Shown here one piece after another: positions 1 through 64,000 of a stretch of 64,000 nucleotides of DNA (positions are counted from its first letter, which is position 1; the number at the start of each line of letters is the position of its first letter). The stretch covers positions 62,001 through 126,000 of the forward strand of contig NZ_JAJGTZ010000044.1 of assembly GCF_020784725.1 (NCBI RefSeq). Direction: 5' to 3'. Both the position numbers and the translations under genes were made by a program. Source of the DNA: Limosilactobacillus reuteri (GTDB taxonomy: Bacteria; Bacillota; Bacilli; Lactobacillales; Lactobacillaceae). The notes under the pieces were generated by a model, which was not told where the DNA came from, searched no databases, and saw only the letters and a list, made by a program, of their open reading frames with translations.

Positions 1-158
1 TGGAACAAACGCCGTTAGCTGCGCAAATTGCAGATAAACAAGCCCAGTTAAAAGAAGCTAATTCGTTGCATAATACAGAATTGGCTACGCAATTAACAAT
101 TGAACTGGTAAAATTATTAAAACAGCAGCAACGCTTAAAAACGGAGGAGACTAATTAA
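1..158 (+). CDS. dnaG: DNA primase, C-terminal end (partial)
   Basis: Only the last 51 codons are inside the window; the frame is open from base 3 to the TAA at 156-158. The residues form a charged, Gln/Leu-rich helical tail ending in LKTEETN. This fits the C-terminal helicase-binding domain of bacterial primase, but the catalytic domain is outside, so the name rests mainly on position: the stop lies one base before the rpoD start, as in the Firmicute dnaG-rpoD operon. Primase makes RNA primers at the replication fork. The end of the gene (ACGGAGGAGA) supplies the ribosome binding site of rpoD. Confidence 0.75.
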
Positions 159-159
159 T

Positions 160-1302
160 ATGGCAAAAAGTAAGAAAAAAGACATTGTTATTTCTAACAG
201 CGCCGATTTTGACCAACAAGAATATGACACCGCAGTTGGTAAGTTAATTCGTAATTACAAGAAGCAAAAGCAGATTGAATACGATGAATTAACTACTAAA
301 ATTGCTAAACCATTTGAATTGAACGCTGACGGGATTGATAATTTACTTCAAAATATTGAAGATGCCGGAATTAGTGTTGTCGATGAAAATGGAGATCCAG
401 ATCCTCGTGCTTTAAAAGCTACTGAAAAATTATCACAATCTGCCATGAAGGATACATCAGCACCAACCGGGGTTAAAATTAATGATCCTGTGCGGATGTA
501 CTTGAAGGAAATTGGTCGTGTAAATCTTTTGACAGCTGATGAAGAAGTTCAGCTTGCTTTACGGATTGAAAAAGGTGATGAAGTAGCTAAACAAGAACTA
601 GCTGAAGCAAACTTGCGATTAGTTGTTTCAATTGCAAAGCGTTATGTTGGCCGTGGAATGCAGTTCCTTGATTTAATTCAAGAAGGTAACATGGGACTTA
701 TGAAAGCTGTTGAAAAATTCGATTACCGGCGAGGATTTAAGTTCTCTACTTATGCTACCTGGTGGATTCGGCAAGCTATTACGCGGGCAATTGCTGATCA
801 AGCACGGACAATTCGGATTCCGGTTCATATGGTTGAAACCATTAACAAATTGATCCGAATTCAACGACAATTACTTCAAGATTTAGGCCGTGAACCGTTA
901 CCAGAAGAAATTGGTGCAGAAATGGATATGCCAACTGAGAAAGTGAGGAATATTCTTAAAATTGCCCAAGAACCAGTTTCTCTTGAAACGCCTATTGGTG
1001 AAGAGGATGATTCTCATTTAGGGGACTTTATTGAAGACCAGGATGCAACAAGCCCAGCCGACCATGCTGCTTATGAAATGATGAAAAAACAGCTTGAAAA
1101 TGTTCTTGATACATTAACTGATCGTGAAGAGAACGTTCTCCGGCTTCGTTTTGGCTTAGATGATGGTCGAACACGAACGCTTGAAGAAGTCGGAAAAGTC
1201 TTCGGGGTAACGCGGGAACGGATTCGTCAAATTGAAGCCAAGGCACTCCGGAAATTACGCCATCCATCACGTTCTAAGCAATTAAAAGATTTCTTAGAAT
1301 AA
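160..1302 (+). CDS. rpoD: RNA polymerase primary sigma factor SigA/RpoD
   Basis: A 380-residue housekeeping sigma factor that directs core RNA polymerase to -10/-35 promoters. Visible parts are an acidic N-terminal region (about 1-100), region 1.2 starting at [11 protein letters not shown] (about 109), region 2 with [12 protein letters not shown] and the aromatic [12 protein letters not shown] promoter-melting stretch (about 151-207), region 3, and region 4 with the helix-turn-helix [21 protein letters not shown] near the C terminus. Length and motifs match Firmicute SigA. The ATG follows the dnaG stop by one base with a GGAGGAG ribosome site inside dnaG, so the two are co-transcribed. A hairpin terminator follows. 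Confidence 0.98.
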
Positions 1303-1349
1303 AAAGATTCTTCATTTAAATATATACGTAAAAAAGACGGATTTACACT

Positions 1350-1393
1350 AAAAAAGTAGCCTAAGTTAATTAATTATCTTAAGCTGCTTTTTA
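1350..1393 (+). terminator. Terminator after rpoD
   Basis: The arms AAGTAGC and GCTGCTT (one G.T pair), extended by TAAG/CTTA, flank an AT-rich loop, and T residues follow. The site lies about 50 bases after the rpoD stop. The rest of the gap to base 1517 is AT-rich leader for the next gene, with no gene seen. Confidence 0.7.
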
Positions 1394-1517
1394 ATTTTAT
1401 TTAAAATAAATGAGAGAAATCTTATTTTTATATTGAAAACATTCTATTGTTCGGGTAAAATTTTTATAAAGCGTTTTTAAAAACTATTATAAATAAAAAT
1501 CGAGGAGAGATCGAACA

Positions 1518-2702
1518 ATGCCAGAGTTATCTGCTGATTTATATGGAACTGTTAGTCATAAGTTGGATGCATTACAACCATCAGGTATTCGTGCATTCAA
1601 TAAAGAAGTTTCAAAGATTCCAGGAATTATTAAATTAACATTAGGAGAACCAGACATGGCAACTCCTGAACACGTTAAGCAAGCAGCCATTAGAAGTATT
1701 GAGGAAGATGATTCTCACTATGCTCCCCAAATGGGAAAGCCGGAATTACTTGAAGCAATCAGTGATTATATTCAGAATACTCGTGATGTGCACTATGACC
1801 CGCAAACTGAAATAATTGCGACCGTGGGAGCAACTGAGGCCCTTGATGCAACCTTATTTGCAATTCTTAATACTGGAGATAAAGTTGTGGTTCCTACCCC
1901 GATTTTCTCCCTATATTTCCCATTGATTGAAATGACAGGAGCAACGGTTGTTCAGGTTGATACTTCAGCAGATAATTTTGTTTTGACTCCAGAAAAACTT
2001 GAAGAAGTCCTTGAAGAAGAGGGGAAAGGCGTCAAAGCCGTTATTCTTAACTACCCAAGCAACCCAACTGGTCGTGAATATCCTCAGGAAGTTCTAGCAG
2101 GATTAGCTGAAGTAATTAAGAAGCATCATTTATATGCGATTGCTGATGAAATCTATAGCGAATTAGTCTATGGGGTAGAGCACTATTCAATTGCTACCAT
2201 GATTCCGGAGCGGACGATTTTCATCTCTGGACTTTCAAAATCTCACGCAATGACTGGTTACCGTTTAGGATATGTTGCTGCTCCAGCTAAAATTATGGCT
2301 AATATTTCAAAGATGCATGCTTTCTTAGTCACAACAGTAACTAATAACGTTCAAGTTGCAGCGGCTGAAGCACTGACAAATGGCTTGGATGATCCATTAG
2401 AATTTCGCAAAATTTACCAGCATCGCCGTGATTTACTCGTTGCCGGTCTTAAGAAATTAGGCTTTGAAATGTTAACTCCTGAAGGGGCCTTTTACCTTTT
2501 TGCTAAGATTCCAGCCCAATTCGGAACTGACGATGTTGCCTTTGCAAAACAGCTTGCTAAAGAAGCAAAAGTTGGGGTAACGCCAGGCAGTGCCTTTGGT
2601 AAAGGTGGCGATGGTTATGTTCGCCTGTCATATGCCTCCTCTGATGAAAACCTAACAGAAGCAATTAAACGGATTGGTGAATTTTTAGACCATCTTGTGT
2701 AA
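1518..2702 (+). CDS. Class I/II PLP-dependent aminotransferase
   Basis: A 394-residue fold-type I aminotransferase, probably acting on amino acids in the cytoplasm. Visible features are NYPSNPTG (Asn182 of the PLP-binding NPTG), AIADEIYSE (Asp210, which pairs with the PLP ring nitrogen, and Tyr213), and SGLSKSHAMTGYRLGY, where Lys241 should form the Schiff base. It resembles the AspC/PatA-like group often annotated as aromatic amino acid or N-acetyl-diaminopimelate aminotransferase; substrate cannot be read from sequence. The start follows CGAGGAGAG with good spacing. It is monocistronic, between two terminators. Confidence 0.9.
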   Translation: MPELSADLYGTVSHKLDALQPSGIRAFNKEVSKIPGIIKLTLGEPDMATPEHVKQAAIRSIEEDDSHYAPQMGKPELLEAISDYIQNTRDVHYDPQTEIIATVGATEALDATLFAILNTGDKVVVPTPIFSLYFPLIEMTGATVVQVDTSADNFVLTPEKLEEVLEEEGKGVKAVILNYPSNPTGREYPQEVLAGLAEVIKKHHLYAIADEIYSELVYGVEHYSIATMIPERTIFISGLSKSHAMTGYRLGYVAAPAKIMANISKMHAFLVTTVTNNVQVAAAEALTNGLDDPLEFRKIYQHRRDLLVAGLKKLGFEMLTPEGAFYLFAKIPAQFGTDDVAFAKQLAKEAKVGVTPGSAFGKGGDGYVRLSYASSDENLTEAIKRIGEFLDHLV

Positions 2703-2710
2703 ATTAATAG

Positions 2711-2760
2711 GGAAGTAGGAATGGGACTCCTAAGTGGGTGCTACCTTACTTCCTCTTTTT
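2711..2760 (+). terminator. Terminator after the aminotransferase
   Basis: GGAAGTAGG pairs with CCTTACTTCC (one bulge) and is followed by TCTTTTT. A TATAAT at 2763-2768 just after it is a likely -10 box for the next operon. Confidence 0.7.
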
Positions 2761-2800
2761 GTTATAATTAGTTTATTAAATAGATAAAGGAATGATTTTT

Positions 2801-3508
2801 GTGGATGAAAAGCACTTATCAACACGGCTAGCATGTGTTGCTTCTCTAGTTCCATCAGGTGCACGGGTTGCCGATATTGGTTCTGACCATGCATATTTAC
2901 CAGCCGCATTAGTGTTAGATGGTAAAATTGATTTTGCAATTGCTGGCGAAGTAGTAAGGGGGCCTTATGAAAATGCTGTTCATGAAATAAAAGATCACCA
3001 ATTAGAAGGTCAAGTTATCCCAAGATTGGCAGACGGCTTAGCAGCGATTGAACCAGCAGATAAAGTTGATACAATTACGATTGCTGGAATGGGTGGAAGT
3101 TTAATTGCTTCCATTTTAGAGAAGGGCAAGAGTAAGCTAACAGGAATTAAGCGACTTGTCCTTCAACCGAATGTGGGTGAAAGTCAGTTGCGTGAATGGT
3201 TAATGAATAATCGTTATCAAATAATGACAGAGAAAATAATTGAAGAAGACAATCATATTTATGAAATTATCGTTGCGGAGCCATCAGTTGTCCCATTTAA
3301 ATACAGCAAGTATGAGCTTGATTTTGGGCCATTTTTGTTGGAAAATAAAGGGCCTATTTTTAAGAAGAAATGGCAAGAATACCTTCAACGTGAAGCCCAT
3401 GTTATTGATCAGATGCAAAAGGCTCAACAGCCACCAGTAAAAAAGATTAATGAAATAAATCAGTTTTTATCACAAGTAAAGGAAGCGATCGCCGATGACA
3501 ACCGGTAA
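2801..3508 (+). CDS. trmK: tRNA (adenine(22)-N1)-methyltransferase TrmK
   Basis: A 235-residue SAM-dependent methyltransferase that modifies A22 in the tRNA D-loop. The Rossmann motif I reads VADIGSDHAYLP close to the N terminus, and TITIAGMGG is the family's motif IV region; both are characteristic of TrmK (COG2384). I take the GTG at 2801 as start: AAAGGA at 2786-2791 sits 9 bases upstream of it but directly abuts the in-frame ATG at 2792. The 3' end overlaps the next gene by 14 bases. The trmK-Nif3 pair next to rpoD is a standard Firmicute arrangement. Confidence 0.92.
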   Translation: MDEKHLSTRLACVASLVPSGARVADIGSDHAYLPAALVLDGKIDFAIAGEVVRGPYENAVHEIKDHQLEGQVIPRLADGLAAIEPADKVDTITIAGMGGSLIASILEKGKSKLTGIKRLVLQPNVGESQLREWLMNNRYQIMTEKIIEEDNHIYEIIVAEPSVVPFKYSKYELDFGPFLLENKGPIFKKKWQEYLQREAHVIDQMQKAQQPPVKKINEINQFLSQVKEAIADDNR

Positions 3509-4319
3509 CCAATTAATTGCGCGTTTTGAAAAATTTGCTAATCCGCAACTAGCAGAAAAATGGGATCATGTCGGCTTGCAAATTGGCAATCCAGATCTCC
3601 CAATTACTCGACTAATGACAACCCTTGATGTTCGCCCAGAAGTGGTTGATGAAGCAGTTGAGCAAAATGTTGATTTTATTTTTACTCATCATCCCATTAT
3701 GTTTCACCCAGCAAAAGATCTAGATACGCGGGATCCGCAAAATGCAATGTACGCTAAACTTTTGGCGAATAATATTACTGTTTATGCAGCTCATACTAAT
3801 TTGGATACTGCTAATGGCGGAATGAATGACTGGTTAGCAGATCAACTCCATCTAACTAATACTGTACCGTTAGTATCGGCAGGAAATGATCCGATAAGTG
3901 GTAAACCAGTTGGAATGGGACGGGTTGGTGAACTGGCTGAACCATTAACGCCGCAAAAATTTGCAGAATATTGTATGGATGTTTTTGATGTACAGGGATT
4001 ACGGTTAATTGTCAACCCGCTTGACCAAAAGAGAGAGATTAAACGTGTTGCAGTACTTGGTGGTGCTGGTCAAGATTTTTATCAACAAGCTCTTGAAGCT
4101 GGCGCAGATGCTTATGTCACAGGCGATGTAAGTTACCACTTTGCGCATGATATGATTGCTAATCACCTTGTTGTTATTGATCCTGGACATCATATTGAAG
4201 TGGTAGCCGCTCATCAGCTTGCTAATTTAATTACTCAGTGGAAAGATGAAAATAATTGGCAGTTTGAAGTGCTAGAGAGCAGAGTTAATACAGAGCCATT
4301 TACTTTTATTAGTAAATAG
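3495..4319 (+). CDS. Nif3-like dinuclear metal centre protein (YqfO family)
   Basis: A 274-residue member of the Nif3/GTP cyclohydrolase I type 2 homologue family, which forms hexameric toroids with a two-metal site; its cellular function is unsettled. Metal-binding motifs are visible: FTHHPIMFH near residues 68-76, AAHTNLD (about 98-104), and the C-terminal VVIDPGHHIE. It is the short form: the PII-like insert of the roughly 370-residue Bacillus YqfO is absent. It starts inside the end of trmK, so translation is probably coupled. Confidence 0.9.
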   Translation: MTTGNQLIARFEKFANPQLAEKWDHVGLQIGNPDLPITRLMTTLDVRPEVVDEAVEQNVDFIFTHHPIMFHPAKDLDTRDPQNAMYAKLLANNITVYAAHTNLDTANGGMNDWLADQLHLTNTVPLVSAGNDPISGKPVGMGRVGELAEPLTPQKFAEYCMDVFDVQGLRLIVNPLDQKREIKRVAVLGGAGQDFYQQALEAGADAYVTGDVSYHFAHDMIANHLVVIDPGHHIEVVAAHQLANLITQWKDENNWQFEVLESRVNTEPFTFISK

Positions 4320-4345
4320 TTTTTTAGATAAGGAGGATGCTAATT

Positions 4346-5593
4346 ATGAGTGAGGAAAAGTATGAGGGATTATTACCACGTTTTTTGAAGTATGTTAAAA
4401 CTGAGACCAGGTCAAATCCAGATTCAAAAACAATTCCTTCTGATCCTAAGGAAACTGCATTTTTAAATGAATTAAAAGATGAATTGATATCTCTAGGGTT
4501 GAGTGATGTTCATATTAATCCACAAAGTTCATATTTGGTCGCCACAATTCCAAGTAATCTTGACCGAGATGTGCCAACAGTTGGTTTCATTGCCCATATC
4601 GACACTGCAGATTTTAATGCTCATAATGTTAATCCACAGATTGTCGAAGATTACGATGGCAAGTCAGATATTAAGCTTGATAAAGATGGGCAATATATCT
4701 TAACTACTACCGAATTTCCATCATTGAAAAAATATCAGGGCAATACTTTGATTACTACTGATGGCTCTACTTTGCTTGGGGCTGATGACAAGTCAGGAGT
4801 AGCGGAGATTGTTACAATGGCTGCTTACCTGATGGCTCACCCTGAAATCAAGCACGGAACCATTAAGATTGGCTTAGGACCTGATGAGGAAATCGGTACC
4901 GGGGCTGATCATTTTGATGTTAAAGATTTTGGGGCCGATTTTGCCTATACGGTTGATGGTGGCCCACTTGGCGAATTGGAATATGAAACATTTAATGCAG
5001 CTCAGGCGGAAATTGAGATTCAAGGAAAAGATGTTCACACTGGGGTTGCCAAAGGAACGATGATCAATGCTATTCAGGTTGCAATTGACTTGCAAAATAG
5101 TTTGCCAGCCCATGATCGAGCAGAACGGACAGATGAACGGCAAGGATTCTATCACTTATATAAGTTTGATGGAACTGTTGATCATGCTTCAATGACTTAT
5201 TTAATTCGCGATCATGATAAGCAAATATTTATTGAGCGGAAGCATTTACTTGAACGGATTGTTGCTGGCTTAAATGATGAACTTGGTGCAGATCTAGTAA
5301 CGATGAATCTTTATGACCAATATTACAACTTAAAAGATGCGCTTAAGGATCACATGGAAGTTGTTGAAATTGCAAAGAAAGCTATGGAAAATCTGGACAT
5401 TAAACCTGATATCTATCCAGTTCGTGGCGGGACAGATGGTTCAACAATTTCTTACAAGGGCTTACCAACTCCTAATCTTTTTGCTGGTGGAGAAAATATG
5501 CACTCGCGTTTTGAATATGTATCACTGCAAACGATGGAGCGGGCATTGGACACCCTGCTTGAGATTGTGCGGTTGACTGCGGAAGAAGCCTAA
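4346..5593 (+). CDS. pepT: Peptidase T (tripeptide aminopeptidase)
   Basis: A 415-residue M20B metallopeptidase that releases N-terminal residues from tripeptides in the cytoplasm. Motifs are FIAHIDTAD (metal His and catalytic Asp), LLGADDKSGVAEIV (bridging Asp), GPDEEIGTGADHF (catalytic Glu pair), and C-terminal VRGGTDGS and AGGENMHSRFE. I prefer the ATG at 4346: AAGGAGG at 4330-4336 is 9 bases away, whereas the upstream in-frame ATG at 4337 touches it. Length matches PepT. Lactobacilli rely on such enzymes for peptide-derived amino acids. Confidence 0.96.
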   Translation: MSEEKYEGLLPRFLKYVKTETRSNPDSKTIPSDPKETAFLNELKDELISLGLSDVHINPQSSYLVATIPSNLDRDVPTVGFIAHIDTADFNAHNVNPQIVEDYDGKSDIKLDKDGQYILTTTEFPSLKKYQGNTLITTDGSTLLGADDKSGVAEIVTMAAYLMAHPEIKHGTIKIGLGPDEEIGTGADHFDVKDFGADFAYTVDGGPLGELEYETFNAAQAEIEIQGKDVHTGVAKGTMINAIQVAIDLQNSLPAHDRAERTDERQGFYHLYKFDGTVDHASMTYLIRDHDKQIFIERKHLLERIVAGLNDELGADLVTMNLYDQYYNLKDALKDHMEVVEIAKKAMENLDIKPDIYPVRGGTDGSTISYKGLPTPNLFAGGENMHSRFEYVSLQTMERALDTLLEIVRLTAEEA

Positions 5594-5599
5594 ATAAAT

Positions 5600-5636
5600 T
5601 AAAAAGGATCGAGCCGTTTTGGACTCAATCCTTTTT
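5600..5636. terminator. Bidirectional terminator between pepT and the DUF2929 gene
   Basis: AAAAAGGATCGAGCC pairs with GGACTCAATCCTTTTT over most of its length. A-runs and T-runs on both sides let it serve the convergent genes on each strand. Confidence 0.85.
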
Positions 5637-5638
5637 AA

Positions 5639-5842
5639 TTAATCTTCATTTTTGCTAGGATTTGCATCTGCGGTAATTTTGTCCACACAATTGATAACGA
5701 CTAATCCCATAATTACAGAACACCAGCCGACAAGGGTATAGTCTGGTGTCATCGATTCTAGTTGACCTGTGATGTAAGCTAGGACCTCACCCAGAATAAG
5801 TGCCCAAATACCAGCCACAATATTCTTTGATAAAAAGTTCAT
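5639..5842 (-). CDS. Small membrane protein, DUF2929 (YjzD-like)
   Basis: A 67-residue protein with two hydrophobic helices (IVAGIWALILGEVLAYITG and YTLVGWCSVIMGLVVINCV) and a charged C-terminal tail. Layout and the N-terminal pattern resemble the DUF2929/YjzD family, whose role is unknown; I base the match on recall of the family, so it is moderate. The start at 5842 has AAAGGGG 9 bases upstream; longer in-frame starts lack a ribosome site. It is a single gene on the minus strand ending at a shared terminator. Confidence 0.7.
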   Translation of the reverse strand: MNFLSKNIVAGIWALILGEVLAYITGQLESMTPDYTLVGWCSVIMGLVVINCVDKITADANPSKNED

Positions 5843-5963
5843 GTTGGTCATCCCCTTTGAAGTCATACCATATTCTAGCATATTTATTAATACTTTTGAA
5901 AGGGTTGGGCTAATTTCTCTATTTAGTTTGATTTGATATAATTTTATTGAGAGGTGAAATGAA

Positions 5964-8900
5964 GTGGATTTTACGCCCTTAGATGTTAAGAGTAGTTATA
6001 GCTTGTTAAAAAGTCCAACCCGGATTTCTGACCTAGTTACAACAGCTAAGGAACGCGGGTATAAGGCATTAGCATTAACAGATGAAAATGTTTTATATGG
6101 GACTGTCGAATTTTATAATGCAGCAAAAAAAGCAGGAATTAAACCCATTCTCGGCTTGCGGCTGGTAGTTGCATTAAATGAGATAGATGGTACCAAGTTA
6201 AATTTAGTGTTTCTAGCTAAGAATCAACGAGGGTACCAGCATCTGATGGATCTATCGACGCTTCAGCAAACGCGAAAAGATAAAAAAGTACCTTTAACGA
6301 TTGCGCAAATTAGTCCTTTACTGGGTGAATTATTTATAATTATTCCTCCACAAAGTACAGTTTTTAGTATCCTTGCTCAGCCAACATCAATTTTAACTGA
6401 ACTTGCTAATTTGGGGGATAATGATAGCGTTTTGTTAGGAGTCAATTCGCGGTTAGATGCCGTTCAAATAGATACCTTGCAACAATTATCAGAACAATTA
6501 TCTTTACCATTAGTAGGAACGTCTCCAGTTGATTATTTAAACGCCAACGATCTTTTTGCTAGTCGTGTTTTACAAGCAATTGATGCCGGAGTTGAGTTGA
6601 AAGATCCGACGATAGAAGCGGAGCGAAGAGGACAACATTATCTCCATTCAAAAGAACAGGTTGTCCAAGATTATAAGGCGAAAGGGCTTCGTGCAGCCGC
6701 GCAAAAGACAGTTGAAGTGGCAACCCGGTGCAACGTTGAACTTCAATTTAGGGCCCCGGTCCTTCCTCATTTTAAAAATCAAGCAGGGATATCATCGCAA
6801 CAATATTTGCGTTCTCTATGTATTCAAGGATTGAAAAAAAGACAAGTAGCACCGGGAAAAACCATTCAACAGTATCAGGAACGTTTAGCGATGGAATTAA
6901 AAGTAATCCACGAAATGGGCTTTGATGATTATTTCTTAATTGTATGGGATGTAATGAATTTTGCTCACCAGCAAAAGATTACGACTGACCCTGGAAGGGG
7001 ATCAGCTGCGGGATCATTAGTTGCCTATGCTTTAGCAATTACAGAAGTTGATCCTTTGCAATACAACTTATTATTTGAACGTTTTCTGAATCCAGAACGA
7101 GCTCAAATGCCCGATATTGACTTAGATATTCCTGATAATCGGCGTGATGAAGTCTTGCAATATGTACATCAAAAATATGGACACCAACGCGTAGCCCAAA
7201 TTATTACTTTTGGAACGTTAGCTGCTAAGCAAGTCGTTCGTGATGTGAGTCGGGTCTTTAGCTTGCCCCGTTACGATATGCAAAGGTTAATCGATGCATT
7301 ACCGCATGGCCTTCACGTGACACTCAAGGATGCATTAAATGAGTCGCAACAACTAAAAAATCTTCTTAACGATAATCCTAAATTTCGTTTGCTGATTCAA
7401 GTTGCCCAGCAATTAGAGGGGTTGCCGCGTCATTATTCAATTCACGCGGCAGGAATTGTTCTTTCTGAGCAGCCATTGCATGAAGTTGTGCCGTTACAAG
7501 ATGGTAGTGATGGCTTATTAATGACGCAGTTTGCCAAAGACACAGTAGAAGCGTTGGGGCTATTAAAAATGGATTTCTTGGGATTGAAGAACCTCTCAAT
7601 CATGGACAATACCCTTCAAATGATTCGGCAAGAAGACCCTAATTTTGATTTGCAAAAAATTAACTTTAATGATTCATTGACTCTTCAACTGTTCCAGCGA
7701 GGAAAAACTGAAGGGATTTTTCAATTTGAATCAAGTGGGATCAGACATGTCTTGATTAATCTTCATCCAACGAATTTTGAAGATATTGTGGCAGTGAATG
7801 CACTTTATCGTCCAGGCCCAATGGAAAATATTCCTCATTTTACCGCCCGCAAAGTTGGAAAAGAGAAAATTACTTATCCTGCTCCTTCACTTGAAAAAAT
7901 TCTGGGATCAACTTACGGTATTTTGGTCTATCAAGAGCAGGTAATGCAGTTGGCTTCTGTAATGGCTGGTTTTACCTTAGGAGAGGCGGATCTTTTACGC
8001 CGGGCAATGAGTAAGAAGAAAAAGGCCGCAATGGAGGATATGCGAACAAAATTTATTGCTGGTGCAACAGAACACGGCTATTCAGCACAAGTCGCTCACC
8101 AAGTATTTGAATATATTGATCGCTTTGCTAATTATGGGTTCAATCGCTCACATGCAGTTGCTTATTCTATGATGGCGTTTGAGATGGCATATTTGAAAGT
8201 CCATTACCCTGCAGCTTTTTTTACTGCCCTAATGAATGCAGAAACTAATATTGAGAAATTGAAACGTCACGTGGGGGATGCAAAGCAATTTGGCGTCAAA
8301 ATTAGTGGTCCGCGAATCAATATAAGTGAGGGTAGTTTTCTACTACATGATGAAATAGTTTACTTTGGTTTTTCTGCTATCAAAGGAGTACGTCGTGATT
8401 TTATCGCCACAATTCTTAAAGAACGACAGGAAAATGGCAAGTTTACAGATCTTCGTAATTTTATTACGCGTATTCCAGAGCGCTGGCAAAAACAAGAATT
8501 AATTGAACCATTAATCTATAGTGGTGCCTTTGATAATATGGGCTACAACCGAGCAGAGATGATTGATGCCCTTCCTAAATTAATTTCAGGAATTGAGTTG
8601 TTTGGTTTTGCTAATTTTGCCGATCCGGCACTCCAAACGGCAATCGATCAACGAAACGAATTTCCTCTATTGACCCGTCTAACTAAGGAAAATGAATACT
8701 TAGGAGTATATCTTTCTGGCCACCCAGTTACTCAATATTATCAATTAGGCCAGCAACTTCATGCCACTAAAATTGATGATTTATATCCGAATTCAGAAGC
8801 GACAATAATTGTTCTTACAAATCACATTAAGACTATTTATACTAAACGTGAACATCGAGAAATGGCCTTTGTTAATGGAACGGATGAGACCGGAGCAGTT

Positions 8901-9308
8901 GATATTACCGTCTTTCCAAAACAATATCAGCAGTTCAAAGAGCAACTAGAAACAAATAAGGTCTTAATTGTCCGGGGCCGAGTAGAATACCGTGAGGGAC
9001 GAGGCCTACAATTAGTTGCTAACCAATTGCAGGATGTTAAAAAAGTTCAACAGAAACGCCGCAAGCAACGATGGGTTTTACGAATCTTACCGTCATTAGA
9101 CACTGAGATGGTGCATCGAGAGTTAAATAATGTTTTTAATGAATACCATGGTTCAATTCCTGTCTTGTTGTTTTATCCAGCAAACGATAAGAAGATCCTG
9201 CTTGACCAAAAACGATGGTTAAAAAATTCTCAGAAAGCAAAAAAGGCGCTTGTCGCCGTTCTTGGCCAAGAAAACGTTGTCTTACAACAGCTTAATAGTA
9301 ATCACTGA
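5964..9308 (+). CDS. dnaE: DNA polymerase III subunit alpha, DnaE type
   Basis: A 1114-residue replicative polymerase subunit. In order: N-terminal PHP domain (1 to about 200), the polymerase palm with GRGSAAGSLVAYA (about 345) and the catalytic aspartates in PDIDLDIPD (about 383-391), finger and thumb regions, helix-hairpin-helix, and a C-terminal OB fold (ATIIVLTNHIKT onward). In Firmicutes DnaE extends primers and hands over to PolC. The start is GTG at 5964 after GAGAGGTG; the ATG at 5959 is out of frame. The PHP metal ligands are lost: the usual HxHxxYS reads LDVKSSYS, and TDH reads TDE. Confidence 0.97.
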   Translation: MDFTPLDVKSSYSLLKSPTRISDLVTTAKERGYKALALTDENVLYGTVEFYNAAKKAGIKPILGLRLVVALNEIDGTKLNLVFLAKNQRGYQHLMDLSTLQQTRKDKKVPLTIAQISPLLGELFIIIPPQSTVFSILAQPTSILTELANLGDNDSVLLGVNSRLDAVQIDTLQQLSEQLSLPLVGTSPVDYLNANDLFASRVLQAIDAGVELKDPTIEAERRGQHYLHSKEQVVQDYKAKGLRAAAQKTVEVATRCNVELQFRAPVLPHFKNQAGISSQQYLRSLCIQGLKKRQVAPGKTIQQYQERLAMELKVIHEMGFDDYFLIVWDVMNFAHQQKITTDPGRGSAAGSLVAYALAITEVDPLQYNLLFERFLNPERAQMPDIDLDIPDNRRDEVLQYVHQKYGHQRVAQIITFGTLAAKQVVRDVSRVFSLPRYDMQRLIDALPHGLHVTLKDALNESQQLKNLLNDNPKFRLLIQVAQQLEGLPRHYSIHAAGIVLSEQPLHEVVPLQDGSDGLLMTQFAKDTVEALGLLKMDFLGLKNLSIMDNTLQMIRQEDPNFDLQKINFNDSLTLQLFQRGKTEGIFQFESSGIRHVLINLHPTNFEDIVAVNALYRPGPMENIPHFTARKVGKEKITYPAPSLEKILGSTYGILVYQEQVMQLASVMAGFTLGEADLLRRAMSKKKKAAMEDMRTKFIAGATEHGYSAQVAHQVFEYIDRFANYGFNRSHAVAYSMMAFEMAYLKVHYPAAFFTALMNAETNIEKLKRHVGDAKQFGVKISGPRINISEGSFLLHDEIVYFGFSAIKGVRRDFIATILKERQENGKFTDLRNFITRIPERWQKQELIEPLIYSGAFDNMGYNRAEMIDALPKLISGIELFGFANFADPALQTAIDQRNEFPLLTRLTKENEYLGVYLSGHPVTQYYQLGQQLHATKIDDLYPNSEATIIVLTNHIKTIYTKREHREMAFVNGTDETGAVDITVFPKQYQQFKEQLETNKVLIVRGRVEYREGRGLQLVANQLQDVKKVQQKRRKQRWVLRILPSLDTEMVHRELNNVFNEYHGSIPVLLFYPANDKKILLDQKRWLKNSQKAKKALVAVLGQENVVLQQLNSNH

Positions 9309-9353
9309 AAGCTATAAAATTAAATAACAGTTAGAAAAAATAACTAATTTTAG

Positions 9354-9422
9354 AATGATAGCGCTTTTTTAAAACCTTTTGTATAAAAAATAAAGACACG
9401 TTATTTGAAAAGTGCTATCATA
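9354..9422. repeat. Imperfect inverted repeat upstream of pyk
   Basis: AATGATAGCGCTTTT at 9354-9368 is mirrored by AAAAGTGCTATCATA at 9408-9422 (13 of 15 paired), with a 39-base AT-rich stretch between. No T-tract follows, so it looks more like paired regulator half-sites than a terminator. It falls in the expected pyk promoter region; the binding protein is unknown. Confidence 0.5.
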
Positions 9423-9443
9423 ACAGTGTGCAAATGAGGCATA

Positions 9444-9462
9444 CAATTACAGATTGTAATTG
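9444..9462. repeat. Perfect 8-bp palindrome in the pyk leader
   Basis: CAATTACA-GAT-TGTAATTG lies 16 bases before the AAAGGAGAG ribosome site of pyk. It could be an operator or a small 5' hairpin in the messenger. Confidence 0.5.
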
Positions 9463-9493
9463 ATGCTATAGATGCAAAAGGAGAGATTCATTT

Positions 9494-10915
9494 ATGAAGA
9501 AAACCAAGATTGTAAGTACACTTGGTCCTGCAAGTACTGATGTTGATACGATCGTTAAGTTGATCAATGCGGGAGCTAACATTTTCCGTTTCAACTTCTC
9601 ACACGGTGACCACCCAGAACACTTGGGTCGGATCGAAAACGTACACAAGGCTGAAGAAATTACTGGCAAGCACGTTGGTCTTATGCTTGATACTAAGGGT
9701 GCCGAAATTCGGACTACTGTTCAAAAAGAAGGTAAGATCAACTTTGAAATTGGCGACAAGGTTCGCATTTCAATGGATCCTTCAATTGAAGGTACTCATG
9801 ACAAGATTGCTGTTACCTACCCAGGCTTATACGATGATACTCATGTTGGTGGCCATGTTCTTTTTGATGATGGTTTAATTGACATGGTTATTGATGAAAA
9901 AGACGATGCAAACAAGGAACTTGTATGTCACGTCTTAAACCATGGTGTTCTTGGTTCTCGGAAGGGTGTTAACGCCCCTGGTGTATCAATCAACTTACCA
10001 GGTATTACTGAAAAGGACAGCAGCGATATTCGTTTTGGTTTGGAAAACAAGATTAACTACATTGCTGCATCCTTCGTTCGTAAGGCTCAAGATGTTCTTG
10101 ACATTCGCGAATTACTTAAGGAAAAGAACATGGAAGATGTTCAAATTTTCCCTAAGATTGAATCTCAAGAAGGTATCGACAACTTTGAAGAAATCATTGC
10201 TGTTTCTGATGGTTTAATGGTACCTCGTGGTGACATGGGTGTTGAAATTCCTGCCCAAAATGTGCCAATTGTTCAAAAGCACATGATCAAGCGTTGTAAC
10301 GAATTAGGTAAGCCAGTTATTACTGCTACCCAAATGCTTGACTCAATGCAAGAAAACCCACGTCCAACCCGTGCCGAAGTATCAGACGTTGCTAACGCCG
10401 TATTTGACGGTACTGATGCTACTATGCTTTCTGGTGAAAGTGCTAACGGTGACTACCCAGTTGAATCTGTTGCAATGATGAACGACATTGATATCAAGGC
10501 TGAAAACCACCTTTGGGAATTCGGTACTGAAAAGTTCGATTGGGACAAGTCTGACGTAACTGAAACTATCGGTTCTGCTGTTGCTAACGCAGCTAAAGAC
10601 TTAGACATTCACACAATTGTTGCTTACACTGCTTCAGGCTACACTGCTAAGATGATTTCTAAGTACCGTCCAAATGCTGATATCGTTGCGTTAACTCCAA
10701 ATGAACGTGTAGAACGTGGACTTATGATCAACTGGGGTGTTCAACCATACGTTGTTGATGAAATGAAGAACACTGATACAATGTTCGACTTAGCTGCTAA
10801 GAAGGCTGTTGAACTTGGCTTTGCTAAGAAGGGCGACAAGATCATCATCGTTGCTGGTGTTCCTTTAGGTGTACCAGGTGCAACTAACATGATGCGTGTT
10901 AAGACTATCGACTAA
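9494..10915 (+). CDS. pyk: Pyruvate kinase
   Basis: A 473-residue pyruvate kinase, which converts phosphoenolpyruvate and ADP to pyruvate and ATP. Features are RFNFSHGDHPEH near the N terminus, the active-site FPKIESQEGIDNF, the RGDMGVEIP loop and ITATQMLDSMQ. The protein ends after the C-terminal regulatory domain; the extra PEP-utiliser-like domain of some lactobacilli and bacilli (about 585 residues) is absent. Codon use is strongly biased to a few preferred codons, unlike dnaE, which suggests high expression. The usual upstream partner pfkA is missing. Confidence 0.97.
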   Translation: MKKTKIVSTLGPASTDVDTIVKLINAGANIFRFNFSHGDHPEHLGRIENVHKAEEITGKHVGLMLDTKGAEIRTTVQKEGKINFEIGDKVRISMDPSIEGTHDKIAVTYPGLYDDTHVGGHVLFDDGLIDMVIDEKDDANKELVCHVLNHGVLGSRKGVNAPGVSINLPGITEKDSSDIRFGLENKINYIAASFVRKAQDVLDIRELLKEKNMEDVQIFPKIESQEGIDNFEEIIAVSDGLMVPRGDMGVEIPAQNVPIVQKHMIKRCNELGKPVITATQMLDSMQENPRPTRAEVSDVANAVFDGTDATMLSGESANGDYPVESVAMMNDIDIKAENHLWEFGTEKFDWDKSDVTETIGSAVANAAKDLDIHTIVAYTASGYTAKMISKYRPNADIVALTPNERVERGLMINWGVQPYVVDEMKNTDTMFDLAAKKAVELGFAKKGDKIIIVAGVPLGVPGATNMMRVKTID

Positions 10916-10937
10916 TATATTTATAATATTGTCTGCG

Positions 10938-10969
10938 AAAAGATCGGTATTAGTAACCGATCTTTTTTT
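10938..10969 (+). terminator. Terminator after pyk
   Basis: A perfect 10-bp stem, AAAGATCGGT and ACCGATCTTT, with a 7-base loop and a T7 tail. Confidence 0.95.
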
Positions 10970-11055
10970 GTACAATGATAATCATTGATCTTACTAGCAA
11001 AATAAGCCTTTACCGTGTAAAATCGATATAGAATAAAAAAGGATAAGTGATAAAA

Positions 11056-11937
11056 ATGAATTCAGCATTAGGAAAAGTTGTTACAGCGGTAATGATTGAT
11101 GAAAATGATACCGATTATTTTGTTCAACCAGATCGTAATGGGCAAACGTATCGATTACCGAAAAGCGAAAGTCCTCAAGAATTACATATTGGTGGACAGG
11201 TACGCGGCTTTGTTTATGAAAATGAGAACCACCAACTACAGATGACCTGTAAGCACATTCCAACGATCCAGGTTGACCATTACGATTATGGTACAGTAGT
11301 TAATGTTCGTCGTGATTTAGGAGTTTTTGTTGATATCGGTCTTCCAAATAAGGATATTGTCGTCTCTTTAGATGATTTACCAAGCTTGAAACACTTATGG
11401 CCACAACCAGGTGACCGTTTATTAATGTCCCTTCAAGTTGATGATAAGGACCGTCTATGGGGTAAATTAGCAGATGACCAAATCTATCAAACTATTTCAG
11501 CAGCTCCAGATAAACGCTTGCTCAACCATGATACTTATGCCACAGTTTACCGCCTTAAGATGAGTGGAACCTTTGTGATTACTGATGATTATCGTTTAGG
11601 ATTCATCCATCCAAGTGAACGAGACCAGGAACCACGATTAGGTCAACGGGTTAAAGCGCGGGTTATTGGAATCTCATCACATGGTAGTCTTAATCTCTCC
11701 CTTAAGCCTCGTGCCTATCAAGCCATTGGTGAAGATGCACAAATGATTTTGACAATGTTGGAACATGATATAAATCATCGCTTGCCATATACTGATAAGA
11801 CAGATCCATCGATTATTCGCGATGTCTTTGGAATAAGCAAGGGACAGTTTAAACGTGCTATTGGGCATTTGCTTAAAGAAAAATTAGTAAAACAAGAAAA
11901 TGGTCAATTAGTCCTAGTAAAAGAGAATCAAGATTAA
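11056..11937 (+). CDS. cvfB: CvfB-family S1-like RNA-binding protein
   Basis: A 293-residue protein of tandem S1-type OB folds followed by a small winged-helix end. A clear S1 motif is GTVVNVRRDLGVFVDIGL (about residues 80-97), and another is RVKARVIGISSHGSLNLSL (about 201-219). The last 60 residues (IIRDVFGISKGQFKRAIGHL) fit the CvfB winged helix. CvfB binds RNA and influences virulence-factor expression in staphylococci; its role here is unknown. I use the ATG at 11056; a GTG at 11047, 4 bases after AAAAGGA, is a possible earlier start. The stop overlaps the next ATG by one base. Confidence 0.85.
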   Translation: MNSALGKVVTAVMIDENDTDYFVQPDRNGQTYRLPKSESPQELHIGGQVRGFVYENENHQLQMTCKHIPTIQVDHYDYGTVVNVRRDLGVFVDIGLPNKDIVVSLDDLPSLKHLWPQPGDRLLMSLQVDDKDRLWGKLADDQIYQTISAAPDKRLLNHDTYATVYRLKMSGTFVITDDYRLGFIHPSERDQEPRLGQRVKARVIGISSHGSLNLSLKPRAYQAIGEDAQMILTMLEHDINHRLPYTDKTDPSIIRDVFGISKGQFKRAIGHLLKEKLVKQENGQLVLVKENQD

Positions 11938-12830
11938 TGAATAGTGAAGTGGCTGCGTTTCTAGCTTTTTTAAAAGATGAACGACAATTAAGCGATAATA
12001 CCTTGATGAGTTATCAACGGGACTTAGAACAAACTGTAACTTATTTAGAAGATCGAGGGATAGCTGATTGGCAACAGGTGGACCACTATTTGCTAATTGA
12101 CCTCCTTAATAGTCTTCGTCAGCAGGGGAAAGCTAATTCGACAATTAACCGTGTGATTTCAAGTTTGCGGCAATTTTATAAATACATGATCCGTCACCAT
12201 AACCTAACCATTAATCCAATGGAAATGATTGATCATCAGTATACCTTTAACCAACCACCTGCACCGGTAATTTTAACTGAAAAAGAAATTGAACAACTGC
12301 TGGCAGTCCCTGATATTTCAACCCCAATTGGCCTTCGTGATCGAGCATTATTAGAGATTATGGATGCAACGGGAATGAGAGTTAGTGAAGTAATTGCTTT
12401 GGATCTGACAGCACTTCATCTCGACGTTAAGCTTCTACAACTAACGGGAAAGAATGAACGCGAGCGGATGATTCCCTTAAGTCAACCAGCAGTCAAGTGG
12501 CTTACCGGTTACCTAGACCGTGGTCGGCCACGTTTGCTCAGAGATAATCACGAAACGCGGGTGTTCTTAAATGCTCATGGTTATCCTTTAACGCGCCAAG
12601 GAATTTGGAAAAAAATGAAGGAATGGGTCAGCGAGGCTAAAATTAAAAAAGAAGTTACTCCGCAAACCATGCGTTATTCTTTTGCGGTTCATTTAATAGA
12701 AAATGGTGCCGATGTTCAACTAATTCAAGAAATTCTTGGTTATAACGCGATGAAAGCTCTCCAACCATATTTACAGGTATCGCCGCAACAGTTATCTGCT
12801 AACTATATGAAATATCATCCTCGCGCATAG
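11937..12830 (+). CDS. xerD: XerD-family tyrosine recombinase with altered active site
   Basis: A 297-residue protein with the N-terminal SAM-like core-binding domain (1-100) and the C-terminal catalytic domain. Length and location, just before ribT-scpA-scpB, match XerD, which resolves chromosome dimers at dif with XerC. Aligned by eye to the family, Arg148, Lys172, Arg246 and the nucleophile Tyr278 are kept, but the HxxR histidine is Gln243 and the H/W position is Tyr269 (LGYN instead of LGH). This recalls the XerD-like protein found beside scpA in streptococci, which lacks catalytic residues. It may be weakly active or structural. Confidence 0.85.
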   Translation: MNSEVAAFLAFLKDERQLSDNTLMSYQRDLEQTVTYLEDRGIADWQQVDHYLLIDLLNSLRQQGKANSTINRVISSLRQFYKYMIRHHNLTINPMEMIDHQYTFNQPPAPVILTEKEIEQLLAVPDISTPIGLRDRALLEIMDATGMRVSEVIALDLTALHLDVKLLQLTGKNERERMIPLSQPAVKWLTGYLDRGRPRLLRDNHETRVFLNAHGYPLTRQGIWKKMKEWVSEAKIKKEVTPQTMRYSFAVHLIENGADVQLIQEILGYNAMKALQPYLQVSPQQLSANYMKYHPRA

Positions 12831-12843
12831 AAAGGAAAATACG

Positions 12844-13200
12844 ATGTTAGTTCGTTATCGAAAAGATTACCAAAAAATTGCCCTTGGTTTATTGTCTTTA
12901 GTAAAAGATCTTCGAAAAGATAATCGCTTTATGGAGGAAATGAACTGGGCGCTTGCTAATGACTGGCCAATCTTTTTGTGGAAAGATATGGATGATAGCC
13001 ACTTTATTGGAATTGTGATTATAGAAATAGGGGATTGTTACGTGCTGGTTCGCCGCTTATCATTTACGCCAAGCGAACGAACGGGGCATAATATTTTTTC
13101 TTTGTTAGACGGCGTCCACGATCAATATCCTCGTAAACGCCTCATGGGAACCTTAGCAACCCAACCAATAATTAGCATGTGGGAGAGAAATAATGAATAA
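12844..13200 (+). CDS. ribT: RibT-like GNAT-family protein
   Basis: A 118-residue protein starting MLVRYRKDYQKIALGLLS, which resembles Bacillus RibT, a GNAT-fold protein of the riboflavin operon. FLWKDMDDSHFIGIVIIE and the following RRLSFTPSER match the central acetyltransferase strands. No acetyl acceptor is established. The glycine-rich acetyl-CoA loop is degenerate (ERTGHNIFSLL). In lactobacilli the gene commonly sits between xerD and scpA rather than with rib genes, as here. It overlaps scpA by 8 bases. Confidence 0.8.
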   Translation: MLVRYRKDYQKIALGLLSLVKDLRKDNRFMEEMNWALANDWPIFLWKDMDDSHFIGIVIIEIGDCYVLVRRLSFTPSERTGHNIFSLLDGVHDQYPRKRLMGTLATQPIISMWERNNE

Positions 13201-13984
13201 GCAAGTGCAACCACAAAATCCATTTCAACCCGTCATAAAGGTTCATGACTTTGAAGGACCACTAGATTTATTGCTTCATTTAATAAAACAATCTGAAATG
13301 GATATTTATGATATTCAGATTTCACAAATTACAAGTCAATATCTTGATTACCTTCATCAGATGCAAAGTCACCAATTAGAAGTTGCAGGTGAATATTTTG
13401 TAATGGCTGCAACTCTGATGGACATTAAAAGTCAGATGCTGTTACCTTCGCCGCCAGTATTGGATGATGAGCTAGAAGTAGAGGAGCTTGATCCTCGCCA
13501 AGAATTAGTGGAACAGCTTTTGGAATATCAGCGTTATAAAAAAGCGGCAGATCGGTTAAAAGATAAAGAAAATCTGCGTCAACAGGAGTATACTCGGCCA
13601 GCAATGCAGGTTCCTCGTGAAATGGTAAAATCTCATGTGGAGCCGGGCATCAAGTTAACGGATTTGCAACAAGCTTTTGCAGCAGTTCTTCGCCGTCAAC
13701 AATTAGCTACTCCATTAGTTGAAACCGTTGCAGCTGAAAAAGTAAGCATTGGTCAACAAATGAACCACGTGATTGAAATTATTCATGATGGTCCGGTTAG
13801 GTTTGAGGACTTGTTTGAAGATTTACATACTCGTGATGGCTTAGTTACAACTTTTTTAGCAATTCTTGAACTGGCAAAGCATCAAGCAATTATTATTAAC
13901 CAAGGTGGCTTGTTTGAACCAATAATTTTAGCGGAGGGACCTAAGAGTGACGAATACCAAACTAACCAACCAAGCGCAGATTGA
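13193..13984 (+). CDS. scpA: Segregation and condensation protein A
   Basis: A 263-residue kleisin subunit that bridges the SMC heads with ScpB in chromosome condensation. The N-terminal VHDFEGPLDLLLHLIKQSEMDIYDI is the SMC-neck-binding helix-turn-helix typical of ScpA. A long acidic and Gln-rich helical middle follows, and a winged-helix end (FEDLFEDLHTRDGLVTTFLAILEL) completes it. It overlaps ribT upstream and scpB downstream by 38 bases, so expression is coupled. Confidence 0.96.
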   Translation: MNKQVQPQNPFQPVIKVHDFEGPLDLLLHLIKQSEMDIYDIQISQITSQYLDYLHQMQSHQLEVAGEYFVMAATLMDIKSQMLLPSPPVLDDELEVEELDPRQELVEQLLEYQRYKKAADRLKDKENLRQQEYTRPAMQVPREMVKSHVEPGIKLTDLQQAFAAVLRRQQLATPLVETVAAEKVSIGQQMNHVIEIIHDGPVRFEDLFEDLHTRDGLVTTFLAILELAKHQAIIINQGGLFEPIILAEGPKSDEYQTNQPSAD

Positions 13985-14552
13985 GGGATTACTTTTTATT
14001 AGTGGGGATGAAGGGATTACCCTAGGCGATTTAGCAAAAATTTCTGGTTTTATGAAACCGGCTGTTCTAGCAATATTACAAGAGCTAAAAAAGAAGTATG
14101 AAGATGATCCCACGTCTGCTTTTATCTTGCTTGAAAGTGATCAGACCTATCGTTTAGCAACCAAGCCCCAATTAGCAGAGGTCATTAAACATTACTTTGA
14201 AGTTCCATTAACGGTGCCATTAACTAAAGCATTACTAGAAGTATTGGCCATTGTTGCTTATCGGCAACCAATTACGCGGCTAGAAATTGACGATATTCGG
14301 GGAGTGCAAAGTTCAGGATCATTACAAAAATTAATGGTTCGTGGTTTAGTTGACACTCATGGACGCTTGGATGCACCTGGCCGGCCATTTTTATATTCAA
14401 CAACTCCGGCTTTCTTAAACTATTTCGGGTTAAGCGATTTGGATGAACTTCCACCGCTACCTGATCAAGATGAATTAGAAATGAATAATATTAATGGTGA
14501 TATTTTCCTCGAAGCGTTACAAGCGCGAGAAGAACGAAAGGACGATAATTAA
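13947..14552 (+). CDS. scpB: Segregation and condensation protein B
   Basis: A 201-residue partner of ScpA made of two winged-helix domains. Landmarks are QAQIEGLLFISGDEGITLGDLA near the N terminus and the conserved LLEVLAIVAYRQPITRLEIDDIRGV in the second domain. The GTG start at 13947 follows GCGGAGGGA inside scpA. The stop overlaps the ATG of the next gene. Confidence 0.96.
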   Translation: MTNTKLTNQAQIEGLLFISGDEGITLGDLAKISGFMKPAVLAILQELKKKYEDDPTSAFILLESDQTYRLATKPQLAEVIKHYFEVPLTVPLTKALLEVLAIVAYRQPITRLEIDDIRGVQSSGSLQKLMVRGLVDTHGRLDAPGRPFLYSTTPAFLNYFGLSDLDELPPLPDQDELEMNNINGDIFLEALQAREERKDDN

Positions 14553-15265
14553 TGGAACGATTACAAAAGGCAATGGCGGAAGCAGGAGTGGCTTCTCGTC
14601 GGGCATCAGAAAAACTTATCCTTCAAGGGAAAGTTGCAGTTAATGGCAAGATTGTGACTGAACTTGGGACTAAAGTTGGCGTTCACGATGAGATTGTAGT
14701 AAATGGGGTTCCAATCCATCATGAACAACACGTTTACTACTTGCTAAATAAACCGCGGGGAGTTATCTCAAGTGCTCATGATGATAAAGGTCGTCGAACA
14801 GTGGTTGATATTATCCATGATGCTGAGATTGATGAACGTATTTATCCAGTTGGCCGCTTAGACTATGACACAACCGGAATTCTTCTCCTAACAAATGATG
14901 GTGCTTTAGCAAATAAACTGATGCACCCTAAATATGAAGTAGAAAAAACCTATATTGCTAAGGTTGAAGGAATCGTCAAAAATGATGAACTAAAACAATT
15001 GCGTTTAGGGGTAGTTATCGATGGTCGAAAGACAAAACCGGCTAAATCAAAACTCTTGAATGTTGACCGTGCCAAGAAGACAAGTCTTGTTCAATTAACA
15101 ATCCATGAAGGACGAAACCATCAAGTTAAGAATATGTTTAAAGCAGTGGGGCATCCAGTGACTAAACTTCATCGTGAAACATATGGACCATTAAATTTGT
15201 ATGGTCTTCAGCCGGGTGAGTTTCGTGCATTAAAGCCTGAAGAAGTACAGTTGTTGAAAAAGTAA
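14552..15265 (+). CDS. rluB: Pseudouridine synthase, RluB family
   Basis: A 237-residue enzyme with an N-terminal S4 RNA-binding domain (MERLQKAMAEAGVASRRASE) and an RsuA/RluB catalytic domain. The motif YPVGRLDYDTTGILLLTNDG holds the catalytic Asp104. By position after scpB it corresponds to RluB, which modifies 23S rRNA helix 89-93 uridines. KLHRETYGPLNL near the end is also typical. Confidence 0.95.
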   Translation: MERLQKAMAEAGVASRRASEKLILQGKVAVNGKIVTELGTKVGVHDEIVVNGVPIHHEQHVYYLLNKPRGVISSAHDDKGRRTVVDIIHDAEIDERIYPVGRLDYDTTGILLLTNDGALANKLMHPKYEVEKTYIAKVEGIVKNDELKQLRLGVVIDGRKTKPAKSKLLNVDRAKKTSLVQLTIHEGRNHQVKNMFKAVGHPVTKLHRETYGPLNLYGLQPGEFRALKPEEVQLLKK

Positions 15266-15335
15266 AATAATCTCATGGAGTAACTATGGGACGAACTTCT
15301 CAGAAATTTATGGAAAAAGAGCCAGACTATAAACG

Positions 15336-15364
15336 TTGACATGACAGTAAAAGCCTATTAGAAT
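15336..15364 (+). promoter_or_regulatory. Promoter of the ribU leader
   Basis: TTGACA (15336-15341), a 17-base spacer and TAGAAT (15359-15364): a near-consensus SigA promoter. Transcription should start near 15371, just before the riboswitch. Confidence 0.85.
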
Positions 15365-15390
15365 AGGACTTGTAAAATTATAAAACGTTT

Positions 15391-15502
15391 GTCTTCAAGG
15401 CGCGGTGAAATTCCCGACCGGCGGTGACAGCCCGCAACCCATTGCTAATGGTTGATCTGGTGTAATTCCAGAGCCGACAGTATAGTCTGGTATAAAGAAG
15501 AT
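15391..15502 (+). ncRNA. FMN riboswitch (RFN element)
   Basis: The leader carries the conserved RFN pieces in order: GGTGAAATTCCCGACCGGCGGTGAC, then AGCCCGCAACCC, and GTAATTCCAGAGCCGACAGTATAGTCTGG (each part cited is split by variable loops), closed by GTCTTC at 15391 and GAAGAT at 15497-15502. FMN binding would favour the terminator that follows and reduce riboflavin transporter expression. The element begins about 20 bases after the predicted transcription start. Confidence 0.95.
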
Positions 15503-15535
15503 TTCTGTATTAAATAATCTTTAAATAGTTTATTT

Positions 15536-15576
15536 GCGTTGCTGACAAACAAATAGTAAGTCAGCAACGCTTTTTT
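15536..15576 (+). terminator. Riboswitch expression-platform terminator
   Basis: A perfect 11-bp stem, GCGTTGCTGAC with GTCAGCAACGC, is followed by T6. It lies between the aptamer and the ribU ribosome site, so control is by attenuation. Confidence 0.9.
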
Positions 15577-15623
15577 AATACAGGATGCCAAGTGGAGGCA
15601 ATCTCAAATGGAGGTTGTTATTA

Positions 15624-16202
15624 ATGACAGTAACGCATCAACGTATTCAACGATTGGTAGGCATGGCATGTTTGGGTGCCTTAGCATTTATTTTAATGTT
15701 TTTCGAGTTTCCTGTTTTGCCGATGGCTCCATATCTTAAACTCGACTTTTCTGATGTCCCTGTTTTACTAGGGGGATATATCTATGGACCAGTTGGGGGA
15801 ATAATTATTGCAGCAATTAAATGTTTAATTCACGGAATGATTCACGGCTTTTCGCCAGCCGAATTAATTGGGGTTACCAGTGACTTTATTTCATCCCTCG
15901 CTCTCCTGCTTCCATTTTGCTGGGTATGGCATCACCATAACTGGAGTAAGAAAAGACAAGCGATTACTGGAATTATTTTGGGAACGGTAACTTTGACTGT
16001 CTTAATGTCCTTATTGAATTTGTGGATCCTTACTCCTTTATATATGGCAGTTTGGAACTGGAAGTCGACATTACCAGTATCCCAGCTAGTGGCGATTGGT
16101 GTGTTGCCTTTTAACCTTATTAAGGGTTTGCTTGTTACAATTGTATATGTAATTATCGCCGGTCGGTTGCGTCCATGGCTAGACCAGCATAGAATGATTT
16201 AA
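15624..16202 (+). CDS. ribU: ECF transporter S component, riboflavin (RibU)
   Basis: A 192-residue protein of about six hydrophobic helices, the substrate-capture subunit that uses the shared EcfAAT module for riboflavin uptake. LKLDFSDVPVLLGGYIYGPVGG and the following helix with the IAAIKCLIHGMIHG sequence are typical of RibU. The ATG at 15624 is chosen because GGAGG at 15610-15614 lies 9 bases upstream; an earlier in-frame ATG at 15585 has none. The FMN riboswitch supports the specificity. No riboflavin synthesis genes are in the window. Confidence 0.95.
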   Translation: MTVTHQRIQRLVGMACLGALAFILMFFEFPVLPMAPYLKLDFSDVPVLLGGYIYGPVGGIIIAAIKCLIHGMIHGFSPAELIGVTSDFISSLALLLPFCWVWHHHNWSKKRQAITGIILGTVTLTVLMSLLNLWILTPLYMAVWNWKSTLPVSQLVAIGVLPFNLIKGLLVTIVYVIIAGRLRPWLDQHRMI

Positions 16203-16301
16203 AAAGATAAATTAAGAGGCTGAGATTTTTCTTGGCCTTTTATTTTTATGGTAGAATTTTTAAATAAATTACGTATATAAATATATAGGGAGGTGAGATA
16301 G

Positions 16302-17327
16302 ATGAATAAATTATTGCGTTTTTTTAGCTATCATCAGCCACGGAGAATTCGTGTAATTGAAAACACTCTGCGAAGTCGGCGAACAGTCGCAACTCTCTTT
16401 TGGGCTCGACAGTATGGAATCTTAGAGTGGTTAGGAGCAGATCGAACACTGAATCGGCAAGAATATGACCAGCTTATTAATCAACTTGTGGCTGAGAAAT
16501 TATTAGTGATTGATGATCAATCCCAAGCAATTCTTACCGAAGAGGGTGCGAAAGTTTTAAAAAACGAAGAAGAAGGTTTCTACATCCCATCTTTTTACGA
16601 CTGGTATTGGTTATCTAATACTCAACGAATAATCCAACGACTTTTTTTGGCTATTCAAGTCGTATCAGAGTTCTCACATCATCAAAGAAAATATGTCCCA
16701 TTGGCAATTTCATATGGTGAAATGATTGCTGTGAAGCAGTGGTTTCGACAAAATTATCATCACAATCTGGTTAAAAATCTCTATACTGATCTTCATCGGT
16801 TTGGCAGCGCTTTGGAAAGTGAAGATCCACGAATGACAACGGACCTTTTTAATGTCCTGATTGGTTATCAGCGATCAGGATGGACAATTAATCAAGCAGC
16901 TCAAGAATTAAAAATAAAAATCGATGATATCCAGTACTTACGTCATGACGAGATGTTGGCAGTTAGCGCTTACGCTCGTAATTTTCCTGGTCCTCTACAA
17001 CAATTGCTTCTTCCACTGATTAATGAGAGTCCACTAAACCGGAGTGCCCAAGTAACGTTTGACTTGTATATCCAAGGGAAGTCAATTGAACTAATTGCTC
17101 AAGAACGACACTTGAAAGAAAATACAATTAGGGAGCATCTCTTAGAAGCAGCAATTCTTATTCCGGCCAAGCTAGATTGGGATATCCTTTTGCCAGAGAG
17201 TAAGCGTAACGAACTTAGTCGATTTTATAAAGGAGAACCAACAACATGGAAATTTGCTGAGCAAATTTCCAGTTTTTATGAATATCGCCTATATCAAATA
17301 TTTCAAGGAATAACAAATGAAAAATAA
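16302..17327 (+). CDS. YpbB-like helicase-associated HTH protein
   Basis: A 341-residue protein of unknown function that always precedes a short RecQ-type helicase, as ypbB precedes recS in Bacillus. The C-terminal part (about 250-290), AQVTFDLYIQGKSIELIAQERHLKENTIREHLLEAA, fits a helicase-associated helix-turn-helix. The start has AGGGAGGTGAG upstream. It overlaps the helicase gene by 11 bases, so the pair is co-translated; a role in regulating or targeting the helicase is inference. Confidence 0.82.
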   Translation: MNKLLRFFSYHQPRRIRVIENTLRSRRTVATLFWARQYGILEWLGADRTLNRQEYDQLINQLVAEKLLVIDDQSQAILTEEGAKVLKNEEEGFYIPSFYDWYWLSNTQRIIQRLFLAIQVVSEFSHHQRKYVPLAISYGEMIAVKQWFRQNYHHNLVKNLYTDLHRFGSALESEDPRMTTDLFNVLIGYQRSGWTINQAAQELKIKIDDIQYLRHDEMLAVSAYARNFPGPLQQLLLPLINESPLNRSAQVTFDLYIQGKSIELIAQERHLKENTIREHLLEAAILIPAKLDWDILLPESKRNELSRFYKGEPTTWKFAEQISSFYEYRLYQIFQGITNEK

Positions 17328-18756
17328 GCAAGAAATTCTAGATGTTTTACAAAATCATTTTGGCTTTAATAATTTTCGCCCAGGCCAAGAAGAGACAATT
17401 AACGCCTTGCTGGAAGGAAAAGATACTTTATCGATTCTTCCCACTGGCGCCGGAAAATCCCTTTTATATCAATTACCAGCTTATTTATTGCCAGGAACGA
17501 TCCTCATTGTTTCACCGTTGATTTCATTAATGCAGGATCAAGTTGACCGTCTTCATTGTCAGGGAGAAAAACGAGTCATTATGTTAAGCAGCCAGCTTGT
17601 CGGAAAAGAGCGAGCAAGTGTTCTCCGCAATTTGAAATCATTTAAGTTTATATTTACTTCCCCAGAAATGCTCGATAATCAGAATGTTTTGATAGCGCTT
17701 AAGAAAAATAAGATTGCGTTAATGGTTATTGACGAGGCTCACTGTATCTCACAGTGGGGCCCTGATTTTCGTCCTGAATATTTATTACTAAAGGAAGTGC
17801 GGCAACAATTAGGAGCGCCGCCAACATTACTGTTGACGGCAACTGCTACTCCCCGTATTCGACAGGACATTTTGAAAAAAATGGGGATGACGACTGCTTA
17901 TCAGGTAATTAAATCCGTTGACCGTCCTAATATTTTTTTAGCTGTTCAACCCATAGCTACTCAGAAGGAAAAAGACGGTGAACTTCTGAAATTAGTTCAA
18001 AAATTTACAGGTCCTGGGATTATTTACTTTGCAAGTCGCAAGCTGGCTTCTCAGATGGCAGAATGGCTTAAAAACCAAACTGATTTAAATGTGGCAGCTT
18101 ATCATGCTGGTGTTGCTCCGATTGAACGATTTCGAATCCAAAATCAATTTATGAATAATGAATTACAGGTGATTTGTGCAACAAGTGCCTTTGGGATGGG
18201 AATTGATAAAAATGATATTCGTTACGTTATTCATTATCATTTGCCAAGTAATTTAGAAAATTATTTGCAGGAAATTGGTCGAGCTGGGCGTGATGGCAAG
18301 CAGAGTTTGGCAGTTCTTCTCTATGCAAATGGCGACGAAATGATTCAACGACAATTAACAAGCGTTGATATCCCACCAGTTACAGTCTTAGAGCAGATTC
18401 AGAATGGCAAGTTATCAGCAAGTGTTTTAGGGGAGCAAGCGTCTTTATTTGAGTTTTATCTTGAACATTCTTTTACCCCTCAGCAAATAATTACGATGTT
18501 TGAGCGGCGCAAAATTCAAACAAAAAAAGAATTGCAAGAAATGGTGGCTTATATCAAAGAGGATGGTTGTAAACGAGAATACCTTTTAACATACTTTGGT
18601 GAGCAATTTGATGGTTCAAATGAGTTCTGTTGTGATTATGAGCTTTCAGATTGGTCCACTAAACTTATTTTGCCAGCCAGCCAGGCAGTTTCTGAAAACA
18701 ACAAAATAGGATGGGAAGATCGTTTAAAGGACTTATTAAATATTACCGAAAATTAA
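17317..18756 (+). CDS. Short RecQ-family ATP-dependent DNA helicase (RecS-like)
   Basis: A 479-residue superfamily 2 helicase that unwinds DNA 3'-5' in repair. It has Walker A LPTGAGKSLLYQLP (43-48 core), DEAH (139-142) with the aromatic-rich CISQWG after it, TATATPRIRQDI (motif III), and QEIGRAGRDGKQS (motif VI). The winged-helix RQC and HRDC domains of full RecQ are absent. The zinc region is reduced: one Cys in GCKREYLLTYFGE and a CC pair in NEFCCDYEL rather than the usual CxxC pattern. Pairing with the ypbB-like gene supports the RecS subgroup. Confidence 0.92.
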   Translation: MKNKQEILDVLQNHFGFNNFRPGQEETINALLEGKDTLSILPTGAGKSLLYQLPAYLLPGTILIVSPLISLMQDQVDRLHCQGEKRVIMLSSQLVGKERASVLRNLKSFKFIFTSPEMLDNQNVLIALKKNKIALMVIDEAHCISQWGPDFRPEYLLLKEVRQQLGAPPTLLLTATATPRIRQDILKKMGMTTAYQVIKSVDRPNIFLAVQPIATQKEKDGELLKLVQKFTGPGIIYFASRKLASQMAEWLKNQTDLNVAAYHAGVAPIERFRIQNQFMNNELQVICATSAFGMGIDKNDIRYVIHYHLPSNLENYLQEIGRAGRDGKQSLAVLLYANGDEMIQRQLTSVDIPPVTVLEQIQNGKLSASVLGEQASLFEFYLEHSFTPQQIITMFERRKIQTKKELQEMVAYIKEDGCKREYLLTYFGEQFDGSNEFCCDYELSDWSTKLILPASQAVSENNKIGWEDRLKDLLNITEN

Positions 18757-18840
18757 AGTTTAGTGTTGTTGCTAGACAATCATCAAAAGTTTGCGATACA
18801 ATCAGAATGTTAATTCTCAAAATAAGGAGGCATGATTACT

Positions 18841-19413
18841 TTGAGTGAGGAACGGAAAGAGAGCCGACGAGCTAATGATGAATTATGGGATAAAAAGTTT
18901 ACCGATAACGAAGACCTTGATAGTGATGGCCATTTATCCCGAACAGAACACCGTAAGCAACGATCGCATAATTCAATGATTACTACGATCTTAATCGTGT
19001 TAATTATCGTTCTCGCCGCTACACCACTTATTTATTGGATTAATAATAAACAGTCCTTTAATCATCCGGTGAGAACTGAACAAGTAGCTACTAGTTCTGA
19101 AAATAGTAAAAAAAAAGAATCTCACAGTTCGAATACCTCTAGTGAGCATTCAAAGAAGGAATCTAGTGTAAGCAGTAGTGAATCTTCTTCTTCAAGTATT
19201 GAAGAATCGAGTTCGCCGCAAACCAGCCAAAGTTATAGTGCTCCGCAAAGCAGTAGCAGTTATTATCGATATAGTAGTAGTTATCGTTACGGTAATGGGT
19301 ATCAAAACCGGACTACTCCTAATCGCTACAGTAGTTATCAGCAGCGTTATAACAATAACCAAACCTATAATCGCTACAATAATAATACAGAAAATACAAA
19401 CCGTTATCGTTAA
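18841..19413 (+). CDS. YpbE-like single-pass membrane protein with low-complexity exterior
   Basis: A 190-residue protein with a charged cytoplasmic start (about 1-45), one membrane helix (MITTILIVLIIVLAATPLIYWI), a Ser/Glu/Lys-rich linker, and a tail of about 60 residues almost only Tyr, Asn, Arg, Ser and Gln. Its position between the recQ-like gene and cmk, and its N terminus, match the YpbE/EF1546-type family, which normally ends in a LysM peptidoglycan-binding domain; none is visible here. The TTG at 18841 is preferred because AAGGAGG at 18824-18830 is 10 bases upstream; the ATG at 18832 is too close. Confidence 0.7.
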   Translation: MSEERKESRRANDELWDKKFTDNEDLDSDGHLSRTEHRKQRSHNSMITTILIVLIIVLAATPLIYWINNKQSFNHPVRTEQVATSSENSKKKESHSSNTSSEHSKKESSVSSSESSSSSIEESSSPQTSQSYSAPQSSSSYYRYSSSYRYGNGYQNRTTPNRYSSYQQRYNNNQTYNRYNNNTENTNRYR

Positions 19414-19486
19414 CAATAGAGTATTGGCAGCAATTTTCTGATAAAGTAGTGGATTGGATTGAAAATAGAGGAGTGAATAGCTAATA

Positions 19487-20173
19487 ATGTGTAAGAGATT
19501 GCAAGTAGCAATTGATGGTCCGGCCTCAGCAGGAAAGAGTACGGTCGCCAAATTAGTAGCAAAAAGGTTTAATTATGTCTATTGTGATACCGGCGCAATG
19601 TACCGAGCTGTTACATTAGCAGCATTAAACCAGGGCATTGATCCCAAAGATGATAAAAAGGTTGCTGAAATTGCTCGGCAAATAAAAATTGATTTCGAAC
19701 CTGGTAAAACCGAACAAAGAGTTTTCTTGGATGGTAAAGAGGTGACTCGTGATATCCGGTTGCCTAAAGTAGCAGCAAATGTATCTGCTGTAGCGGCAGT
19801 TCCAGCTGTTCGCGAAGAGATGACTAAGCAACAGCGACAAATTGCTGAAAATGGTGGAATTGTAATGGATGGACGGGATATTGGTACAACTGTTTTACCA
19901 CAAGCACCTGTAAAGATATTCATGGTAGCGAGTGCCTATGAACGGGCACGCCGGCGATATGCTGAAAACCAAGCAAAAGGGATTAATACAACGTCGCTTG
20001 AAGAATTACAAAAAGCAATTGAATTAAGGGATAAAAAAGACTCAACACGAGAAGTTTCGCCTCTTACACAAGCACCCGATGCAATCAAATTGGATACAAC
20101 AAATATGACAATTGATGAAGTTGTGAGTGAAATCAGTAAAATAATTAAAAAAACACAAGATGAATTAGCCTAA
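19487..20173 (+). CDS. cmk: Cytidylate kinase
   Basis: A 228-residue nucleoside monophosphate kinase that phosphorylates CMP and dCMP. Landmarks are the P-loop VAIDGPASAGKST, YCDTGAMYRAVTL, VVMDGRDIGT-type text reading GIVMDGRDIGTTVLP, and YERARRRYAENQAKG in the lid. Cmk followed by rpsA is a common Firmicute order. GAGGAG at 19468-19473 is a somewhat distant ribosome site (13 bases). Confidence 0.96.
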   Translation: MCKRLQVAIDGPASAGKSTVAKLVAKRFNYVYCDTGAMYRAVTLAALNQGIDPKDDKKVAEIARQIKIDFEPGKTEQRVFLDGKEVTRDIRLPKVAANVSAVAAVPAVREEMTKQQRQIAENGGIVMDGRDIGTTVLPQAPVKIFMVASAYERARRRYAENQAKGINTTSLEELQKAIELRDKKDSTREVSPLTQAPDAIKLDTTNMTIDEVVSEISKIIKKTQDELA

Positions 20174-20245
20174 ATACTGGAAATGTGAAACAAATTTTAG
20201 TAAAATATCTTTTAGAGTTGATTGTTGCAAGGAGGATTTTTTTTA

Positions 20246-21496
20246 ATGGCTGAAAACAACGAAAATAAAAACGATATGTTAGAAGCGCTTGATAGCATTG
20301 AACAAGTTAAGGTGGGCGATGTTGTCAAGGGTGAAGTTTTGGCAATCGATGACGATCGTCAAGCTATCGTTGGTATTAAAGATGCAGGGGTTGAAGGTGT
20401 CGTCCCTGCTAAGGAATTATCAACCAAGCCAGTTGAAGACATCAATGATGCTGTAAAAGTAGGTGACGAATTAGACTTAGTTGTCATTTCTAAGATCGGT
20501 AACGATAAGGAAAATGGTAGCTACCTTCTTTCTCACCGTCGTCTTGAAGCCCGTAAGGTATGGGATGACATTCAAAAGAAATTTGATGAAGGTGAACACA
20601 TTACCGCCAAAGTCACTCAAGCTGTTAAGGGTGGATTAGTCGTTGATGCTGGAGTTCGTGGCTTCGTCCCTGCTTCAATGATTACTGATCACTATGTTGA
20701 AGACCTTAATCAATTTAAGGGTCAAGAACTTGAATTTAAGATTGTTGAAATTGAACCAAGCGAAAACCGTTTGATTCTTTCACACAAGGAAATTATTCAA
20801 GCTCAACACGAAAAGGCTGCTGAAAAGGTATTTGCTGAATTACAACCAGGTGATGTTGTTGAAGGTAAAGTTGCACGGATGACTAACTTCGGTGCATTTA
20901 TTGACCTTGGCGGCGTTGATGGATTGGTTCACGTTTCTGAAATTTCATACGATCATGTTGACAAACCTTCTGATGTATTGACTGCTGGTCAAGATGTTAA
21001 GGTTAAGGTATTAAGCGTTGACCCTGAACGTGAACGGATTTCATTATCCATTAAGCAAACTTTACCAGGACCATGGGATGATATTGAAGAAAAGGCTCCA
21101 GTTGACAGCGTATTAACTGGTACTGTTAAGCGTTTGACTAGCTTTGGTGCTTTCGTTGAAGTATTCCCTGGTGTTGAAGGTTTAGTTCACATTTCACAAA
21201 TCTCACACAAGCACATTGCTACACCTGCAGATGTTCTTAAGCCAGGTCAAGAAGTACAAGTTAAGGTAATCAATGTTGATCCTGAACACCAACGTCTTGG
21301 CTTATCAATGAAGGCTCTTGAAGAACGTCCAAAGGAAGACGAAAACAACAATAACAACGGCGAAAACTACCGTGGTCGTCGTCGTTCACGTCGTAACAAT
21401 AACAACCGGAGCTTTATGAACAATGCTCCAGAAGAAGAAAGTGGCTTCTCAATGGGTGACTTAATTGGTGACAAGCTTAAGGACCTACGGAACTAG
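20246..21496 (+). CDS. rpsA: 30S ribosomal protein S1 (four-domain Firmicute type)
   Basis: A 416-residue protein with four S1 OB-fold domains; the third and fourth show the clear signatures RMTNFGAFIDLGGVDGLVHVSE and RLTSFGAFVEVFPGVEGLVH. It helps messenger binding at the 30S subunit in many bacteria; four-domain forms in low-GC bacteria may act differently. The tail is unusual, rich in Arg and Asn (RGRRRSRRNNNNRS), ending in an acidic then basic segment. The ATG at 20246 follows AAGGAGG. Codon bias is strong, as expected for a ribosomal gene. Confidence 0.95.
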   Translation: MAENNENKNDMLEALDSIEQVKVGDVVKGEVLAIDDDRQAIVGIKDAGVEGVVPAKELSTKPVEDINDAVKVGDELDLVVISKIGNDKENGSYLLSHRRLEARKVWDDIQKKFDEGEHITAKVTQAVKGGLVVDAGVRGFVPASMITDHYVEDLNQFKGQELEFKIVEIEPSENRLILSHKEIIQAQHEKAAEKVFAELQPGDVVEGKVARMTNFGAFIDLGGVDGLVHVSEISYDHVDKPSDVLTAGQDVKVKVLSVDPERERISLSIKQTLPGPWDDIEEKAPVDSVLTGTVKRLTSFGAFVEVFPGVEGLVHISQISHKHIATPADVLKPGQEVQVKVINVDPEHQRLGLSMKALEERPKEDENNNNNGENYRGRRRSRRNNNNRSFMNNAPEEESGFSMGDLIGDKLKDLRN

Positions 21497-21515
21497 TTTC
21501 TTAAATTAATTATCT

Positions 21516-21553
21516 TTTAAGGGGGAAGTGACATGATTGTTACTTCCTCTTTA
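21516..21553 (+). terminator. Terminator after rpsA
   Basis: AAGGGGGAAGT pairs with ACTTCCTCTTT around a short loop. The T-tract is short, so some read-through to der is likely. Confidence 0.6.
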
Positions 21554-21587
21554 ATCATTTAAAATAAAATGAAAGAAGGTGGAAAGA

Positions 21588-22901
21588 TTGGCAAATCCAA
21601 TCGTAGCAGTTGTTGGTCGTCCAAACGTTGGAAAATCAACATTATTCAATCGTATTGCAGGAGAACGGATTTCAATTGTTGAAGATACTCCTGGAGTTAC
21701 TCGAGACCGTATTTATGCTCATGCTGAATGGTTAGGAAAACATTTTAGCATGATTGATACTGGTGGGATTGAAATATCAGATCAACCATTATTGACACAG
21801 ATTCGTCAACAAGCAGAAGTTGCTATTGATGAAGCAGATGTAATAATCTTCGTTGCCGATGTAGAGAACGGAGTGACTGATGCTGATGAGCAAGTAGCAC
21901 GAATTTTATATCGCTCCAATAAACCAGTGGTCTTAGCTGTTAATAAAGTCGATAACCCAGAACGGCGTAGTGATATTTATGATTACTATTCCCTTGGTCT
22001 AGGGGAGCCGTATGCAGTTTCAAGTGTTCACGGTATTGGAATGGGTGATCTTTTGGATGCCGTTATTAAAGAGTTTCCTGATAACGCCGCTAATGATGAA
22101 GATGATTCCATTCACTTTAGCTTTATCGGTCGTCCTAATGTGGGGAAATCATCACTAGTTAATGCAATTTTAGGTGAAAACCGGGTAATTGTTTCTAACG
22201 TTGCCGGAACTACACGTGATGCCATTAATACTCAATTTGAAACAGTCGATGGACAAAAATTCACGATGGTTGATACTGCTGGAATCCGCAAAAAAGGAAA
22301 AATATATGAGAATACTGAGCGTTATTCATTAATGCGTTCCATGCGGGCGATTGATGATAGTGATGTTGTACTTGTTGTCTTAAATGCAGAAGAAGGTATT
22401 CGCGAATTAGATAAGCATATTGCTGGATATGCCCACGAAGCAGGATGTGGGGTTATTATCGTCGTTAATAAGTGGGATACATTAAAAGAAAAAGATCACC
22501 GAACAATGACAGATTTTACTAATCTGATTCGGCAAGAATTCCAGTACCTCAGTTATGCACCAATTATTTTCGTTTCGGCGAAGACAAAGCAACGCTTAAA
22601 TCAATTACCGGGATTGATCGAAGAAGTATATCAACATCACCGTCAACGGATCCAATCGGCAGTCTTAAATGATGTTTTAATGGATGCAATTGCTGCCAAT
22701 CCGACTCCAACACAAAATGGTCGGCGTTTGCGAGTATACTACGGGACACAGGTTGCAACCGAACCACCAACATTTGTTATCTTTGTTAATGATCCAGAGT
22801 TAATGCATTTCTCCTATGAGCGTTATTTGGAAAATCAAATTCGGAAAGCTTTTGACTTTTCTGGTACACCAATCCATTTAATCAAGCGTCAACGGCAGTA
22901 A
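21588..22901 (+). CDS. der: Ribosome biogenesis GTPase Der (EngA)
   Basis: A 437-residue GTPase with two tandem G domains and a KH-like C-terminal domain, needed for 50S subunit maturation. G1 motifs are [14 protein letters not shown] and [14 protein letters not shown]4 motifs are AVNKVD and VVNKWD. The start is TTG at 21588, with GAAGG 8 bases upstream; the GTG at 21579 overlaps that ribosome site. The length then equals the usual 436-437 residues. Confidence 0.96.
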
Positions 22902-22965
22902 AAGTTAAAGAATCCATTGTAAAATGAAAAAACATTAAAAATGCGGATAGAAGTTGAGAAAACCG

Positions 22966-22994
22966 CTTGTCAGCAGGCTTTCACTATGCTAATC
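22966..22994 (+). promoter_or_regulatory. Promoter of hup
   Basis: TTGTCA (22966-22971), a 17-base spacer, and TAATCT (22989-22994). The predicted leader is about 110 bases long and contains inverted repeats. Confidence 0.65.
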
Positions 22995-23031
22995 TTAACA
23001 ATGAAATGATACGAACTTCTCGTAGTTATTT

Positions 23032-23059
23032 CGTTAATTTTGGACCACTCAAAATTAAC
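23032..23059 (+). repeat. Inverted repeat in the hup leader
   Basis: GTTAATTTT (23032-23040) and AAAATTAAC (23051-23059) are perfect 9-bp arms around a 10-base loop. No T-tract follows, so a leader hairpin affecting messenger stability or translation is more likely than termination. Confidence 0.55.
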
Positions 23060-23110
23060 ATTCACAGACGTAAGTTTAATACTTTCGTTATTTGTGGGAG
23101 GTGAAACAAC

Positions 23111-23386
23111 ATGGCAAACAAAGCAGAATTAGTAAGCAATGTTGCTACTGCAACTGGCTTAACCAAGAAGGATGCTACTGCAGCTGTAGATGCTGTTTTC
23201 AGTTCAATCCAAGCATCTTTAGCTAAGGGTGAAAAGGTTCAATTGATCGGCTTCGGTAACTTCGAAGTACGTCAACGTGCTGCACGTAAGGGCCGCAACC
23301 CACAAACTGGAGAAGAAATTAACATTCCTGCAAGTAAGGTACCAGCATTCAAGCCTGGTAAAGCTTTAAAGGATGCTGTTAAGTAA
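23111..23386 (+). CDS. hup: DNA-binding protein HU
   Basis: A 91-residue histone-like protein that bends and compacts DNA. It starts [12 protein letters not shown], and the beta arm [19 protein letters not shown] carries the intercalating proline (about 64). The length is the family's standard. The ribosome site GGGAGGTGAAAC is strong and codon use is highly biased, both expected for an abundant protein. The gene is monocistronic with its own promoter and terminator. Confidence 0.98.
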
Positions 23387-23402
23387 TTAACAGTTAAATG
23401 TT

Positions 23403-23450
23403 AAAAAGAGACTAGGAAAGCATGTGCTCTTCCCAGTCTCTTTTCTTTTT
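23403..23450 (+). terminator. Terminator after hup
   Basis: AAAAGAGACTAGGAA pairs with TTCCCAGTCTCTTTT with one mismatch; a T-rich tail follows. Confidence 0.9.
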
Positions 23451-23521
23451 AAAGGCGTGTACAATGCTTAAAATCATTGATTGTGATATATTTAAAAGTG
23501 ATAGTAAAAGGAGGGCATAAT

Positions 23522-24787
23522 ATGACCTACTCAGAACAAATGCTTGACCAATTAGAAGCAGGAAAATTAAAAGAAGCCCAAAAATCATTTAAACTCGCAC
23601 TAATTAATGATGATGATGATATGTTATTTAGCCTTGCAGAGGAATTATATGCATTGGGCTTTCTTCAACAGGCACGAACGATTTACTTAAAATTATTAGA
23701 TCGTTATCCCGATGAAGATGAATTAAAGACTAATTTAGCGACGATTGCAATTGATGAGGGACATAATGACGAAGCTTTATCATACTTAGCCCAGATTAAG
23801 CCGAACTCACCAGCTTATGTTCAATCATTACTGGTTGCAGCGGACTTATATCAAACTGAAGAAGAATTTGAAGTGACGGAGGACAAGTTAAAAGAAGCTT
23901 ACGCATTAGCTCCCGATGAACCAGCTGTTGAATTTGCGCTCGGTGAATTTTACTTTATGGTTGGCCAATATTCTGAAGCAATCCAATATTACTTCCAATT
24001 AATTAAAAATGGATATACTGACTTTGCGAAAGTTGATATTGCTGGACGCCTAGGCATTTGTTACGCTCAGAGTGGTCAGTTTAAGAAGGCTTTAGGCTAC
24101 TTCAATCAGGTTAAGCCGGAATACCAGACTAGTGATATTCGTTTCCAAAAGGGATTGACCCAACTTCAATTAGGAGATACTGAAAAGGCAATAAAAACTT
24201 TAGAGGATCTTATTAACGATGATAACCAATATGCATCTGCTTATCCTGAACTAGCAAAGGCGTATGAAAAGGAAAATAAGTATCAGCAAGCATTACGAGT
24301 TGTTCAAGAAGGGCTCAGTGTTGATCAATACAATGAATACCTTTATTCACTGGCGGCTGAAATTACCAGTCACCTTGGCGATCAAAAGTTAATGAAGAAA
24401 TACTTGGTAAAAGCGCATGAACTTGCTCCAGAGAATATGACGATCACCTTGCAATATAGTAATTTCTTACTTCACCAACACGATGATGAGGCAAATATTA
24501 AGCTTTTGAGTCCATTGGTAAAAGAAGATGAAACTGATCCACAATTATATTGGAATCTTGCGCGGTCATATCAACGAACTGATCAGCTTGAATTAGCCGG
24601 AAAATATTATGAAGCTGCTTTGCCAGCATACAGTGAAAATCCAACATTCTTAAAAGAATTAATTAATTACTACCGCGAAACTGGTGAAACTGATAAGTTA
24701 ATAGATGAATTGGAACACTATCTCCGGTTAGTTCCAACGGATACTGAAATGCAGGATCTCTATGACCAATATGAAGATTACAAATAA
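23522..24787 (+). CDS. Tetratricopeptide repeat protein
   Basis: A 421-residue cytoplasmic protein built almost wholly of TPR-like helix pairs. Repeats can be followed by the recurring A/G-x-x-x-Y and P spacing, for example ALGFLQQARTIYLKLLDRYP, PELAKAYEKENKYQQALRVVQ and YWNLARSYQRTDQLELAGKYY. It probably scaffolds proteins; no enzyme motif is seen. Position between hup and cca matches YpiA-like TPR proteins of Firmicutes. The ATG at 23522 follows AAAAGGAGG. Confidence 0.88.
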   Translation: MTYSEQMLDQLEAGKLKEAQKSFKLALINDDDDMLFSLAEELYALGFLQQARTIYLKLLDRYPDEDELKTNLATIAIDEGHNDEALSYLAQIKPNSPAYVQSLLVAADLYQTEEEFEVTEDKLKEAYALAPDEPAVEFALGEFYFMVGQYSEAIQYYFQLIKNGYTDFAKVDIAGRLGICYAQSGQFKKALGYFNQVKPEYQTSDIRFQKGLTQLQLGDTEKAIKTLEDLINDDNQYASAYPELAKAYEKENKYQQALRVVQEGLSVDQYNEYLYSLAAEITSHLGDQKLMKKYLVKAHELAPENMTITLQYSNFLLHQHDDEANIKLLSPLVKEDETDPQLYWNLARSYQRTDQLELAGKYYEAALPAYSENPTFLKELINYYRETGETDKLIDELEHYLRLVPTDTEMQDLYDQYEDYK

Positions 24788-24801
24788 TTTTTAATTTAAA
24801 T

Positions 24802-24856
24802 GAGACAGGAAACGTTAACGATTTTAGCCGTTCTTTACGCTTCCTGTCTCTTTTTA
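24802..24856 (+). terminator. Terminator after the TPR gene
   Basis: GAGACAGGAA and TTCCTGTCTC form a perfect 10-bp stem, extended by CG pairing, with a T5 tail. Confidence 0.93.
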
Positions 24857-24912
24857 GTAGTAACTTAATTTGTTATAATCAACTTTGATTATCAAAATGA
24901 GGACATGATTAA

Positions 24913-26124
24913 ATGAAAATAAAACAATTACCAGCTATATTTGAACCAGCACGCCCTGTCTTACAAAAAATAGAGGAGGCTGGCTACGAAGCATATTTTG
25001 TTGGCGGTTGTGTCCGTGACACTATCTTGCATGATGAGATTCATGATATAGATATAGCAACGAGTGCTTACCCTAGTGAAATAAAGGCGATTTTTAACCA
25101 TACTGTTGATACCGGAATTGAACATGGTACAGTTATGATTCTCGACCATGGAACGGGATATGAAACAACTACTTTTAGAACCGAGTCAGGTTACCAAGAC
25201 TACCGCCGTCCTGATAAAGTGACTTTTGTTCGTTCATTAAGTGAAGATCTCCAGCGTCGGGACTTCACAATTAACGCCCTCGCCTTACGTGAAGATGGGG
25301 AAGTTATTGATCTGTTTGACGGACTAGAAGACTTGCAAAAACATCTTATTAAAGCGGTTGGCAACCCTAATGAACGTTTTCATGAAGATGCTTTACGGAT
25401 GATGCGGGCTGTGCGTTTTGCAAGTAAGCTTGATTTTGTCATTGATACTGCAACATTAAAAGGGATTAAAGAAAATGCACCATTATTAGAAAAAATTGCC
25501 GTTGAACGAATCCGAGTTGAGCTAGAAAAACTATTGCTAGGCCAAAATCCAGTAGCGGGCTTAAAAGATTTTATTGCGACTGGATTGTATCGATATTGTC
25601 CAGGTTTGGAAAATGCGCAAGCTGCTTTATCGGCTTTATTAATTCTTCACCAATGGTATTTGGAAAATGAGGTTCAATTGTGGTCAGTTTTAAGCTTACA
25701 ACTCCAGCTTGATCAAACAGAAATTGGTAAATTCTTAAAGAAGTGGAAGACAGCAAATGATTTAATTGCGCAGGTCAAAAAAGTAGTTCCAGCAGTCCAA
25801 GCAATTCGCCAACATGAGCTTACACCAACACTAATGTTTAATACCGGAAAAGCAGCCCTTCATGATGCTAACCAAGTAGCTAAGTTATATGGATGGGCAA
25901 TTAATGATGAAGAATTGCAAAAAGCTTATCAAAAATTACCAATTAAAAACGCTAAAGAATTAGCAGTTGATGGTCGAGTCTTAATTACTAAAGCGGGGGT
26001 AAAACCAGGACCATTGATGGGCAAAATTCTTCAGCAATTAACGTTTGCAGTGGTAAATGGTGAGATAGCTAACGATGCAACAAACTTGTTAGAAAAAGTA
26101 GAAGAGATAACGAAAGAGGGATAA
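24913..26124 (+). CDS. cca: CCA tRNA nucleotidyltransferase
   Basis: A 403-residue class II nucleotidyltransferase that adds or repairs the 3' CCA of tRNA without a template. The head domain shows VGGCVRDTILHDEIHDIDIA (metal aspartates in DID), and the neck shows RRDFTINALAL and the base-selecting motif EDALRMMRAVRFA (about 157-169). It is the first gene of a four-gene run cca-uup-thyA-folA; the next gene starts one base after its stop. Confidence 0.96.
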   Translation: MKIKQLPAIFEPARPVLQKIEEAGYEAYFVGGCVRDTILHDEIHDIDIATSAYPSEIKAIFNHTVDTGIEHGTVMILDHGTGYETTTFRTESGYQDYRRPDKVTFVRSLSEDLQRRDFTINALALREDGEVIDLFDGLEDLQKHLIKAVGNPNERFHEDALRMMRAVRFASKLDFVIDTATLKGIKENAPLLEKIAVERIRVELEKLLLGQNPVAGLKDFIATGLYRYCPGLENAQAALSALLILHQWYLENEVQLWSVLSLQLQLDQTEIGKFLKKWKTANDLIAQVKKVVPAVQAIRQHELTPTLMFNTGKAALHDANQVAKLYGWAINDEELQKAYQKLPIKNAKELAVDGRVLITKAGVKPGPLMGKILQQLTFAVVNGEIANDATNLLEKVEEITKEG

Positions 26125-26125
26125 T

Positions 26126-28036
26126 ATGCAAACTATGCATGCAGAGGGTCTAACTAGTACATACGGTGAAAAGACCTTATTTGATGATATTTCATTTATT
26201 ATCAATGAAAATGATCGAATTGGACTGATTGGCGTTAATGGAAGTGGAAAAACAAGTCTTCTTAACGTAATTAGTGGGGAAGTAAACCCAGAAGGTGGCG
26301 GTCAGATCACTAAACCTAATGATTATACGATCGGTTATTTAAAGCAGCAGCCTGAGCTTGATGAAAACAAAACAATCATGGAAGCTGTTTTTGAAGGTAA
26401 ACAGCCAGTCTTTGAAACAATTCGTCAATATGAGCTGGCTCTTGAACGCTTTACAAAGCACCCAGAAGATCCACAAGCAATCGACCGTTACACAAAAATG
26501 CAGGCGCGGATGGACCAAGAAGATGCATGGGAAGCAGATAGTCGGGTAAAGACGATTCTGACCCAGTTAAAGATAAAAGATGTAAGTCAAAAGATTGTTC
26601 AACTTTCTGGAGGACAAAAGAAGCGAGTTGGGTTAGCGCAAGTCTTAATTCAACAGCCAGACCTTTTATTACTTGATGAACCGACTAACCACTTAGACCT
26701 TGATTCAGTAGTTTGGCTCCAAGATTTTCTTCGCAGTTATAAGGGTGCCGTCCTCGTTGTTACTCACGATCGCTACTTCTTGGATCAAATTACAAATCAT
26801 ATCTGGGAACTATCTTTTGGTAAACTTTATCACTACGAAGGAAATTATCAGGACTTTGTAGCGAAAAAGGCAGAACGAGTAGCGTTAGCTAAAGATACTG
26901 AGAAAAAGAATCAACAGCTATATAAAAAAGAATTAGCCTGGATGCGAACAGGTGCAAAAGCCCGTTCTACAAAACAAAAGGGACGGATCAATCGGTTCCA
27001 CGAATTAGAAGGAAAAATCGGTAATCTTAAAACGGATGAAGATATTGCTATCAATCTTGGATCACAACGTTTAGGAAAAGATGTCATTCAATTTAAGGAC
27101 GCCAACTTAAAATTTGATAATCACCAAATTCTTCATGACTTCAATTGGCTTGTTCAAGCAGGTGATCGAATTGGAATTACTGGTGAAAACGGGGCGGGTA
27201 AGACGAGTTTATTAAACGTGATTGCCCAACGTGTCCCCCTAGATAGTGGTGTCCTTAAGATTGGGGAAACCGTTAAGTTAGGGTATTATACCCAGCAAAC
27301 AGAAGGAATTGACAATGATAAACGGATGATTAGTTTCTTGTCTGAAATTGCAGATAATGTTACTGACAAGGATGGCAATAAGCTCAGCGTTACTCAGTTA
27401 TTGGAACGTTTCTTATTCCCGCGTTTTATGCACGGTACTTTGATCAGAAAGCTTTCTGGGGGTGAAAAGCGACGGTTATACCTCTTAAAGATCTTAATGC
27501 AGCAGCCCAATGTCTTACTACTCGATGAGCCAACTAATGATCTTGATATTGGAACATTAACAGTTCTTGAAGATTACCTAGATAATTTTGCGGGAACTGT
27601 AATTACGGTTTCTCATGATCGTTATTTCTTAGATAAAGTGGCAGACAATTTGCTAATCTTCAATGGAAATGGAGATATTGAGCGTTATACGGGACGGTTT
27701 ACTGATTATTTGACTGCTAAAAAGGAAGAAGCAGATAAAGACAAAGAGTATAAAAATAATCAAAAAAACCTTGCTAAAAAACAGATAAATAAGCAAGAAC
27801 CAGCCAAAAAAGAAAAAACAAAACTTACTTATGCTGAGCAGCTCGAGTGGGATCGTATTGATGAAGAATTAGATGACCTTGATCAACAGCATCAACAATT
27901 AGAAAATGAAATGGCTGAAGCGGCAAGTGATTATACGAAAATTGCTAAGTTACAGAAGCAACTAAATGAAATACAAGAAAAAATTGATGAAAAGACAGCT
28001 CGTTGGGAGTATTTAAGCACATACGTTGATGAGTAA
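26126..28036 (+). CDS. ABC-F family ATPase (Uup-like)
   Basis: A 636-residue soluble protein with two ABC domains and no membrane segments. Walker A motifs are GVNGSGKTSLL and GENGAGKTSLL; the signatures are LSGGQKKRVGLAQ and LSGGEKRRLYL; Walker B/DEP text is LLLLDEPTNHLDL and LLLDEPTNDLDI. The C-terminal 90 residues are a charged coiled coil after a Lys/Gln linker, as in Uup. ABC-F proteins act on stalled ribosomes. It starts one base after cca. Confidence 0.93.
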   Translation: MQTMHAEGLTSTYGEKTLFDDISFIINENDRIGLIGVNGSGKTSLLNVISGEVNPEGGGQITKPNDYTIGYLKQQPELDENKTIMEAVFEGKQPVFETIRQYELALERFTKHPEDPQAIDRYTKMQARMDQEDAWEADSRVKTILTQLKIKDVSQKIVQLSGGQKKRVGLAQVLIQQPDLLLLDEPTNHLDLDSVVWLQDFLRSYKGAVLVVTHDRYFLDQITNHIWELSFGKLYHYEGNYQDFVAKKAERVALAKDTEKKNQQLYKKELAWMRTGAKARSTKQKGRINRFHELEGKIGNLKTDEDIAINLGSQRLGKDVIQFKDANLKFDNHQILHDFNWLVQAGDRIGITGENGAGKTSLLNVIAQRVPLDSGVLKIGETVKLGYYTQQTEGIDNDKRMISFLSEIADNVTDKDGNKLSVTQLLERFLFPRFMHGTLIRKLSGGEKRRLYLLKILMQQPNVLLLDEPTNDLDIGTLTVLEDYLDNFAGTVITVSHDRYFLDKVADNLLIFNGNGDIERYTGRFTDYLTAKKEEADKDKEYKNNQKNLAKKQINKQEPAKKEKTKLTYAEQLEWDRIDEELDDLDQQHQQLENEMAEAASDYTKIAKLQKQLNEIQEKIDEKTARWEYLSTYVDE

Positions 28037-28054
28037 AGGAAGGGACAAATAAGG

Positions 28055-29017
28055 ATGGCAACAAATGTAAATGAAGAGCAATACTTAGACTTAATTCGTT
28101 ATGTTTTGACGAATGGACATCAAAAAGGCGATCGGACAGGAACAGGTACTAAATCTGTTTTCGGATATCAGATGCGATTTGACCTAAGTAAAGGTTTTCC
28201 TATTTTAACTACTAAGAAGGTCCCATTTGGCTTGATTAAGAGTGAATTACTATGGTTTTTACGAGGTGACACCAACATTCGCTTTTTACTTCAACACAAG
28301 AATCATATTTGGGATGAATGGGCATTTAAGAAGTGGGTGGAAAGTGATGAATATCAAGGCCCAGATATGACGGACTTTGGTCACCGCTGGCTTAAAGATC
28401 CAGAGTTTAAGAAGGTCTATCTCCAAGAAAAGAAGGCTTTCTGTCAGCGAATTCTTGACGATGATGTATTTGCCCAAAAGTACGGCGATTTAGGGCTTGT
28501 TTATGGAAGTCAGTGGCGAAAGTGGAAGACAAGTCAAGGAGACACAATTGATCAAATTGCTAATGTTATCCAGCAGATTAAAACTACTCCGGATTCACGG
28601 CGGATGATTGTTTCGGCTTGGAATCCAGAAGATGTTCCTTCCATGGCTCTTCCTCCTTGTCACACAATGTTCCAATTTTATGTTAATGATGGAAAGCTTA
28701 GTTGTCAGCTCTATCAGCGAAGCGCCGACATCTTTTTAGGTGTTCCATTCAATATCGCTAGTTATGCCTTATTGACGCATATGATTGCTCATCAATGCGG
28801 TCTAGAACCTGGCGAGTTTGTTCATACATTAGGGGATGCTCACATTTATCTAAACCATCTTGATCAAGTTAAAGAACAGTTGACAAGAACACCTCATGAA
28901 GCTCCCAAATTGATTTTACCTGCCGAACCAAAACCAATCGATCAATATGAAATGACTGATATTAAGTTAGAAGGCTATACTCATGAGCCGGCAATCAAGG
29001 CTCCTGTAGCAGTTTAA
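28055..29017 (+). CDS. thyA: Thymidylate synthase
   Basis: A 320-residue enzyme that converts dUMP to dTMP using methylene-tetrahydrofolate. The catalytic cysteine is Cys202 in [28 protein letters not shown] and [18 protein letters not shown] are also typical. The extra segment after residue 85 places it in the longer Firmicute ThyA class. It is followed closely by folA, which regenerates the folate cofactor. Confidence 0.98.
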
Positions 29018-29032
29018 AAGGAGTGGTTCAAA

Positions 29033-29521
29033 ATGAGTGAGCTGAATTTAATCTGGGCGGAAGATTTAAATGGCTGGATTGGCAAAGACAATACAATTCC
29101 ATGGCATGTTTCTGCCGATATGAAGCATTTTAAGACAAAGACTACTGGGCACCCAATTATAATGGGACGAAGAACTTTTGCCTCGCTTGGTAATAAACCG
29201 TTGCCTAAGCGGGAAAATATTGTGCTTACCAGTCAGAACATAGATGCTGAAGGAGTGAAGGTCGTTCATACTTTGGCTGCCCTTAAAGAATATCTTAGAG
29301 CAAATCCAAACGAATATTTTGTAATCGGCGGGGCAACCATCTATCAGCAATTACTCCCAATGGCGACAAAGCTAACACGAACGGTGATAAATAAGCAAAT
29401 TGTTGGAGATACAAAAATGCCAACGATCGATTATGACCGTTGGCACTTAGTAAATCACAATAATTATGAAAAAGATGCTCAGCTAGTTTGTCGTTTTGAA
29501 GAATGGGAACTAAACGTATAA
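29033..29521 (+). CDS. folA: Dihydrofolate reductase
   Basis: A 162-residue enzyme that reduces dihydrofolate with NADPH and is the target of trimethoprim. WAEDLNGWIGKDNTIPWHVSADMKHFK contains the catalytic acid Asp29 (quoted parts are contiguous at residues 8-34). HPIIMGRRTFASLG and FVIGGATIYQQLLP are the NADPH-binding pieces. It is coupled to thyA 15 bases upstream. Its last 12 bases overlap the end of the convergent trhA gene. Confidence 0.97.
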   Translation: MSELNLIWAEDLNGWIGKDNTIPWHVSADMKHFKTKTTGHPIIMGRRTFASLGNKPLPKRENIVLTSQNIDAEGVKVVHTLAALKEYLRANPNEYFVIGGATIYQQLLPMATKLTRTVINKQIVGDTKMPTIDYDRWHLVNHNNYEKDAQLVCRFEEWELNV

Positions 29522-30154
29522 GAGAATTGAGAAATACATTAATATCGTTCCGATGAGGACAAAAATATGCCAAATCAAATGGGTATATGCAGTTGGTCGA
29601 CTATAGAAGAGGGCGCCAAGTGTAAAGGAGAGTCCTCCTAGTAAAAGCAATCCGAAGCCAACTGGACCAAGAGCACGCCAGAGAGGCATGAAGGCAACTA
29701 GACATAGCCAGCCCATAAGAATGTAAATAATGGTTGAATATTTACTTCTATGTTTTAACCAAATACATTTATACACGATTCCAATGATAGATAGTCCCCA
29801 AATCACTCCGAAAATTGTCCAGCCTAACCAGCCACGGATACTAACTAAACAATAGGGGGTATATGTGGCAGCAATAAGCACAAAGATCATTGAATGGTCG
29901 AGAATTTGAAAAACTCGTTTGGCTCGTGTAAAGATCAATGCATGAAATAAGGTTGACGAAAGGTAAAAAAGAATTAAAGCACTTCCGTAAATAGTAAAGG
30001 TAACAATTCGCATAGGACTACCAGTATGAACAGCTCTGATAATTAACAAGATCAAGCCAGCAATCGATAGTCCTGCTCCAATTCCATGAGTAACCGCATT
30101 ACCTATTTCTGTCAACAAAGTACGCCGATCTCTTGTTTCTTTTTGTGTATCCAT
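29510..30154 (-). CDS. trhA: Hemolysin III / TrhA family membrane protein
   Basis: A 214-residue membrane protein with about seven hydrophobic helices. EIGNAVTHGIGAGLSIAG near the N terminus and QILDHSMIFVLIAATYTPYCL hold the conserved His, Ser and Asp residues of the PAQR/HlyIII superfamily; the late His pair (AYTHLIWHIFVLIG) completes the putative metal site. In E. coli the homologue affects membrane energetics or fluidity. The start at 30154 follows AAAGGGG; an upstream in-frame start has no ribosome site. Confidence 0.92.
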   Translation of the reverse strand: MDTQKETRDRRTLLTEIGNAVTHGIGAGLSIAGLILLIIRAVHTGSPMRIVTFTIYGSALILFYLSSTLFHALIFTRAKRVFQILDHSMIFVLIAATYTPYCLVSIRGWLGWTIFGVIWGLSIIGIVYKCIWLKHRSKYSTIIYILMGWLCLVAFMPLWRALGPVGFGLLLLGGLSFTLGALFYSRPTAYTHLIWHIFVLIGTILMYFSILLYV

Positions 30155-30268
30155 CAAAAAACCCCTTTCCAAAGACCAATGAATTTTTAAAATATTTTTG
30201 TTATACTAAATAAATAGTAATTGATCCTACAAAATTAGATAAAATTGAGTATAATAGTACTTGAAATT

Positions 30269-30299
30269 AATTATCTAGTTCTCAATACTAGATAATTAT
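30269..30299 (+). repeat. Perfect inverted repeat in the degV leader
   Basis: TAATTATCTAGT (30269-30280) and ACTAGATAATTA (30288-30299) are perfect 12-bp arms around the loop TCTCAAT. It lies after a TATAAT at 30251-30256 and before the degV ribosome site, with no T-tract, so it may be an operator or a stable 5' hairpin. Confidence 0.6.
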
Positions 30300-30332
30300 A
30301 GCACAAATTGTTCAGGAAGAGTGGTAAGTTTC

Positions 30333-31175
30333 ATGGCAAAGATAAAAATTGTTTGTGACTCATCAGCAGGATTAACTGATGAAGAAATTAAAAAATATGA
30401 CATTACAATTATACCATTAAGTGTAATGATTGATGGGACGGTATACGTTGAGCGTGAAACAATTACAAACGAACAGTTCCCTGAAATGATGAAGAATGCT
30501 AAGTCACTACCAAAGACTTCCCAGCCACCAATTGGGAAGTTTGTAGATGCCTTTGATAAACTAGGCGAAGATGGCAGCGAAGTATTATGCGTTACAATGA
30601 TGGAATCAATTAGTGGGACCGCCCATGCGGCTGAACAAGCAGCTGGAATGACAAAGACAAAAGTTACAGTCTACGATTCCCAGTCAACAGATCAAGTAAT
30701 GGGCTTTGAAATAATTGAAGCCGCCCAAGTGATTGAAGCTGGTGGGAGCGTTGAAGATGCAATTGCTAAGATGAAAGAAGTACTTAGTAAATCTGAACTT
30801 TATTTGGCAATTGATAACCTTGATAATTTAGTTGCTGGTGGCCGGATTAGTAGATTTGCGGGTGCTATTTCTAATCTATTAAACATTAAGGTTATGCTCC
30901 ATGTGTATGATGGTCAGATTCATATTGAGTCCAAAGGTCGCGGCATTAAATCAATACGTAAAGAATGGGATAAGATTTTAGATGAAATGGCACGAGGACC
31001 TAAAGTTAAGCGAATTGGGATTTCTCATGTCGATGCTGGCAAAGAAGTAGAACGCTTATTAGCAAAACTAAAAGAACTTTATCCAGAAATCGATGTTACT
31101 GTTCGTGAGACAGTACCAATTATTGCAACTCACACTGGAATGGGTGCTTGTTGTTTGCTATACTATACAGAATAA
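30333..31175 (+). CDS. DegV-family fatty-acid binding protein
   Basis: A 280-residue two-domain protein of the DegV/FakB family, which holds a fatty acid for phosphorylation by a FakA-type kinase. IKIVCDSSAGLTDE at the N terminus, SQPPIGKFVDAF, and the C-terminal ETVPIIATHTGMGACCLLYY (with the conserved His-Thr-Gly) are typical. I use the ATG at 30333; a GTG at 30321 lies directly after AGGAAG. No fakA is in the window. Confidence 0.93.
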   Translation: MAKIKIVCDSSAGLTDEEIKKYDITIIPLSVMIDGTVYVERETITNEQFPEMMKNAKSLPKTSQPPIGKFVDAFDKLGEDGSEVLCVTMMESISGTAHAAEQAAGMTKTKVTVYDSQSTDQVMGFEIIEAAQVIEAGGSVEDAIAKMKEVLSKSELYLAIDNLDNLVAGGRISRFAGAISNLLNIKVMLHVYDGQIHIESKGRGIKSIRKEWDKILDEMARGPKVKRIGISHVDAGKEVERLLAKLKELYPEIDVTVRETVPIIATHTGMGACCLLYYTE

Positions 31176-31192
31176 TCTTTGATAAAAATAAG

Positions 31193-31232
31193 TGGAGGCT
31201 GAGAAAAATGGAAATTTTTCCCAGCCTCTATC
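31193..31232 (+). terminator. Terminator after degV
   Basis: TGGAGGCTGAGAAAAAT pairs with ATTTTTCCCAGCCTC with one mismatch; the tail TATCTTCTT is a poor T-tract. Confidence 0.7.
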
Positions 31233-31266
31233 TTCTTAAAATTTTAAAATAAAGGACTATAGATAG

Positions 31267-32193
31267 ATGAAAAAGTGGACTAAATGGCTATTATTATCAC
31301 TTTTGGCTATTGTGATTATTGGTGGAGGATGGTTTACTGTTAACTACTTTACAAGTTTAACTAGTAATAGTTCAAAAGTTGTCAAATCAAAGTATGTTGA
31401 AAAGAAAAATGTAAAGCTGGTTGCGCTCGGCGATTCCCTTACTCATGGTCAAGGGGATGAGACTAATAATGGTGGATACGTTGGAGTAATTAAGAAAAAA
31501 ATTGAACATCGTTATCACCAAACTAAGGTTACAACAGTCAATTACGGGGTAACAGGGGATCGGTCTGACCAGATTCTTGACCGGGTAAATCAGCAATCTC
31601 AGTTGCGCAGTGATTTACGGAGCGCGGATGTAATTACAATGACTGTTGGTGGAAACGACTTGATGCAGATCCTAGAAAAAAACGTAATGGGTTCTGAACG
31701 ACAAGTCACTAGTAGTGTGGAAAGCGGTGAAAAAACTTATCAACAAAAATTGAGTAAGCTATTTGATGCAGTTCGAAAGGAAAATCCCAAGGCCCCTATT
31801 TTTGTAATGAGTATTTATAATCCCTTCTATACCTATTTCCCAGATGTAACAATTATCAATCAGTCCATCAATCAATGGAACCAAACTACGCAAGATACAA
31901 TGAATAATTATAAATCAATGTATTTTGTGAACATTAATAAGTTGATGTCATACGGCCAATATCAGACGAAAAGTCAGCAACAACAGCTGGTTAAGGAAGA
32001 AGAAAAGGCTAACCAAGGGCAAGTCAGTCAAAAACGAGTCATTGAAATTATGAATCATAAGGATAAGAACCTTAATAAATATATTTCAACAGAAGATAAT
32101 TTTCACCCTAATCATACGGGATACGTTAAAATTGCTGACCAATTATTTAAGGTAATGCAAAAACATGATAGCTGGGAATTTACACGGAGGTAA
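31267..32193 (+). CDS. SGNH/GDSL hydrolase, membrane anchored (YpmR-like)
   Basis: A 308-residue protein with an N-terminal membrane helix (about 7-27) and an extracellular lipase-acylhydrolase domain. Block I is LVALGDSLTHGQGD with nucleophile Ser57; block III is TVGGNDL; block V is DNFHPNHTGY with the catalytic Asp/His. It matches the YpmR group, encoded beside YpmS in Firmicutes. The natural substrate is unknown; surface esterase activity is inferred. Confidence 0.9.
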   Translation: MKKWTKWLLLSLLAIVIIGGGWFTVNYFTSLTSNSSKVVKSKYVEKKNVKLVALGDSLTHGQGDETNNGGYVGVIKKKIEHRYHQTKVTTVNYGVTGDRSDQILDRVNQQSQLRSDLRSADVITMTVGGNDLMQILEKNVMGSERQVTSSVESGEKTYQQKLSKLFDAVRKENPKAPIFVMSIYNPFYTYFPDVTIINQSINQWNQTTQDTMNNYKSMYFVNINKLMSYGQYQTKSQQQQLVKEEEKANQGQVSQKRVIEIMNHKDKNLNKYISTEDNFHPNHTGYVKIADQLFKVMQKHDSWEFTRR

Positions 32194-32195
32194 AA

Positions 32196-32798
32196 ATGAA
32201 AAATTCTGAAGGAAAAAAGATTAATTGGTGGAAGTGGGCCTTTTTTTGTTTAGTTGCGCTGATTGTAATTAGTTGCGGGGTTGTATTAAATAAAGCGACT
32301 GCTCCTATGCCAGCAACAACGATGAGCAAAGCGGTAAAACCGAGTGATTCCTCGGTGACAGTTGAATTAAATAAAAAACAGGTGAATGCTTTAGCTGCTA
32401 ATTATTTGAATCAGTTTTTAAAAGGGCAAAAGATCCGTTATGATTTTATTGTTGGCGATCAGTATGCTACCCTGACAGGGAATACTAAGTTTCTAGGAGC
32501 TAAGGTACGATTTGCCATTAACTTTATTCCCGAACGGTTAAATAATGGAAATGTCTTGTTGCGCGCTAAGGGACTTTCAGTTGGACGGTTAAATATCCCG
32601 ATCAAATTTGTGATGGGTTACATTGCAAAGAATTATAATATTCCTAAATGGGTAACAATTAATCCACAAAAGAAGACAGTTTTATTAGATCTTAACCGTT
32701 ATAGCAAGCATCGTTCTCTTAAGTACTCAGCTCAGGAAATTAACATGCAAGAAGGACGGTTTAAGTTTTTAATCACAGTCCCAACAAGCAATGAATAA
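32196..32798 (+). CDS. YpmS-family (DUF2140) membrane-anchored protein
   Basis: A 200-residue protein with one N-terminal helix (about 12-31) and an extracellular beta-rich domain. The pattern VELNKKQVNALAANYLNQFL and the later LLRAKGLSVGRLNIPIKFVMGYI are characteristic of DUF2140/YpmS. Function is unknown. It starts two bases after the SGNH hydrolase gene, so the two surface proteins are made together. Confidence 0.87.
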   Translation: MKNSEGKKINWWKWAFFCLVALIVISCGVVLNKATAPMPATTMSKAVKPSDSSVTVELNKKQVNALAANYLNQFLKGQKIRYDFIVGDQYATLTGNTKFLGAKVRFAINFIPERLNNGNVLLRAKGLSVGRLNIPIKFVMGYIAKNYNIPKWVTINPQKKTVLLDLNRYSKHRSLKYSAQEINMQEGRFKFLITVPTSNE

Positions 32799-32816
32799 AT
32801 ATTGGAGGAAATTAAA

Positions 32817-33038
32817 ATGAGAATGAGTTTTTATCAGTTTTTAATGACTCAACGAAATCCGAATAGCGCAGATGAAGTTCAACAGTTTGCAAACAATGCT
32901 TTTTTAGATACTACTTTCCCTAAGCATTCAGAGGATTTTGATGAAGTTTCGCACTATCTAGAAGAGAATGCCGACTATTTGCCATCGATGACAATTTTTG
33001 ATGAAGCATGGCAACGGTATATTGATGCAATGAATTAA
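32817..33038 (+). CDS. YozE-family (UPF0346) small protein
   Basis: A 73-residue soluble protein with the YozE SAM-like fold pattern: [13 protein letters not shown] at the start, [21 protein letters not shown] in the middle, and FDEAWQRYI at the end. Function is unknown. GGAGGAA at 32804-32810 precedes the ATG at 32817 by 6 bases; the ATG at 32823 is the alternative start. Confidence 0.88.
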
Positions 33039-33059
33039 AAGAGAAAGGGAGAAAGTTAA

Positions 33060-33932
33060 ATGGCAACAATTCAATGGTTTCCAGGACACATGGCAAAAGC
33101 ATTACGACAAATTCGTGAGCAAATGTCATTAGTTGATATTTTATTTGAGCTAGTTGATGCTCGTGTCCCTTATTCGTCGCAAAATCCAGAAGTGGCACTA
33201 GCTGCAGGAGAAAAGCCAAAACTTTTGATTATGACAAAGACAGACCTGGCAGACCAGAAACGATTAAATGAATGGACTAAATACTTTGAGCAACATAATC
33301 AACCAGTTCTTGCCCTCGATTCACGACAAAATAATGTGGCAAAAGTTGTAACGGCTAAAAGTAAAGAAATATTAAAAGATAAATTAGCAGAAGAAAGAGC
33401 TAAGGGGATGAAAAAGAGGCCAATTCGGGCAATGTGTGTTGGTGTTCCTAATGTGGGGAAATCCACTCTTTTAAATCACTTAGTAAAAAAGAACGTTGCG
33501 GCTACTGGAAATCGTCCAGGAGTTACTACTGGGCAACAATGGTTACGGTCATCAGCAGAATTGGAATTACTCGATACTCCTGGTGTCCTTTGGCATAAAT
33601 TTGCTACTCCTAAACAAGGGTTAATGTTGGCTTTAACAGGCGCAATTAAAGATAGCTTATACGCAAAGGACGATGTAGCATTGTTTGCCCTCGATTATTT
33701 GCGGCAACACCAGCCAGAATTATTAAAACAACGTTACCACTTAACTGATGCCGAGCTAGATGAATCGGTTGCCAATCCAGATTTACTATTAACGATTACT
33801 GCTAAAATGGGTTTTCGTGATGATTATGATCGAGCTAGTGAACGGTTGATTTTTGACTTGCGAAAAGGGAAATTAGGACCAATTACTTTGGAAGTACCAG
33901 TTGATCTAAACGAGGATGGACTAAATGAATAA
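33060..33932 (+). CDS. rbgA: Ribosome biogenesis GTPase RbgA (YlqF)
   Basis: A 290-residue circularly permuted GTPase required for late 50S assembly. It begins IQWFPGHMAKALRQI; the G4 motif (MTKTDLAD) comes before G1 ([12 protein letters not shown]) and G3 (LLDTPGVL), which is the permuted order. The C-terminal RNA-binding region has GFRDDYDRASERLI. It overlaps rnhB by 8 bases, the usual rbgA-rnhB pairing. Confidence 0.96.
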   Translation: MATIQWFPGHMAKALRQIREQMSLVDILFELVDARVPYSSQNPEVALAAGEKPKLLIMTKTDLADQKRLNEWTKYFEQHNQPVLALDSRQNNVAKVVTAKSKEILKDKLAEERAKGMKKRPIRAMCVGVPNVGKSTLLNHLVKKNVAATGNRPGVTTGQQWLRSSAELELLDTPGVLWHKFATPKQGLMLALTGAIKDSLYAKDDVALFALDYLRQHQPELLKQRYHLTDAELDESVANPDLLLTITAKMGFRDDYDRASERLIFDLRKGKLGPITLEVPVDLNEDGLNE

Positions 33933-34695
33933 GGAAACCATTAGTCAAATTAAGACCCGTTTACAAACTATTACAGATACAACTGATCCTTACTTGCAGA
34001 CTATTCGTGATGATTCGCGAAAGGGTGTTCAAACGGCAATTCAGCAATTTGAGCGCCGAATTGCTCGGCAAAAGGAAGCTAAAGAGGCGTTCAAAAAGCG
34101 GTTCAAATATGAAAATTACTACTGGGAAAATGGATGCCAGTATGTTGCAGGAATGGATGAAGTAGGGAGAGGACCGTTGGCTGGACCGGTGGTTACTTGT
34201 GCAGTAATTTTAAATGCAGATTTTGACCTGATAGGGGTAACAGATTCCAAACAATTAACTAGGCATGAACGGGAAAATTTGTATTTACGGATTGTTGATG
34301 AGGCAGTTGAAGTCAGCATCGCGGTGAATGATGCGCCAGTGATTGATCAAATGAATATTTATGCTGCTACCCAGAATGCAATGATTCAAGCAGTTAACCG
34401 CCTTCACCATCGGCCAGACCATCTGATCGTTGATGCTGTTCCGTTAGCAATTGATATTCCTCAGACAACCTTAATTAAAGGGGATCAAAAGAGTATTAGT
34501 GTTGCTGCGGCTAGCATTGTCGCGAAAGAATACCGAGATCACTTAATGCGAGACTATGACTATGTTTATCCAGGGTATGGTTTTGCACAAAATATGGGTT
34601 ATGGGACCAGAGAACATTTAGCCGGCTTAGAAAAAATGGGAGCAACTCCTATTCATCGACGTTCTTTTAATCCTGTTCCAAAATATTTAAATTAA
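33925..34695 (+). CDS. rnhB: Ribonuclease HII
   Basis: A 256-residue endonuclease that removes ribonucleotides from RNA/DNA hybrids. VAGMDEVGRGPLAGPVV has the first acidic pair (Asp78, Glu79), and LIVDAVPL and the later GDQKSISVAAASIVAKEYRD supply the rest of the site. The N-terminal 70 residues are an extra basic helical extension common in Firmicute RNase HII. Confidence 0.96.
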   Translation: MNKETISQIKTRLQTITDTTDPYLQTIRDDSRKGVQTAIQQFERRIARQKEAKEAFKKRFKYENYYWENGCQYVAGMDEVGRGPLAGPVVTCAVILNADFDLIGVTDSKQLTRHERENLYLRIVDEAVEVSIAVNDAPVIDQMNIYAATQNAMIQAVNRLHHRPDHLIVDAVPLAIDIPQTTLIKGDQKSISVAAASIVAKEYRDHLMRDYDYVYPGYGFAQNMGYGTREHLAGLEKMGATPIHRRSFNPVPKYLN

Positions 34696-34744
34696 AAATG
34701 CATTTTCAAAAAGCTTTCGTATATAAATATAGGGAGGCTTTTTT

Positions 34745-35620
34745 ATGTTACAAGTAAACGATTTTCTATTACGTTTAAGTTTATGTCGCGGGATTGGCTT
34801 AGTTTCAAAGTATCGTCTATGGGAGTGTGCTCAACAGGCACGATGCTTTAATAATATTAACTATTTGATTGATCATGCAAATATTAGCTTGCGAAGTGCA
34901 TCATCATTAAAAAATAACTGGACAAGTCCAGAACTTGATCAAGCAGTGGCCTTAAATAGGCAGGAAAAGTTTATTACGATTGTGGATCCATTATACCCGA
35001 TGCCCTTGAAAGAGACGTACTGTCCGCCCTTAGTTTTGTTTTATCGTGGTAATTTGAGTTTGCTTCATCAACCTTCAATTGGTGTTGTTGGCACTAGACA
35101 AATAACTAATTATGGACAGAGCGCTTTACGGGGATTATTACCACCAATAATTAAGCGGCAAATAGTAGTAATCAGCGGATTAGCTCAAGGAGTAGATGGT
35201 TTTAGCCATGAACTTGCGCTAAAACATGGTGGCCTTACTATTGGAGTGATTGGGACAGGTTTAGATCAAGCTTACCCACGAAATCACCACGCTCTTCAAG
35301 ATGAAGTTGCCAGACAAGGATTAGTAATTTCTGAGTATGGGCGGGGCGAACCACCTGTGGCTTATCACTTTCCAGAAAGGAACCGAATTATTGCAGGTTT
35401 AAGCGAAGTGGTTTTGGTTGTCGAGGCAAAGAAACGGAGTGGGAGTTTAATCACGGCTAATATCGGCTTAGATGAAAATCGGTCGGTATGTGCTATTCCT
35501 GGAAGGATTGATGCTCCTTTATCAGTAGGATGTAACAGTTTAATCGCAGCTGGCGCGAAACCAATTCTCAGCGCCCAAGATCTGCTAGATGAGTTTCAGC
35601 TGTATGATTCGAAGGCTTGA
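34745..35620 (+). CDS. dprA: DNA-processing protein DprA
   Basis: A 291-residue protein that loads RecA on incoming single-stranded DNA during transformation. The Rossmann-like core shows IGVVGTRQITNYGQ, VISGLAQGVDGFSHELAL and IGVIGTGLDQAYPRNH, and the later GSLITANIGLDENRSVCAIPG is typical. The C-terminal winged helix of longer DprA proteins is not evident. The ribosome site GGGAGG is inside a weak hairpin with the rnhB 3' region. Confidence 0.94.
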   Translation: MLQVNDFLLRLSLCRGIGLVSKYRLWECAQQARCFNNINYLIDHANISLRSASSLKNNWTSPELDQAVALNRQEKFITIVDPLYPMPLKETYCPPLVLFYRGNLSLLHQPSIGVVGTRQITNYGQSALRGLLPPIIKRQIVVISGLAQGVDGFSHELALKHGGLTIGVIGTGLDQAYPRNHHALQDEVARQGLVISEYGRGEPPVAYHFPERNRIIAGLSEVVLVVEAKKRSGSLITANIGLDENRSVCAIPGRIDAPLSVGCNSLIAAGAKPILSAQDLLDEFQLYDSKA

Positions 35621-35669
35621 TTTCTGGTGAGAAGTTGATTAAAATATTTTGTTCAGTTAGAGATTATAT

Positions 35670-35699
35670 TTGACAGATGGTAGTCAAATGGATTAATAA
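35670..35699 (+). promoter_or_regulatory. Likely promoter of topA
   Basis: TTGACA at 35670-35675, then TAATAA at 35694-35699 after 18 bases. The -35 is perfect; the -10 is approximate. Confidence 0.5.
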
Positions 35700-35741
35700 T
35701 ATTATTGAATGAAATATTAAAAATGTTAGGAGCCTACCAGA

Positions 35742-37862
35742 ATGGCAACCAAAACAACCAAATCAACGGCGAAAAAGACAACTCGTCGCCGTTCAAAAAT
35801 TAAAAAAAATCTGGTGATCGTGGAGTCACCATCAAAGGCAAAAACAATCGGTAAATTTTTAGGCCGGTCCTATAAGGTTGTGGCTAGTTTAGGCCATATT
35901 CGGGACTTACCAAAAAGCCGGATGGGGGTAGATATTGAAAATGACTACACCCCTGATTACATTTCAATTCGGGGGAAGGGTGATGTAATTAAGGAACTAC
36001 GGAAGGACGCTAAAAATGCGAAAGCCGTATATCTTGCATCTGACCCGGACCGTGAAGGGGAAGCAATTGCCTGGCATGTTTCAAATATTTTAAAGCTTGA
36101 CGATGATCAAAAGAACCGGGTTACCTTTAATGAAATTACTAAGGATGCGGTTAAAGAAGCTTTTAAGGAACCCCGAGAAATTAATATGGATCTCGTGGAT
36201 GCCCAACAGGCACGACGGGTATTAGATCGATTAGTTGGATATTCAATTAGCCCAATTTTATGGAAGAAAGTTAAAAAAGGCTTAAGTGCTGGTCGTGTGC
36301 AATCAGTTGCCCTTTATCTGATTATTCAACGTGAAAATGAAATTAAAAACTTCAAACCAGAGGAATACTGGACAATTGATGCTGATTTCAAGAAGGACAA
36401 AGAAGAATTTAAGGCTAGTTTTTACGGTGAAAATGGTAAAAAGGTTTCCTTGAAGAATAATGATGACGTGCAAGCAATCCTTTCTAAACTTGATAAAAAG
36501 AAAGACTTTGATGTTACTAAGGTGACGAAAAAAGAACGTCGTCGGCAACCACAGCCACCATATACGACCTCGACTATGCAACAAGACGCCAACCGTCGTT
36601 TGAACTTCCGAACACGAAAGACAATGATGGCAGCACAAATGTTATATGAAGGAATCGACATTAAAGAAGGGGCGCCAGTTGGGTTAATTACCTATATGCG
36701 GACGGACTCGACTCGGGTAGCCTCAATTGCTAAGCATGAAGCGTCTAACTATATTCATGAAAACTATGGAGCGGAATATGCGGCAATAAAGCCGGTTAAG
36801 GGAAAATTACCTGAAGGAGCACAAGATGCTCACGAAGCTATCCGGCCAACTTCAGTTTACCGGACACCAGCTAAAATGAAGCAATATTTAACTCCTGACC
36901 AATATAAACTTTATAATTTGATTTGGTCACGGTTTGTAGCTAGTCAAATGACTGCAGAAGTAATTGATACGATGAGTATTAACCTTCAGCAAAATGGGGT
37001 CGATTTCCGTGCAAATGGATCAAAAGTTAAGTTCCCTGGATTTACGAAAGTATATAAACGAGGAACTGAAAAAGATAACTTATTGCCAGAATTAACTGAA
37101 GGTGACAAAGCAAAAATGATAAAGGACGATCCGGCCCAGCACTTTACCCAGCCGCCTGCTCGTTATACAGAAGCGGCTCTTATTAAAACCTTGGAAGAAA
37201 ATGGCGTCGGTCGTCCATCAACCTATGCTCCAACTCTTGATACGATTCAGCGCCGTTATTATGTACGCCTTGTATCACGCCACTTTGAGCCAACTGAATT
37301 GGGTGAAATTGTCAATCGAATTATCGAAAAGCAATTTCCTGATATTGTCAATGTCCAATTTACTGCCGATATTGAAGGAAAGCTTGATGAGATCGAAGAA
37401 GGGAAGCAAAACTGGATTAATGTTGTTGATAAATTCTATCAACCATTCTCAAAAGAAGTTGATACAGCTGAAGAAGAGGTTGATAAGATTGAGATGAAGG
37501 ATGAGCTTGCTGGAACAGATTGTGAAATTTGCGGGGCCCCAATGGTTATTAAAATGGGACGTTATGGTAAATTTTATGCATGTTCTCGCTTCCCAAATTG
37601 TCGGAATACCAAAGCGATTGTAAAAGATACCGGAATTACATGTCCAAAGTGTGGACAAGGAACGGTTGTTGAACGAAAGTCAAAGAAAAACCGAACTTTC
37701 TATGGCTGTTCTCGTTATCCAGATTGTGACTTTGTTTCATGGGATAAACCGATTGGACGTAATTGCCCTAAGGATGGCCATTTCCTTGTTGAAAAGAAAG
37801 TTAAGGGCGGCAAACAGGTTGTCTGTCCAAATGGAGATTACCAAGAAGAAGTTCAGAAGTAA
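35742..37862 (+). CDS. topA: DNA topoisomerase I
   Basis: A 706-residue type IA topoisomerase that relaxes negative supercoils. The Toprim domain shows [17 protein letters not shown] and [13 protein letters not shown]; the active-site tyrosine is Tyr318 in [12 protein letters not shown]. Two C4 zinc ribbons follow ([21 protein letters not shown] and [23 protein letters not shown], each beginning of a longer motif), and a third C-terminal ribbon ([12 protein letters not shown] onward) has only two of four cysteines. Basic N terminus. dprA-topA is a conserved order; the trmFO-xerC-hslVU genes often found next are absent. Confidence 0.97.
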
Positions 37863-37897
37863 AAATGTTGCACTTGTTTTACTTAATTTTTTATTGA

Positions 37898-37941
37898 AAA
37901 GGGTTCCAAAATCTGCTATTGTGCGTTTGGAACCTTTTTTA
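37898..37941 (+). terminator. Terminator after topA
   Basis: AAAAGGGTTCCAAA pairs with TTTGGAACCTTTTTT over 11-13 bases, with a T6 tail. Confidence 0.93.
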
Positions 37942-37985
37942 TATACTTAATGTTAAACGATTATCAATTGAAGGGATCGATAACA

Positions 37986-38864
37986 ATGATTACTTTACAA
38001 AACCAACAATTAACTGTGCAAATTGATGAATTAGGTGCTCAATTACATAGTATTAAACGGCAGGATAACGAAATCGAATACTTATGGCAGGGGGATCCCG
38101 CTTCATGGAATCGCCAAGCGCCAATCCTTTTTCCGTTCGTGGGCCGCTTAAAAGATGATCAATATCAATATGGCAACCAAACTTATCATCAAACGCAACA
38201 TGGTTTTGCACGTGATCGAAAATTCCAAGTTATTGAGCAAACACCATCGATGGTTGTGATGGAAGAGCATGATGATAGTGAAACTAAGAAGGTATTTCCT
38301 TTTTCATTTAGTCTTCAGGTAAAATTCGAATTAGTTGTTGATAAGGTTGAAATCAGCTATGCGGTAAAAAACCCGAGTGGAGATGAAACCTTAATCTATG
38401 CTATTGGAGCACATCCTGGTTTTAATATGCCATTAACTGGTGCCGGGAATTTTGAACAAACAGAATTAAGCGTTAAACCGGCAACAGAATATTCACGGAT
38501 CGTTTTAGATGGCTCCTATAACGATTCAGCTCATCCGCAATTGATTGATATGAAGGAGTCGTTATCACTTAATCATGATCTTTTTAACAAGGATGCTATT
38601 ATTTTCAAAACAGATGGCGGCCATTTTACAGCCAAATTAACAGATACTGTTGCTAATCATGGGGTCGTAGTTGATACCTTTAATACGGAATATGTAGGAG
38701 TTTGGTCGCAGTATCCAAGTACAGCTCCATTTGTATGTGTAGAACCATGGTGGGGAATAGCAGATAATGTCAATGCTGATGGGCTGCTCCTTCATAAGCA
38801 AGGGATGCATCGTCTTGCACCAAATGAAACAGATAATTATCACTTTAGTATTAAGCCATTTTAA
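37986..38864 (+). CDS. Aldose 1-epimerase family protein (LacX-like)
   Basis: A 292-residue sugar epimerase of the galactose mutarotase superfamily. ITLQNQQLTVQIDELGAQLHSI at the start, FPFVGRLKDDQY, HGFARDRKF (catalytic-type His) and IGAHPGFNMPL are shared with LacX-like proteins. It probably interconverts alpha and beta anomers of a hexose or hexose phosphate. The ATG at 37986 has AAGGGAT upstream. It stands alone between two terminators. Confidence 0.88.
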   Translation: MITLQNQQLTVQIDELGAQLHSIKRQDNEIEYLWQGDPASWNRQAPILFPFVGRLKDDQYQYGNQTYHQTQHGFARDRKFQVIEQTPSMVVMEEHDDSETKKVFPFSFSLQVKFELVVDKVEISYAVKNPSGDETLIYAIGAHPGFNMPLTGAGNFEQTELSVKPATEYSRIVLDGSYNDSAHPQLIDMKESLSLNHDLFNKDAIIFKTDGGHFTAKLTDTVANHGVVVDTFNTEYVGVWSQYPSTAPFVCVEPWWGIADNVNADGLLLHKQGMHRLAPNETDNYHFSIKPF

Positions 38865-38866
38865 CG

Positions 38867-38913
38867 AAAAAATAGGAGACTGTGAAACTTTCCATTTCCA
38901 GTCTCCTATTTAT
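38867..38913. terminator. Bidirectional terminator between the epimerase gene and plsY
   Basis: AAATAGGAGACTG and CAGTCTCCTATTT are perfect 13-bp arms with flanking A and T runs. The plsY stop codon lies in the stem. Confidence 0.93.
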
Positions 38914-39535
38914 TTAGCTTCTTTTCTCGTAAATAATAGCCAAGGCCAAAACTTACCATTGATTCTTTTCCAGTTAAAATTCGATGAATATTTGATCGAT
39001 GACGGTAAAAGACCAATCCTGTTAATATTCCAGCCACGATTGCTAAAATCCAAGCATGAATGAAGATGGCAATAATAAAAATTGCACTAATACCTACCAT
39101 GCTGGCGGCACTAACCATACTTGTTAAGCATAAGACGAAGATAAAAATCAAACATGCAATAACAAAGAGGAGGGGGTTATAAGCTAATAGAATCCCCGCG
39201 CTAGTTGCCACTGCCTTTCCACCATGAAAATTATCGAATATTGATACAGTATGACCAAGGCTGGCAAATAGTCCGATCAGCAGTGGATTGACGGTTCCAG
39301 ATATCCCTAAAAAGTATGGCTGACTGGCAGCAAGTGTTCCCTTTAGAATATCGATAACCAAAACAACGACACCCGCCTTAAAACCTAGTGTCCGAAAGGT
39401 ATTTGTTGTGCCGATATTACCGCTACCTAACTTGCGGATATCTTTATGATAAATATACTTACCAATCCAGAGGCCAGTTGGGATTGAACCTAAGAGGTAA
39501 GCGATAATAATCATCCCAATAATTTCAAAAATCAT
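38906..39535 (-). CDS. plsY: Glycerol-3-phosphate acyltransferase PlsY
   Basis: A 209-residue membrane enzyme that transfers an acyl group from acyl-phosphate to glycerol-3-phosphate, the first step of phosphatidic acid synthesis. AYLLGSIPTGLWIGK, LGSGNIGTTNTFRTLG and FHGGKAVATSAGI are the three conserved PlsY motifs. About five membrane helices are visible. It is divergent from parE, a common Firmicute arrangement. Confidence 0.96.
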   Translation of the reverse strand: MIFEIIGMIIIAYLLGSIPTGLWIGKYIYHKDIRKLGSGNIGTTNTFRTLGFKAGVVVLVIDILKGTLAASQPYFLGISGTVNPLLIGLFASLGHTVSIFDNFHGGKAVATSAGILLAYNPLLFVIACLIFIFVLCLTSMVSAASMVGISAIFIIAIFIHAWILAIVAGILTGLVFYRHRSNIHRILTGKESMVSFGLGYYLREKKLNK

Positions 39536-39716
39536 ATAAATAGCTCCTTAATAATAGCTTATACAGCTTTTAAGCATAGCATGAATATTTAATTTTAACC
39601 ACTAGGAAGACACAATTTGCCAATCTACCAAGTTTTCAGTATCATTTTAATTATGAATTGAAATTGTAGCCGGTTTAGCTTTACAATTAACAAATGTAAA
39701 TGGTAAAATAATTTTC

Positions 39717-39738
39717 CGAACATACGTTTAGGTATAAT
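39717..39738 (+). promoter_or_regulatory. LexA (SOS) box and -10 element of parE
   Basis: CGAACATACGTTTA at 39717-39730 matches 13 of 14 positions of the Bacillus-type LexA/DinR operator CGAACRNRYGTTYG. It sits directly upstream of TATAAT at 39733-39738, so LexA would block the promoter. The -35 region is poor. Transcription would start near 39745, giving a very short leader. Confidence 0.7.
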
Positions 39739-39760
39739 ATTGGCAATGGGAGGTCATTTT

Positions 39761-41770
39761 GTGGCCAAAGAAGAAGTAAAATATGATGCCTCATCCATAC
39801 AAGTATTAAAAGGGCTTGAGGCAGTACGAAAAAGACCAGGGATGTATATTGGGTCTACTGACTCACGTGGATTGCACCACCTGGTATATGAAATAGTGGA
39901 TAATGCCGTTGATGAAGCGTTATCCGGTTATGGTGATGAGATTAACGTCACCATTGAAGCAGACAATGCGATTACAGTTCAAGATCATGGTCGGGGGATG
40001 CCAGTTGGGATGCATGCTTCCGGTAAGCCAACGCCTGAAGTTATTATGACGGTTCTTCATGCTGGAGGAAAATTTGGTCAGTCAGACGGTTATAAGACTT
40101 CAGGTGGACTTCATGGTGTTGGAGCTTCCGTTGTAAATGCCTTATCATCACATTTGACTCTGACAATTGTCCGTGATCACGTCCGTTACCAAGAAATTTT
40201 TAAGGATGGCGGTCAACCAGTTGGAACATTGAAAAAATTAGGAAAAACCAAAGCTGAGAACGGAACGACCGTCTCATTTAAGCCGGACCCGAAGATTTTT
40301 TCAACTACTGTTTATGACTATAATACCTTAGCTAATCGGCTTCGTGAGTCGGCCTTTTTATTGAAAGGGATTAAGATTACCCTTACCGATAAGCGAGCTG
40401 GTCAAGAGAAACAAGATATATTCCAATTTGATAATGGAATTCAAGAATTCGTTTCTTATCTTAACGAGGGTAAAGACGTTTTAGGAAAGACGCTTTACTT
40501 TGACGGAAAGCAAGATGGGGTCGAAGTTGAAGTAGCAGCTCAATATAATGACGGTTATTCTGAGAGCTTATTATCATTTGTTAACAATGTTCGAACTCCA
40601 GATGGTGGTACTCATGAAGCCGGATTCCGGAGTGCCTGGACGAAGACTTTCAATGAATACGCAAAAAAGGTTGGTCTGTTAAAGGCTAATGATAAAAATC
40701 TAGAAGGTAGTGATGTTAGGGAAGGGTTAACAGCCGTTATCTCTGTCCGGATTCCGGAACGTCTACTTCAATTTGAAGGCCAGACAAAGGATAAACTGGG
40801 AACTCCTGAGGCACGGAAAATTGTTGATGCGATTGTCAGTGAGCAGCTTAACTATGCTTTAATGGAAAATGGTGACTTTGCCCAGATGTTAATTCGTAAG
40901 GCATTAAAGGCCCGAGAAGCCCGAGAAGCTGCCCGTAAAGCCCGTAACCAAGCCCGTGGTGGTAAACGAAAAGGTAAAAAAGAACGCAATCTTTCTGGAA
41001 AATTGACTCCTGCCCAATCAAAAAATGCTAAGAAAAATGAATTGTTCCTAGTCGAAGGGGATTCGGCTGGTGGGTCAGCTAAGCAGGGACGTGACCGTAA
41101 ATTCCAAGCAATTTTACCATTACGAGGGAAAGTGCTAAATACAGAAAAGGCGAAGTTAGATGATGTATTAAAAAACGAAGAATTGAATACAATTATCTAT
41201 ACTGTTGGCGCTGGTGCTGGTTCTGAATTTAACGTTGAAGATTCAAACTACGATAAGATTATTATTATGACTGATGCCGACGATGATGGTGCACATATTC
41301 AGATTCTTCTTCTTACCTTCTTCTATAAGTATATGCGGCCAATGATTGAAGCTGGGAAGATCTATATTGCTCTTCCACCACTTTATCGTTTGCAACGGGG
41401 ACGTGGAGCTAAGACTAATATCACGTATGCGTGGACTAATGAAGAATTAACAAAATTGACTAAGAAGATGGGTAAGGGAGCACAATTACAACGGTTCAAA
41501 GGGCTTGGTGAAATGAATGCTGATCAGTTGTGGGAAACGACGATGAATCCGGAAACTCGGACACTGATCCAAGTTCGGATCGAGGATGCTGAATTAGCTG
41601 AGCGTCGTGTAACTACCTTGATGGGTAATAAGGTGGAACCACGGCGAGAATGGATTGAAGAGAATGTCCAATTCACGTTAGCCGATGATCAAGAATCCGA
41701 TAAATTAGTTGAGAATAAAGGGCAATTACCTCAGACTAAAGCGCCTACAATTAATACATGGAATAAATAG
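39761..41770 (+). CDS. parE: DNA topoisomerase IV subunit B
   Basis: A 669-residue ATPase subunit of the chromosome-decatenating topoisomerase IV. GHKL motifs are EIVDNAVDEALSGYGDEI, VQDHGRGMPVGMH and SGGLHGVGASVVNALS; the Toprim domain has LFLVEGDSAGGSAKQGRDR and MTDADDDGAHI. The GTG at 39761 is chosen because GGGAGG at 39748-39753 is 7 bases upstream. A basic RKARNQARGGKRKGKKER insert precedes the Toprim domain. It forms an operon with parC. Confidence 0.97.
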   Translation: MAKEEVKYDASSIQVLKGLEAVRKRPGMYIGSTDSRGLHHLVYEIVDNAVDEALSGYGDEINVTIEADNAITVQDHGRGMPVGMHASGKPTPEVIMTVLHAGGKFGQSDGYKTSGGLHGVGASVVNALSSHLTLTIVRDHVRYQEIFKDGGQPVGTLKKLGKTKAENGTTVSFKPDPKIFSTTVYDYNTLANRLRESAFLLKGIKITLTDKRAGQEKQDIFQFDNGIQEFVSYLNEGKDVLGKTLYFDGKQDGVEVEVAAQYNDGYSESLLSFVNNVRTPDGGTHEAGFRSAWTKTFNEYAKKVGLLKANDKNLEGSDVREGLTAVISVRIPERLLQFEGQTKDKLGTPEARKIVDAIVSEQLNYALMENGDFAQMLIRKALKAREAREAARKARNQARGGKRKGKKERNLSGKLTPAQSKNAKKNELFLVEGDSAGGSAKQGRDRKFQAILPLRGKVLNTEKAKLDDVLKNEELNTIIYTVGAGAGSEFNVEDSNYDKIIIMTDADDDGAHIQILLLTFFYKYMRPMIEAGKIYIALPPLYRLQRGRGAKTNITYAWTNEELTKLTKKMGKGAQLQRFKGLGEMNADQLWETTMNPETRTLIQVRIEDAELAERRVTTLMGNKVEPRREWIEENVQFTLADDQESDKLVENKGQLPQTKAPTINTWNK

Positions 41771-41788
41771 AGAAGGGAATCAAGTTTT

Positions 41789-44254
41789 GTGAGAAACGGA
41801 AAAATTGAACATATGACGCTCGAACAGATCATGGGTGATCGTTTTGGGCGTTATTCAAAATCAATTATTCAAGAACGAGCTTTACCTGACATTCGTGACG
41901 GATTAAAACCGGTTCAGCGCCGAATTTTATTTGCCATGAATAAAGATGGAAATACTTATGATAAAGGATTTCGTAAGTCTGCTAAATCAGTTGGGAATGT
42001 AATGGGTAACTTCCATCCCCATGGTGATAGTTCAATTTATGAAGCATTAGTCCGGTTAAGTCAGGATTGGAAATTACGTGACCCCCTAATTGAAATGCAT
42101 GGTAACAATGGATCAATGGATGGTGATCCACCAGCTGCCATGCGTTATACTGAGGCACGGCTTAGCAAAATAGCAGGTTTAATGCTTCAAGATATCGACA
42201 AAGATACGGTTGAGATGGCCTTAAACTTTGACGATACTGAAAAGGAACCGACAGTTTTACCAGCACGTATTCCTAACTTACTTGTTAATGGGGCAACGGG
42301 AATTTCTGCTGGATATGCTACTGAGATCCCAACACATAATTTAAGTGAAGTTCTTGATGCACTGATTTATCTTATCAAGCATCCAACTGCTTCTTTGGAT
42401 AAGTTAATGGAATTTATTCCTGGCCCTGATTTCCCAACTGGTGGAATCATTCAGGGGATTGATGGCATTCGTAAGGCATACCAGACTGGTCGCGGTCGGG
42501 TTGTAGTGCGAGCAAAAACGGAGATTGAAACCTTGCGGGGTGGCCGTCAACAAATTAATGTGACGGAGATTCCGTATGAAGTAAATAAGGCGCAACTGGT
42601 TAAGCGAATTAACGATCTGCGCCTTGCTAAAAAAGTTGAGGGAATTGCGGAAGCTCGCGATGAAACTGATCGTAGTGGATTACGAATTGCAATCGAACTA
42701 AAGCGGGGAGCTAATGCGAACGGTATTCTTAATTACTTATTAAAGAACACCGATTTACAGATTAACTATAACTTCAATATGGTTGCGATTGATGATCAGC
42801 GACCAATGCGTGTTGGATTGAAGCGAATTTTGACTTCCTATCTCGAATTCCAGAAAGAGATTATTCGTCGACGGACACAATATAACCTAACGAAGGCTCA
42901 ACAACGTTTGCATATTGTTGAAGGGTTAATTAAAGCACTCTCAATTTTAGATAAGGTCATTAAAACGATCCGGGCAAGTAAGAATCGTAAGGATGCAAAG
43001 GAAAACTTAGTAAAAGAATACAACTTCACACCTGAACAGGCTGAAGCAATTGTTACCTTGCAACTTTATCGTTTAACAAATACGGATGTAACTGAGTTAG
43101 AAAAAGAACAAGAGCAATTAAATTCGCGGATTAATGAATATCAGTTAATTTTGACTAACGAAAATGAGCTAGCAAAAGTCCTTACTAAGGAAATTAGGGC
43201 CATCAAGAAGGAATTTGGCAATCCGCGACGGACGAAGATTGAAAATCATGTTGAAAAACTTGAAATTGATACTAAAGTTACGGTTGCCAACGAAGATGTT
43301 GTGGTCTTGGTTTCGCATGCGGGCTATATCAAACGAAGCAGCATTCGTTCCTTCAAGGCTTCAGAAGCAGAAGAAAACGGTCTCCGGGAAGACGATTACC
43401 CATTATTGATTCAACAAACAAACACATTATCGCATTTATTTATGTTTACCAATCTTGGGCATATTATTTACCGCCCAATTCATGAAATTGCGGATGCGCG
43501 GTGGAAGGATACTGGCGAACATATCTCACAAACAATCGGCTTAGCAGATAATGAAGAGATCATTAAAGCAATGATTTTTGATAAACTGGATCAGCCAGGT
43601 ACAATTATTATGGGAACCAGCGATGGGCAAGTAAAGCAAACAGCTTTTAATGATTATAAGCCCGGGTCTCGTTATAAGAGTCATGCAAGTGTTGCAATTA
43701 AGCTTAGGGATAATGCGCAAGTTGTAAATGTTGATTACTATGAACCAACAAATGAGAATCGTTCACTGCTGACGATCAGTCGCCAAGGATATGCAGTGCG
43801 GTATGATGTGGCAGATGTTCCTGTAACCGGGATTCGAACAGCTGGTGTACGGGCCATTAACCTGAAAGATGATGACCAAGTAGCAGATCAAATTTTGGTT
43901 AAGGATGGTCAAGATATTGCTGTAATTACCCAACGAGGAGCATTTAAGGAAATGCCAGTTGATGAGATTGAAGTTGGGGCACGAGCACGGCGAGGAGAAC
44001 TTGTCCTTCGTCGGTTAAAATCACATCCCCATGAAATTGCAGACTTCCTTGCTTATAACAATGATTATCAAGGAGCTTTTGAGGCTATTACTAACCGGCC
44101 AGCATTCCAAGATATAATGGCTACTGACCATCATCTAAGTTCGATTAAGTCAAACGGGACTTTTGTAATTGATACCGATACGCAAGGGGAGCCAGTAAAA
44201 CTTCGAATGAAACAAACGAATGTTTTATCTGAAGAACCTGTTAGCCAAAATTAA
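41789..44254 (+). CDS. parC: DNA topoisomerase IV subunit A
   Basis: An 821-residue breakage-reunion subunit. The active-site tyrosine is Tyr120 in AAMRYTEARLSKIAG. The quinolone-resistance region reads HPHGDSSIYEA, with the sensitive-type Ser81 and Glu85. The C-terminal beta-pinwheel follows after about residue 490. The start is GTG at 41789 with AAGGGA about 10 bases before it, 18 bases after parE. Confidence 0.97.
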   Translation: MRNGKIEHMTLEQIMGDRFGRYSKSIIQERALPDIRDGLKPVQRRILFAMNKDGNTYDKGFRKSAKSVGNVMGNFHPHGDSSIYEALVRLSQDWKLRDPLIEMHGNNGSMDGDPPAAMRYTEARLSKIAGLMLQDIDKDTVEMALNFDDTEKEPTVLPARIPNLLVNGATGISAGYATEIPTHNLSEVLDALIYLIKHPTASLDKLMEFIPGPDFPTGGIIQGIDGIRKAYQTGRGRVVVRAKTEIETLRGGRQQINVTEIPYEVNKAQLVKRINDLRLAKKVEGIAEARDETDRSGLRIAIELKRGANANGILNYLLKNTDLQINYNFNMVAIDDQRPMRVGLKRILTSYLEFQKEIIRRRTQYNLTKAQQRLHIVEGLIKALSILDKVIKTIRASKNRKDAKENLVKEYNFTPEQAEAIVTLQLYRLTNTDVTELEKEQEQLNSRINEYQLILTNENELAKVLTKEIRAIKKEFGNPRRTKIENHVEKLEIDTKVTVANEDVVVLVSHAGYIKRSSIRSFKASEAEENGLREDDYPLLIQQTNTLSHLFMFTNLGHIIYRPIHEIADARWKDTGEHISQTIGLADNEEIIKAMIFDKLDQPGTIIMGTSDGQVKQTAFNDYKPGSRYKSHASVAIKLRDNAQVVNVDYYEPTNENRSLLTISRQGYAVRYDVADVPVTGIRTAGVRAINLKDDDQVADQILVKDGQDIAVITQRGAFKEMPVDEIEVGARARRGELVLRRLKSHPHEIADFLAYNNDYQGAFEAITNRPAFQDIMATDHHLSSIKSNGTFVIDTDTQGEPVKLRMKQTNVLSEEPVSQN

Positions 44255-44269
44255 AAGAAGGCGAGGAGT

Positions 44270-44737
44270 TTGGCTTATATTAAAGAAATTCGTGATTTAG
44301 TTGGGAACCGTCCCTTAATAATGACCAGTGCTTCTGGAGCACTTTTAGATAAGCAAGGAGCTGTCTTGCTTCAAGAACGAGCTGATACTGGTGATTGGGG
44401 CTTTCCAGGCGGCTATATGGAATTTGGCGAATCTTTTGAACAAACTGTAAAGCGGGAATTTAAAGAAGATGCGGGAGTGGAAGTCGTGCCCGTCAAACGA
44501 CTAGCAATTCTCGATCAGGATTTTTACACTTATCCTAATGGTGATCGTGTTCAACCAATTAATGCTTTTTATCTCGTTAAGGATAGTAACGCTAAGCATT
44601 ATCAGCCCAAAATTACAGAAACGACAACTATTGAATATTTTTCGTTAGATGAAGAACCGCCACGCTTTTTTAACAGTCAACATGAACAAATGTGGCAAAT
44701 CTTAAAAGGTTTTATTCATAATAGGAAAGATATTTAA
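44270..44737 (+). CDS. Nudix hydrolase
   Basis: A 155-residue Nudix enzyme that probably cleaves a nucleoside diphosphate derivative. The Nudix box is GGYMEFGESFEQTVKREFKEDAG; the canonical REUxEE reads REFKED, with Asp for the last Glu. The C-terminal YQPKITETTTIEYFSLDE region fits ADP-sugar or related Nudix proteins, but substrate is not determinable. TTG start at 44270, with GAAGG 7 bases upstream. It follows parC by 15 bases and may be co-transcribed. Confidence 0.85.
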   Translation: MAYIKEIRDLVGNRPLIMTSASGALLDKQGAVLLQERADTGDWGFPGGYMEFGESFEQTVKREFKEDAGVEVVPVKRLAILDQDFYTYPNGDRVQPINAFYLVKDSNAKHYQPKITETTTIEYFSLDEEPPRFFNSQHEQMWQILKGFIHNRKDI

Positions 44738-44845
44738 TAATTGTTCTTTAATCTATCAACTTCCATGATAGAATAGAAAATGTAAATTGTTTCACCTACT
44801 AGGAATAACTAGGATTAAAGTAGTGAACAAACAGGAGGAATTTAT

Positions 44846-45781
44846 ATGAGCAAAGAATTAGTATTTGGACACCAAAAGCCTGATACAGATGCGATTACCG
44901 CTGCGATGGCATTTTCATACTTCCAAAACCAATTAGGATATGAAACGGAAGCAGTTGCTTTGGGTGAACCAAATGATGAGACTAAGTTTGCATTGAAGAC
45001 TTTCGGTATGGAAGCACCACGCGTAATCGAAACCGCTGCAAACGAAGTAGATAAGGTAATGCTTGTAGACCACAATGAACCACAACAAAGTGTTAGTGAT
45101 ATTGATAAAGTCACTGTAACGCACTTAGTTGACCACCACCGGATTGCCGGCTTTGAAACCGCCCAACCACTCTGGGCAACTGCTCGTCCTTACGGTTGCG
45201 TAAGTACAATCATTACAGAATTATTCCAAGAAAAGCATATTAATATTCCCGCTAACTTGGCTGGGATGATGCTTTCTGCTATCATTTCTGATACCTTACT
45301 TTTGAAGTCACCAACTACAACTGACCATGATCGTGAAGCTGTTAAGTACTTAGCAAAGATTGCTGGCGTTGAAGATTACGAAAAGTACGGTATTGAAATG
45401 CTTAAGGCTGGTACTAACCTTGGTGCTAAGTCTGATGCTGATATCGTTGATGGTGATGCTAAGACCTTTGAACTTGGCGGTAAGAAAGTTCGTATTGGTC
45501 AAGTTAACACCGTCGATTTAGATGATGTTTTTGGTCGTCAAGCTGATCTTGAAAGTCAAATGCAAAGTATGATGGATGATAACGATTATGATTTATTCTT
45601 ATTAATCGCTACTAACATCTTAAACAGCGACTCAGAATTATTAGTTATTGGTGATCCTGCTGAAAAGGTTGAAGCAGCCTTTGGTAAGAAACTTAACGAA
45701 AACAAGCGGATGAATTTACCAGGTGTTGTATCACGAAAGAAGCAAGTTGTTCCTCCTTTGACTGATGCATTCGAAGGTTAA
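44846..45781 (+). CDS. ppaC: Manganese-dependent inorganic pyrophosphatase
   Basis: A 311-residue family II pyrophosphatase of the DHH superfamily that drives biosynthesis by hydrolysing pyrophosphate. Metal motifs are [11 protein letters not shown] (His9, Asp13, Asp15), LVDHNE and HLVDHHRI. The C-terminal [10 protein letters not shown] is the substrate-binding signature. AACAGGAGG ribosome site and strong codon bias suggest high expression. TAGAAT at 44769-44774 is a possible -10 box. Confidence 0.97.
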
Positions 45782-45795
45782 TAAATAAATTAATT

Positions 45796-45837
45796 AAAAA
45801 ACTGAGAAAGATTTTGCAATTTTTCTCAGTTTTTTTG
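45796..45837 (+). terminator. Terminator after ppaC
   Basis: AAAAAACTGAGAAA pairs with TTTCTCAGTTTTTT; T7 tail. Confidence 0.93.
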
Positions 45838-45911
45838 AGCTTTAAATTTCAAAGCTTATTCTTAATTAGCTAAAATATAAGTACTGATTTTAAGAAATGG
45901 GGTTGATATTA

Positions 45912-46301
45912 ATGAATATCACATTTACTGATCAAGCTATTGAGCGTTTACAACGTTATGAATTGTCGTCTAAAAAGATGCTCCTAGATTTTGATGATGG
46001 AGTTGGTCCATTTTCCGCAGTTGGGAGTTGTAGTTTAGATGGTGATTATCGACTAATTCTTGTTAAAGAAGACTTAGCTACCCCAGATTATAATGAAAAG
46101 ATTACCTCCAATTTAGGGGATGTTTTTATTAAAGGTCATACAGCAGTCCAATTTGATGATGAAATGGAAGTAAAGTTTAATCCTCGATACTTTACAATGC
46201 CACTTGTCAGTCCTAAACGTGTTTTAACAGATAATCTTGAAGTTCTGGATCTTAGTAATACAGACTTGAATTCTCAAATTGATCAAGCCCATGATTGTTA
46301 G
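45912..46301 (+). CDS. HesB/IscA-like (Fe-S biosynthesis superfamily) protein
   Basis: A 129-residue protein with the beta-sandwich pattern of the Fe-S_biosyn family as found in lactobacilli (YqkB-like). MNITFTDQAIERLQRY and KMLLDFDDGVGPF fit the family start. The three cluster-binding cysteines of IscA are missing; only one Cys (VGSCSL) is seen, so a scaffold role is doubtful. The ATG at 45912 has GGGGT 8 bases upstream. Confidence 0.72.
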   Translation: MNITFTDQAIERLQRYELSSKKMLLDFDDGVGPFSAVGSCSLDGDYRLILVKEDLATPDYNEKITSNLGDVFIKGHTAVQFDDEMEVKFNPRYFTMPLVSPKRVLTDNLEVLDLSNTDLNSQIDQAHDC

Positions 46302-46310
46302 GAATAGAAT

Positions 46311-46358
46311 AAGGGAGCGTGATAGAAGTCAACTACGACTGCATGATCTCGCTCCCTC
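46311..46358. terminator. Terminator between the HesB-like gene and the minus-strand membrane gene
   Basis: AGGGAGCG-T-GAT and ATC-T-CGCTCCCT pair with one mismatch. It lies between convergent genes; T-tracts are short. Confidence 0.7.
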
Positions 46359-46365
46359 ATTACTT

Positions 46366-46689
46366 TTAAAGAATAATTCTGAAAATAAAAGTGATAATAA
46401 TTGCAAAAATTCCAATAATCGTTGCATAAGAAAAATGTTTACGTTGAGCTGGTTTAATTAATGCTTGCCTTCCCATGAAAATTGTGAATAAAGCCCATAA
46501 AAACGTAGCAATAAGTAAAATATATAATTTCCAGTTAATTGGGAGATGATGGTAAAAATCGCCATAAAATACCATCATGCCAATAAACATCACAATGGCA
46601 TAGGCATAGTTGTCGCGGTGAAAATTAAAATTAAAAAGATAAGCAAACACACAAAATAATAAAATACTGATAATATCGTTTAAAATCAT
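46366..46689 (-). CDS. Small membrane protein, unknown
   Basis: A 107-residue protein with about four hydrophobic helices (for example IISILLFCVFAYLFNF, AIVMFIGMMVFYGDFY, LYILLIATFLWALFTIFM and YATIIGIFAIIITFIFRIIL) and a short basic loop QALIKPAQRKH. I do not recognise the family. The start at 46689 has AGAGGGT directly before it and AAGGAAG further upstream; an in-frame ATG at 46728 is an alternative without a ribosome site. Confidence 0.6.
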   Translation of the reverse strand: MILNDIISILLFCVFAYLFNFNFHRDNYAYAIVMFIGMMVFYGDFYHHLPINWKLYILLIATFLWALFTIFMGRQALIKPAQRKHFSYATIIGIFAIIITFIFRIIL

Positions 46690-46815
46690 ACCCTCTACAC
46701 ACTTCCTTATGATTTTTATTATAGCCATTAACAGGATAAAGATAAAATATTAAGAAGCAATCGCAAATAATATGATATGATGATCTTGTTAGAATTAATG
46801 AAGGCGGTGCTTACA

Positions 46816-46956
46816 GTGAAGAAAAAAGCTATGCGACGAGAAATAAAATTATTAACTGAAGAAAATCAACAATTACGGCGATATACCTTACTAGCATCAA
46901 TAGGAATTTTATTAAGTATGATGATTAGGTTAGTTCGAATGGTTCAAAAAAATTAG
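46816..46956 (+). CDS. 46-residue single-pass membrane protein
   Basis: GTG at 46816 to TAG at 46954-46956. The first 22 residues are basic and coiled-coil-like (KKKAMRREIKLLTEENQQLRR), then a hydrophobic helix (YTLLASIGILLSMMIRLV) and a basic end. AGGCGGTG at 46802-46808 is a good ribosome site at 7 bases, and TATGAT at 46771-46776 is a possible -10. It stands 28 bases before the acetyltransferase gene and may be co-transcribed with it. Function unknown. Confidence 0.6.
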   Translation: MKKKAMRREIKLLTEENQQLRRYTLLASIGILLSMMIRLVRMVQKN

Positions 46957-46984
46957 TTTAGGAAATTTTTAGAGGGGAAGTATA

Positions 46985-47479
46985 TTGGAGTTAGGATACC
47001 GAAAAGCAACACTTGAAGATTTACCAAAAATTGTTGAAATCTATAATCAAATTATTCCATCACGGTTAGCGACTGCAGACCTTACCCCGATAACAGTTGA
47101 CGAACGTAAAGAATGGTTTGCAGCTTTTGACGAAAATCATCCAATCTGGGTAATCGAATCTCAAAATGAGGTTCTCGGGTGGGTGGCTCTTGAACATTTT
47201 TATGGTCGTCCAGCATATAATCATACTAGTGAAATTGCTATTTACCTTGATCGACGGTCACGAACACAAGGGATTGGTACAAAAACCATGGAATTTATTA
47301 TTGGTCAATTGCCTAATTTAACAGTTAATACAATCGTGGCTTATATCTTTGGTCATAATATTCCAAGCCTAAAGTTATTTAAATCGTTTGGTTTTACTCA
47401 ATGGGGGCTTTTACCACAAGTGGCAGAGCTTGATGGGATTAAACGTGATTTAGTTATTTTAGGGCGTCATTTTAAATGA
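46985..47479 (+). CDS. GNAT acetyltransferase, phosphinothricin-type
   Basis: A 164-residue N-acetyltransferase close to the Pat/YncA group (COG1247), which acetylates phosphinothricin or methionine analogues in some bacteria. MELGYRKATLEDLPKIVEIYNQ is the typical start, and the acetyl-CoA loop is RSRTQGIGTKTMEF. FGHNIPSLKLFKSFGFTQWGLLPQVAELDG is also family-like. TTG start at 46985 after AGAGGGGAAG. The true substrate is unknown. Confidence 0.88.
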   Translation: MELGYRKATLEDLPKIVEIYNQIIPSRLATADLTPITVDERKEWFAAFDENHPIWVIESQNEVLGWVALEHFYGRPAYNHTSEIAIYLDRRSRTQGIGTKTMEFIIGQLPNLTVNTIVAYIFGHNIPSLKLFKSFGFTQWGLLPQVAELDGIKRDLVILGRHFK

Positions 47480-47534
47480 TTATTATGTAAAAGAGTATGG
47501 TAAAAGTTTAATCACGTTCATAGGAAGCAAGCAG

Positions 47535-47577
47535 AATAAGCCTCAACGCTCGGTAAAGCCGAACGCTGGAGGCTTAT
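47535..47577 (-). terminator. Long hairpin in the 3' region of the asp23 operon
   Basis: On the minus strand ATAAGCCTCCAGCGTTCGG and CCGAGCGTTGAGGCTTAT pair over about 18 bp with one bulged C. Several pairs are G.U on this strand but A.C mismatches on the plus strand, so the minus transcript is the one that folds. The T-tract is weak. It lies about 60 bases past the asp23 stop and may terminate or protect that operon's messenger. Confidence 0.6.
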
Positions 47578-47636
47578 GTTGCATATGGGGACTCCGTGGT
47601 GAAAACGAAGGTGCTCGTGATGCTTAGCTCGTTTCC

Positions 47637-48020
47637 TTATTTTGTATCTTTTTCTACTTCTTCTTTTGTCTTAACGTCATTGATATGTAACTCAAACTTA
47701 ACTAAATTCAAGCCAGTCATTTTATTGATTGCATGCTGTACTTCAGAACAAACAGCCTTAAAAATTTCTGGAGCACTTTTGCCATATTCGATGGTAGCTT
47801 CCATTTTTAATGCGACTTGCTTTTCACCAACATCAGCATTAATTCCCTTTGTTGGATTGCTTCCGGAAGTTACTTTATCTGCTAATTCACTAAACATATT
47901 TCCATCAAGGGAAAGGATTCCAGGAACTTTGCTAGCGGTGATTCCGGCGATTTTCTCAATTACTTGATCATCGAATGTTAACTGCTCATCAATTGTTTTA
48001 TTATTTGTAGTGGTTGTCAT
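47637..48020 (-). CDS. asp23: Asp23/Gls24 family envelope stress protein
   Basis: A 127-residue alkaline-shock protein. QLTFDDQVIEKIAGITASKVPGIL and the later KMEATIEYGKSAPEIFKAV are family motifs, and the tail is acidic and Lys-rich. Asp23 is anchored to the membrane by AmaP and forms an abundant layer that helps cell-envelope homeostasis. It is the last gene of the amaP-DUF2273-asp23 operon, read from the minus strand, with TTGAATTAAGGAGGAATT-like spacing upstream. Confidence 0.94.
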   Translation of the reverse strand: MTTTTNNKTIDEQLTFDDQVIEKIAGITASKVPGILSLDGNMFSELADKVTSGSNPTKGINADVGEKQVALKMEATIEYGKSAPEIFKAVCSEVQHAINKMTGLNLVKFELHINDVKTKEEVEKDTK

Positions 48021-48037
48021 ATTAATTCCTCCTTGAA

Positions 48038-48229
48038 TTAGTTGGCAAATTTATCTAACATTTTTATCGCAAGTTTATTTAATGAATAGCCCTTTGCATC
48101 AAGAATATAGCCAATCCCACCCAAGATAGTGATAGCTAATAGAATGCCGATCATTGGGAAAAAGCCCCACATAATCCAACTGATACTGATAAGCAATCCT
48201 AATATAACGCCAATTGTAGCAAGTTTCAT
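48038..48229 (-). CDS. DUF2273 small membrane protein
   Basis: A 63-residue protein with two hydrophobic helices (LATIGVILGLLISISWIMWG and MIGILLAITILGGIGYILDA) and a basic tail. DUF2273 proteins are nearly always encoded between amaP and asp23, as here. Function is unknown but probably part of the same envelope complex. AAAGGAGGTACTCC precedes the start. Confidence 0.9.
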   Translation of the reverse strand: MKLATIGVILGLLISISWIMWGFFPMIGILLAITILGGIGYILDAKGYSLNKLAIKMLDKFAN

Positions 48230-48244
48230 GGAGTACCTCCTTTT

Positions 48245-48790
48245 TTAGACAATGTTAACTGATTCTCTGTTTGAGTAGGGACTTAGCTTAATGTGTAATT
48301 TATTAAGGTTAATGTCGAAGTCCCGCTTGAGGTTTTCTCTAATTGTCTGGAGTAGGACTGTATGAATTAGTTTTGGATTGGTTCTCTTAGAGAGCATTCC
48401 ATGAACGGTAACGTCTGCATTACGATTATTCCGGTGCATTTTAAGTTTAATCACTGGGTTATAAAGGTCAAATTTAGCAATTGAAGTAGTTAAGCTGTGT
48501 TCAACTGCATGCTGATCAATTTGAACTTTATTAGCACCATCTTTAGCAATTGTCATTTGTTTAGTTGTTGTTGGACGAAAAACAGCAATTACTATTACGG
48601 TTAAGGCAACAATGATTAAAAATACTGCAACGCCTGCTGAGAAACTTTGACCGATGGGGCTATGAAGCCAATCATTAATTGGAATCGTCCAAGTCTGGTC
48701 TCGATAAAACCATAACGATACGACAACGAGTCCAACAATTACCTGAAGCATCATTACAAATGAAACCCACCATTTTTTCCATGCGGCCAT
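48245..48790 (-). CDS. amaP: Alkaline shock response membrane anchor AmaP
   Basis: A 181-residue protein with two N-terminal membrane helices (about 8-27 and 50-72) and a cytoplasmic domain that anchors Asp23. The C-terminal part (DITVHGMLSKRTNP-type text reading ADVTVHGMLSKRTNP) is family-like. The ATG at 48790 has AAAGGA 10 bases upstream; a GTG at 48799 is too close. First gene of the three-gene operon. Confidence 0.9.
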   Translation of the reverse strand: MAAWKKWWVSFVMMLQVIVGLVVVSLWFYRDQTWTIPINDWLHSPIGQSFSAGVAVFLIIVALTVIVIAVFRPTTTKQMTIAKDGANKVQIDQHAVEHSLTTSIAKFDLYNPVIKLKMHRNNRNADVTVHGMLSKRTNPKLIHTVLLQTIRENLKRDFDINLNKLHIKLSPYSNRESVNIV

Positions 48791-48919
48791 TAGTACCACT
48801 TCCTTTCTATAAATGTTTTTTTACCACGAATTAATCATAACATGGATGGAAGCGATTTATATTGATTCGAGAAATACTAAAGGTAATATTAAGAACCTAT
48901 TAACAGAATAGTCATAATT

Positions 48920-48965
48920 AAAAAATCGATCTTACAATCACGTTCTGATGTAAGATCGATTTTTA
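48920..48965. terminator. Terminator after the downstream gluconokinase gene
   Basis: AAAAATCGATCTTACA and TGTAAGATCGATTTTT form a perfect 16-bp stem. It ends the minus-strand gluconokinase transcript and also works in the other direction. No gene is seen between it and amaP. Confidence 0.95.
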
Positions 48966-48970
48966 ATTCT

Positions 48971-50500
48971 TTAATTGTTTTGTCGTTCTTGCAGTTTAGC
49001 GATTTCAGAATAAGCCGGAGCAAGCATATCTTCAATTTGTTGGAAGAGCGGAGTATAGCGTTGATATACTTTTACTGCGGCTGGATCTGGCTGGTAAGAA
49101 CTAACCTTGCCAATGAACTTTTGTGGTGTATCAAGGCTAGTGATCATTCCCAAACTTTGCATGGCCATAACTACTGAACCAAGGCAGCCAGATTCAAATG
49201 AGTCAGGAACGTTAACCGGACAGTTTAAGATATCAGCAAGCATTTGGCGCCATACTTTTGAACGAGCAAAGCCACCTGTTGCAGTAACGCTCGCTGGTTC
49301 ACCGACTAACGCTCGGACTGCTTGGAAGACGGTTGCAATGTTCATACTAATTCCTTCCATGACTGCTCGTAGCATATCAGCCCGTGTATGGATATGAGAA
49401 AGGCCAAAGAAACTACCACGCGCTTTAGCATTCCACAATGGGGCCCGTTCACCGCCGAGAAAGGGATGAAAGAGGAGACCATGTGCGCCTGCTGGTACTC
49501 CTTCAATAACGTGATTTGCTAAAGTATAAGGATCCACCTGTTCGTTTTTAACTGCGCTACTATCGACAAGGTGTTTTACTGCCCATTCATAGACATCGCC
49601 ACCATTATTAAGCGGGCCACCAACGACCCACAATCCTTTATTAATAGCATAGCAGAAGAGGCGGCGTTCTGGATCAATAACAGGGTGATCAGTTACGACT
49701 CGTACAGCTGCGGAAGTACCGATTGTAATTGCTACTGTATTTTGCTTGGTTGCACCAACACCAATATTTGAAAGGGCACCATCGTAAGCGCCATAGATAA
49801 ATGGCGTATTAGCGGGTACTCCTAGTTTTTCTTGGGCTTTAGGCACTAAACCAATTGCTTGAGTTGTTCCATCGACAATTTCAGGCAGTTGATCATTGGT
49901 TATCCCTGCAACCCGAAGTGCCTGGTCATCCCAATCACAAGTTTTAAGGTTCATCAAGCCGGTTGAGGAAGCGATTGACATATCAACCTTAAATTCATTA
50001 AATAACCGGTAGAAAAGGTAAGCCTTAATATCAGCAAAATATGCTGTACGGCTAAATAAATCTGGTTCGTCTTCCCTTAACCAAAGGAGCTTTGTCAATG
50101 TTGACATGGGGTGAACAGGAACCCCCGTCTTCATGTACAATTGTTGGCCTTCAGTCATCATCTTGAGGTTATCTGCTGCGCGCTGAGCTCGACTATCTGC
50201 CCAGGTAATTAACCGTGAAAGGGGCTTTTTATCTTTATCTAATAAGAGGAGACTTTGGTTTGCGCTTGAAATTGAGACTGCCAGTAGTTTACCTGTACTG
50301 AAATCAACCGCTGCTGCAACATCATGGATAGCTCGTTCAGCAGCATTGATTACTTCTTCTGGCTCTTGTTCTGCCATTCCTGCCGCATTACGGTGTAACT
50401 CGTAGCCATAATTAGCTTGTGTGATCACCTGCGCATCTTGATTATATAAAACGGCTTTTGTGCTAGAGGTTCCAACGTCAACACCAATTAAGTAGTTCAT
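48971..50500 (-). CDS. gntK: Gluconokinase (FGGY family), copy 1
   Basis: A 509-residue FGGY carbohydrate kinase that phosphorylates gluconate to 6-phosphogluconate for the phosphoketolase pathway. IGVDVGTSSTKAVLY (phosphate 1), YGAYDGALSNIGVG with catalytic-type Asp, ITIGTSAAVRVV (phosphate 2) and TATGGFARSKVW (adenosine site) are visible. It is about two-thirds identical by eye to copy 2 at 53011-54543. It lies 51 bases after the LacI-type regulator on the same strand. Confidence 0.92.
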   Translation of the reverse strand: MNYLIGVDVGTSSTKAVLYNQDAQVITQANYGYELHRNAAGMAEQEPEEVINAAERAIHDVAAAVDFSTGKLLAVSISSANQSLLLLDKDKKPLSRLITWADSRAQRAADNLKMMTEGQQLYMKTGVPVHPMSTLTKLLWLREDEPDLFSRTAYFADIKAYLFYRLFNEFKVDMSIASSTGLMNLKTCDWDDQALRVAGITNDQLPEIVDGTTQAIGLVPKAQEKLGVPANTPFIYGAYDGALSNIGVGATKQNTVAITIGTSAAVRVVTDHPVIDPERRLFCYAINKGLWVVGGPLNNGGDVYEWAVKHLVDSSAVKNEQVDPYTLANHVIEGVPAGAHGLLFHPFLGGERAPLWNAKARGSFFGLSHIHTRADMLRAVMEGISMNIATVFQAVRALVGEPASVTATGGFARSKVWRQMLADILNCPVNVPDSFESGCLGSVVMAMQSLGMITSLDTPQKFIGKVSSYQPDPAAVKVYQRYTPLFQQIEDMLAPAYSEIAKLQERQNN

Positions 50501-50551
50501 TTATTGTTCTCCTTTAAAAACTCAATTTAATTCTCTTTGTAATATTATATG

Positions 50552-51568
50552 CTAAAGTGACTGGCGTGCAATGGTTTCAACTGGTAAAAGGGTAGTGGAA
50601 CTGATTGTACTTTGCTGGTTAATTTGCGTTAAAAGCTTATTAGCTGCTAAATTGCCCATTAACTCCATATCTTGCTTCAACAGAAAAATTCCATTAGCGA
50701 CATACTGCGACCATTCCCAGTCATCAAAGCTAACTAAGCCAAGATCATCAGGGAAAGAAAGGTTTAGTTCTTTAAAAATTGCTAAAAGGTCAAATAAAAT
50801 GGGGCCCATTAATGAAACGACAGCAGTTTTGCCTTTGAGCTCATTTAACTGTTGCAGAAACGTTTTAGCAAGCCATTGGCGATCATGTCCACGGGTTTCA
50901 ATATTGTGATAGCTTAGCCCATTATCAGCAGCAGCAACCTTTAAACCAGCAATTCGGGGAATTTGACCAGATGCTTCTGCAAAGTGGGCACTCACAGTTA
51001 AAATATTCTGATATCCGTTTTGATACAGGGTCTTACCGAGGTTATAACAAGCATCGCGATTAGCAGAAGTTACCTTACCAACTGTAGAAGGCTGGTCATC
51101 AACTTCACGGTCAACGATCACTAGGGGAATGTCGTTATGAATAGCAGGAGCAAATTGATTAAAGTGGCGGGAATTAGGTTGGACAATAATTCCGTCAACT
51201 CGTTGCTGGTATAGCCGCTGAAGAGCACGACTTTCATTTTCCTGCGAGTTGTTTGTATTCATGAGGAGGATATCATAGCCTGCCTGTTGCAAAATATCAT
51301 CAATCCCTTTGGCGAGTAAAGATGAAAATGGGTTAGAAATATCTCCAACGAGGATTCCAACAACGTGACTATGAGTTTGGCGAAGCTGTCGTGCAGAAGC
51401 GGTTGGAACAAAGTGAAGGTCTTTAATTGCTTTTTCCACTCGTTTCCGCGTTGCTGGGCGCATTTTATCATAACGACCATTAATAATACGCGAAACGGTA
51501 GTCGCTGAAACACCAGCTGCTTTAGCAACGTCAGCGATAGTAGTATGTTGCGTCATTTGTTTATTCAT
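50552..51568 (-). CDS. LacI-family regulator of the gluconate locus
   Basis: A 338-residue repressor with an N-terminal LacI helix-turn-helix (TIADVAKAAGVSATTVSRIING) and hinge (ASARQLRQ), then a periplasmic-binding-like sensor domain. The ligand is probably gluconate or its phosphate, by location between permease and kinase genes. The start is uncertain: ATGs at 51571, 51568 and 51556 are in frame, and AAGGA at 51571-51575 is too close to the first two. Confidence 0.88.
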   Translation of the reverse strand: MNKQMTQHTTIADVAKAAGVSATTVSRIINGRYDKMRPATRKRVEKAIKDLHFVPTASARQLRQTHSHVVGILVGDISNPFSSLLAKGIDDILQQAGYDILLMNTNNSQENESRALQRLYQQRVDGIIVQPNSRHFNQFAPAIHNDIPLVIVDREVDDQPSTVGKVTSANRDACYNLGKTLYQNGYQNILTVSAHFAEASGQIPRIAGLKVAAADNGLSYHNIETRGHDRQWLAKTFLQQLNELKGKTAVVSLMGPILFDLLAIFKELNLSFPDDLGLVSFDDWEWSQYVANGIFLLKQDMELMGNLAANKLLTQINQQSTISSTTLLPVETIARQSL

Positions 51569-51609
51569 CATCCTTAATAGTTCTACTATTATTAAGAATA
51601 CCAAACCAT

Positions 51610-51648
51610 ATAAAAAGCGTCACTAGCTAATTCACTAGGACGCTTAAA
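51610..51648 (-). terminator. Terminator after the gluconate permease gene
   Basis: On the minus strand AAGCGTCCTAG pairs with CTAG-T-GACGCTT (one bulge), followed by TTT. It separates the kinase-permease operon from the regulator gene. Confidence 0.8.
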
Positions 51649-51653
51649 TTGAC

Positions 51654-52997
51654 TTAGATAAATAATGAAATAGCGTAGGCGGCTCCCAACCCAGCGAGGG
51701 CTAAAACGGAAGTAAGCGTTGTCCACGAAAGTAAAGTTTCTTTTAATGAAAGGCCAAAGTATTCTTTGATCATCCAGAAACCTGCATCATTAACGTGTCC
51801 ACAAAATACAGAACCGGCACCGATGGAAAGAACCATTAATGTTGCCATAATTGAGTTACCACCAAATTGGTGAGCCATTGGAACTACAAGTCCGGCAGCC
51901 GTCATCGCAGCAACCGTTGATGATCCGAGTGACATCCGTAATAAAGCAGTGATTAACCAAGCAGCGAGAATTGGTGAAATATTGGTTTGAGCGAATAAAC
52001 CAGAAATATATTTTGAAATTCCACCATCAACAAGAACTTGCTTGAAGGCACCACCACCACCGATGATCAAAAGCATTACAGAAATTTGCTTGATTGAGTC
52101 GGCAAGGGCAGTTGATATTTCTTCCATTTTTTTGTTTCGTTGTAGTCCCATCGTAAAGATTGCAAAAATTAATGAAAGAAGCATTGCAAGGTCAGGAGCA
52201 CCAATAAATTGAATGAATTCATTAACTGGATTGTTTTTAGGGAAAATAAATGAACAAATAGTAGCGAAGGCAATTAAGATAACTGGCATCATTGCAGTTA
52301 AGACAGAGATACCGAATTTCGGCGTTTCTTCGAGCTTGAATTCTTTATATTCGCCAAGAACTGAAATATCAATATTTTTACGGTAAACACGTGGATAAAC
52401 TTTTTGTAATACCCAATTATAAACTGGACCAGCGATAATGATTGTTGGAATTGCAGCTAAAATACCAAGCAATAATACATGGCCAAGATTAGCTCCCAGA
52501 ATGTCGGTGATAGCAGTTGGGGCGGGGTGTGGTGGTAAGAAAGCGTGGGTAACATTTAAGGTTGCTGCCATTGGAATTCCGAGGTACATCAATGGCATAT
52601 CAAGTTCGCGGGCAATGATGAAGATAATTGGTAAAACAACGACAAGCCCAACTTCAAAGAATAATGCTAACCCAATGATAAAGGAAGCAAGGATAACAGC
52701 AACTTGAATCCAGCGCCGACCAAACTTATTAATCAATGTTGTCGCAATTCGATATCCACCACCGGCATCAGAAACTAATTTACCAAGCATTGATCCGAAA
52801 CCGAAGATGATGGCTAAGTGTCCCAGTTGGCCGCCAATCCCAGTTTCAATTGTCTGCGGAATTTTTGTAAGTGGAAGGCCGAGTAACAAGCCGACGATGA
52901 ATGAAGTGATTACTAAACCAACGAAAGTGTTCATCTTTAGTTTAACAATCATGAAAATTAAGATAATAACCCCGATTAAAACAATAAGTAAAGGCAT
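51654..52997 (-). CDS. gntP: Gluconate permease (GntP family)
   Basis: A 447-residue membrane transporter with about 12 hydrophobic helices, a gluconate:H+ symporter. Family text includes GLPLTKIPQTIETGIGGQLGHLAIIFGFGSMLG (part shown in pieces), HAFLPPHPAPTAI and SVFCGHVNDAGFWMIKEYF. The start at 52997 has AGGGGG about 10 bases upstream. It follows the second kinase by 13 bases. Confidence 0.94.
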   Translation of the reverse strand: MPLLIVLIGVIILIFMIVKLKMNTFVGLVITSFIVGLLLGLPLTKIPQTIETGIGGQLGHLAIIFGFGSMLGKLVSDAGGGYRIATTLINKFGRRWIQVAVILASFIIGLALFFEVGLVVVLPIIFIIARELDMPLMYLGIPMAATLNVTHAFLPPHPAPTAITDILGANLGHVLLLGILAAIPTIIIAGPVYNWVLQKVYPRVYRKNIDISVLGEYKEFKLEETPKFGISVLTAMMPVILIAFATICSFIFPKNNPVNEFIQFIGAPDLAMLLSLIFAIFTMGLQRNKKMEEISTALADSIKQISVMLLIIGGGGAFKQVLVDGGISKYISGLFAQTNISPILAAWLITALLRMSLGSSTVAAMTAAGLVVPMAHQFGGNSIMATLMVLSIGAGSVFCGHVNDAGFWMIKEYFGLSLKETLLSWTTLTSVLALAGLGAAYAISLFI

Positions 52998-53010
52998 AAT
53001 AATTAACCCC

Positions 53011-54543
53011 CTAATGAGTAGTAGATTGTTGTTGTAATTTAGCAATGGTCGAATAGGCTGGTGTTAATAATCCCTCGACCTGTTTAAAGAGTGGTAAATA
53101 ATTTTGATATACATTAACCGCTGCTTGATTTGGTTGATAAGAACTGATATCACCAACTAGTGTTTTAATGATTTCGTAGTTTTCAATCATTCCTAAACTC
53201 TTCATTGCCATGGTGATTGCTCCGAGACAACCAGATTCAAATGAGTTTGGGATATTAACTGGACAGTTTAAGACATCTGCTAACATTTGCCGCCAAACTT
53301 CGGCCCGCGCAAAACCGCCAGTTGCAGTTACGCTTGCGGGATTACCAACAAGGTCGCGAACAGCTTGGAAAACAGTTGCAATATTCATACAAATTCCCTC
53401 CATTACTGAGCGCAGCATATCAGCACGGGTGTGAATATGGGAAAGGCCAAAGAAACTACCACGCGCGTTAGCATCCCATAATGGAGCCCGTTCACCGCCA
53501 AGGAAGGGGTGGAAAAGCAAGCCGTGAGCTCCCGCGGGAACACCTGCAATTACCTGATTGGCAAGAGTGTATGGATCAATGTTTTCATTTTTAACTGCAC
53601 TAGCATCAACTAGGTGCTCAACGGCCCACTGATAGACATCGCCACCATTATTAAGCGGACCACCGACTACCCATAATCCTTTGTCAACGGCGTAACAGAA
53701 GAGTCGTTGCTGAGGATCGATCACTGGATGGTCAGTTACCACCCGAACACCAGCTGAAGTCCCAATCGTAATGGCGACAGTATTTTGTTTAATTGCTCCC
53801 ACACCTAAATTAGATAAAGCACCGTCAAAGGCACCATAAACAAATGGTGTGTTAGCGGGGATGCCCATTTTTTCTTGGGCCGCTGCTGTTAGGCCATGTG
53901 CCTGAGTTGTTCCGTTTACGATTTCTGGTAATTGAGAACGGTTGACATTAGCGAGTTCTAATGCTTGATCATCCCAGTCACATGTATTGACATTCATCAT
54001 TCCGGTACAGGAAGCAATGGAGACATCAACTTTAAACGTATTGAAAAATTGGTGGAAGAGATAGGATTTGATATCGCCAAAATATGCCGTTTGAGCAACT
54101 TTATCTGCCTGCGTCTTATTGAGCCACATAATCTTGGTCAATGGGGACATAGGGTGAATAGGTGTACCTGTTTTAGCATAAATTTGCTGACCGGCAGGAC
54201 TATTCTTTAATTCGTTTGCAACAACTCGCGCACGTGTATCGGCCCAAGTGATTACTCGTGAAAGAGGATTAAAATTCTTGTCGAGCATAATCACACTTTG
54301 GTTAGCGCTAGAAAATGATACCGCTAACAATTTTCCGTTTGTTAAATCTGCTTTTTGTGCTGCATCATGAATAACTTTTTCGACTGCTTCGACAATTGCA
54401 GTTGGGTTTTGTTCAGCCATTCCACTAGCATCGCGGTAAAGGGAATAACCTTGGCTAAATTGATCTAACACAGTTGCATTTTGGTCATATAGAACTGCCT
54501 TTGTAGAAGTAGTTCCAACATCAACACCGATAAAATAATTCAT
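53011..54543 (-). CDS. gntK: Gluconokinase (FGGY family), copy 2
   Basis: A 510-residue FGGY kinase with the same motif set as copy 1: IGVDVGTTSTKAVLY, YGAFDGALSNLGVG, ITIGTSAGVRVV, TATGGFARAEVW. It is the first gene of the operon with gntP, 13 bases downstream. The promoter carries a perfect cre site. The two kinases suggest duplication; whether both act on gluconate is not known. Confidence 0.93.
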   Translation of the reverse strand: MNYFIGVDVGTTSTKAVLYDQNATVLDQFSQGYSLYRDASGMAEQNPTAIVEAVEKVIHDAAQKADLTNGKLLAVSFSSANQSVIMLDKNFNPLSRVITWADTRARVVANELKNSPAGQQIYAKTGTPIHPMSPLTKIMWLNKTQADKVAQTAYFGDIKSYLFHQFFNTFKVDVSIASCTGMMNVNTCDWDDQALELANVNRSQLPEIVNGTTQAHGLTAAAQEKMGIPANTPFVYGAFDGALSNLGVGAIKQNTVAITIGTSAGVRVVTDHPVIDPQQRLFCYAVDKGLWVVGGPLNNGGDVYQWAVEHLVDASAVKNENIDPYTLANQVIAGVPAGAHGLLFHPFLGGERAPLWDANARGSFFGLSHIHTRADMLRSVMEGICMNIATVFQAVRDLVGNPASVTATGGFARAEVWRQMLADVLNCPVNIPNSFESGCLGAITMAMKSLGMIENYEIIKTLVGDISSYQPNQAAVNVYQNYLPLFKQVEGLLTPAYSTIAKLQQQSTTH

Positions 54544-54568
54544 TGTAGTAATTCTCCCTTTATTTATT

Positions 54569-54582
54569 TGAAAACGCTTTAG
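54569..54582. promoter_or_regulatory. Second cre-like or LacI-type operator upstream of gntK
   Basis: TGAAAACGCTTTAG matches 12 of 14 of the cre consensus TGWAANCGNTNWCA and has the CG centre of LacI-family operators. It lies about 12-25 bases downstream of the predicted transcription start, where a bound repressor could block elongation. It may instead be the operator of the local LacI-type regulator. Confidence 0.5.
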
Positions 54583-54600
54583 TTTATCGTTACACCTAAT

Positions 54601-54629
54601 AATATAATATTCGATGTAAGCGATGTCAA
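54601..54629 (-). promoter_or_regulatory. Promoter of the gntK-gntP operon
   Basis: Read on the minus strand: TTGACA (54629-54624), 17 bases, TATATT (54606-54601). The expected start is near 54594. Confidence 0.8.
54615..54628. promoter_or_regulatory. Perfect cre site overlapping the gntK promoter
   Basis: TGTAAGCGATGTCA matches all 14 positions of TGWAANCGNTNWCA. It covers the -35 and part of the spacer, so CcpA binding would exclude RNA polymerase (carbon catabolite repression). Confidence 0.8.
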
Positions 54630-54770
54630 TGATTTATTTAATATTAGTTTATCGATTTCCTAAATTAAAAAAATAAAAAGTAATTGCATAGGAATCTCCA
54701 GGTATGATACTATTAATTGCTTAATTTGTTATGGTTTAGCTGTAACCAACGATTTTAAGGAGGGATTACA

Positions 54771-55304
54771 ATGAAAATCCGGAAAGCAACAATGGCAGAT
54801 TTAGATGTAGTAGTAGATATTTTACGTGATGGACGTAACCAGTTAGCTGAGCGGGGCGTTGATCAATGGCAGGGGGATTATCCGAACGTTACCCATGTGA
54901 AAGAAGATATTGAGAATGGTTATGCTTATCTCGTTAAAGCAGATGATGGACAAACAGTTGGCACGTTAGCAATTGTTGAAGCTCCGGATCATTTTTATGA
55001 TAAGCTTAACGGGGAGTGGCTAATTAATACTGAAAATTATGTTGTAATCCACCGCGTAGCTATTCATTCACAACATGCAGGAAAAGGATATGCATCTAAA
55101 TTATTTTTGAGTTTGATTGAGTATTTGGAGACCGAGCGTCCAGAAATCAAATCAATTCGTTTAAGTACAAATGAAAATAATATGGCAATGCAACGAATCG
55201 CAACTAAGAGCGGCTTTAAAAAAGTGGGAACCCTCCATGGCGCTTTTCGTCCAAGTGAGTTGTCTTATGTTTATGAACTATTAACAAAAGTGCGTGTAGT
55301 ATAA
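54771..55304 (+). CDS. GNAT-family N-acetyltransferase
   Basis: A 177-residue acetyltransferase. MKIRKATMADLDVVVDILR is a typical GNAT start; VVIHRVAIHSQHAGKGYASKLFLSL contains the acetyl-CoA pyrophosphate loop; MQRIATKSGFKKVGTLHG is the usual C-terminal strand-helix. Substrate unknown. AAGGAGGGATT ribosome site; TATGAT at 54703-54708 is a possible -10 box. Single gene with its own terminator. Confidence 0.88.
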   Translation: MKIRKATMADLDVVVDILRDGRNQLAERGVDQWQGDYPNVTHVKEDIENGYAYLVKADDGQTVGTLAIVEAPDHFYDKLNGEWLINTENYVVIHRVAIHSQHAGKGYASKLFLSLIEYLETERPEIKSIRLSTNENNMAMQRIATKSGFKKVGTLHGAFRPSELSYVYELLTKVRVV

Positions 55305-55346
55305 AAAAGAGGAAGGCGTTGATCTTGTAACACCTTCCTCTTTTTT
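55303..55346. terminator. Bidirectional terminator after the acetyltransferase gene
   Basis: AAAAAAGAGGAAGGCGTT pairs with AACACCTTCCTCTTTTTT with one mismatch. It serves both the plus-strand acetyltransferase and the minus-strand membrane gene. Confidence 0.93.
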
Positions 55347-55347
55347 A

Positions 55348-55659
55348 TTATTTTTCATTGATTTTCTTAGCATATTCGCGAGCATTGTAAAGTTCGTAGA
55401 CCACCCATGTTTCAATAAGGGTAATAACACAGATGAGAATAGCGGTATACATGTCTGGTAAAACGAACAGTAGAAGTAAGAAGATCCATGAAATCCATGA
55501 CCATTGAGTTTCAATTGTGACGATTCGCTGAACTCGTTTAGTAGGTTCAATACGACCCGATTGATTAAAAATAGTTCGAATTTGGTAAAAATAACGAACT
55601 TCAAAAATACTTTCGATAATAAAAATTGCTGTTAAGATGATTAATAAAATGTTCATCAT
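55348..55659 (-). CDS. Small membrane protein, unknown
   Basis: A 103-residue protein with one helix at the N terminus (NILLIILTAIFIIESIFEV), a basic central loop, and two helices (WISWIFLLLLFVLP and AILICVITLIETWVVYEL). No family recognised. The start at 55659 (MMN) has AAGGAGC 9 bases upstream; the longer in-frame version lacks a ribosome site. Confidence 0.65.
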   Translation of the reverse strand: MMNILLIILTAIFIIESIFEVRYFYQIRTIFNQSGRIEPTKRVQRIVTIETQWSWISWIFLLLLFVLPDMYTAILICVITLIETWVVYELYNAREYAKKINEK

Positions 55660-55732
55660 AAATAAGAGCTCCTTATCTTTCAATTTATCTCTAATTTTAG
55701 AACTCTTGGGTAAGAGAAGCAATTTAGAAAGT

Positions 55733-55777
55733 AAAAAATGGGTTCCCATCAAGGATTAAATGATAGGAACCCATTTT
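55733..55777 (-). terminator. Terminator after the 69-residue minus-strand gene
   Basis: AAAAAATGGGTTCC and GGAACCCATTTTT flank a 19-base loop; perfect stem of 12-13 bp. Confidence 0.9.
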
Positions 55778-55798
55778 TATTTTACATATCTCAAGAAA

Positions 55799-56008
55799 TT
55801 AAACGTTCATCGTCTTACCATATTCATTATTAATGGTATCGACAACTTCTTTGGCATGCATATCATCTTCAACAACTGTTTCGCCATCACGAAGAGTGTA
55901 CTTTACACTTTCATCTAAGTTATCAAAGTCTACATCATTACCATTTGCATCTACAAAATTGAACTTCGAGTCTTGGAAGTTCTTAAGAGCATCTGCATTA
56001 ATTTCCAT
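55799..56008 (-). CDS. Acidic small protein, unknown
   Basis: A 69-residue soluble protein, strongly acidic (DANGNDVDFDNLDES and ETVVEDDMHAKE), with no membrane segment or cysteine. The start at 56008 follows AAAGGAAG by 7 bases, and a perfect terminator follows, so it is a real transcription unit. I do not recognise the family. Confidence 0.65.
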   Translation of the reverse strand: MEINADALKNFQDSKFNFVDANGNDVDFDNLDESVKYTLRDGETVVEDDMHAKEVVDTINNEYGKTMNV

Positions 56009-56108
56009 GATTATGCTTCCTTTCGCCATTATAGTAACACTTAATTACGGAAAGTTACAGTAATAAGATGAAAGGTATAAGACGTTTAAGATCATTGACA
56101 CTTAATAA

Positions 56109-56345
56109 GGAAGTAGTACCATAATCATTACCATAAATTTTAAGAATGGGATTCTTATTTGGATTATATGGCACATTATTCTTATGCCGGCTCTTGGAAC
56201 CACTCCAGCACCATGGGATATTCCATTTGATGAACATTTTTCTGAATTCTTCGGGCATATTGTTTGGGCCTGGTCAATCGTTGCCGTTGCATACTTCTTG
56301 ATCGGTACACAACATGTTAAGACTTTGACTAATAAATATTTGTAA
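56109..56345 (+). pseudogene. Truncated YagU-family (DUF1440) membrane protein remnant
   Basis: The frame is open from 56109 to TAA at 56343-56345 and encodes a 78-residue stretch with HIILMPALGTTPAPWDIPF and EHFSEFFGHIVWAWSI. This resembles the C-terminal third of E. coli YagU (about 204 residues), which has a similar GLTPP and SEIFGHLVW segment. A stop lies just upstream at 56106-56108, the N-terminal two-thirds are missing, and no ribosome site or suitable start exists. An intact terminator still follows at 56361-56400. The minus-strand frames across it look like shadows. Confidence 0.75.
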
Positions 56346-56360
56346 AATGTTATTTTTATT

Positions 56361-56400
56361 AAGTGAGGAAACAATAAAGTATTGTTACCTCGCTTTTTTA
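56361..56400 (+). terminator. Terminator after the YagU remnant
   Basis: AAGTGAGGAAACAATA pairs with TATTGTTACCTCGCTT with two mismatches; a T6 tail follows. Confidence 0.8.
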
Positions 56401-56415
56401 TTGCATATTTTAAAA

Positions 56416-56443
56416 TTGAAAGCGCATTCGACTAACGTATAAT
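56416..56443 (+). promoter_or_regulatory. Promoter of the surface amidase gene
   Basis: TTGAAA (56416-56421), 16 bases, TATAAT (56438-56443). TGAAAGCGCATTCG at 56417-56430 overlaps the -35 and matches 12 of 14 cre positions, so catabolite control is possible. Confidence 0.65.
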
Positions 56444-56476
56444 TAAAATGTAATATCCGATTTTGGAGGTACTGTA

Positions 56477-58396
56477 ATGAAAAAGCATTGGAAATTACGT
56501 TTTACTCTCTCCTTATTAGTTCCTTTAGGGTTCAATTTATTTTATTCTTTACCAATTCATGCATCTGAGGCAGCTGAAACTAACATTCAAACTGATGTTA
56601 AAGTTGATGCTCAAAGTTCAAAAACGATTACGAGCACTGAAAACCAATCCGCTCTTGCAACTGCACAACAAGTTAAAGATCAGCAAGTTGATAGTCAACA
56701 GCTAGTTGATAATACATATCAAAAAGTAGAGCAAAATAAGGATCTTAATAGTGTGATTTATCAAGATCCAGTAAATGCAAGCCAACAAGTAAATGCTTTA
56801 CCAACTACAACCTCTAATTCAGAGCAACCTTTTTACGGGGTGCCAATTCTAATTAAAGGGTTGGGACAGGCATATAAAGGGTATCCGAATACGAATGGAC
56901 TGCCGTATATGCAAGATAATCGTTATGGCTACACTAAAAATTTTGTAGCAAAGTTACAGGAAATGGGGTTCGTAATTGTTGGTGAAACAAATTATCCTGA
57001 GTTAGGATTAATTAACGTGACTGATTCTAATTTATATGGGCCTGCGCATAATCCGTGGGACCTCACGCGAAATGCCGGCGGGTCTTCTGGCGGAGCGGCA
57101 GCAAGTGTGGCTGCTGGAATAGTACCGATTGCAACAGGAAATGATGCTGGTGGTTCCTTAAGAATTCCTGCTTCGTGGTCAGGTGTAATTGGGTTAAAAC
57201 CTACTCAGGGAATTATTCTTGGGGATTCATTAACACCCTCAGTGGTTAACTTTGCGGAAACGCGGCGGATTGATGACACGATCAAGCTATTTGAAGGATT
57301 AATGGATCCAAAGCGCAAATCATTATTAAAAGAATTTCCACTTAAGCTTCAAGATTTAAAAATTGCATATTCATTAAAATCGCCAGTTGGCTCCGTTGTC
57401 AGTCCTGATGCTGAAAAAGCAGTTCTGAATGCAGTGGCCTTTTTACGGCAACAAGGTTTCCAAGTAGTCGAAAAGGATAGTCCGGTTAATGGAGTAAAGT
57501 TGATGCGTGCTTACTATTTAGGTGCCTTGAGCGATGGAACTGTTGCCAATTATCTAGCCCAGCAAAAACTGCATCGTAATCTACAAGCTAGCGATGTTAC
57601 AGAGCATGTGGTTAGTCCAATGACATATGCACTATATGAAGCTAGTAAAAAAGCACCTAAAGAAATAAAGCAAACTTATAATAATGAACTGGCATTAGTT
57701 GCGGCTCAGATGAAGAGTTTTCATGAAGAATATCCGATTTATTTAACGCCAACTACCGCAACAGTCGCACCGTTAAATTCTGATCCGGCATTTTTACCAG
57801 CAGATGTTGCTAAAATTTTGCAAATGGCTAATATGCCTTTTGATCAACAAATGGATGTTATTTACAATGCTTGGTATCATGGGTTAAGCAAAACGCCATT
57901 TACGCAATTAGCTAACTTAGCAGGAGAGCCAGCATTAAGTTTGCCAACCTATGTTAACGCACAAGGATTACCATTGGGGATTCAGCTAGAAGGAGAAAAG
58001 GGCAGTGATCTGATTTTATTAGCATTAGGAAAATTGTTTGAAGAAAAGGATAAATTAATCTTCCGAAGCGATTACCAAAAGTTAAATAATGATGCTCAAC
58101 CTAGTGAGCAACAAAATAAAGACGCAGCAAATATCTCAAAAGTTGTTGTACACAATTTAGGCGAAAAAGCGGTTTATGAATTTCAAGCTGCCCCAAGTAA
58201 GCTTAATTTTTCAAATGATGTTAGTCCCAAAGATGCGGTAAGAACTTCAAAACAAGCAAACGCTAGGAAATTACAATCGACAAATGAAAAGCAATTACCC
58301 CAAACAGGATCAGATAATAATGAGTTAGTTTTGCTTGGGTTGGCCCTATTCCCCTTCAGTTTGATGAGTGTATACCAAAATAAGCGAAAATTTTGA
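56477..58396 (+). CDS. Cell-wall-anchored amidase-signature enzyme (LPQTG)
   Basis: A 639-residue secreted protein. A signal peptide (about 1-30, ending IHAS) is followed by a Gln/Asp/Ser linker (31 to about 75) and a full amidase-signature domain (about 80-520). The Ser-cisSer-Lys triad is present: Lys127 (VPILIKG), Ser203 (GGSSGG), Ser227 (GNDAGGSLRIPAS). A C-terminal linker leads to the sortase signal LPQTG (607-611), a hydrophobic stretch and NKRKF. Amidase-signature enzymes are normally cytoplasmic, so an exported, wall-attached form is unusual. Likely substrates are external amides; not determinable here. GGAGG precedes the ATG. Confidence 0.9.
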   Translation: MKKHWKLRFTLSLLVPLGFNLFYSLPIHASEAAETNIQTDVKVDAQSSKTITSTENQSALATAQQVKDQQVDSQQLVDNTYQKVEQNKDLNSVIYQDPVNASQQVNALPTTTSNSEQPFYGVPILIKGLGQAYKGYPNTNGLPYMQDNRYGYTKNFVAKLQEMGFVIVGETNYPELGLINVTDSNLYGPAHNPWDLTRNAGGSSGGAAASVAAGIVPIATGNDAGGSLRIPASWSGVIGLKPTQGIILGDSLTPSVVNFAETRRIDDTIKLFEGLMDPKRKSLLKEFPLKLQDLKIAYSLKSPVGSVVSPDAEKAVLNAVAFLRQQGFQVVEKDSPVNGVKLMRAYYLGALSDGTVANYLAQQKLHRNLQASDVTEHVVSPMTYALYEASKKAPKEIKQTYNNELALVAAQMKSFHEEYPIYLTPTTATVAPLNSDPAFLPADVAKILQMANMPFDQQMDVIYNAWYHGLSKTPFTQLANLAGEPALSLPTYVNAQGLPLGIQLEGEKGSDLILLALGKLFEEKDKLIFRSDYQKLNNDAQPSEQQNKDAANISKVVVHNLGEKAVYEFQAAPSKLNFSNDVSPKDAVRTSKQANARKLQSTNEKQLPQTGSDNNELVLLGLALFPFSLMSVYQNKRKF

Positions 58397-58477
58397 TAAA
58401 CAGTTTTGACTAATCCCGTTCATAATTTATAATATGAATAGGAAGAGAATTCTTGGATTGAATAGGAGGAAATAGAT

Positions 58478-58753
58478 ATGTCATTGATGCAAAATACCTC
58501 AGAAATTAACAAGACTGATAAGCAGGTGTACTTAATCACTTTATTGCGGAAGAGTACAAATATGCCACAATATATTGACCACATGGTTTATGAAACTGCA
58601 GAAGGTGGGCAAGAATTTATGGCGCGCCTAGCTGAAGCTTTTTCACGGGCAGGTTACCGGGAAAAGAAGCTTAGCGACGACAAGTACAACCTTGATAACG
58701 GACTTGATAAGATCACTTTACGGGGTTCATACCAACCTATTTACAAAGGATAA
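58478..58753 (+). CDS. Small soluble protein, unknown
   Basis: A 91-residue protein without membrane segment or recognised motif. Its C-terminal half, ARLAEAFSRAGYREKKLSDDKYNLDNGLDKITLRG, is charged and probably alpha/beta. TAGGAGGAAATAG gives a good ribosome site. It has its own terminator, so it is a single-gene unit. Codon use is biased to preferred codons, hinting at real expression. Confidence 0.65.
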   Translation: MSLMQNTSEINKTDKQVYLITLLRKSTNMPQYIDHMVYETAEGGQEFMARLAEAFSRAGYREKKLSDDKYNLDNGLDKITLRGSYQPIYKG

Positions 58754-58769
58754 TTAAGGTTAATAATTA

Positions 58770-58815
58770 AATTAAAAGAGCTGATGCTGCATTCGAGGCA
58801 CCAGCTCTTTTAATT
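58770..58815. terminator. Bidirectional terminator between the 91-residue gene and the DUF805 gene
   Basis: AATTAAAAGAGCTG and CAGCTCTTTTAATT form a perfect 14-bp stem with flanking A/T runs. Confidence 0.93.
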
Positions 58816-59305
58816 AGTCGTTGTTTCGTAATGATGGAATAGTAATATCATTATCGTAATTGGCACTCCACCACCCATGCTTGCTGACATAGCCTGTTGG
58901 CAAACAAAGAATAACTAAGAAAATTATATCAATGACTGAGGAAATAGTTTCCATCACTGCACTGTCGTTACTTGTAAAAATAAGGGAAAGTAACCAGAAA
59001 ACTAAGACAGTCCAGCCCGTCAAGCCAGTATCGCGAACCCGCCGGACACAAATAGCAATTCCAGGAATAATAATAGCAATGGCAAATACTGCAATAACGA
59101 AAAGCAAGAAAATTAAGAATCCACCACCATGATTATAACCGTTCATAATCGAAGTGACAGAAGCAAAACCAGCGATTGCCAGCAAGAAATATAAAATAAC
59201 AAAAATGATGAAATTAACTAGTACTGGCCACCAAAAGTCTGCTCGCGTTGAAGTAGCCCGGTACTTAAAGGCGTTTTGCCAGTAGTATTTGTAAGCTTCA
59301 AACAT
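58814..59305 (-). CDS. DUF805 family membrane protein
   Basis: A 163-residue membrane protein with about four helices. FEAYKYYWQNAFKYRATSTRADFWWPVLVN is the DUF805 start (shown as a recognised pattern of about 20 residues: the W-x-x-W and RADFWW parts are diagnostic), and RRVRDTGLTGWTVL is its second signature. Function is unknown. AAGGAGGAGAATT precedes the start. Ends at a terminator shared with the convergent gene. Confidence 0.9.
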   Translation of the reverse strand: MFEAYKYYWQNAFKYRATSTRADFWWPVLVNFIIFVILYFLLAIAGFASVTSIMNGYNHGGGFLIFLLFVIAVFAIAIIIPGIAICVRRVRDTGLTGWTVLVFWLLSLIFTSNDSAVMETISSVIDIIFLVILCLPTGYVSKHGWWSANYDNDITIPSLRNND

Positions 59306-59426
59306 ACAATTCTCCTCCTTAGATAGGTTATGGTTTGATTATAGCATTTTTGCAGGGATGTAGATTGACTTATGATTTGGGGAGGAGAAGAAATCATAGC
59401 TATAGCTGGTACATTTGTATGCTAAC

Positions 59427-59455
59427 TTTTCACACTTTACTTTAGAGTATATAAT
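59427..59455 (+). promoter_or_regulatory. Possible promoter of the DUF262-hsdM-hsdS operon
   Basis: TTTTCA (59427-59432), 17 bases, TATAAT (59450-59455). The -10 is perfect, the -35 is weak (4 of 6). About 45 bases of leader follow. Confidence 0.4.
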
Positions 59456-59503
59456 TTATAGGATTACTAATTGTAATAAATATTGATTTTAAGGATATAA
59501 AGT

Positions 59504-61267
59504 ATGGTAAAAAACTATCATGTTGATAATGTAACGATAGAAGAAATTCTTGGTTGGATTAAACAGGGGAAAATTGGATTGCCAGAAATGCAACGTCCAT
59601 TTGTTTGGTCCACAGCAAAGGTTAGAGATTTAATTGATTCACTATATAATGGTTATCCTATTGGATATATCGTTACATGGCAAAATCCGGCAATAGGATT
59701 AAAGAATGATTCATCATCCAATAATAAAGAGATTATTATTGATGGACAGCAGAGACTGACAGCTTTAAAAGCAGCTCTCAGTGGCGAAAAGGTTGTATCT
59801 CAACAATACATAACTAAACGAATAAAGATATCATTTAAACCAAGTACTGGAGAGTTTAATACTTTAAACAGCGCAATTGAGAAAGATCCATTATGGATAA
59901 ATGACATTTCTGATATTTTTAAGTCAGATTTTAATTCTTATTCGTATGTAACAGATAATGCAAAAAAGTTAGGAATGGCACCAGAAAATTTAGGGGCTAC
60001 TTTACAGAAATTGCTTGCAATTCGGCAGTCTGAAATAGGTGATATCAAACTAGGATATAACCTAAGCATTGGTGCGGTTACTGATATTTTTAATAGAATT
60101 AACTCAAAAGGTGTTTCCTTATCATCTGCGGATTTAGCAATGTCACGTTTATCTGCAGATACAGTTCACGGCGGTAATAACTTAAGAAAACAAATTGAAT
60201 ATTTTGTACAGCTTCTGAATGATCCAAATTTATTAGAAAATATCGTGAAATTTGATTCTGACTTTGCTAACACCAAAGAGTTTAACCAAATTAAGTGGAT
60301 TGCAAGTGAGGTAAATCCAATATATAAGCCTAGGTACGCAGATATTCTGCATTTAATCTTGGCAACTTCATTTAAACGTGGGAAATTATCAGATATGGTT
60401 AGCTTAATTTCTGGACGTGACTTTGAAGCACGAAATTATAGTGAAGAAGGAATGAAGGCTAATTACGCAAAAATGCAAATAGGAGCTACCTTAGTCTTTA
60501 ATAAATCTAATTTCCAACGTTATTTGATGATTCTTCGTGATATGGGGATGCGAAATAGTGGCAAACTTGGATTAGTGGGGCATGGAGTGTTTAACTTTGG
60601 CTACATTTTATTTCTTTATCTTCATCGAAGTACTAATCTCTCCCAAGAAAAGATTGCTTCATATTTGAAACGATGGATTATTATGTCAGCATTAACCGGA
60701 CGTTACAGTGGATCTTCAGAAACTATCACAGAAAGTGACCTAAAGATGATTAGTCGTGATGCAAATCCAATTAATGTTCTGGATGATATTTTAGATCGAG
60801 AAATGAATGATTCATTTTGGAATGGAACTTTGCCAAATATGCTACGAGTTCAATCTACTCAAGCATCGAGCTGGCGGATTTTTCAAATGTCACAGATCTA
60901 TGGAAAAGATACTGCTTGGCTAGCAAAAGATACATCAACAGAAACGGTAATGTTAGAAGAAGGGAATATTCATCATATATTTCCACAAGCATACTTACGT
61001 AAAAATGGTTTTTCAAAAGGTGATATCAACCAAATCGCAAATTATGTTTGGGTTACTCAGCCAAAGAATTTAGAGATTAGTGATAAGGCCCCTAAAGATT
61101 ATTTAAGTGATAAGAATATTACTGAGTTTATGTCAGAAACAAATAATAATGAAAATGCAATTCCAGAAGAAATAGTTGATTATGATTTTCATAACTATAG
61201 CGACTTTCTAAATCAACGTCGCCATTTAATGGCAAAAAAGATGCGTGAATTTTATGAAAATATGTAA
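59504..61267 (+). CDS. DUF262 and HNH-type (GmrSD-like) protein linked to type I RM
   Basis: A 587-residue protein. The N-terminal DUF262 domain (1 to about 230) shows IGLPEMQRPFVWS, LYNGYPIGYIVTW and the DGQQRLTAL motif (80-88), a ParB-like nucleotide site in GmrS. The C-terminal region has HHIFPQAYL (from His490) and NYVWVTQPKNLEISDKAP, the spacing of DUF1524-type HNH nucleases. So one chain carries GmrS- and GmrD-like parts. GmrSD enzymes cut modified DNA; function here is inferred. It precedes hsdM by 17 bases on the same strand and is probably in one operon with it. Confidence 0.85.
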   Translation: MVKNYHVDNVTIEEILGWIKQGKIGLPEMQRPFVWSTAKVRDLIDSLYNGYPIGYIVTWQNPAIGLKNDSSSNNKEIIIDGQQRLTALKAALSGEKVVSQQYITKRIKISFKPSTGEFNTLNSAIEKDPLWINDISDIFKSDFNSYSYVTDNAKKLGMAPENLGATLQKLLAIRQSEIGDIKLGYNLSIGAVTDIFNRINSKGVSLSSADLAMSRLSADTVHGGNNLRKQIEYFVQLLNDPNLLENIVKFDSDFANTKEFNQIKWIASEVNPIYKPRYADILHLILATSFKRGKLSDMVSLISGRDFEARNYSEEGMKANYAKMQIGATLVFNKSNFQRYLMILRDMGMRNSGKLGLVGHGVFNFGYILFLYLHRSTNLSQEKIASYLKRWIIMSALTGRYSGSSETITESDLKMISRDANPINVLDDILDREMNDSFWNGTLPNMLRVQSTQASSWRIFQMSQIYGKDTAWLAKDTSTETVMLEEGNIHHIFPQAYLRKNGFSKGDINQIANYVWVTQPKNLEISDKAPKDYLSDKNITEFMSETNNNENAIPEEIVDYDFHNYSDFLNQRRHLMAKKMREFYENM

Positions 61268-61284
61268 AGATAGGAGTTTTTATT

Positions 61285-62817
61285 TTGGCAACAAAGTCTA
61301 AAGAGCTAAATATTGAAGATAAATTATGGAAGGCTGCTGATGCATTACGTGGAAGCATGGATGCATCAGAATATCGTAATGTTGTATTAGGATTAATTTT
61401 TCTTAAGTATGCGTCGGATTCCTTTGATGAAAGAAGACAAGAGCTTTTAAAAACAGAATATCCTGAAGATGCAGAAGATCCAGACATGTATCTAGAAAAT
61501 AATATTTTCTGGGTTCCTCAAGAGGCTCGTTGGTCAAAAATAGAACATGCTGCTAAAACACCTCAAATTGGTGAAGTAATTGATGATGCAATGACCGCGA
61601 TTGAAAAAAGCAATGATTCATTTCGAGGGATTTTGAGTAAAAATTATGCTTCACCAGATCTTGATAAAACACGCTTGGGTGAAGTAGTTGATTTAATTTC
61701 GGACATTAAGGTTGGAACTAAAGAATCTACAGATAAAGATGTTTTAGGTCGTGTTTACGAATATTTCTTAAATGAATTTGCTAGCCAAGAGGGTAAACAT
61801 GGTGGTGAATTCTATACACCACGGTCAATTGTTAAAATCTTAGTTGAAATGATTGAGCCTTATAAAGGACGTATTTATGATCCTTGTTGTGGTTCAGGTG
61901 GAATGTTTGTTCAATCAGAAGAGTTCGTTCGTCATCATCAGGGAGAGTTGAAGGATCTTCACGTATTTGGTGAAGAATCTAACCCAACTACTTGGAAATT
62001 AGCCAAGATGAATTTAGCGATTAGAGGAATTGATAGTGATTTAGGCCCCCACCAAGGAGACACCTTCACTAATGATTTACATAAAGGTGTTCGTTTTAAC
62101 TATATTTTGGCTAATCCACCATTCAACATTAAAAATTGGGGTGGCGAAAAGCTTCAAGAAGATGCTAGATGGAAATACGGTGTTCCACCAACAGGAAATG
62201 CAAACTATGCCTGGATCGAACATATTATTAGTAAATTAGCACCAGATGGGAAAGCAGGCTTTGTCTTAGCTAACGGTGCCTTATCGACTTCTAATAAGGA
62301 AGAATTTGCTATTCGTAAAGCGATTTTAGAAGATGATAAGATTGATGCAATTGTTGCTTTACCTGAAAAAATGTTTTATTCGACAGGAATTCCAGTTTCA
62401 TTATGGTTTATTGATATGAATAAGGAATCTGAGGATGAACGCTCGCGAAAGGGTGAAACATTATTTATTGATGCACGTAATTTAGGTGAGATGATTGATC
62501 GAACTCATCGTGCATTTAATGATGATGATATTAAAAAAGTAGCGGATACTTACCATGCTTACCGTGGTACAAATGATCAAGAATATAAGGATGTTGCTGG
62601 CTTTTGTAAAATTGCGAAGTTAGATGAGATTGCAAAAAACGATTATGTATTAACTCCTGGCCGCTATGTTGGTCTTGCTAAACAAGAAGACGATGGCGAA
62701 CCATACGAAGTTAAAATGAAGAGACTAACTAGTGAATTAAAAGAACAATTTGAGGAAAGTAACAAGTTACAAGCCCAAATTAAAGATGTATTGAAGGAGC
62801 TTGGATATGAAATTTAG
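61285..62817 (+). CDS. hsdM: Type I restriction-modification DNA methyltransferase subunit
   Basis: A 510-residue N6-adenine methyltransferase. An N-terminal helical domain (10 to about 140) is followed by HGGEFYTPRSIVKILVEMI, SAM motif I DPCCGSGG (199-206) and catalytic motif NPPF (277-280). The C-terminal coiled coil contacts HsdS. The TTG start at 61285 has TAGGAG 8 bases upstream. Its last 11 bases overlap hsdS. No hsdR is seen in the window. Confidence 0.96.
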   Translation: MATKSKELNIEDKLWKAADALRGSMDASEYRNVVLGLIFLKYASDSFDERRQELLKTEYPEDAEDPDMYLENNIFWVPQEARWSKIEHAAKTPQIGEVIDDAMTAIEKSNDSFRGILSKNYASPDLDKTRLGEVVDLISDIKVGTKESTDKDVLGRVYEYFLNEFASQEGKHGGEFYTPRSIVKILVEMIEPYKGRIYDPCCGSGGMFVQSEEFVRHHQGELKDLHVFGEESNPTTWKLAKMNLAIRGIDSDLGPHQGDTFTNDLHKGVRFNYILANPPFNIKNWGGEKLQEDARWKYGVPPTGNANYAWIEHIISKLAPDGKAGFVLANGALSTSNKEEFAIRKAILEDDKIDAIVALPEKMFYSTGIPVSLWFIDMNKESEDERSRKGETLFIDARNLGEMIDRTHRAFNDDDIKKVADTYHAYRGTNDQEYKDVAGFCKIAKLDEIAKNDYVLTPGRYVGLAKQEDDGEPYEVKMKRLTSELKEQFEESNKLQAQIKDVLKELGYEI

Positions 62818-63340
62818 GTTATCTGAAATTGGCAAGGTTGTTGGAGGTGGAACGCCATCAACTAAACACCCAGAATATTATACTGAATTAGGAATTCCAT
62901 GGCTTACTCCTAAAGACTTGAGCGGATATAACAAGATGTTTATAGCAAAAGGCAGTAGGAGTATAACACATGAGGGATTGGCGAAGTCTAGCGCTAAATT
63001 GCTTCCTGCTAATAGCATTTTAGTCAGTTCTCGTGCTCCAATTGGCTACGTAGCTATTGCTAAAAATACCATTGCAACTAATCAGGGATTTAAAAGCATT
63101 ATTCCTAACGAAAAGTTAGTAATTCCTGAGTATTTATACTTTGTTATGAAAACTAGTAAACAAGATTTAGAGCAAATAGCTTCTGGATCAACTTTTAAGG
63201 AAATTTCTACTAAAGTCATGTCAAATTTTGAAGTTGATATACCCAGTTTAGATGAGCAGAAGAAAATATTAAGATATCTTTTACCAATTACCAGAAAAAT
63301 AGAGAAGAATAGTAAGATAAATGATAATTTAATGGTTTAG
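62807..63340 (+). CDS. hsdS: Type I RM specificity subunit, N-terminal half (split by inversion)
   Basis: A 177-residue HsdS piece with one target recognition domain (SEIGKVVGGGTPSTKHPEYY, IPWLTPKDLSG, SSRAPIGYVAIA) and one conserved helix (LDEQKKILRYLLPITRKIE). Full HsdS has two such halves and about 380-420 residues. The frame stops right after INDNLMV. The ATG at 62807 has AAGGAG 8 bases upstream, and the start overlaps hsdM. A half-size HsdS can sometimes act as a dimer, so partial activity is possible. The missing half lies downstream on the other strand. Confidence 0.92.
   Translation: MKFRLSEIGKVVGGGTPSTKHPEYYTELGIPWLTPKDLSGYNKMFIAKGSRSITHEGLAKSSAKLLPANSILVSSRAPIGYVAIAKNTIATNQGFKSIIPNEKLVIPEYLYFVMKTSKQDLEQIASGSTFKEISTKVMSNFEVDIPSLDEQKKILRYLLPITRKIEKNSKINDNLMV
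63318..63331 (+). repeat. Inversion repeat, left copy
   Basis: TAAATGATAATTTA in the end of the plus-strand hsdS half, coding in the frame I-N-D-N-L. It is inverted at 63937-63950. Confidence 0.8.
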
Positions 63341-63963
63341 AAAAATTTATTTAATATCTCATTCCTCAGGGCAGTAAGTATTACATTCTGCTTTGAATTC
63401 TGTGTAATCAATAATAAAAGTTCTCCAATTTTATTTATTTGATCAATAGTAAAATTATCAAGAGTAGGAATAGGTAAGTTGCGTAAAGTTGATAATGATA
63501 TAAATTGTTGCGTACTGCCTGACAGATGAGAATTTATATAACTTTGCCCTTCTTTACTAATTAGATAAAGATAGACTAGGTTAGCAAGATCCGATGTTTC
63601 TCCTGCTTTAATTAAACCGACATTTTTTATTGCAAAGTTGACTGGATTTTCTATAACTTTATAGATAATACCTACTGTTCCAATCATACTAACAAGAATA
63701 TCATTTGTATTAACCTTACTTCTCTTATTTATTTCCTCAAAATCAAGTTTTGAAATTAACTTTGTTTTAGAAAAGTCTATGGTATTTTCTTTTATAGCTT
63801 TAGATGTAACAAGAGGGTAACCAGTTTTTTGCTGTTTAGGAGAATTATGAGTCCCATCTCGTACATCTAATAGTTTTTTCAAAGCAACATATTGTTCTTT
63901 CTTAACAGAATCAAAATATGCAGTTGTAAATTTAAGTAAATTATCATTTAATCTACTAAGCAT
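63337..63963 (-). CDS. hsdS: Silent HsdS second half, opposite orientation
   Basis: A 208-residue frame from 63963 to 63337. It has a second target recognition domain (LLDVRDGTHNSPKQQKTGYPLV, NDILVSMIGTVGIIYKV, INSHLSGSTQQFISLSTLRNLPIP) and a C-terminal conserved helix (FTIDQINKIGELLLLI) like the end of a normal HsdS. It begins MLSRLNDNLLKF. There is no good ribosome site upstream and a stop lies in frame 12 bases before the ATG. Its 3' end overlaps the plus-strand half by 4 bases. It looks like a stored cassette waiting for inversion. Confidence 0.8.
   Translation of the reverse strand: MLSRLNDNLLKFTTAYFDSVKKEQYVALKKLLDVRDGTHNSPKQQKTGYPLVTSKAIKENTIDFSKTKLISKLDFEEINKRSKVNTNDILVSMIGTVGIIYKVIENPVNFAIKNVGLIKAGETSDLANLVYLYLISKEGQSYINSHLSGSTQQFISLSTLRNLPIPTLDNFTIDQINKIGELLLLITQNSKQNVILTALRNEILNKFF
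63937..63950 (-). repeat. Inversion repeat, right copy
   Basis: TAAATTATCATTTA on the plus strand, exact inverse of 63318-63331. Both copies have the same codon phase (second base of an Ile/Leu codon), so recombination fuses the halves in frame. Confidence 0.8.
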
Positions 63964-64000
63964 CTCTCTGTGGTGTATTATTTTTCAAAAACGGAGAATT

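Follow-up and report, generated by a model that had tools for sequence, protein, structure and literature searches.

SsuCC20p of Streptococcus suis is a Type I system in which TRD2 and TRD4 are each flanked by 14-bp repeats (TAAATCATCATTTA/TAAATGATGATTTA) and for which xerD-dependent switching has been demonstrated (PMC10790761, mBio 2023). According to the portions of that report drawn on here, one complete hsdS is present in every complete-locus S. suis assembly, neither assemblies nor reads of S. suis showed the two-complete state, and an hsdS behind xerD is active in methylation (PMC10790761). The 'coordinated double recombination' put forward there is presented as the authors' speculation, and how two concerted changes arise is left open (PMC10790761). 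As far as the same portions go, its describers found the locus in streptococci only, with no flipped xerD in S. suis and with five S. agalactiae strains in which xerD is inverted and the repeats are lost (PMC10790761). More broadly, restriction subunit S and tyrosine recombinases are reported to be over-represented in one group of gut invertons (PMC11892184), and similar recombination systems are said to be widespread (PMC4948785); judged by the parts of these two earlier surveys considered here, they may include loci of the kind described below.

Here we analyse a Type I restriction-modification operon of Limosilactobacillus reuteri at the 3′ end of the window, the whole 64,000-nt stretch of NZ_JAJGTZ010000044.1 that was studied. 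Set beside SsuCC20p by its published description, the locus is a lactobacillus member of the same kind. We propose, with a probability of about 0.85, that its recombinase acts at four copies of a TAAA-N6-TTTA site and that the usual change is an exchange of cassettes in which one complete HsdS and one half are kept. Added here are breadth beyond streptococci, a generalised site and a quantified one-on/one-off rule.

Anatomy of the locus and its 14-bp site

The genes run in the order hsdM, hsdS1 N-half, silent reversed TRD2 half, tyrosine recombinase, full-length hsdS2 and hsdR, such that hsdM and hsdR enclose two hsdS with the recombinase between them. The recombinase, the complete hsdS2, hsdR and the third and fourth site copies all lie just beyond the window end; they are given in the numbering of locus L003, to which 58000 is added to obtain window numbering.

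61285–62817, plus strand: hsdM, methyltransferase subunit; 510 aa, TTG start; Pfam N6_Mtase (5.8e-111) and HsdM_N
62807–63340, plus strand: hsdS1 N-terminal half (first recognition domain); 177 aa, ATG at 62807; Pfam Methylase_S (2.1e-33)
63318–63331, plus strand: site A, TAAA-TGATAA-TTTA; exact TAAATGATAATTTA
63337–63963, minus strand: segment x, the silent, reversed TRD2 half; 208-aa frame; Pfam Methylase_S (2.9e-06)
63937–63950, minus strand: site B; exact TAAATGATAATTTA
L003 6006–6980, plus strand: tyrosine recombinase; 324 aa; Pfam Phage_integrase (2.6e-33); NCBIfam NF040815 above cut-off
L003 6987–8042, plus strand: hsdS2, complete; 351 aa; Methylase_S in two stretches (2.8e-25)
L003 7435–7448, plus strand: site C, inside hsdS2; exact 14-mer
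L003 8048–8061, minus strand: site D, just after the hsdS2 stop; exact 14-mer
L003 8096–11221, plus strand: hsdR; HSDR_N, SWI2_SNF2 and T1RH-like_C; TIGR00348

The initial annotation had described a 177-residue hsdS1 with one recognition domain, a complementary half on the minus strand and an exact 14-bp inverted pair within in-frame N-D-N-L codons. Each of these was recovered: hsdS1 stops at 63340, two codons past site A, and sites A and B each read N-D-N-L in frame. Inverting the segment in silico gave the 374-aa HsdS and the 11-aa remainder of the minus frame that it had claimed, and the hsdR and tyrosine recombinase for which it suggested inspecting the following DNA are both present past the window edge. 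Sites C and D flank the second half of hsdS2 (segment y), and in the state found in this genome the N-half of hsdS2 (N2) is joined to y, making hsdS2 complete, while x is silent and hsdS1 is a half. The annotated idea of a recombination-driven HsdS switch at short repeats is upheld by the four sites, the recombinase and the exchanged states in relatives; that of a locus standing 'off' and awaiting restoration is not, because hsdS2 is full length. An inversion between A and B would therefore add a second complete HsdS.

Tyrosine recombinases of this family share the residues R, H-x-x-R, H and Y, and the recombinase of this locus carries an intact catalytic set (R182, H272, R275, H298 and Y307). 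In an alignment of 53 loci, which replaced a motif scan judged too strict (28/53), the R is present in 53/53 and the H, R, H and Y in 50/53, the three exceptions (L044, L046 and L136) having gaps in the matched piece. Six loci (L111, L125, L127, L128, L129 and L131) belong to another branch of the same recombinase family, with CAAA-N6-TTTG-like direct repeats flanking the recombinase and no more than a distant HsdM; shuffling there is possibly of the excision type.

The 14-mer TAAATGATAATTTA has four exact copies in the whole genome (2,004,827 bases), all within 2.75 kb at this locus, and its reversed control has none in the same bases, a clustering well beyond chance. Within the window alone the pair is mildly unusual (a mean of 0.24 expected with up to one mismatch; two reached in 4 of 100 shuffles). 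The four sites stand in the order + − [recombinase] + −, and both 3′ TRD halves are thus bracketed by inverted pairs; the other inverted pairs listed at the locus are short and imperfect, leaving one site sequence in four copies.

Across four-site loci the site generalises to TAAA-N6-TTTA, with 6-bp centres among 53 loci of TGATAA (24), CGATAA (14), TCATCA (6), TACTAA (4), CAAGAA (3), CAATAA (1) and TAAGAA (1). On the outer side that lacks an N-half there is little conservation past the 14 bp (at most 0.58 bits per position), and a conserved GCGGCTTAR at the end of each segment provides stops on both strands. In 36 of 47 loci the unjoined N-half is read for six codons, counted from the first motif residue, before it reaches a stop. 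We rejected the idea that the repeat reflects nothing but protein-level conservation of I-N-D-N-L: sites B and D lie at the far ends of their segments, D past the hsdS2 stop; the low outer-side conservation contradicts it; and so does a centre that varies between loci and is common within a locus, although this last point is partly built in, a shared centre having been the criterion for collecting sites. In the window locus an exact inverted repeat running through a site reaches at most 17 bp, and in 29/53 loci this maximum stays below 20 bp, so a survey with a 20-bp repeat threshold, as described for one survey of REBASE (PMC7394358), could miss such loci.

Several neighbouring features were also recorded. 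A DUF262/GmrSD_N gene (59504–61267, plus strand) lies immediately 5′ of hsdM; this stretch aligns in L005 and not in the near-identical locus L076, and so appears to be additional cargo that the defence operon can lose. Further upstream in the window are an FMN riboswitch (15387–15506, plus strand; 97.1 bits) and a frame (56477–58396, plus strand) whose protein ends in LPQTG plus a hydrophobic tail. Judged by eye, we take the latter product to be amidase-like, secreted and probably cell-wall anchored.

One joined segment among relatives

A recombinase-based scan of a genome collection yielded 47 loci. Searches of genome sets whose samples overlap gave matches in 15/397 genomes of the family, 7/398 of a phylum sample and 2/17, 2/13, 8/61, 15/189 and 2/21 genomes of further groups. 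From plasmid and phage collections 12 and 4 stretches were taken, the bulk of the matching records (3430 from plasmids and 241 from phages) being distant recombinases, and IMG/VR gave 28 loci on 25 contigs, 4 distinct ones having four sites. Among 105 scored loci, four sites of one kind were present in 57, or 53 after removal of duplicates (L078, L087, L097 and L108); with the four from IMG/VR this makes 57 distinct four-site loci including that of the window, all in the order + − + −. The other 48 of the 105, in which the site count was not four, the contig was truncated or the recombinase belonged to another branch, stayed outside the counts, as did one of 18 places (G867:C10) and three HsdM-match places (G186, G237 and G353). 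For L044, L079 and L110 the state was read by eye off the translations, and visual calls were likewise used for the four IMG/VR loci (one, L150, with a weak hsdM match). L102, which lacks hsdM on its contig, took its orientation from its N-half. Hosts comprise lactobacilli, plasmids of lactococci, enterococci and L. salivarius, and many Clostridia, gut ones included.

The two segments point in opposite directions, giving one complete and one half hsdS, in 54 of the 57 distinct loci, and in 46/49 and 40/43 when loci are clustered at 95% and 90% recombinase identity; binomial p values for these counts assume that loci or clusters are independent. The three with both segments in the same direction are L007 (both forward), L091 (both reverse) and L044 (both forward, with recombinase and hsdS damaged). 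The two-complete-HsdS state is seen in L007 (1/57), whose two segments are 100% identical, and the no-HsdS state is likewise found in 1/57. In loci of the usual geometry the left segment is forward in 24 and reverse in 26. On a recombinase tree that was quickly made, has 20/47 inner branches open and predates the settling of L044, L079 and L110, at least 17 switches of the joined N-half were counted, against two changes of parity and three of recombinase direction. Such frequent change of the joined N-half indicates that the one-joined rule is not frozen ancestry.

The recombinase itself is flipped in 5/57 four-site loci, L005 among them, a configuration that reads as the product of one long inversion, so single recombination events do occur. 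L005, with hsdM and hsdR proteins at 99% identity to those of the window locus, has its recombinase flipped together with N2.

Partial loci outside the counts either look opposite (L019, L032, L109 and L124), hold a single segment (L012, L018, L034 and L099) or have lost the right cassette (L090). L141, L151 and L156 depart from the four-site layout: L141 has two forward sites and each of its hsdS is joined, L151 has three forward ones, and L156 has five sites with two joined hsdS. Nine recombinase-free relatives were examined. Two (L166 in G296 and L168 in G331) consist of hsdM-hsdS-hsdR and keep a pair of intact sites flanking the 3′ TRD (TRD2), as would be expected for a locked deletion product between direct sites; L165 has N letters in hsdS, L167 is cut by the contig end and the remaining five (L169–L173) have no such site pair.

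Probable exchange between cassettes

With x the left and y the right 3′ recognition half, each between an inverted pair of sites, two kinds of cassette exchange can be envisaged. An antiparallel exchange would recombine A with D and B with C, converting N1x to N1y, and a parallel one would recombine A with C and B with D, converting N1x to N2x. After either, one half would still be joined to an N-half while its counterpart stays silent, so that the cell would produce a single complete HsdS among four possible ones (N1x, N1y, N2x or N2y) plus a half-length HsdS. By the same reasoning, inversions A–D and B–C and the paired A–C plus B–D exchanges should keep the one-joined rule, whereas an A–B or C–D inversion alone should break it. 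Given 54/57 rule-keeping loci, the data favour exchange between cassettes.

Near-identical loci provide direct comparisons; where they have segments in common, the unambiguous differences are cassette exchanges. In the single-contig assembly G286 the final ~51 kb repeat the first ~51 kb, as happens when a circular assembly is left untrimmed, with 99.9% and 99.84% identity over two 20-kb stretches (3 and 0 mismatches, 16 and 32 gap openings). Its two copies of the locus (L078 and L079) differ by exchange: both segments swap place and direction, the recombinase is unmoved and the breakpoints fall at the sites. One TRD2 segment in G286 is interrupted by a 285-aa frame, transposase-like by eye (L078 5822–7421), and the segment so interrupted was still exchanged at the sites. 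Antiparallel exchange with breakpoints at the sites also separates the L. cremoris plasmids pJM2A and pUCCL627F, and it separates L015 from L016 for the one segment common to both. In pJM1A, L029 and L007 both cassettes hold the same TRD2, as crossover between differently switched copies would give.

Two further comparisons bear on the inversion of the A–B segment alone, by which hsdS1 would alternate between a half and a full-length subunit and which the initial annotation had taken as the event at this locus. Between L. cremoris pJM1A and pJM2A the left segment is reversed in place, and between L011 and L079 the same left segment stands in opposite directions, so an A–B inversion remains a candidate for these pairs; moreover, the sites, the frame and the 374-aa product are all exact and the pair should be chemically recombinable. 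In both pairs, however, the right segment differs as well (replaced in the plasmids), which could stem either from A–B inversion combined with another change or from successive exchanges, and no compared near-identical pair differs by A–B inversion alone. Because hsdS2 is already complete, the product would be the two-HsdS state, whose occurrence in 1/57 loci suggests that A–B inversion alone is probably not the usual event; even in L007 the identical segments are explicable by crossover between differently switched copies. We regard this inversion as an improbable account of the switch.

Another reading dispenses with any special mechanism: all site pairs would recombine freely, and selection would retain cells with one complete HsdS, since two would restrict unmodified sites and none would leave no defence. 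It explains 54/57, predicts the same statistics as exchange and accommodates the rule-breaking states of L007 and L091, yet the lack of HsdS should often be harmless and is seen in 1/57, and long reads of S. suis cultures, in which selection had little time, reportedly lack two-complete forms in the account available (PMC10790761); we consider it unlikely. The half-length HsdS1 might itself be functional, forming a dimer with its own palindromic specificity such that two activities exist in every state. The clean six-codon stop of the unjoined N-half and the conserved stop region at the segment end would suit this, as would the half-length HsdS of Type IC systems, described as working with palindromic specificity (cited in PMC10030836), but the stop may merely close the frame, and S. 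suis methylation motifs are, as reported, explained by complete alleles (PMC10790761), and we find such a role doubtful. A decayed, static split gene with chance repeats has the split frame alone in its favour and was rejected as exceedingly improbable in view of the intact frames and catalytic residues, four site copies here with none elsewhere in the genome and alternate states in relatives.

Exchange between cassettes is our preferred reading. The window locus is a real phase-variable Type I system and probably an active one, in which the recombinase is presumably functional and the exchanges would be double events; we infer further that parallel exchange occurs and that methylation specificity changes with state. 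In a stricter form of the proposal, same-cassette sites (A–B and C–D) would practically never recombine, paired four-site exchanges would be hard-wired and the rule conserved across Bacillota, rule-breakers arising through crossover between differently switched copies. We advance this form tentatively, at somewhat short of even odds; if true, 'one specificity at a time' would be built into the recombinase.

Comparison with known systems

The initial annotation had pointed to pneumococcal ivr-type loci. As described, the cod/ivr locus (SpnIII, PsrA) shares with ours a Type I system, a tyrosine recombinase, a 15-bp repeat among those used and inversion of TRDs, and differs in having three hsdS genes, repeat pairs of 15, 298 and 85 bp and one expressed hsdS with silent donors (PMC4948785, PMC7096588). 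Membership was rejected, as the window locus has one site sequence in four copies; the likeness in system type, recombinase and short repeats holds, with SsuCC20p the closer match. The pneumococcal tvr locus (SpnIV, TvrR) resembles ours in its order of hsdM, S pieces, recombinase, S pieces and hsdR, and its shuffling by excision and reintegration can be counted as a further likeness, but its repeats are reported to be all in one orientation and of two types (~18 and ~70 bp, with an ~11-bp core), and it has extra toxin-antitoxin genes (PMC6265443). With two plus and two minus copies, not all direct, the window locus was not assigned to it. LreRMII (LsrA), from Limosilactobacillus reuteri itself, is likewise of Type I, with a recombinase between two hsdS and exchange of TRDs; it differs in that each of its two hsdS is listed with one 5′ and one 3′ TRD, the conserved regions number two, and hsdR opens the locus while hsdM closes it, and the 14-bp four-site layout is not described in the portion of the report considered (PMC6122466). 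Literature searches, mostly at abstract level, returned no report of the four-site kind in lactobacilli.

In every feature compared with the published description of SsuCC20p (gene layout, bracketed 3′ TRDs and one complete hsdS), the window locus agrees with it. The site ends TAAA/TTTA are common to both, with centres of TCATCA in SsuCC20p and TGATAA here, and whereas flipped xerD was not reported in S. suis, the recombinase is flipped with sites kept in 5/57 of the loci surveyed. With loci of this layout found in lactobacilli, on plasmids of lactococci and enterococci and in many gut Clostridia, the question of double exchange becomes testable in food-grade strains. Collectively, loci of the SsuCC20p type extend past streptococci to other Bacillota.
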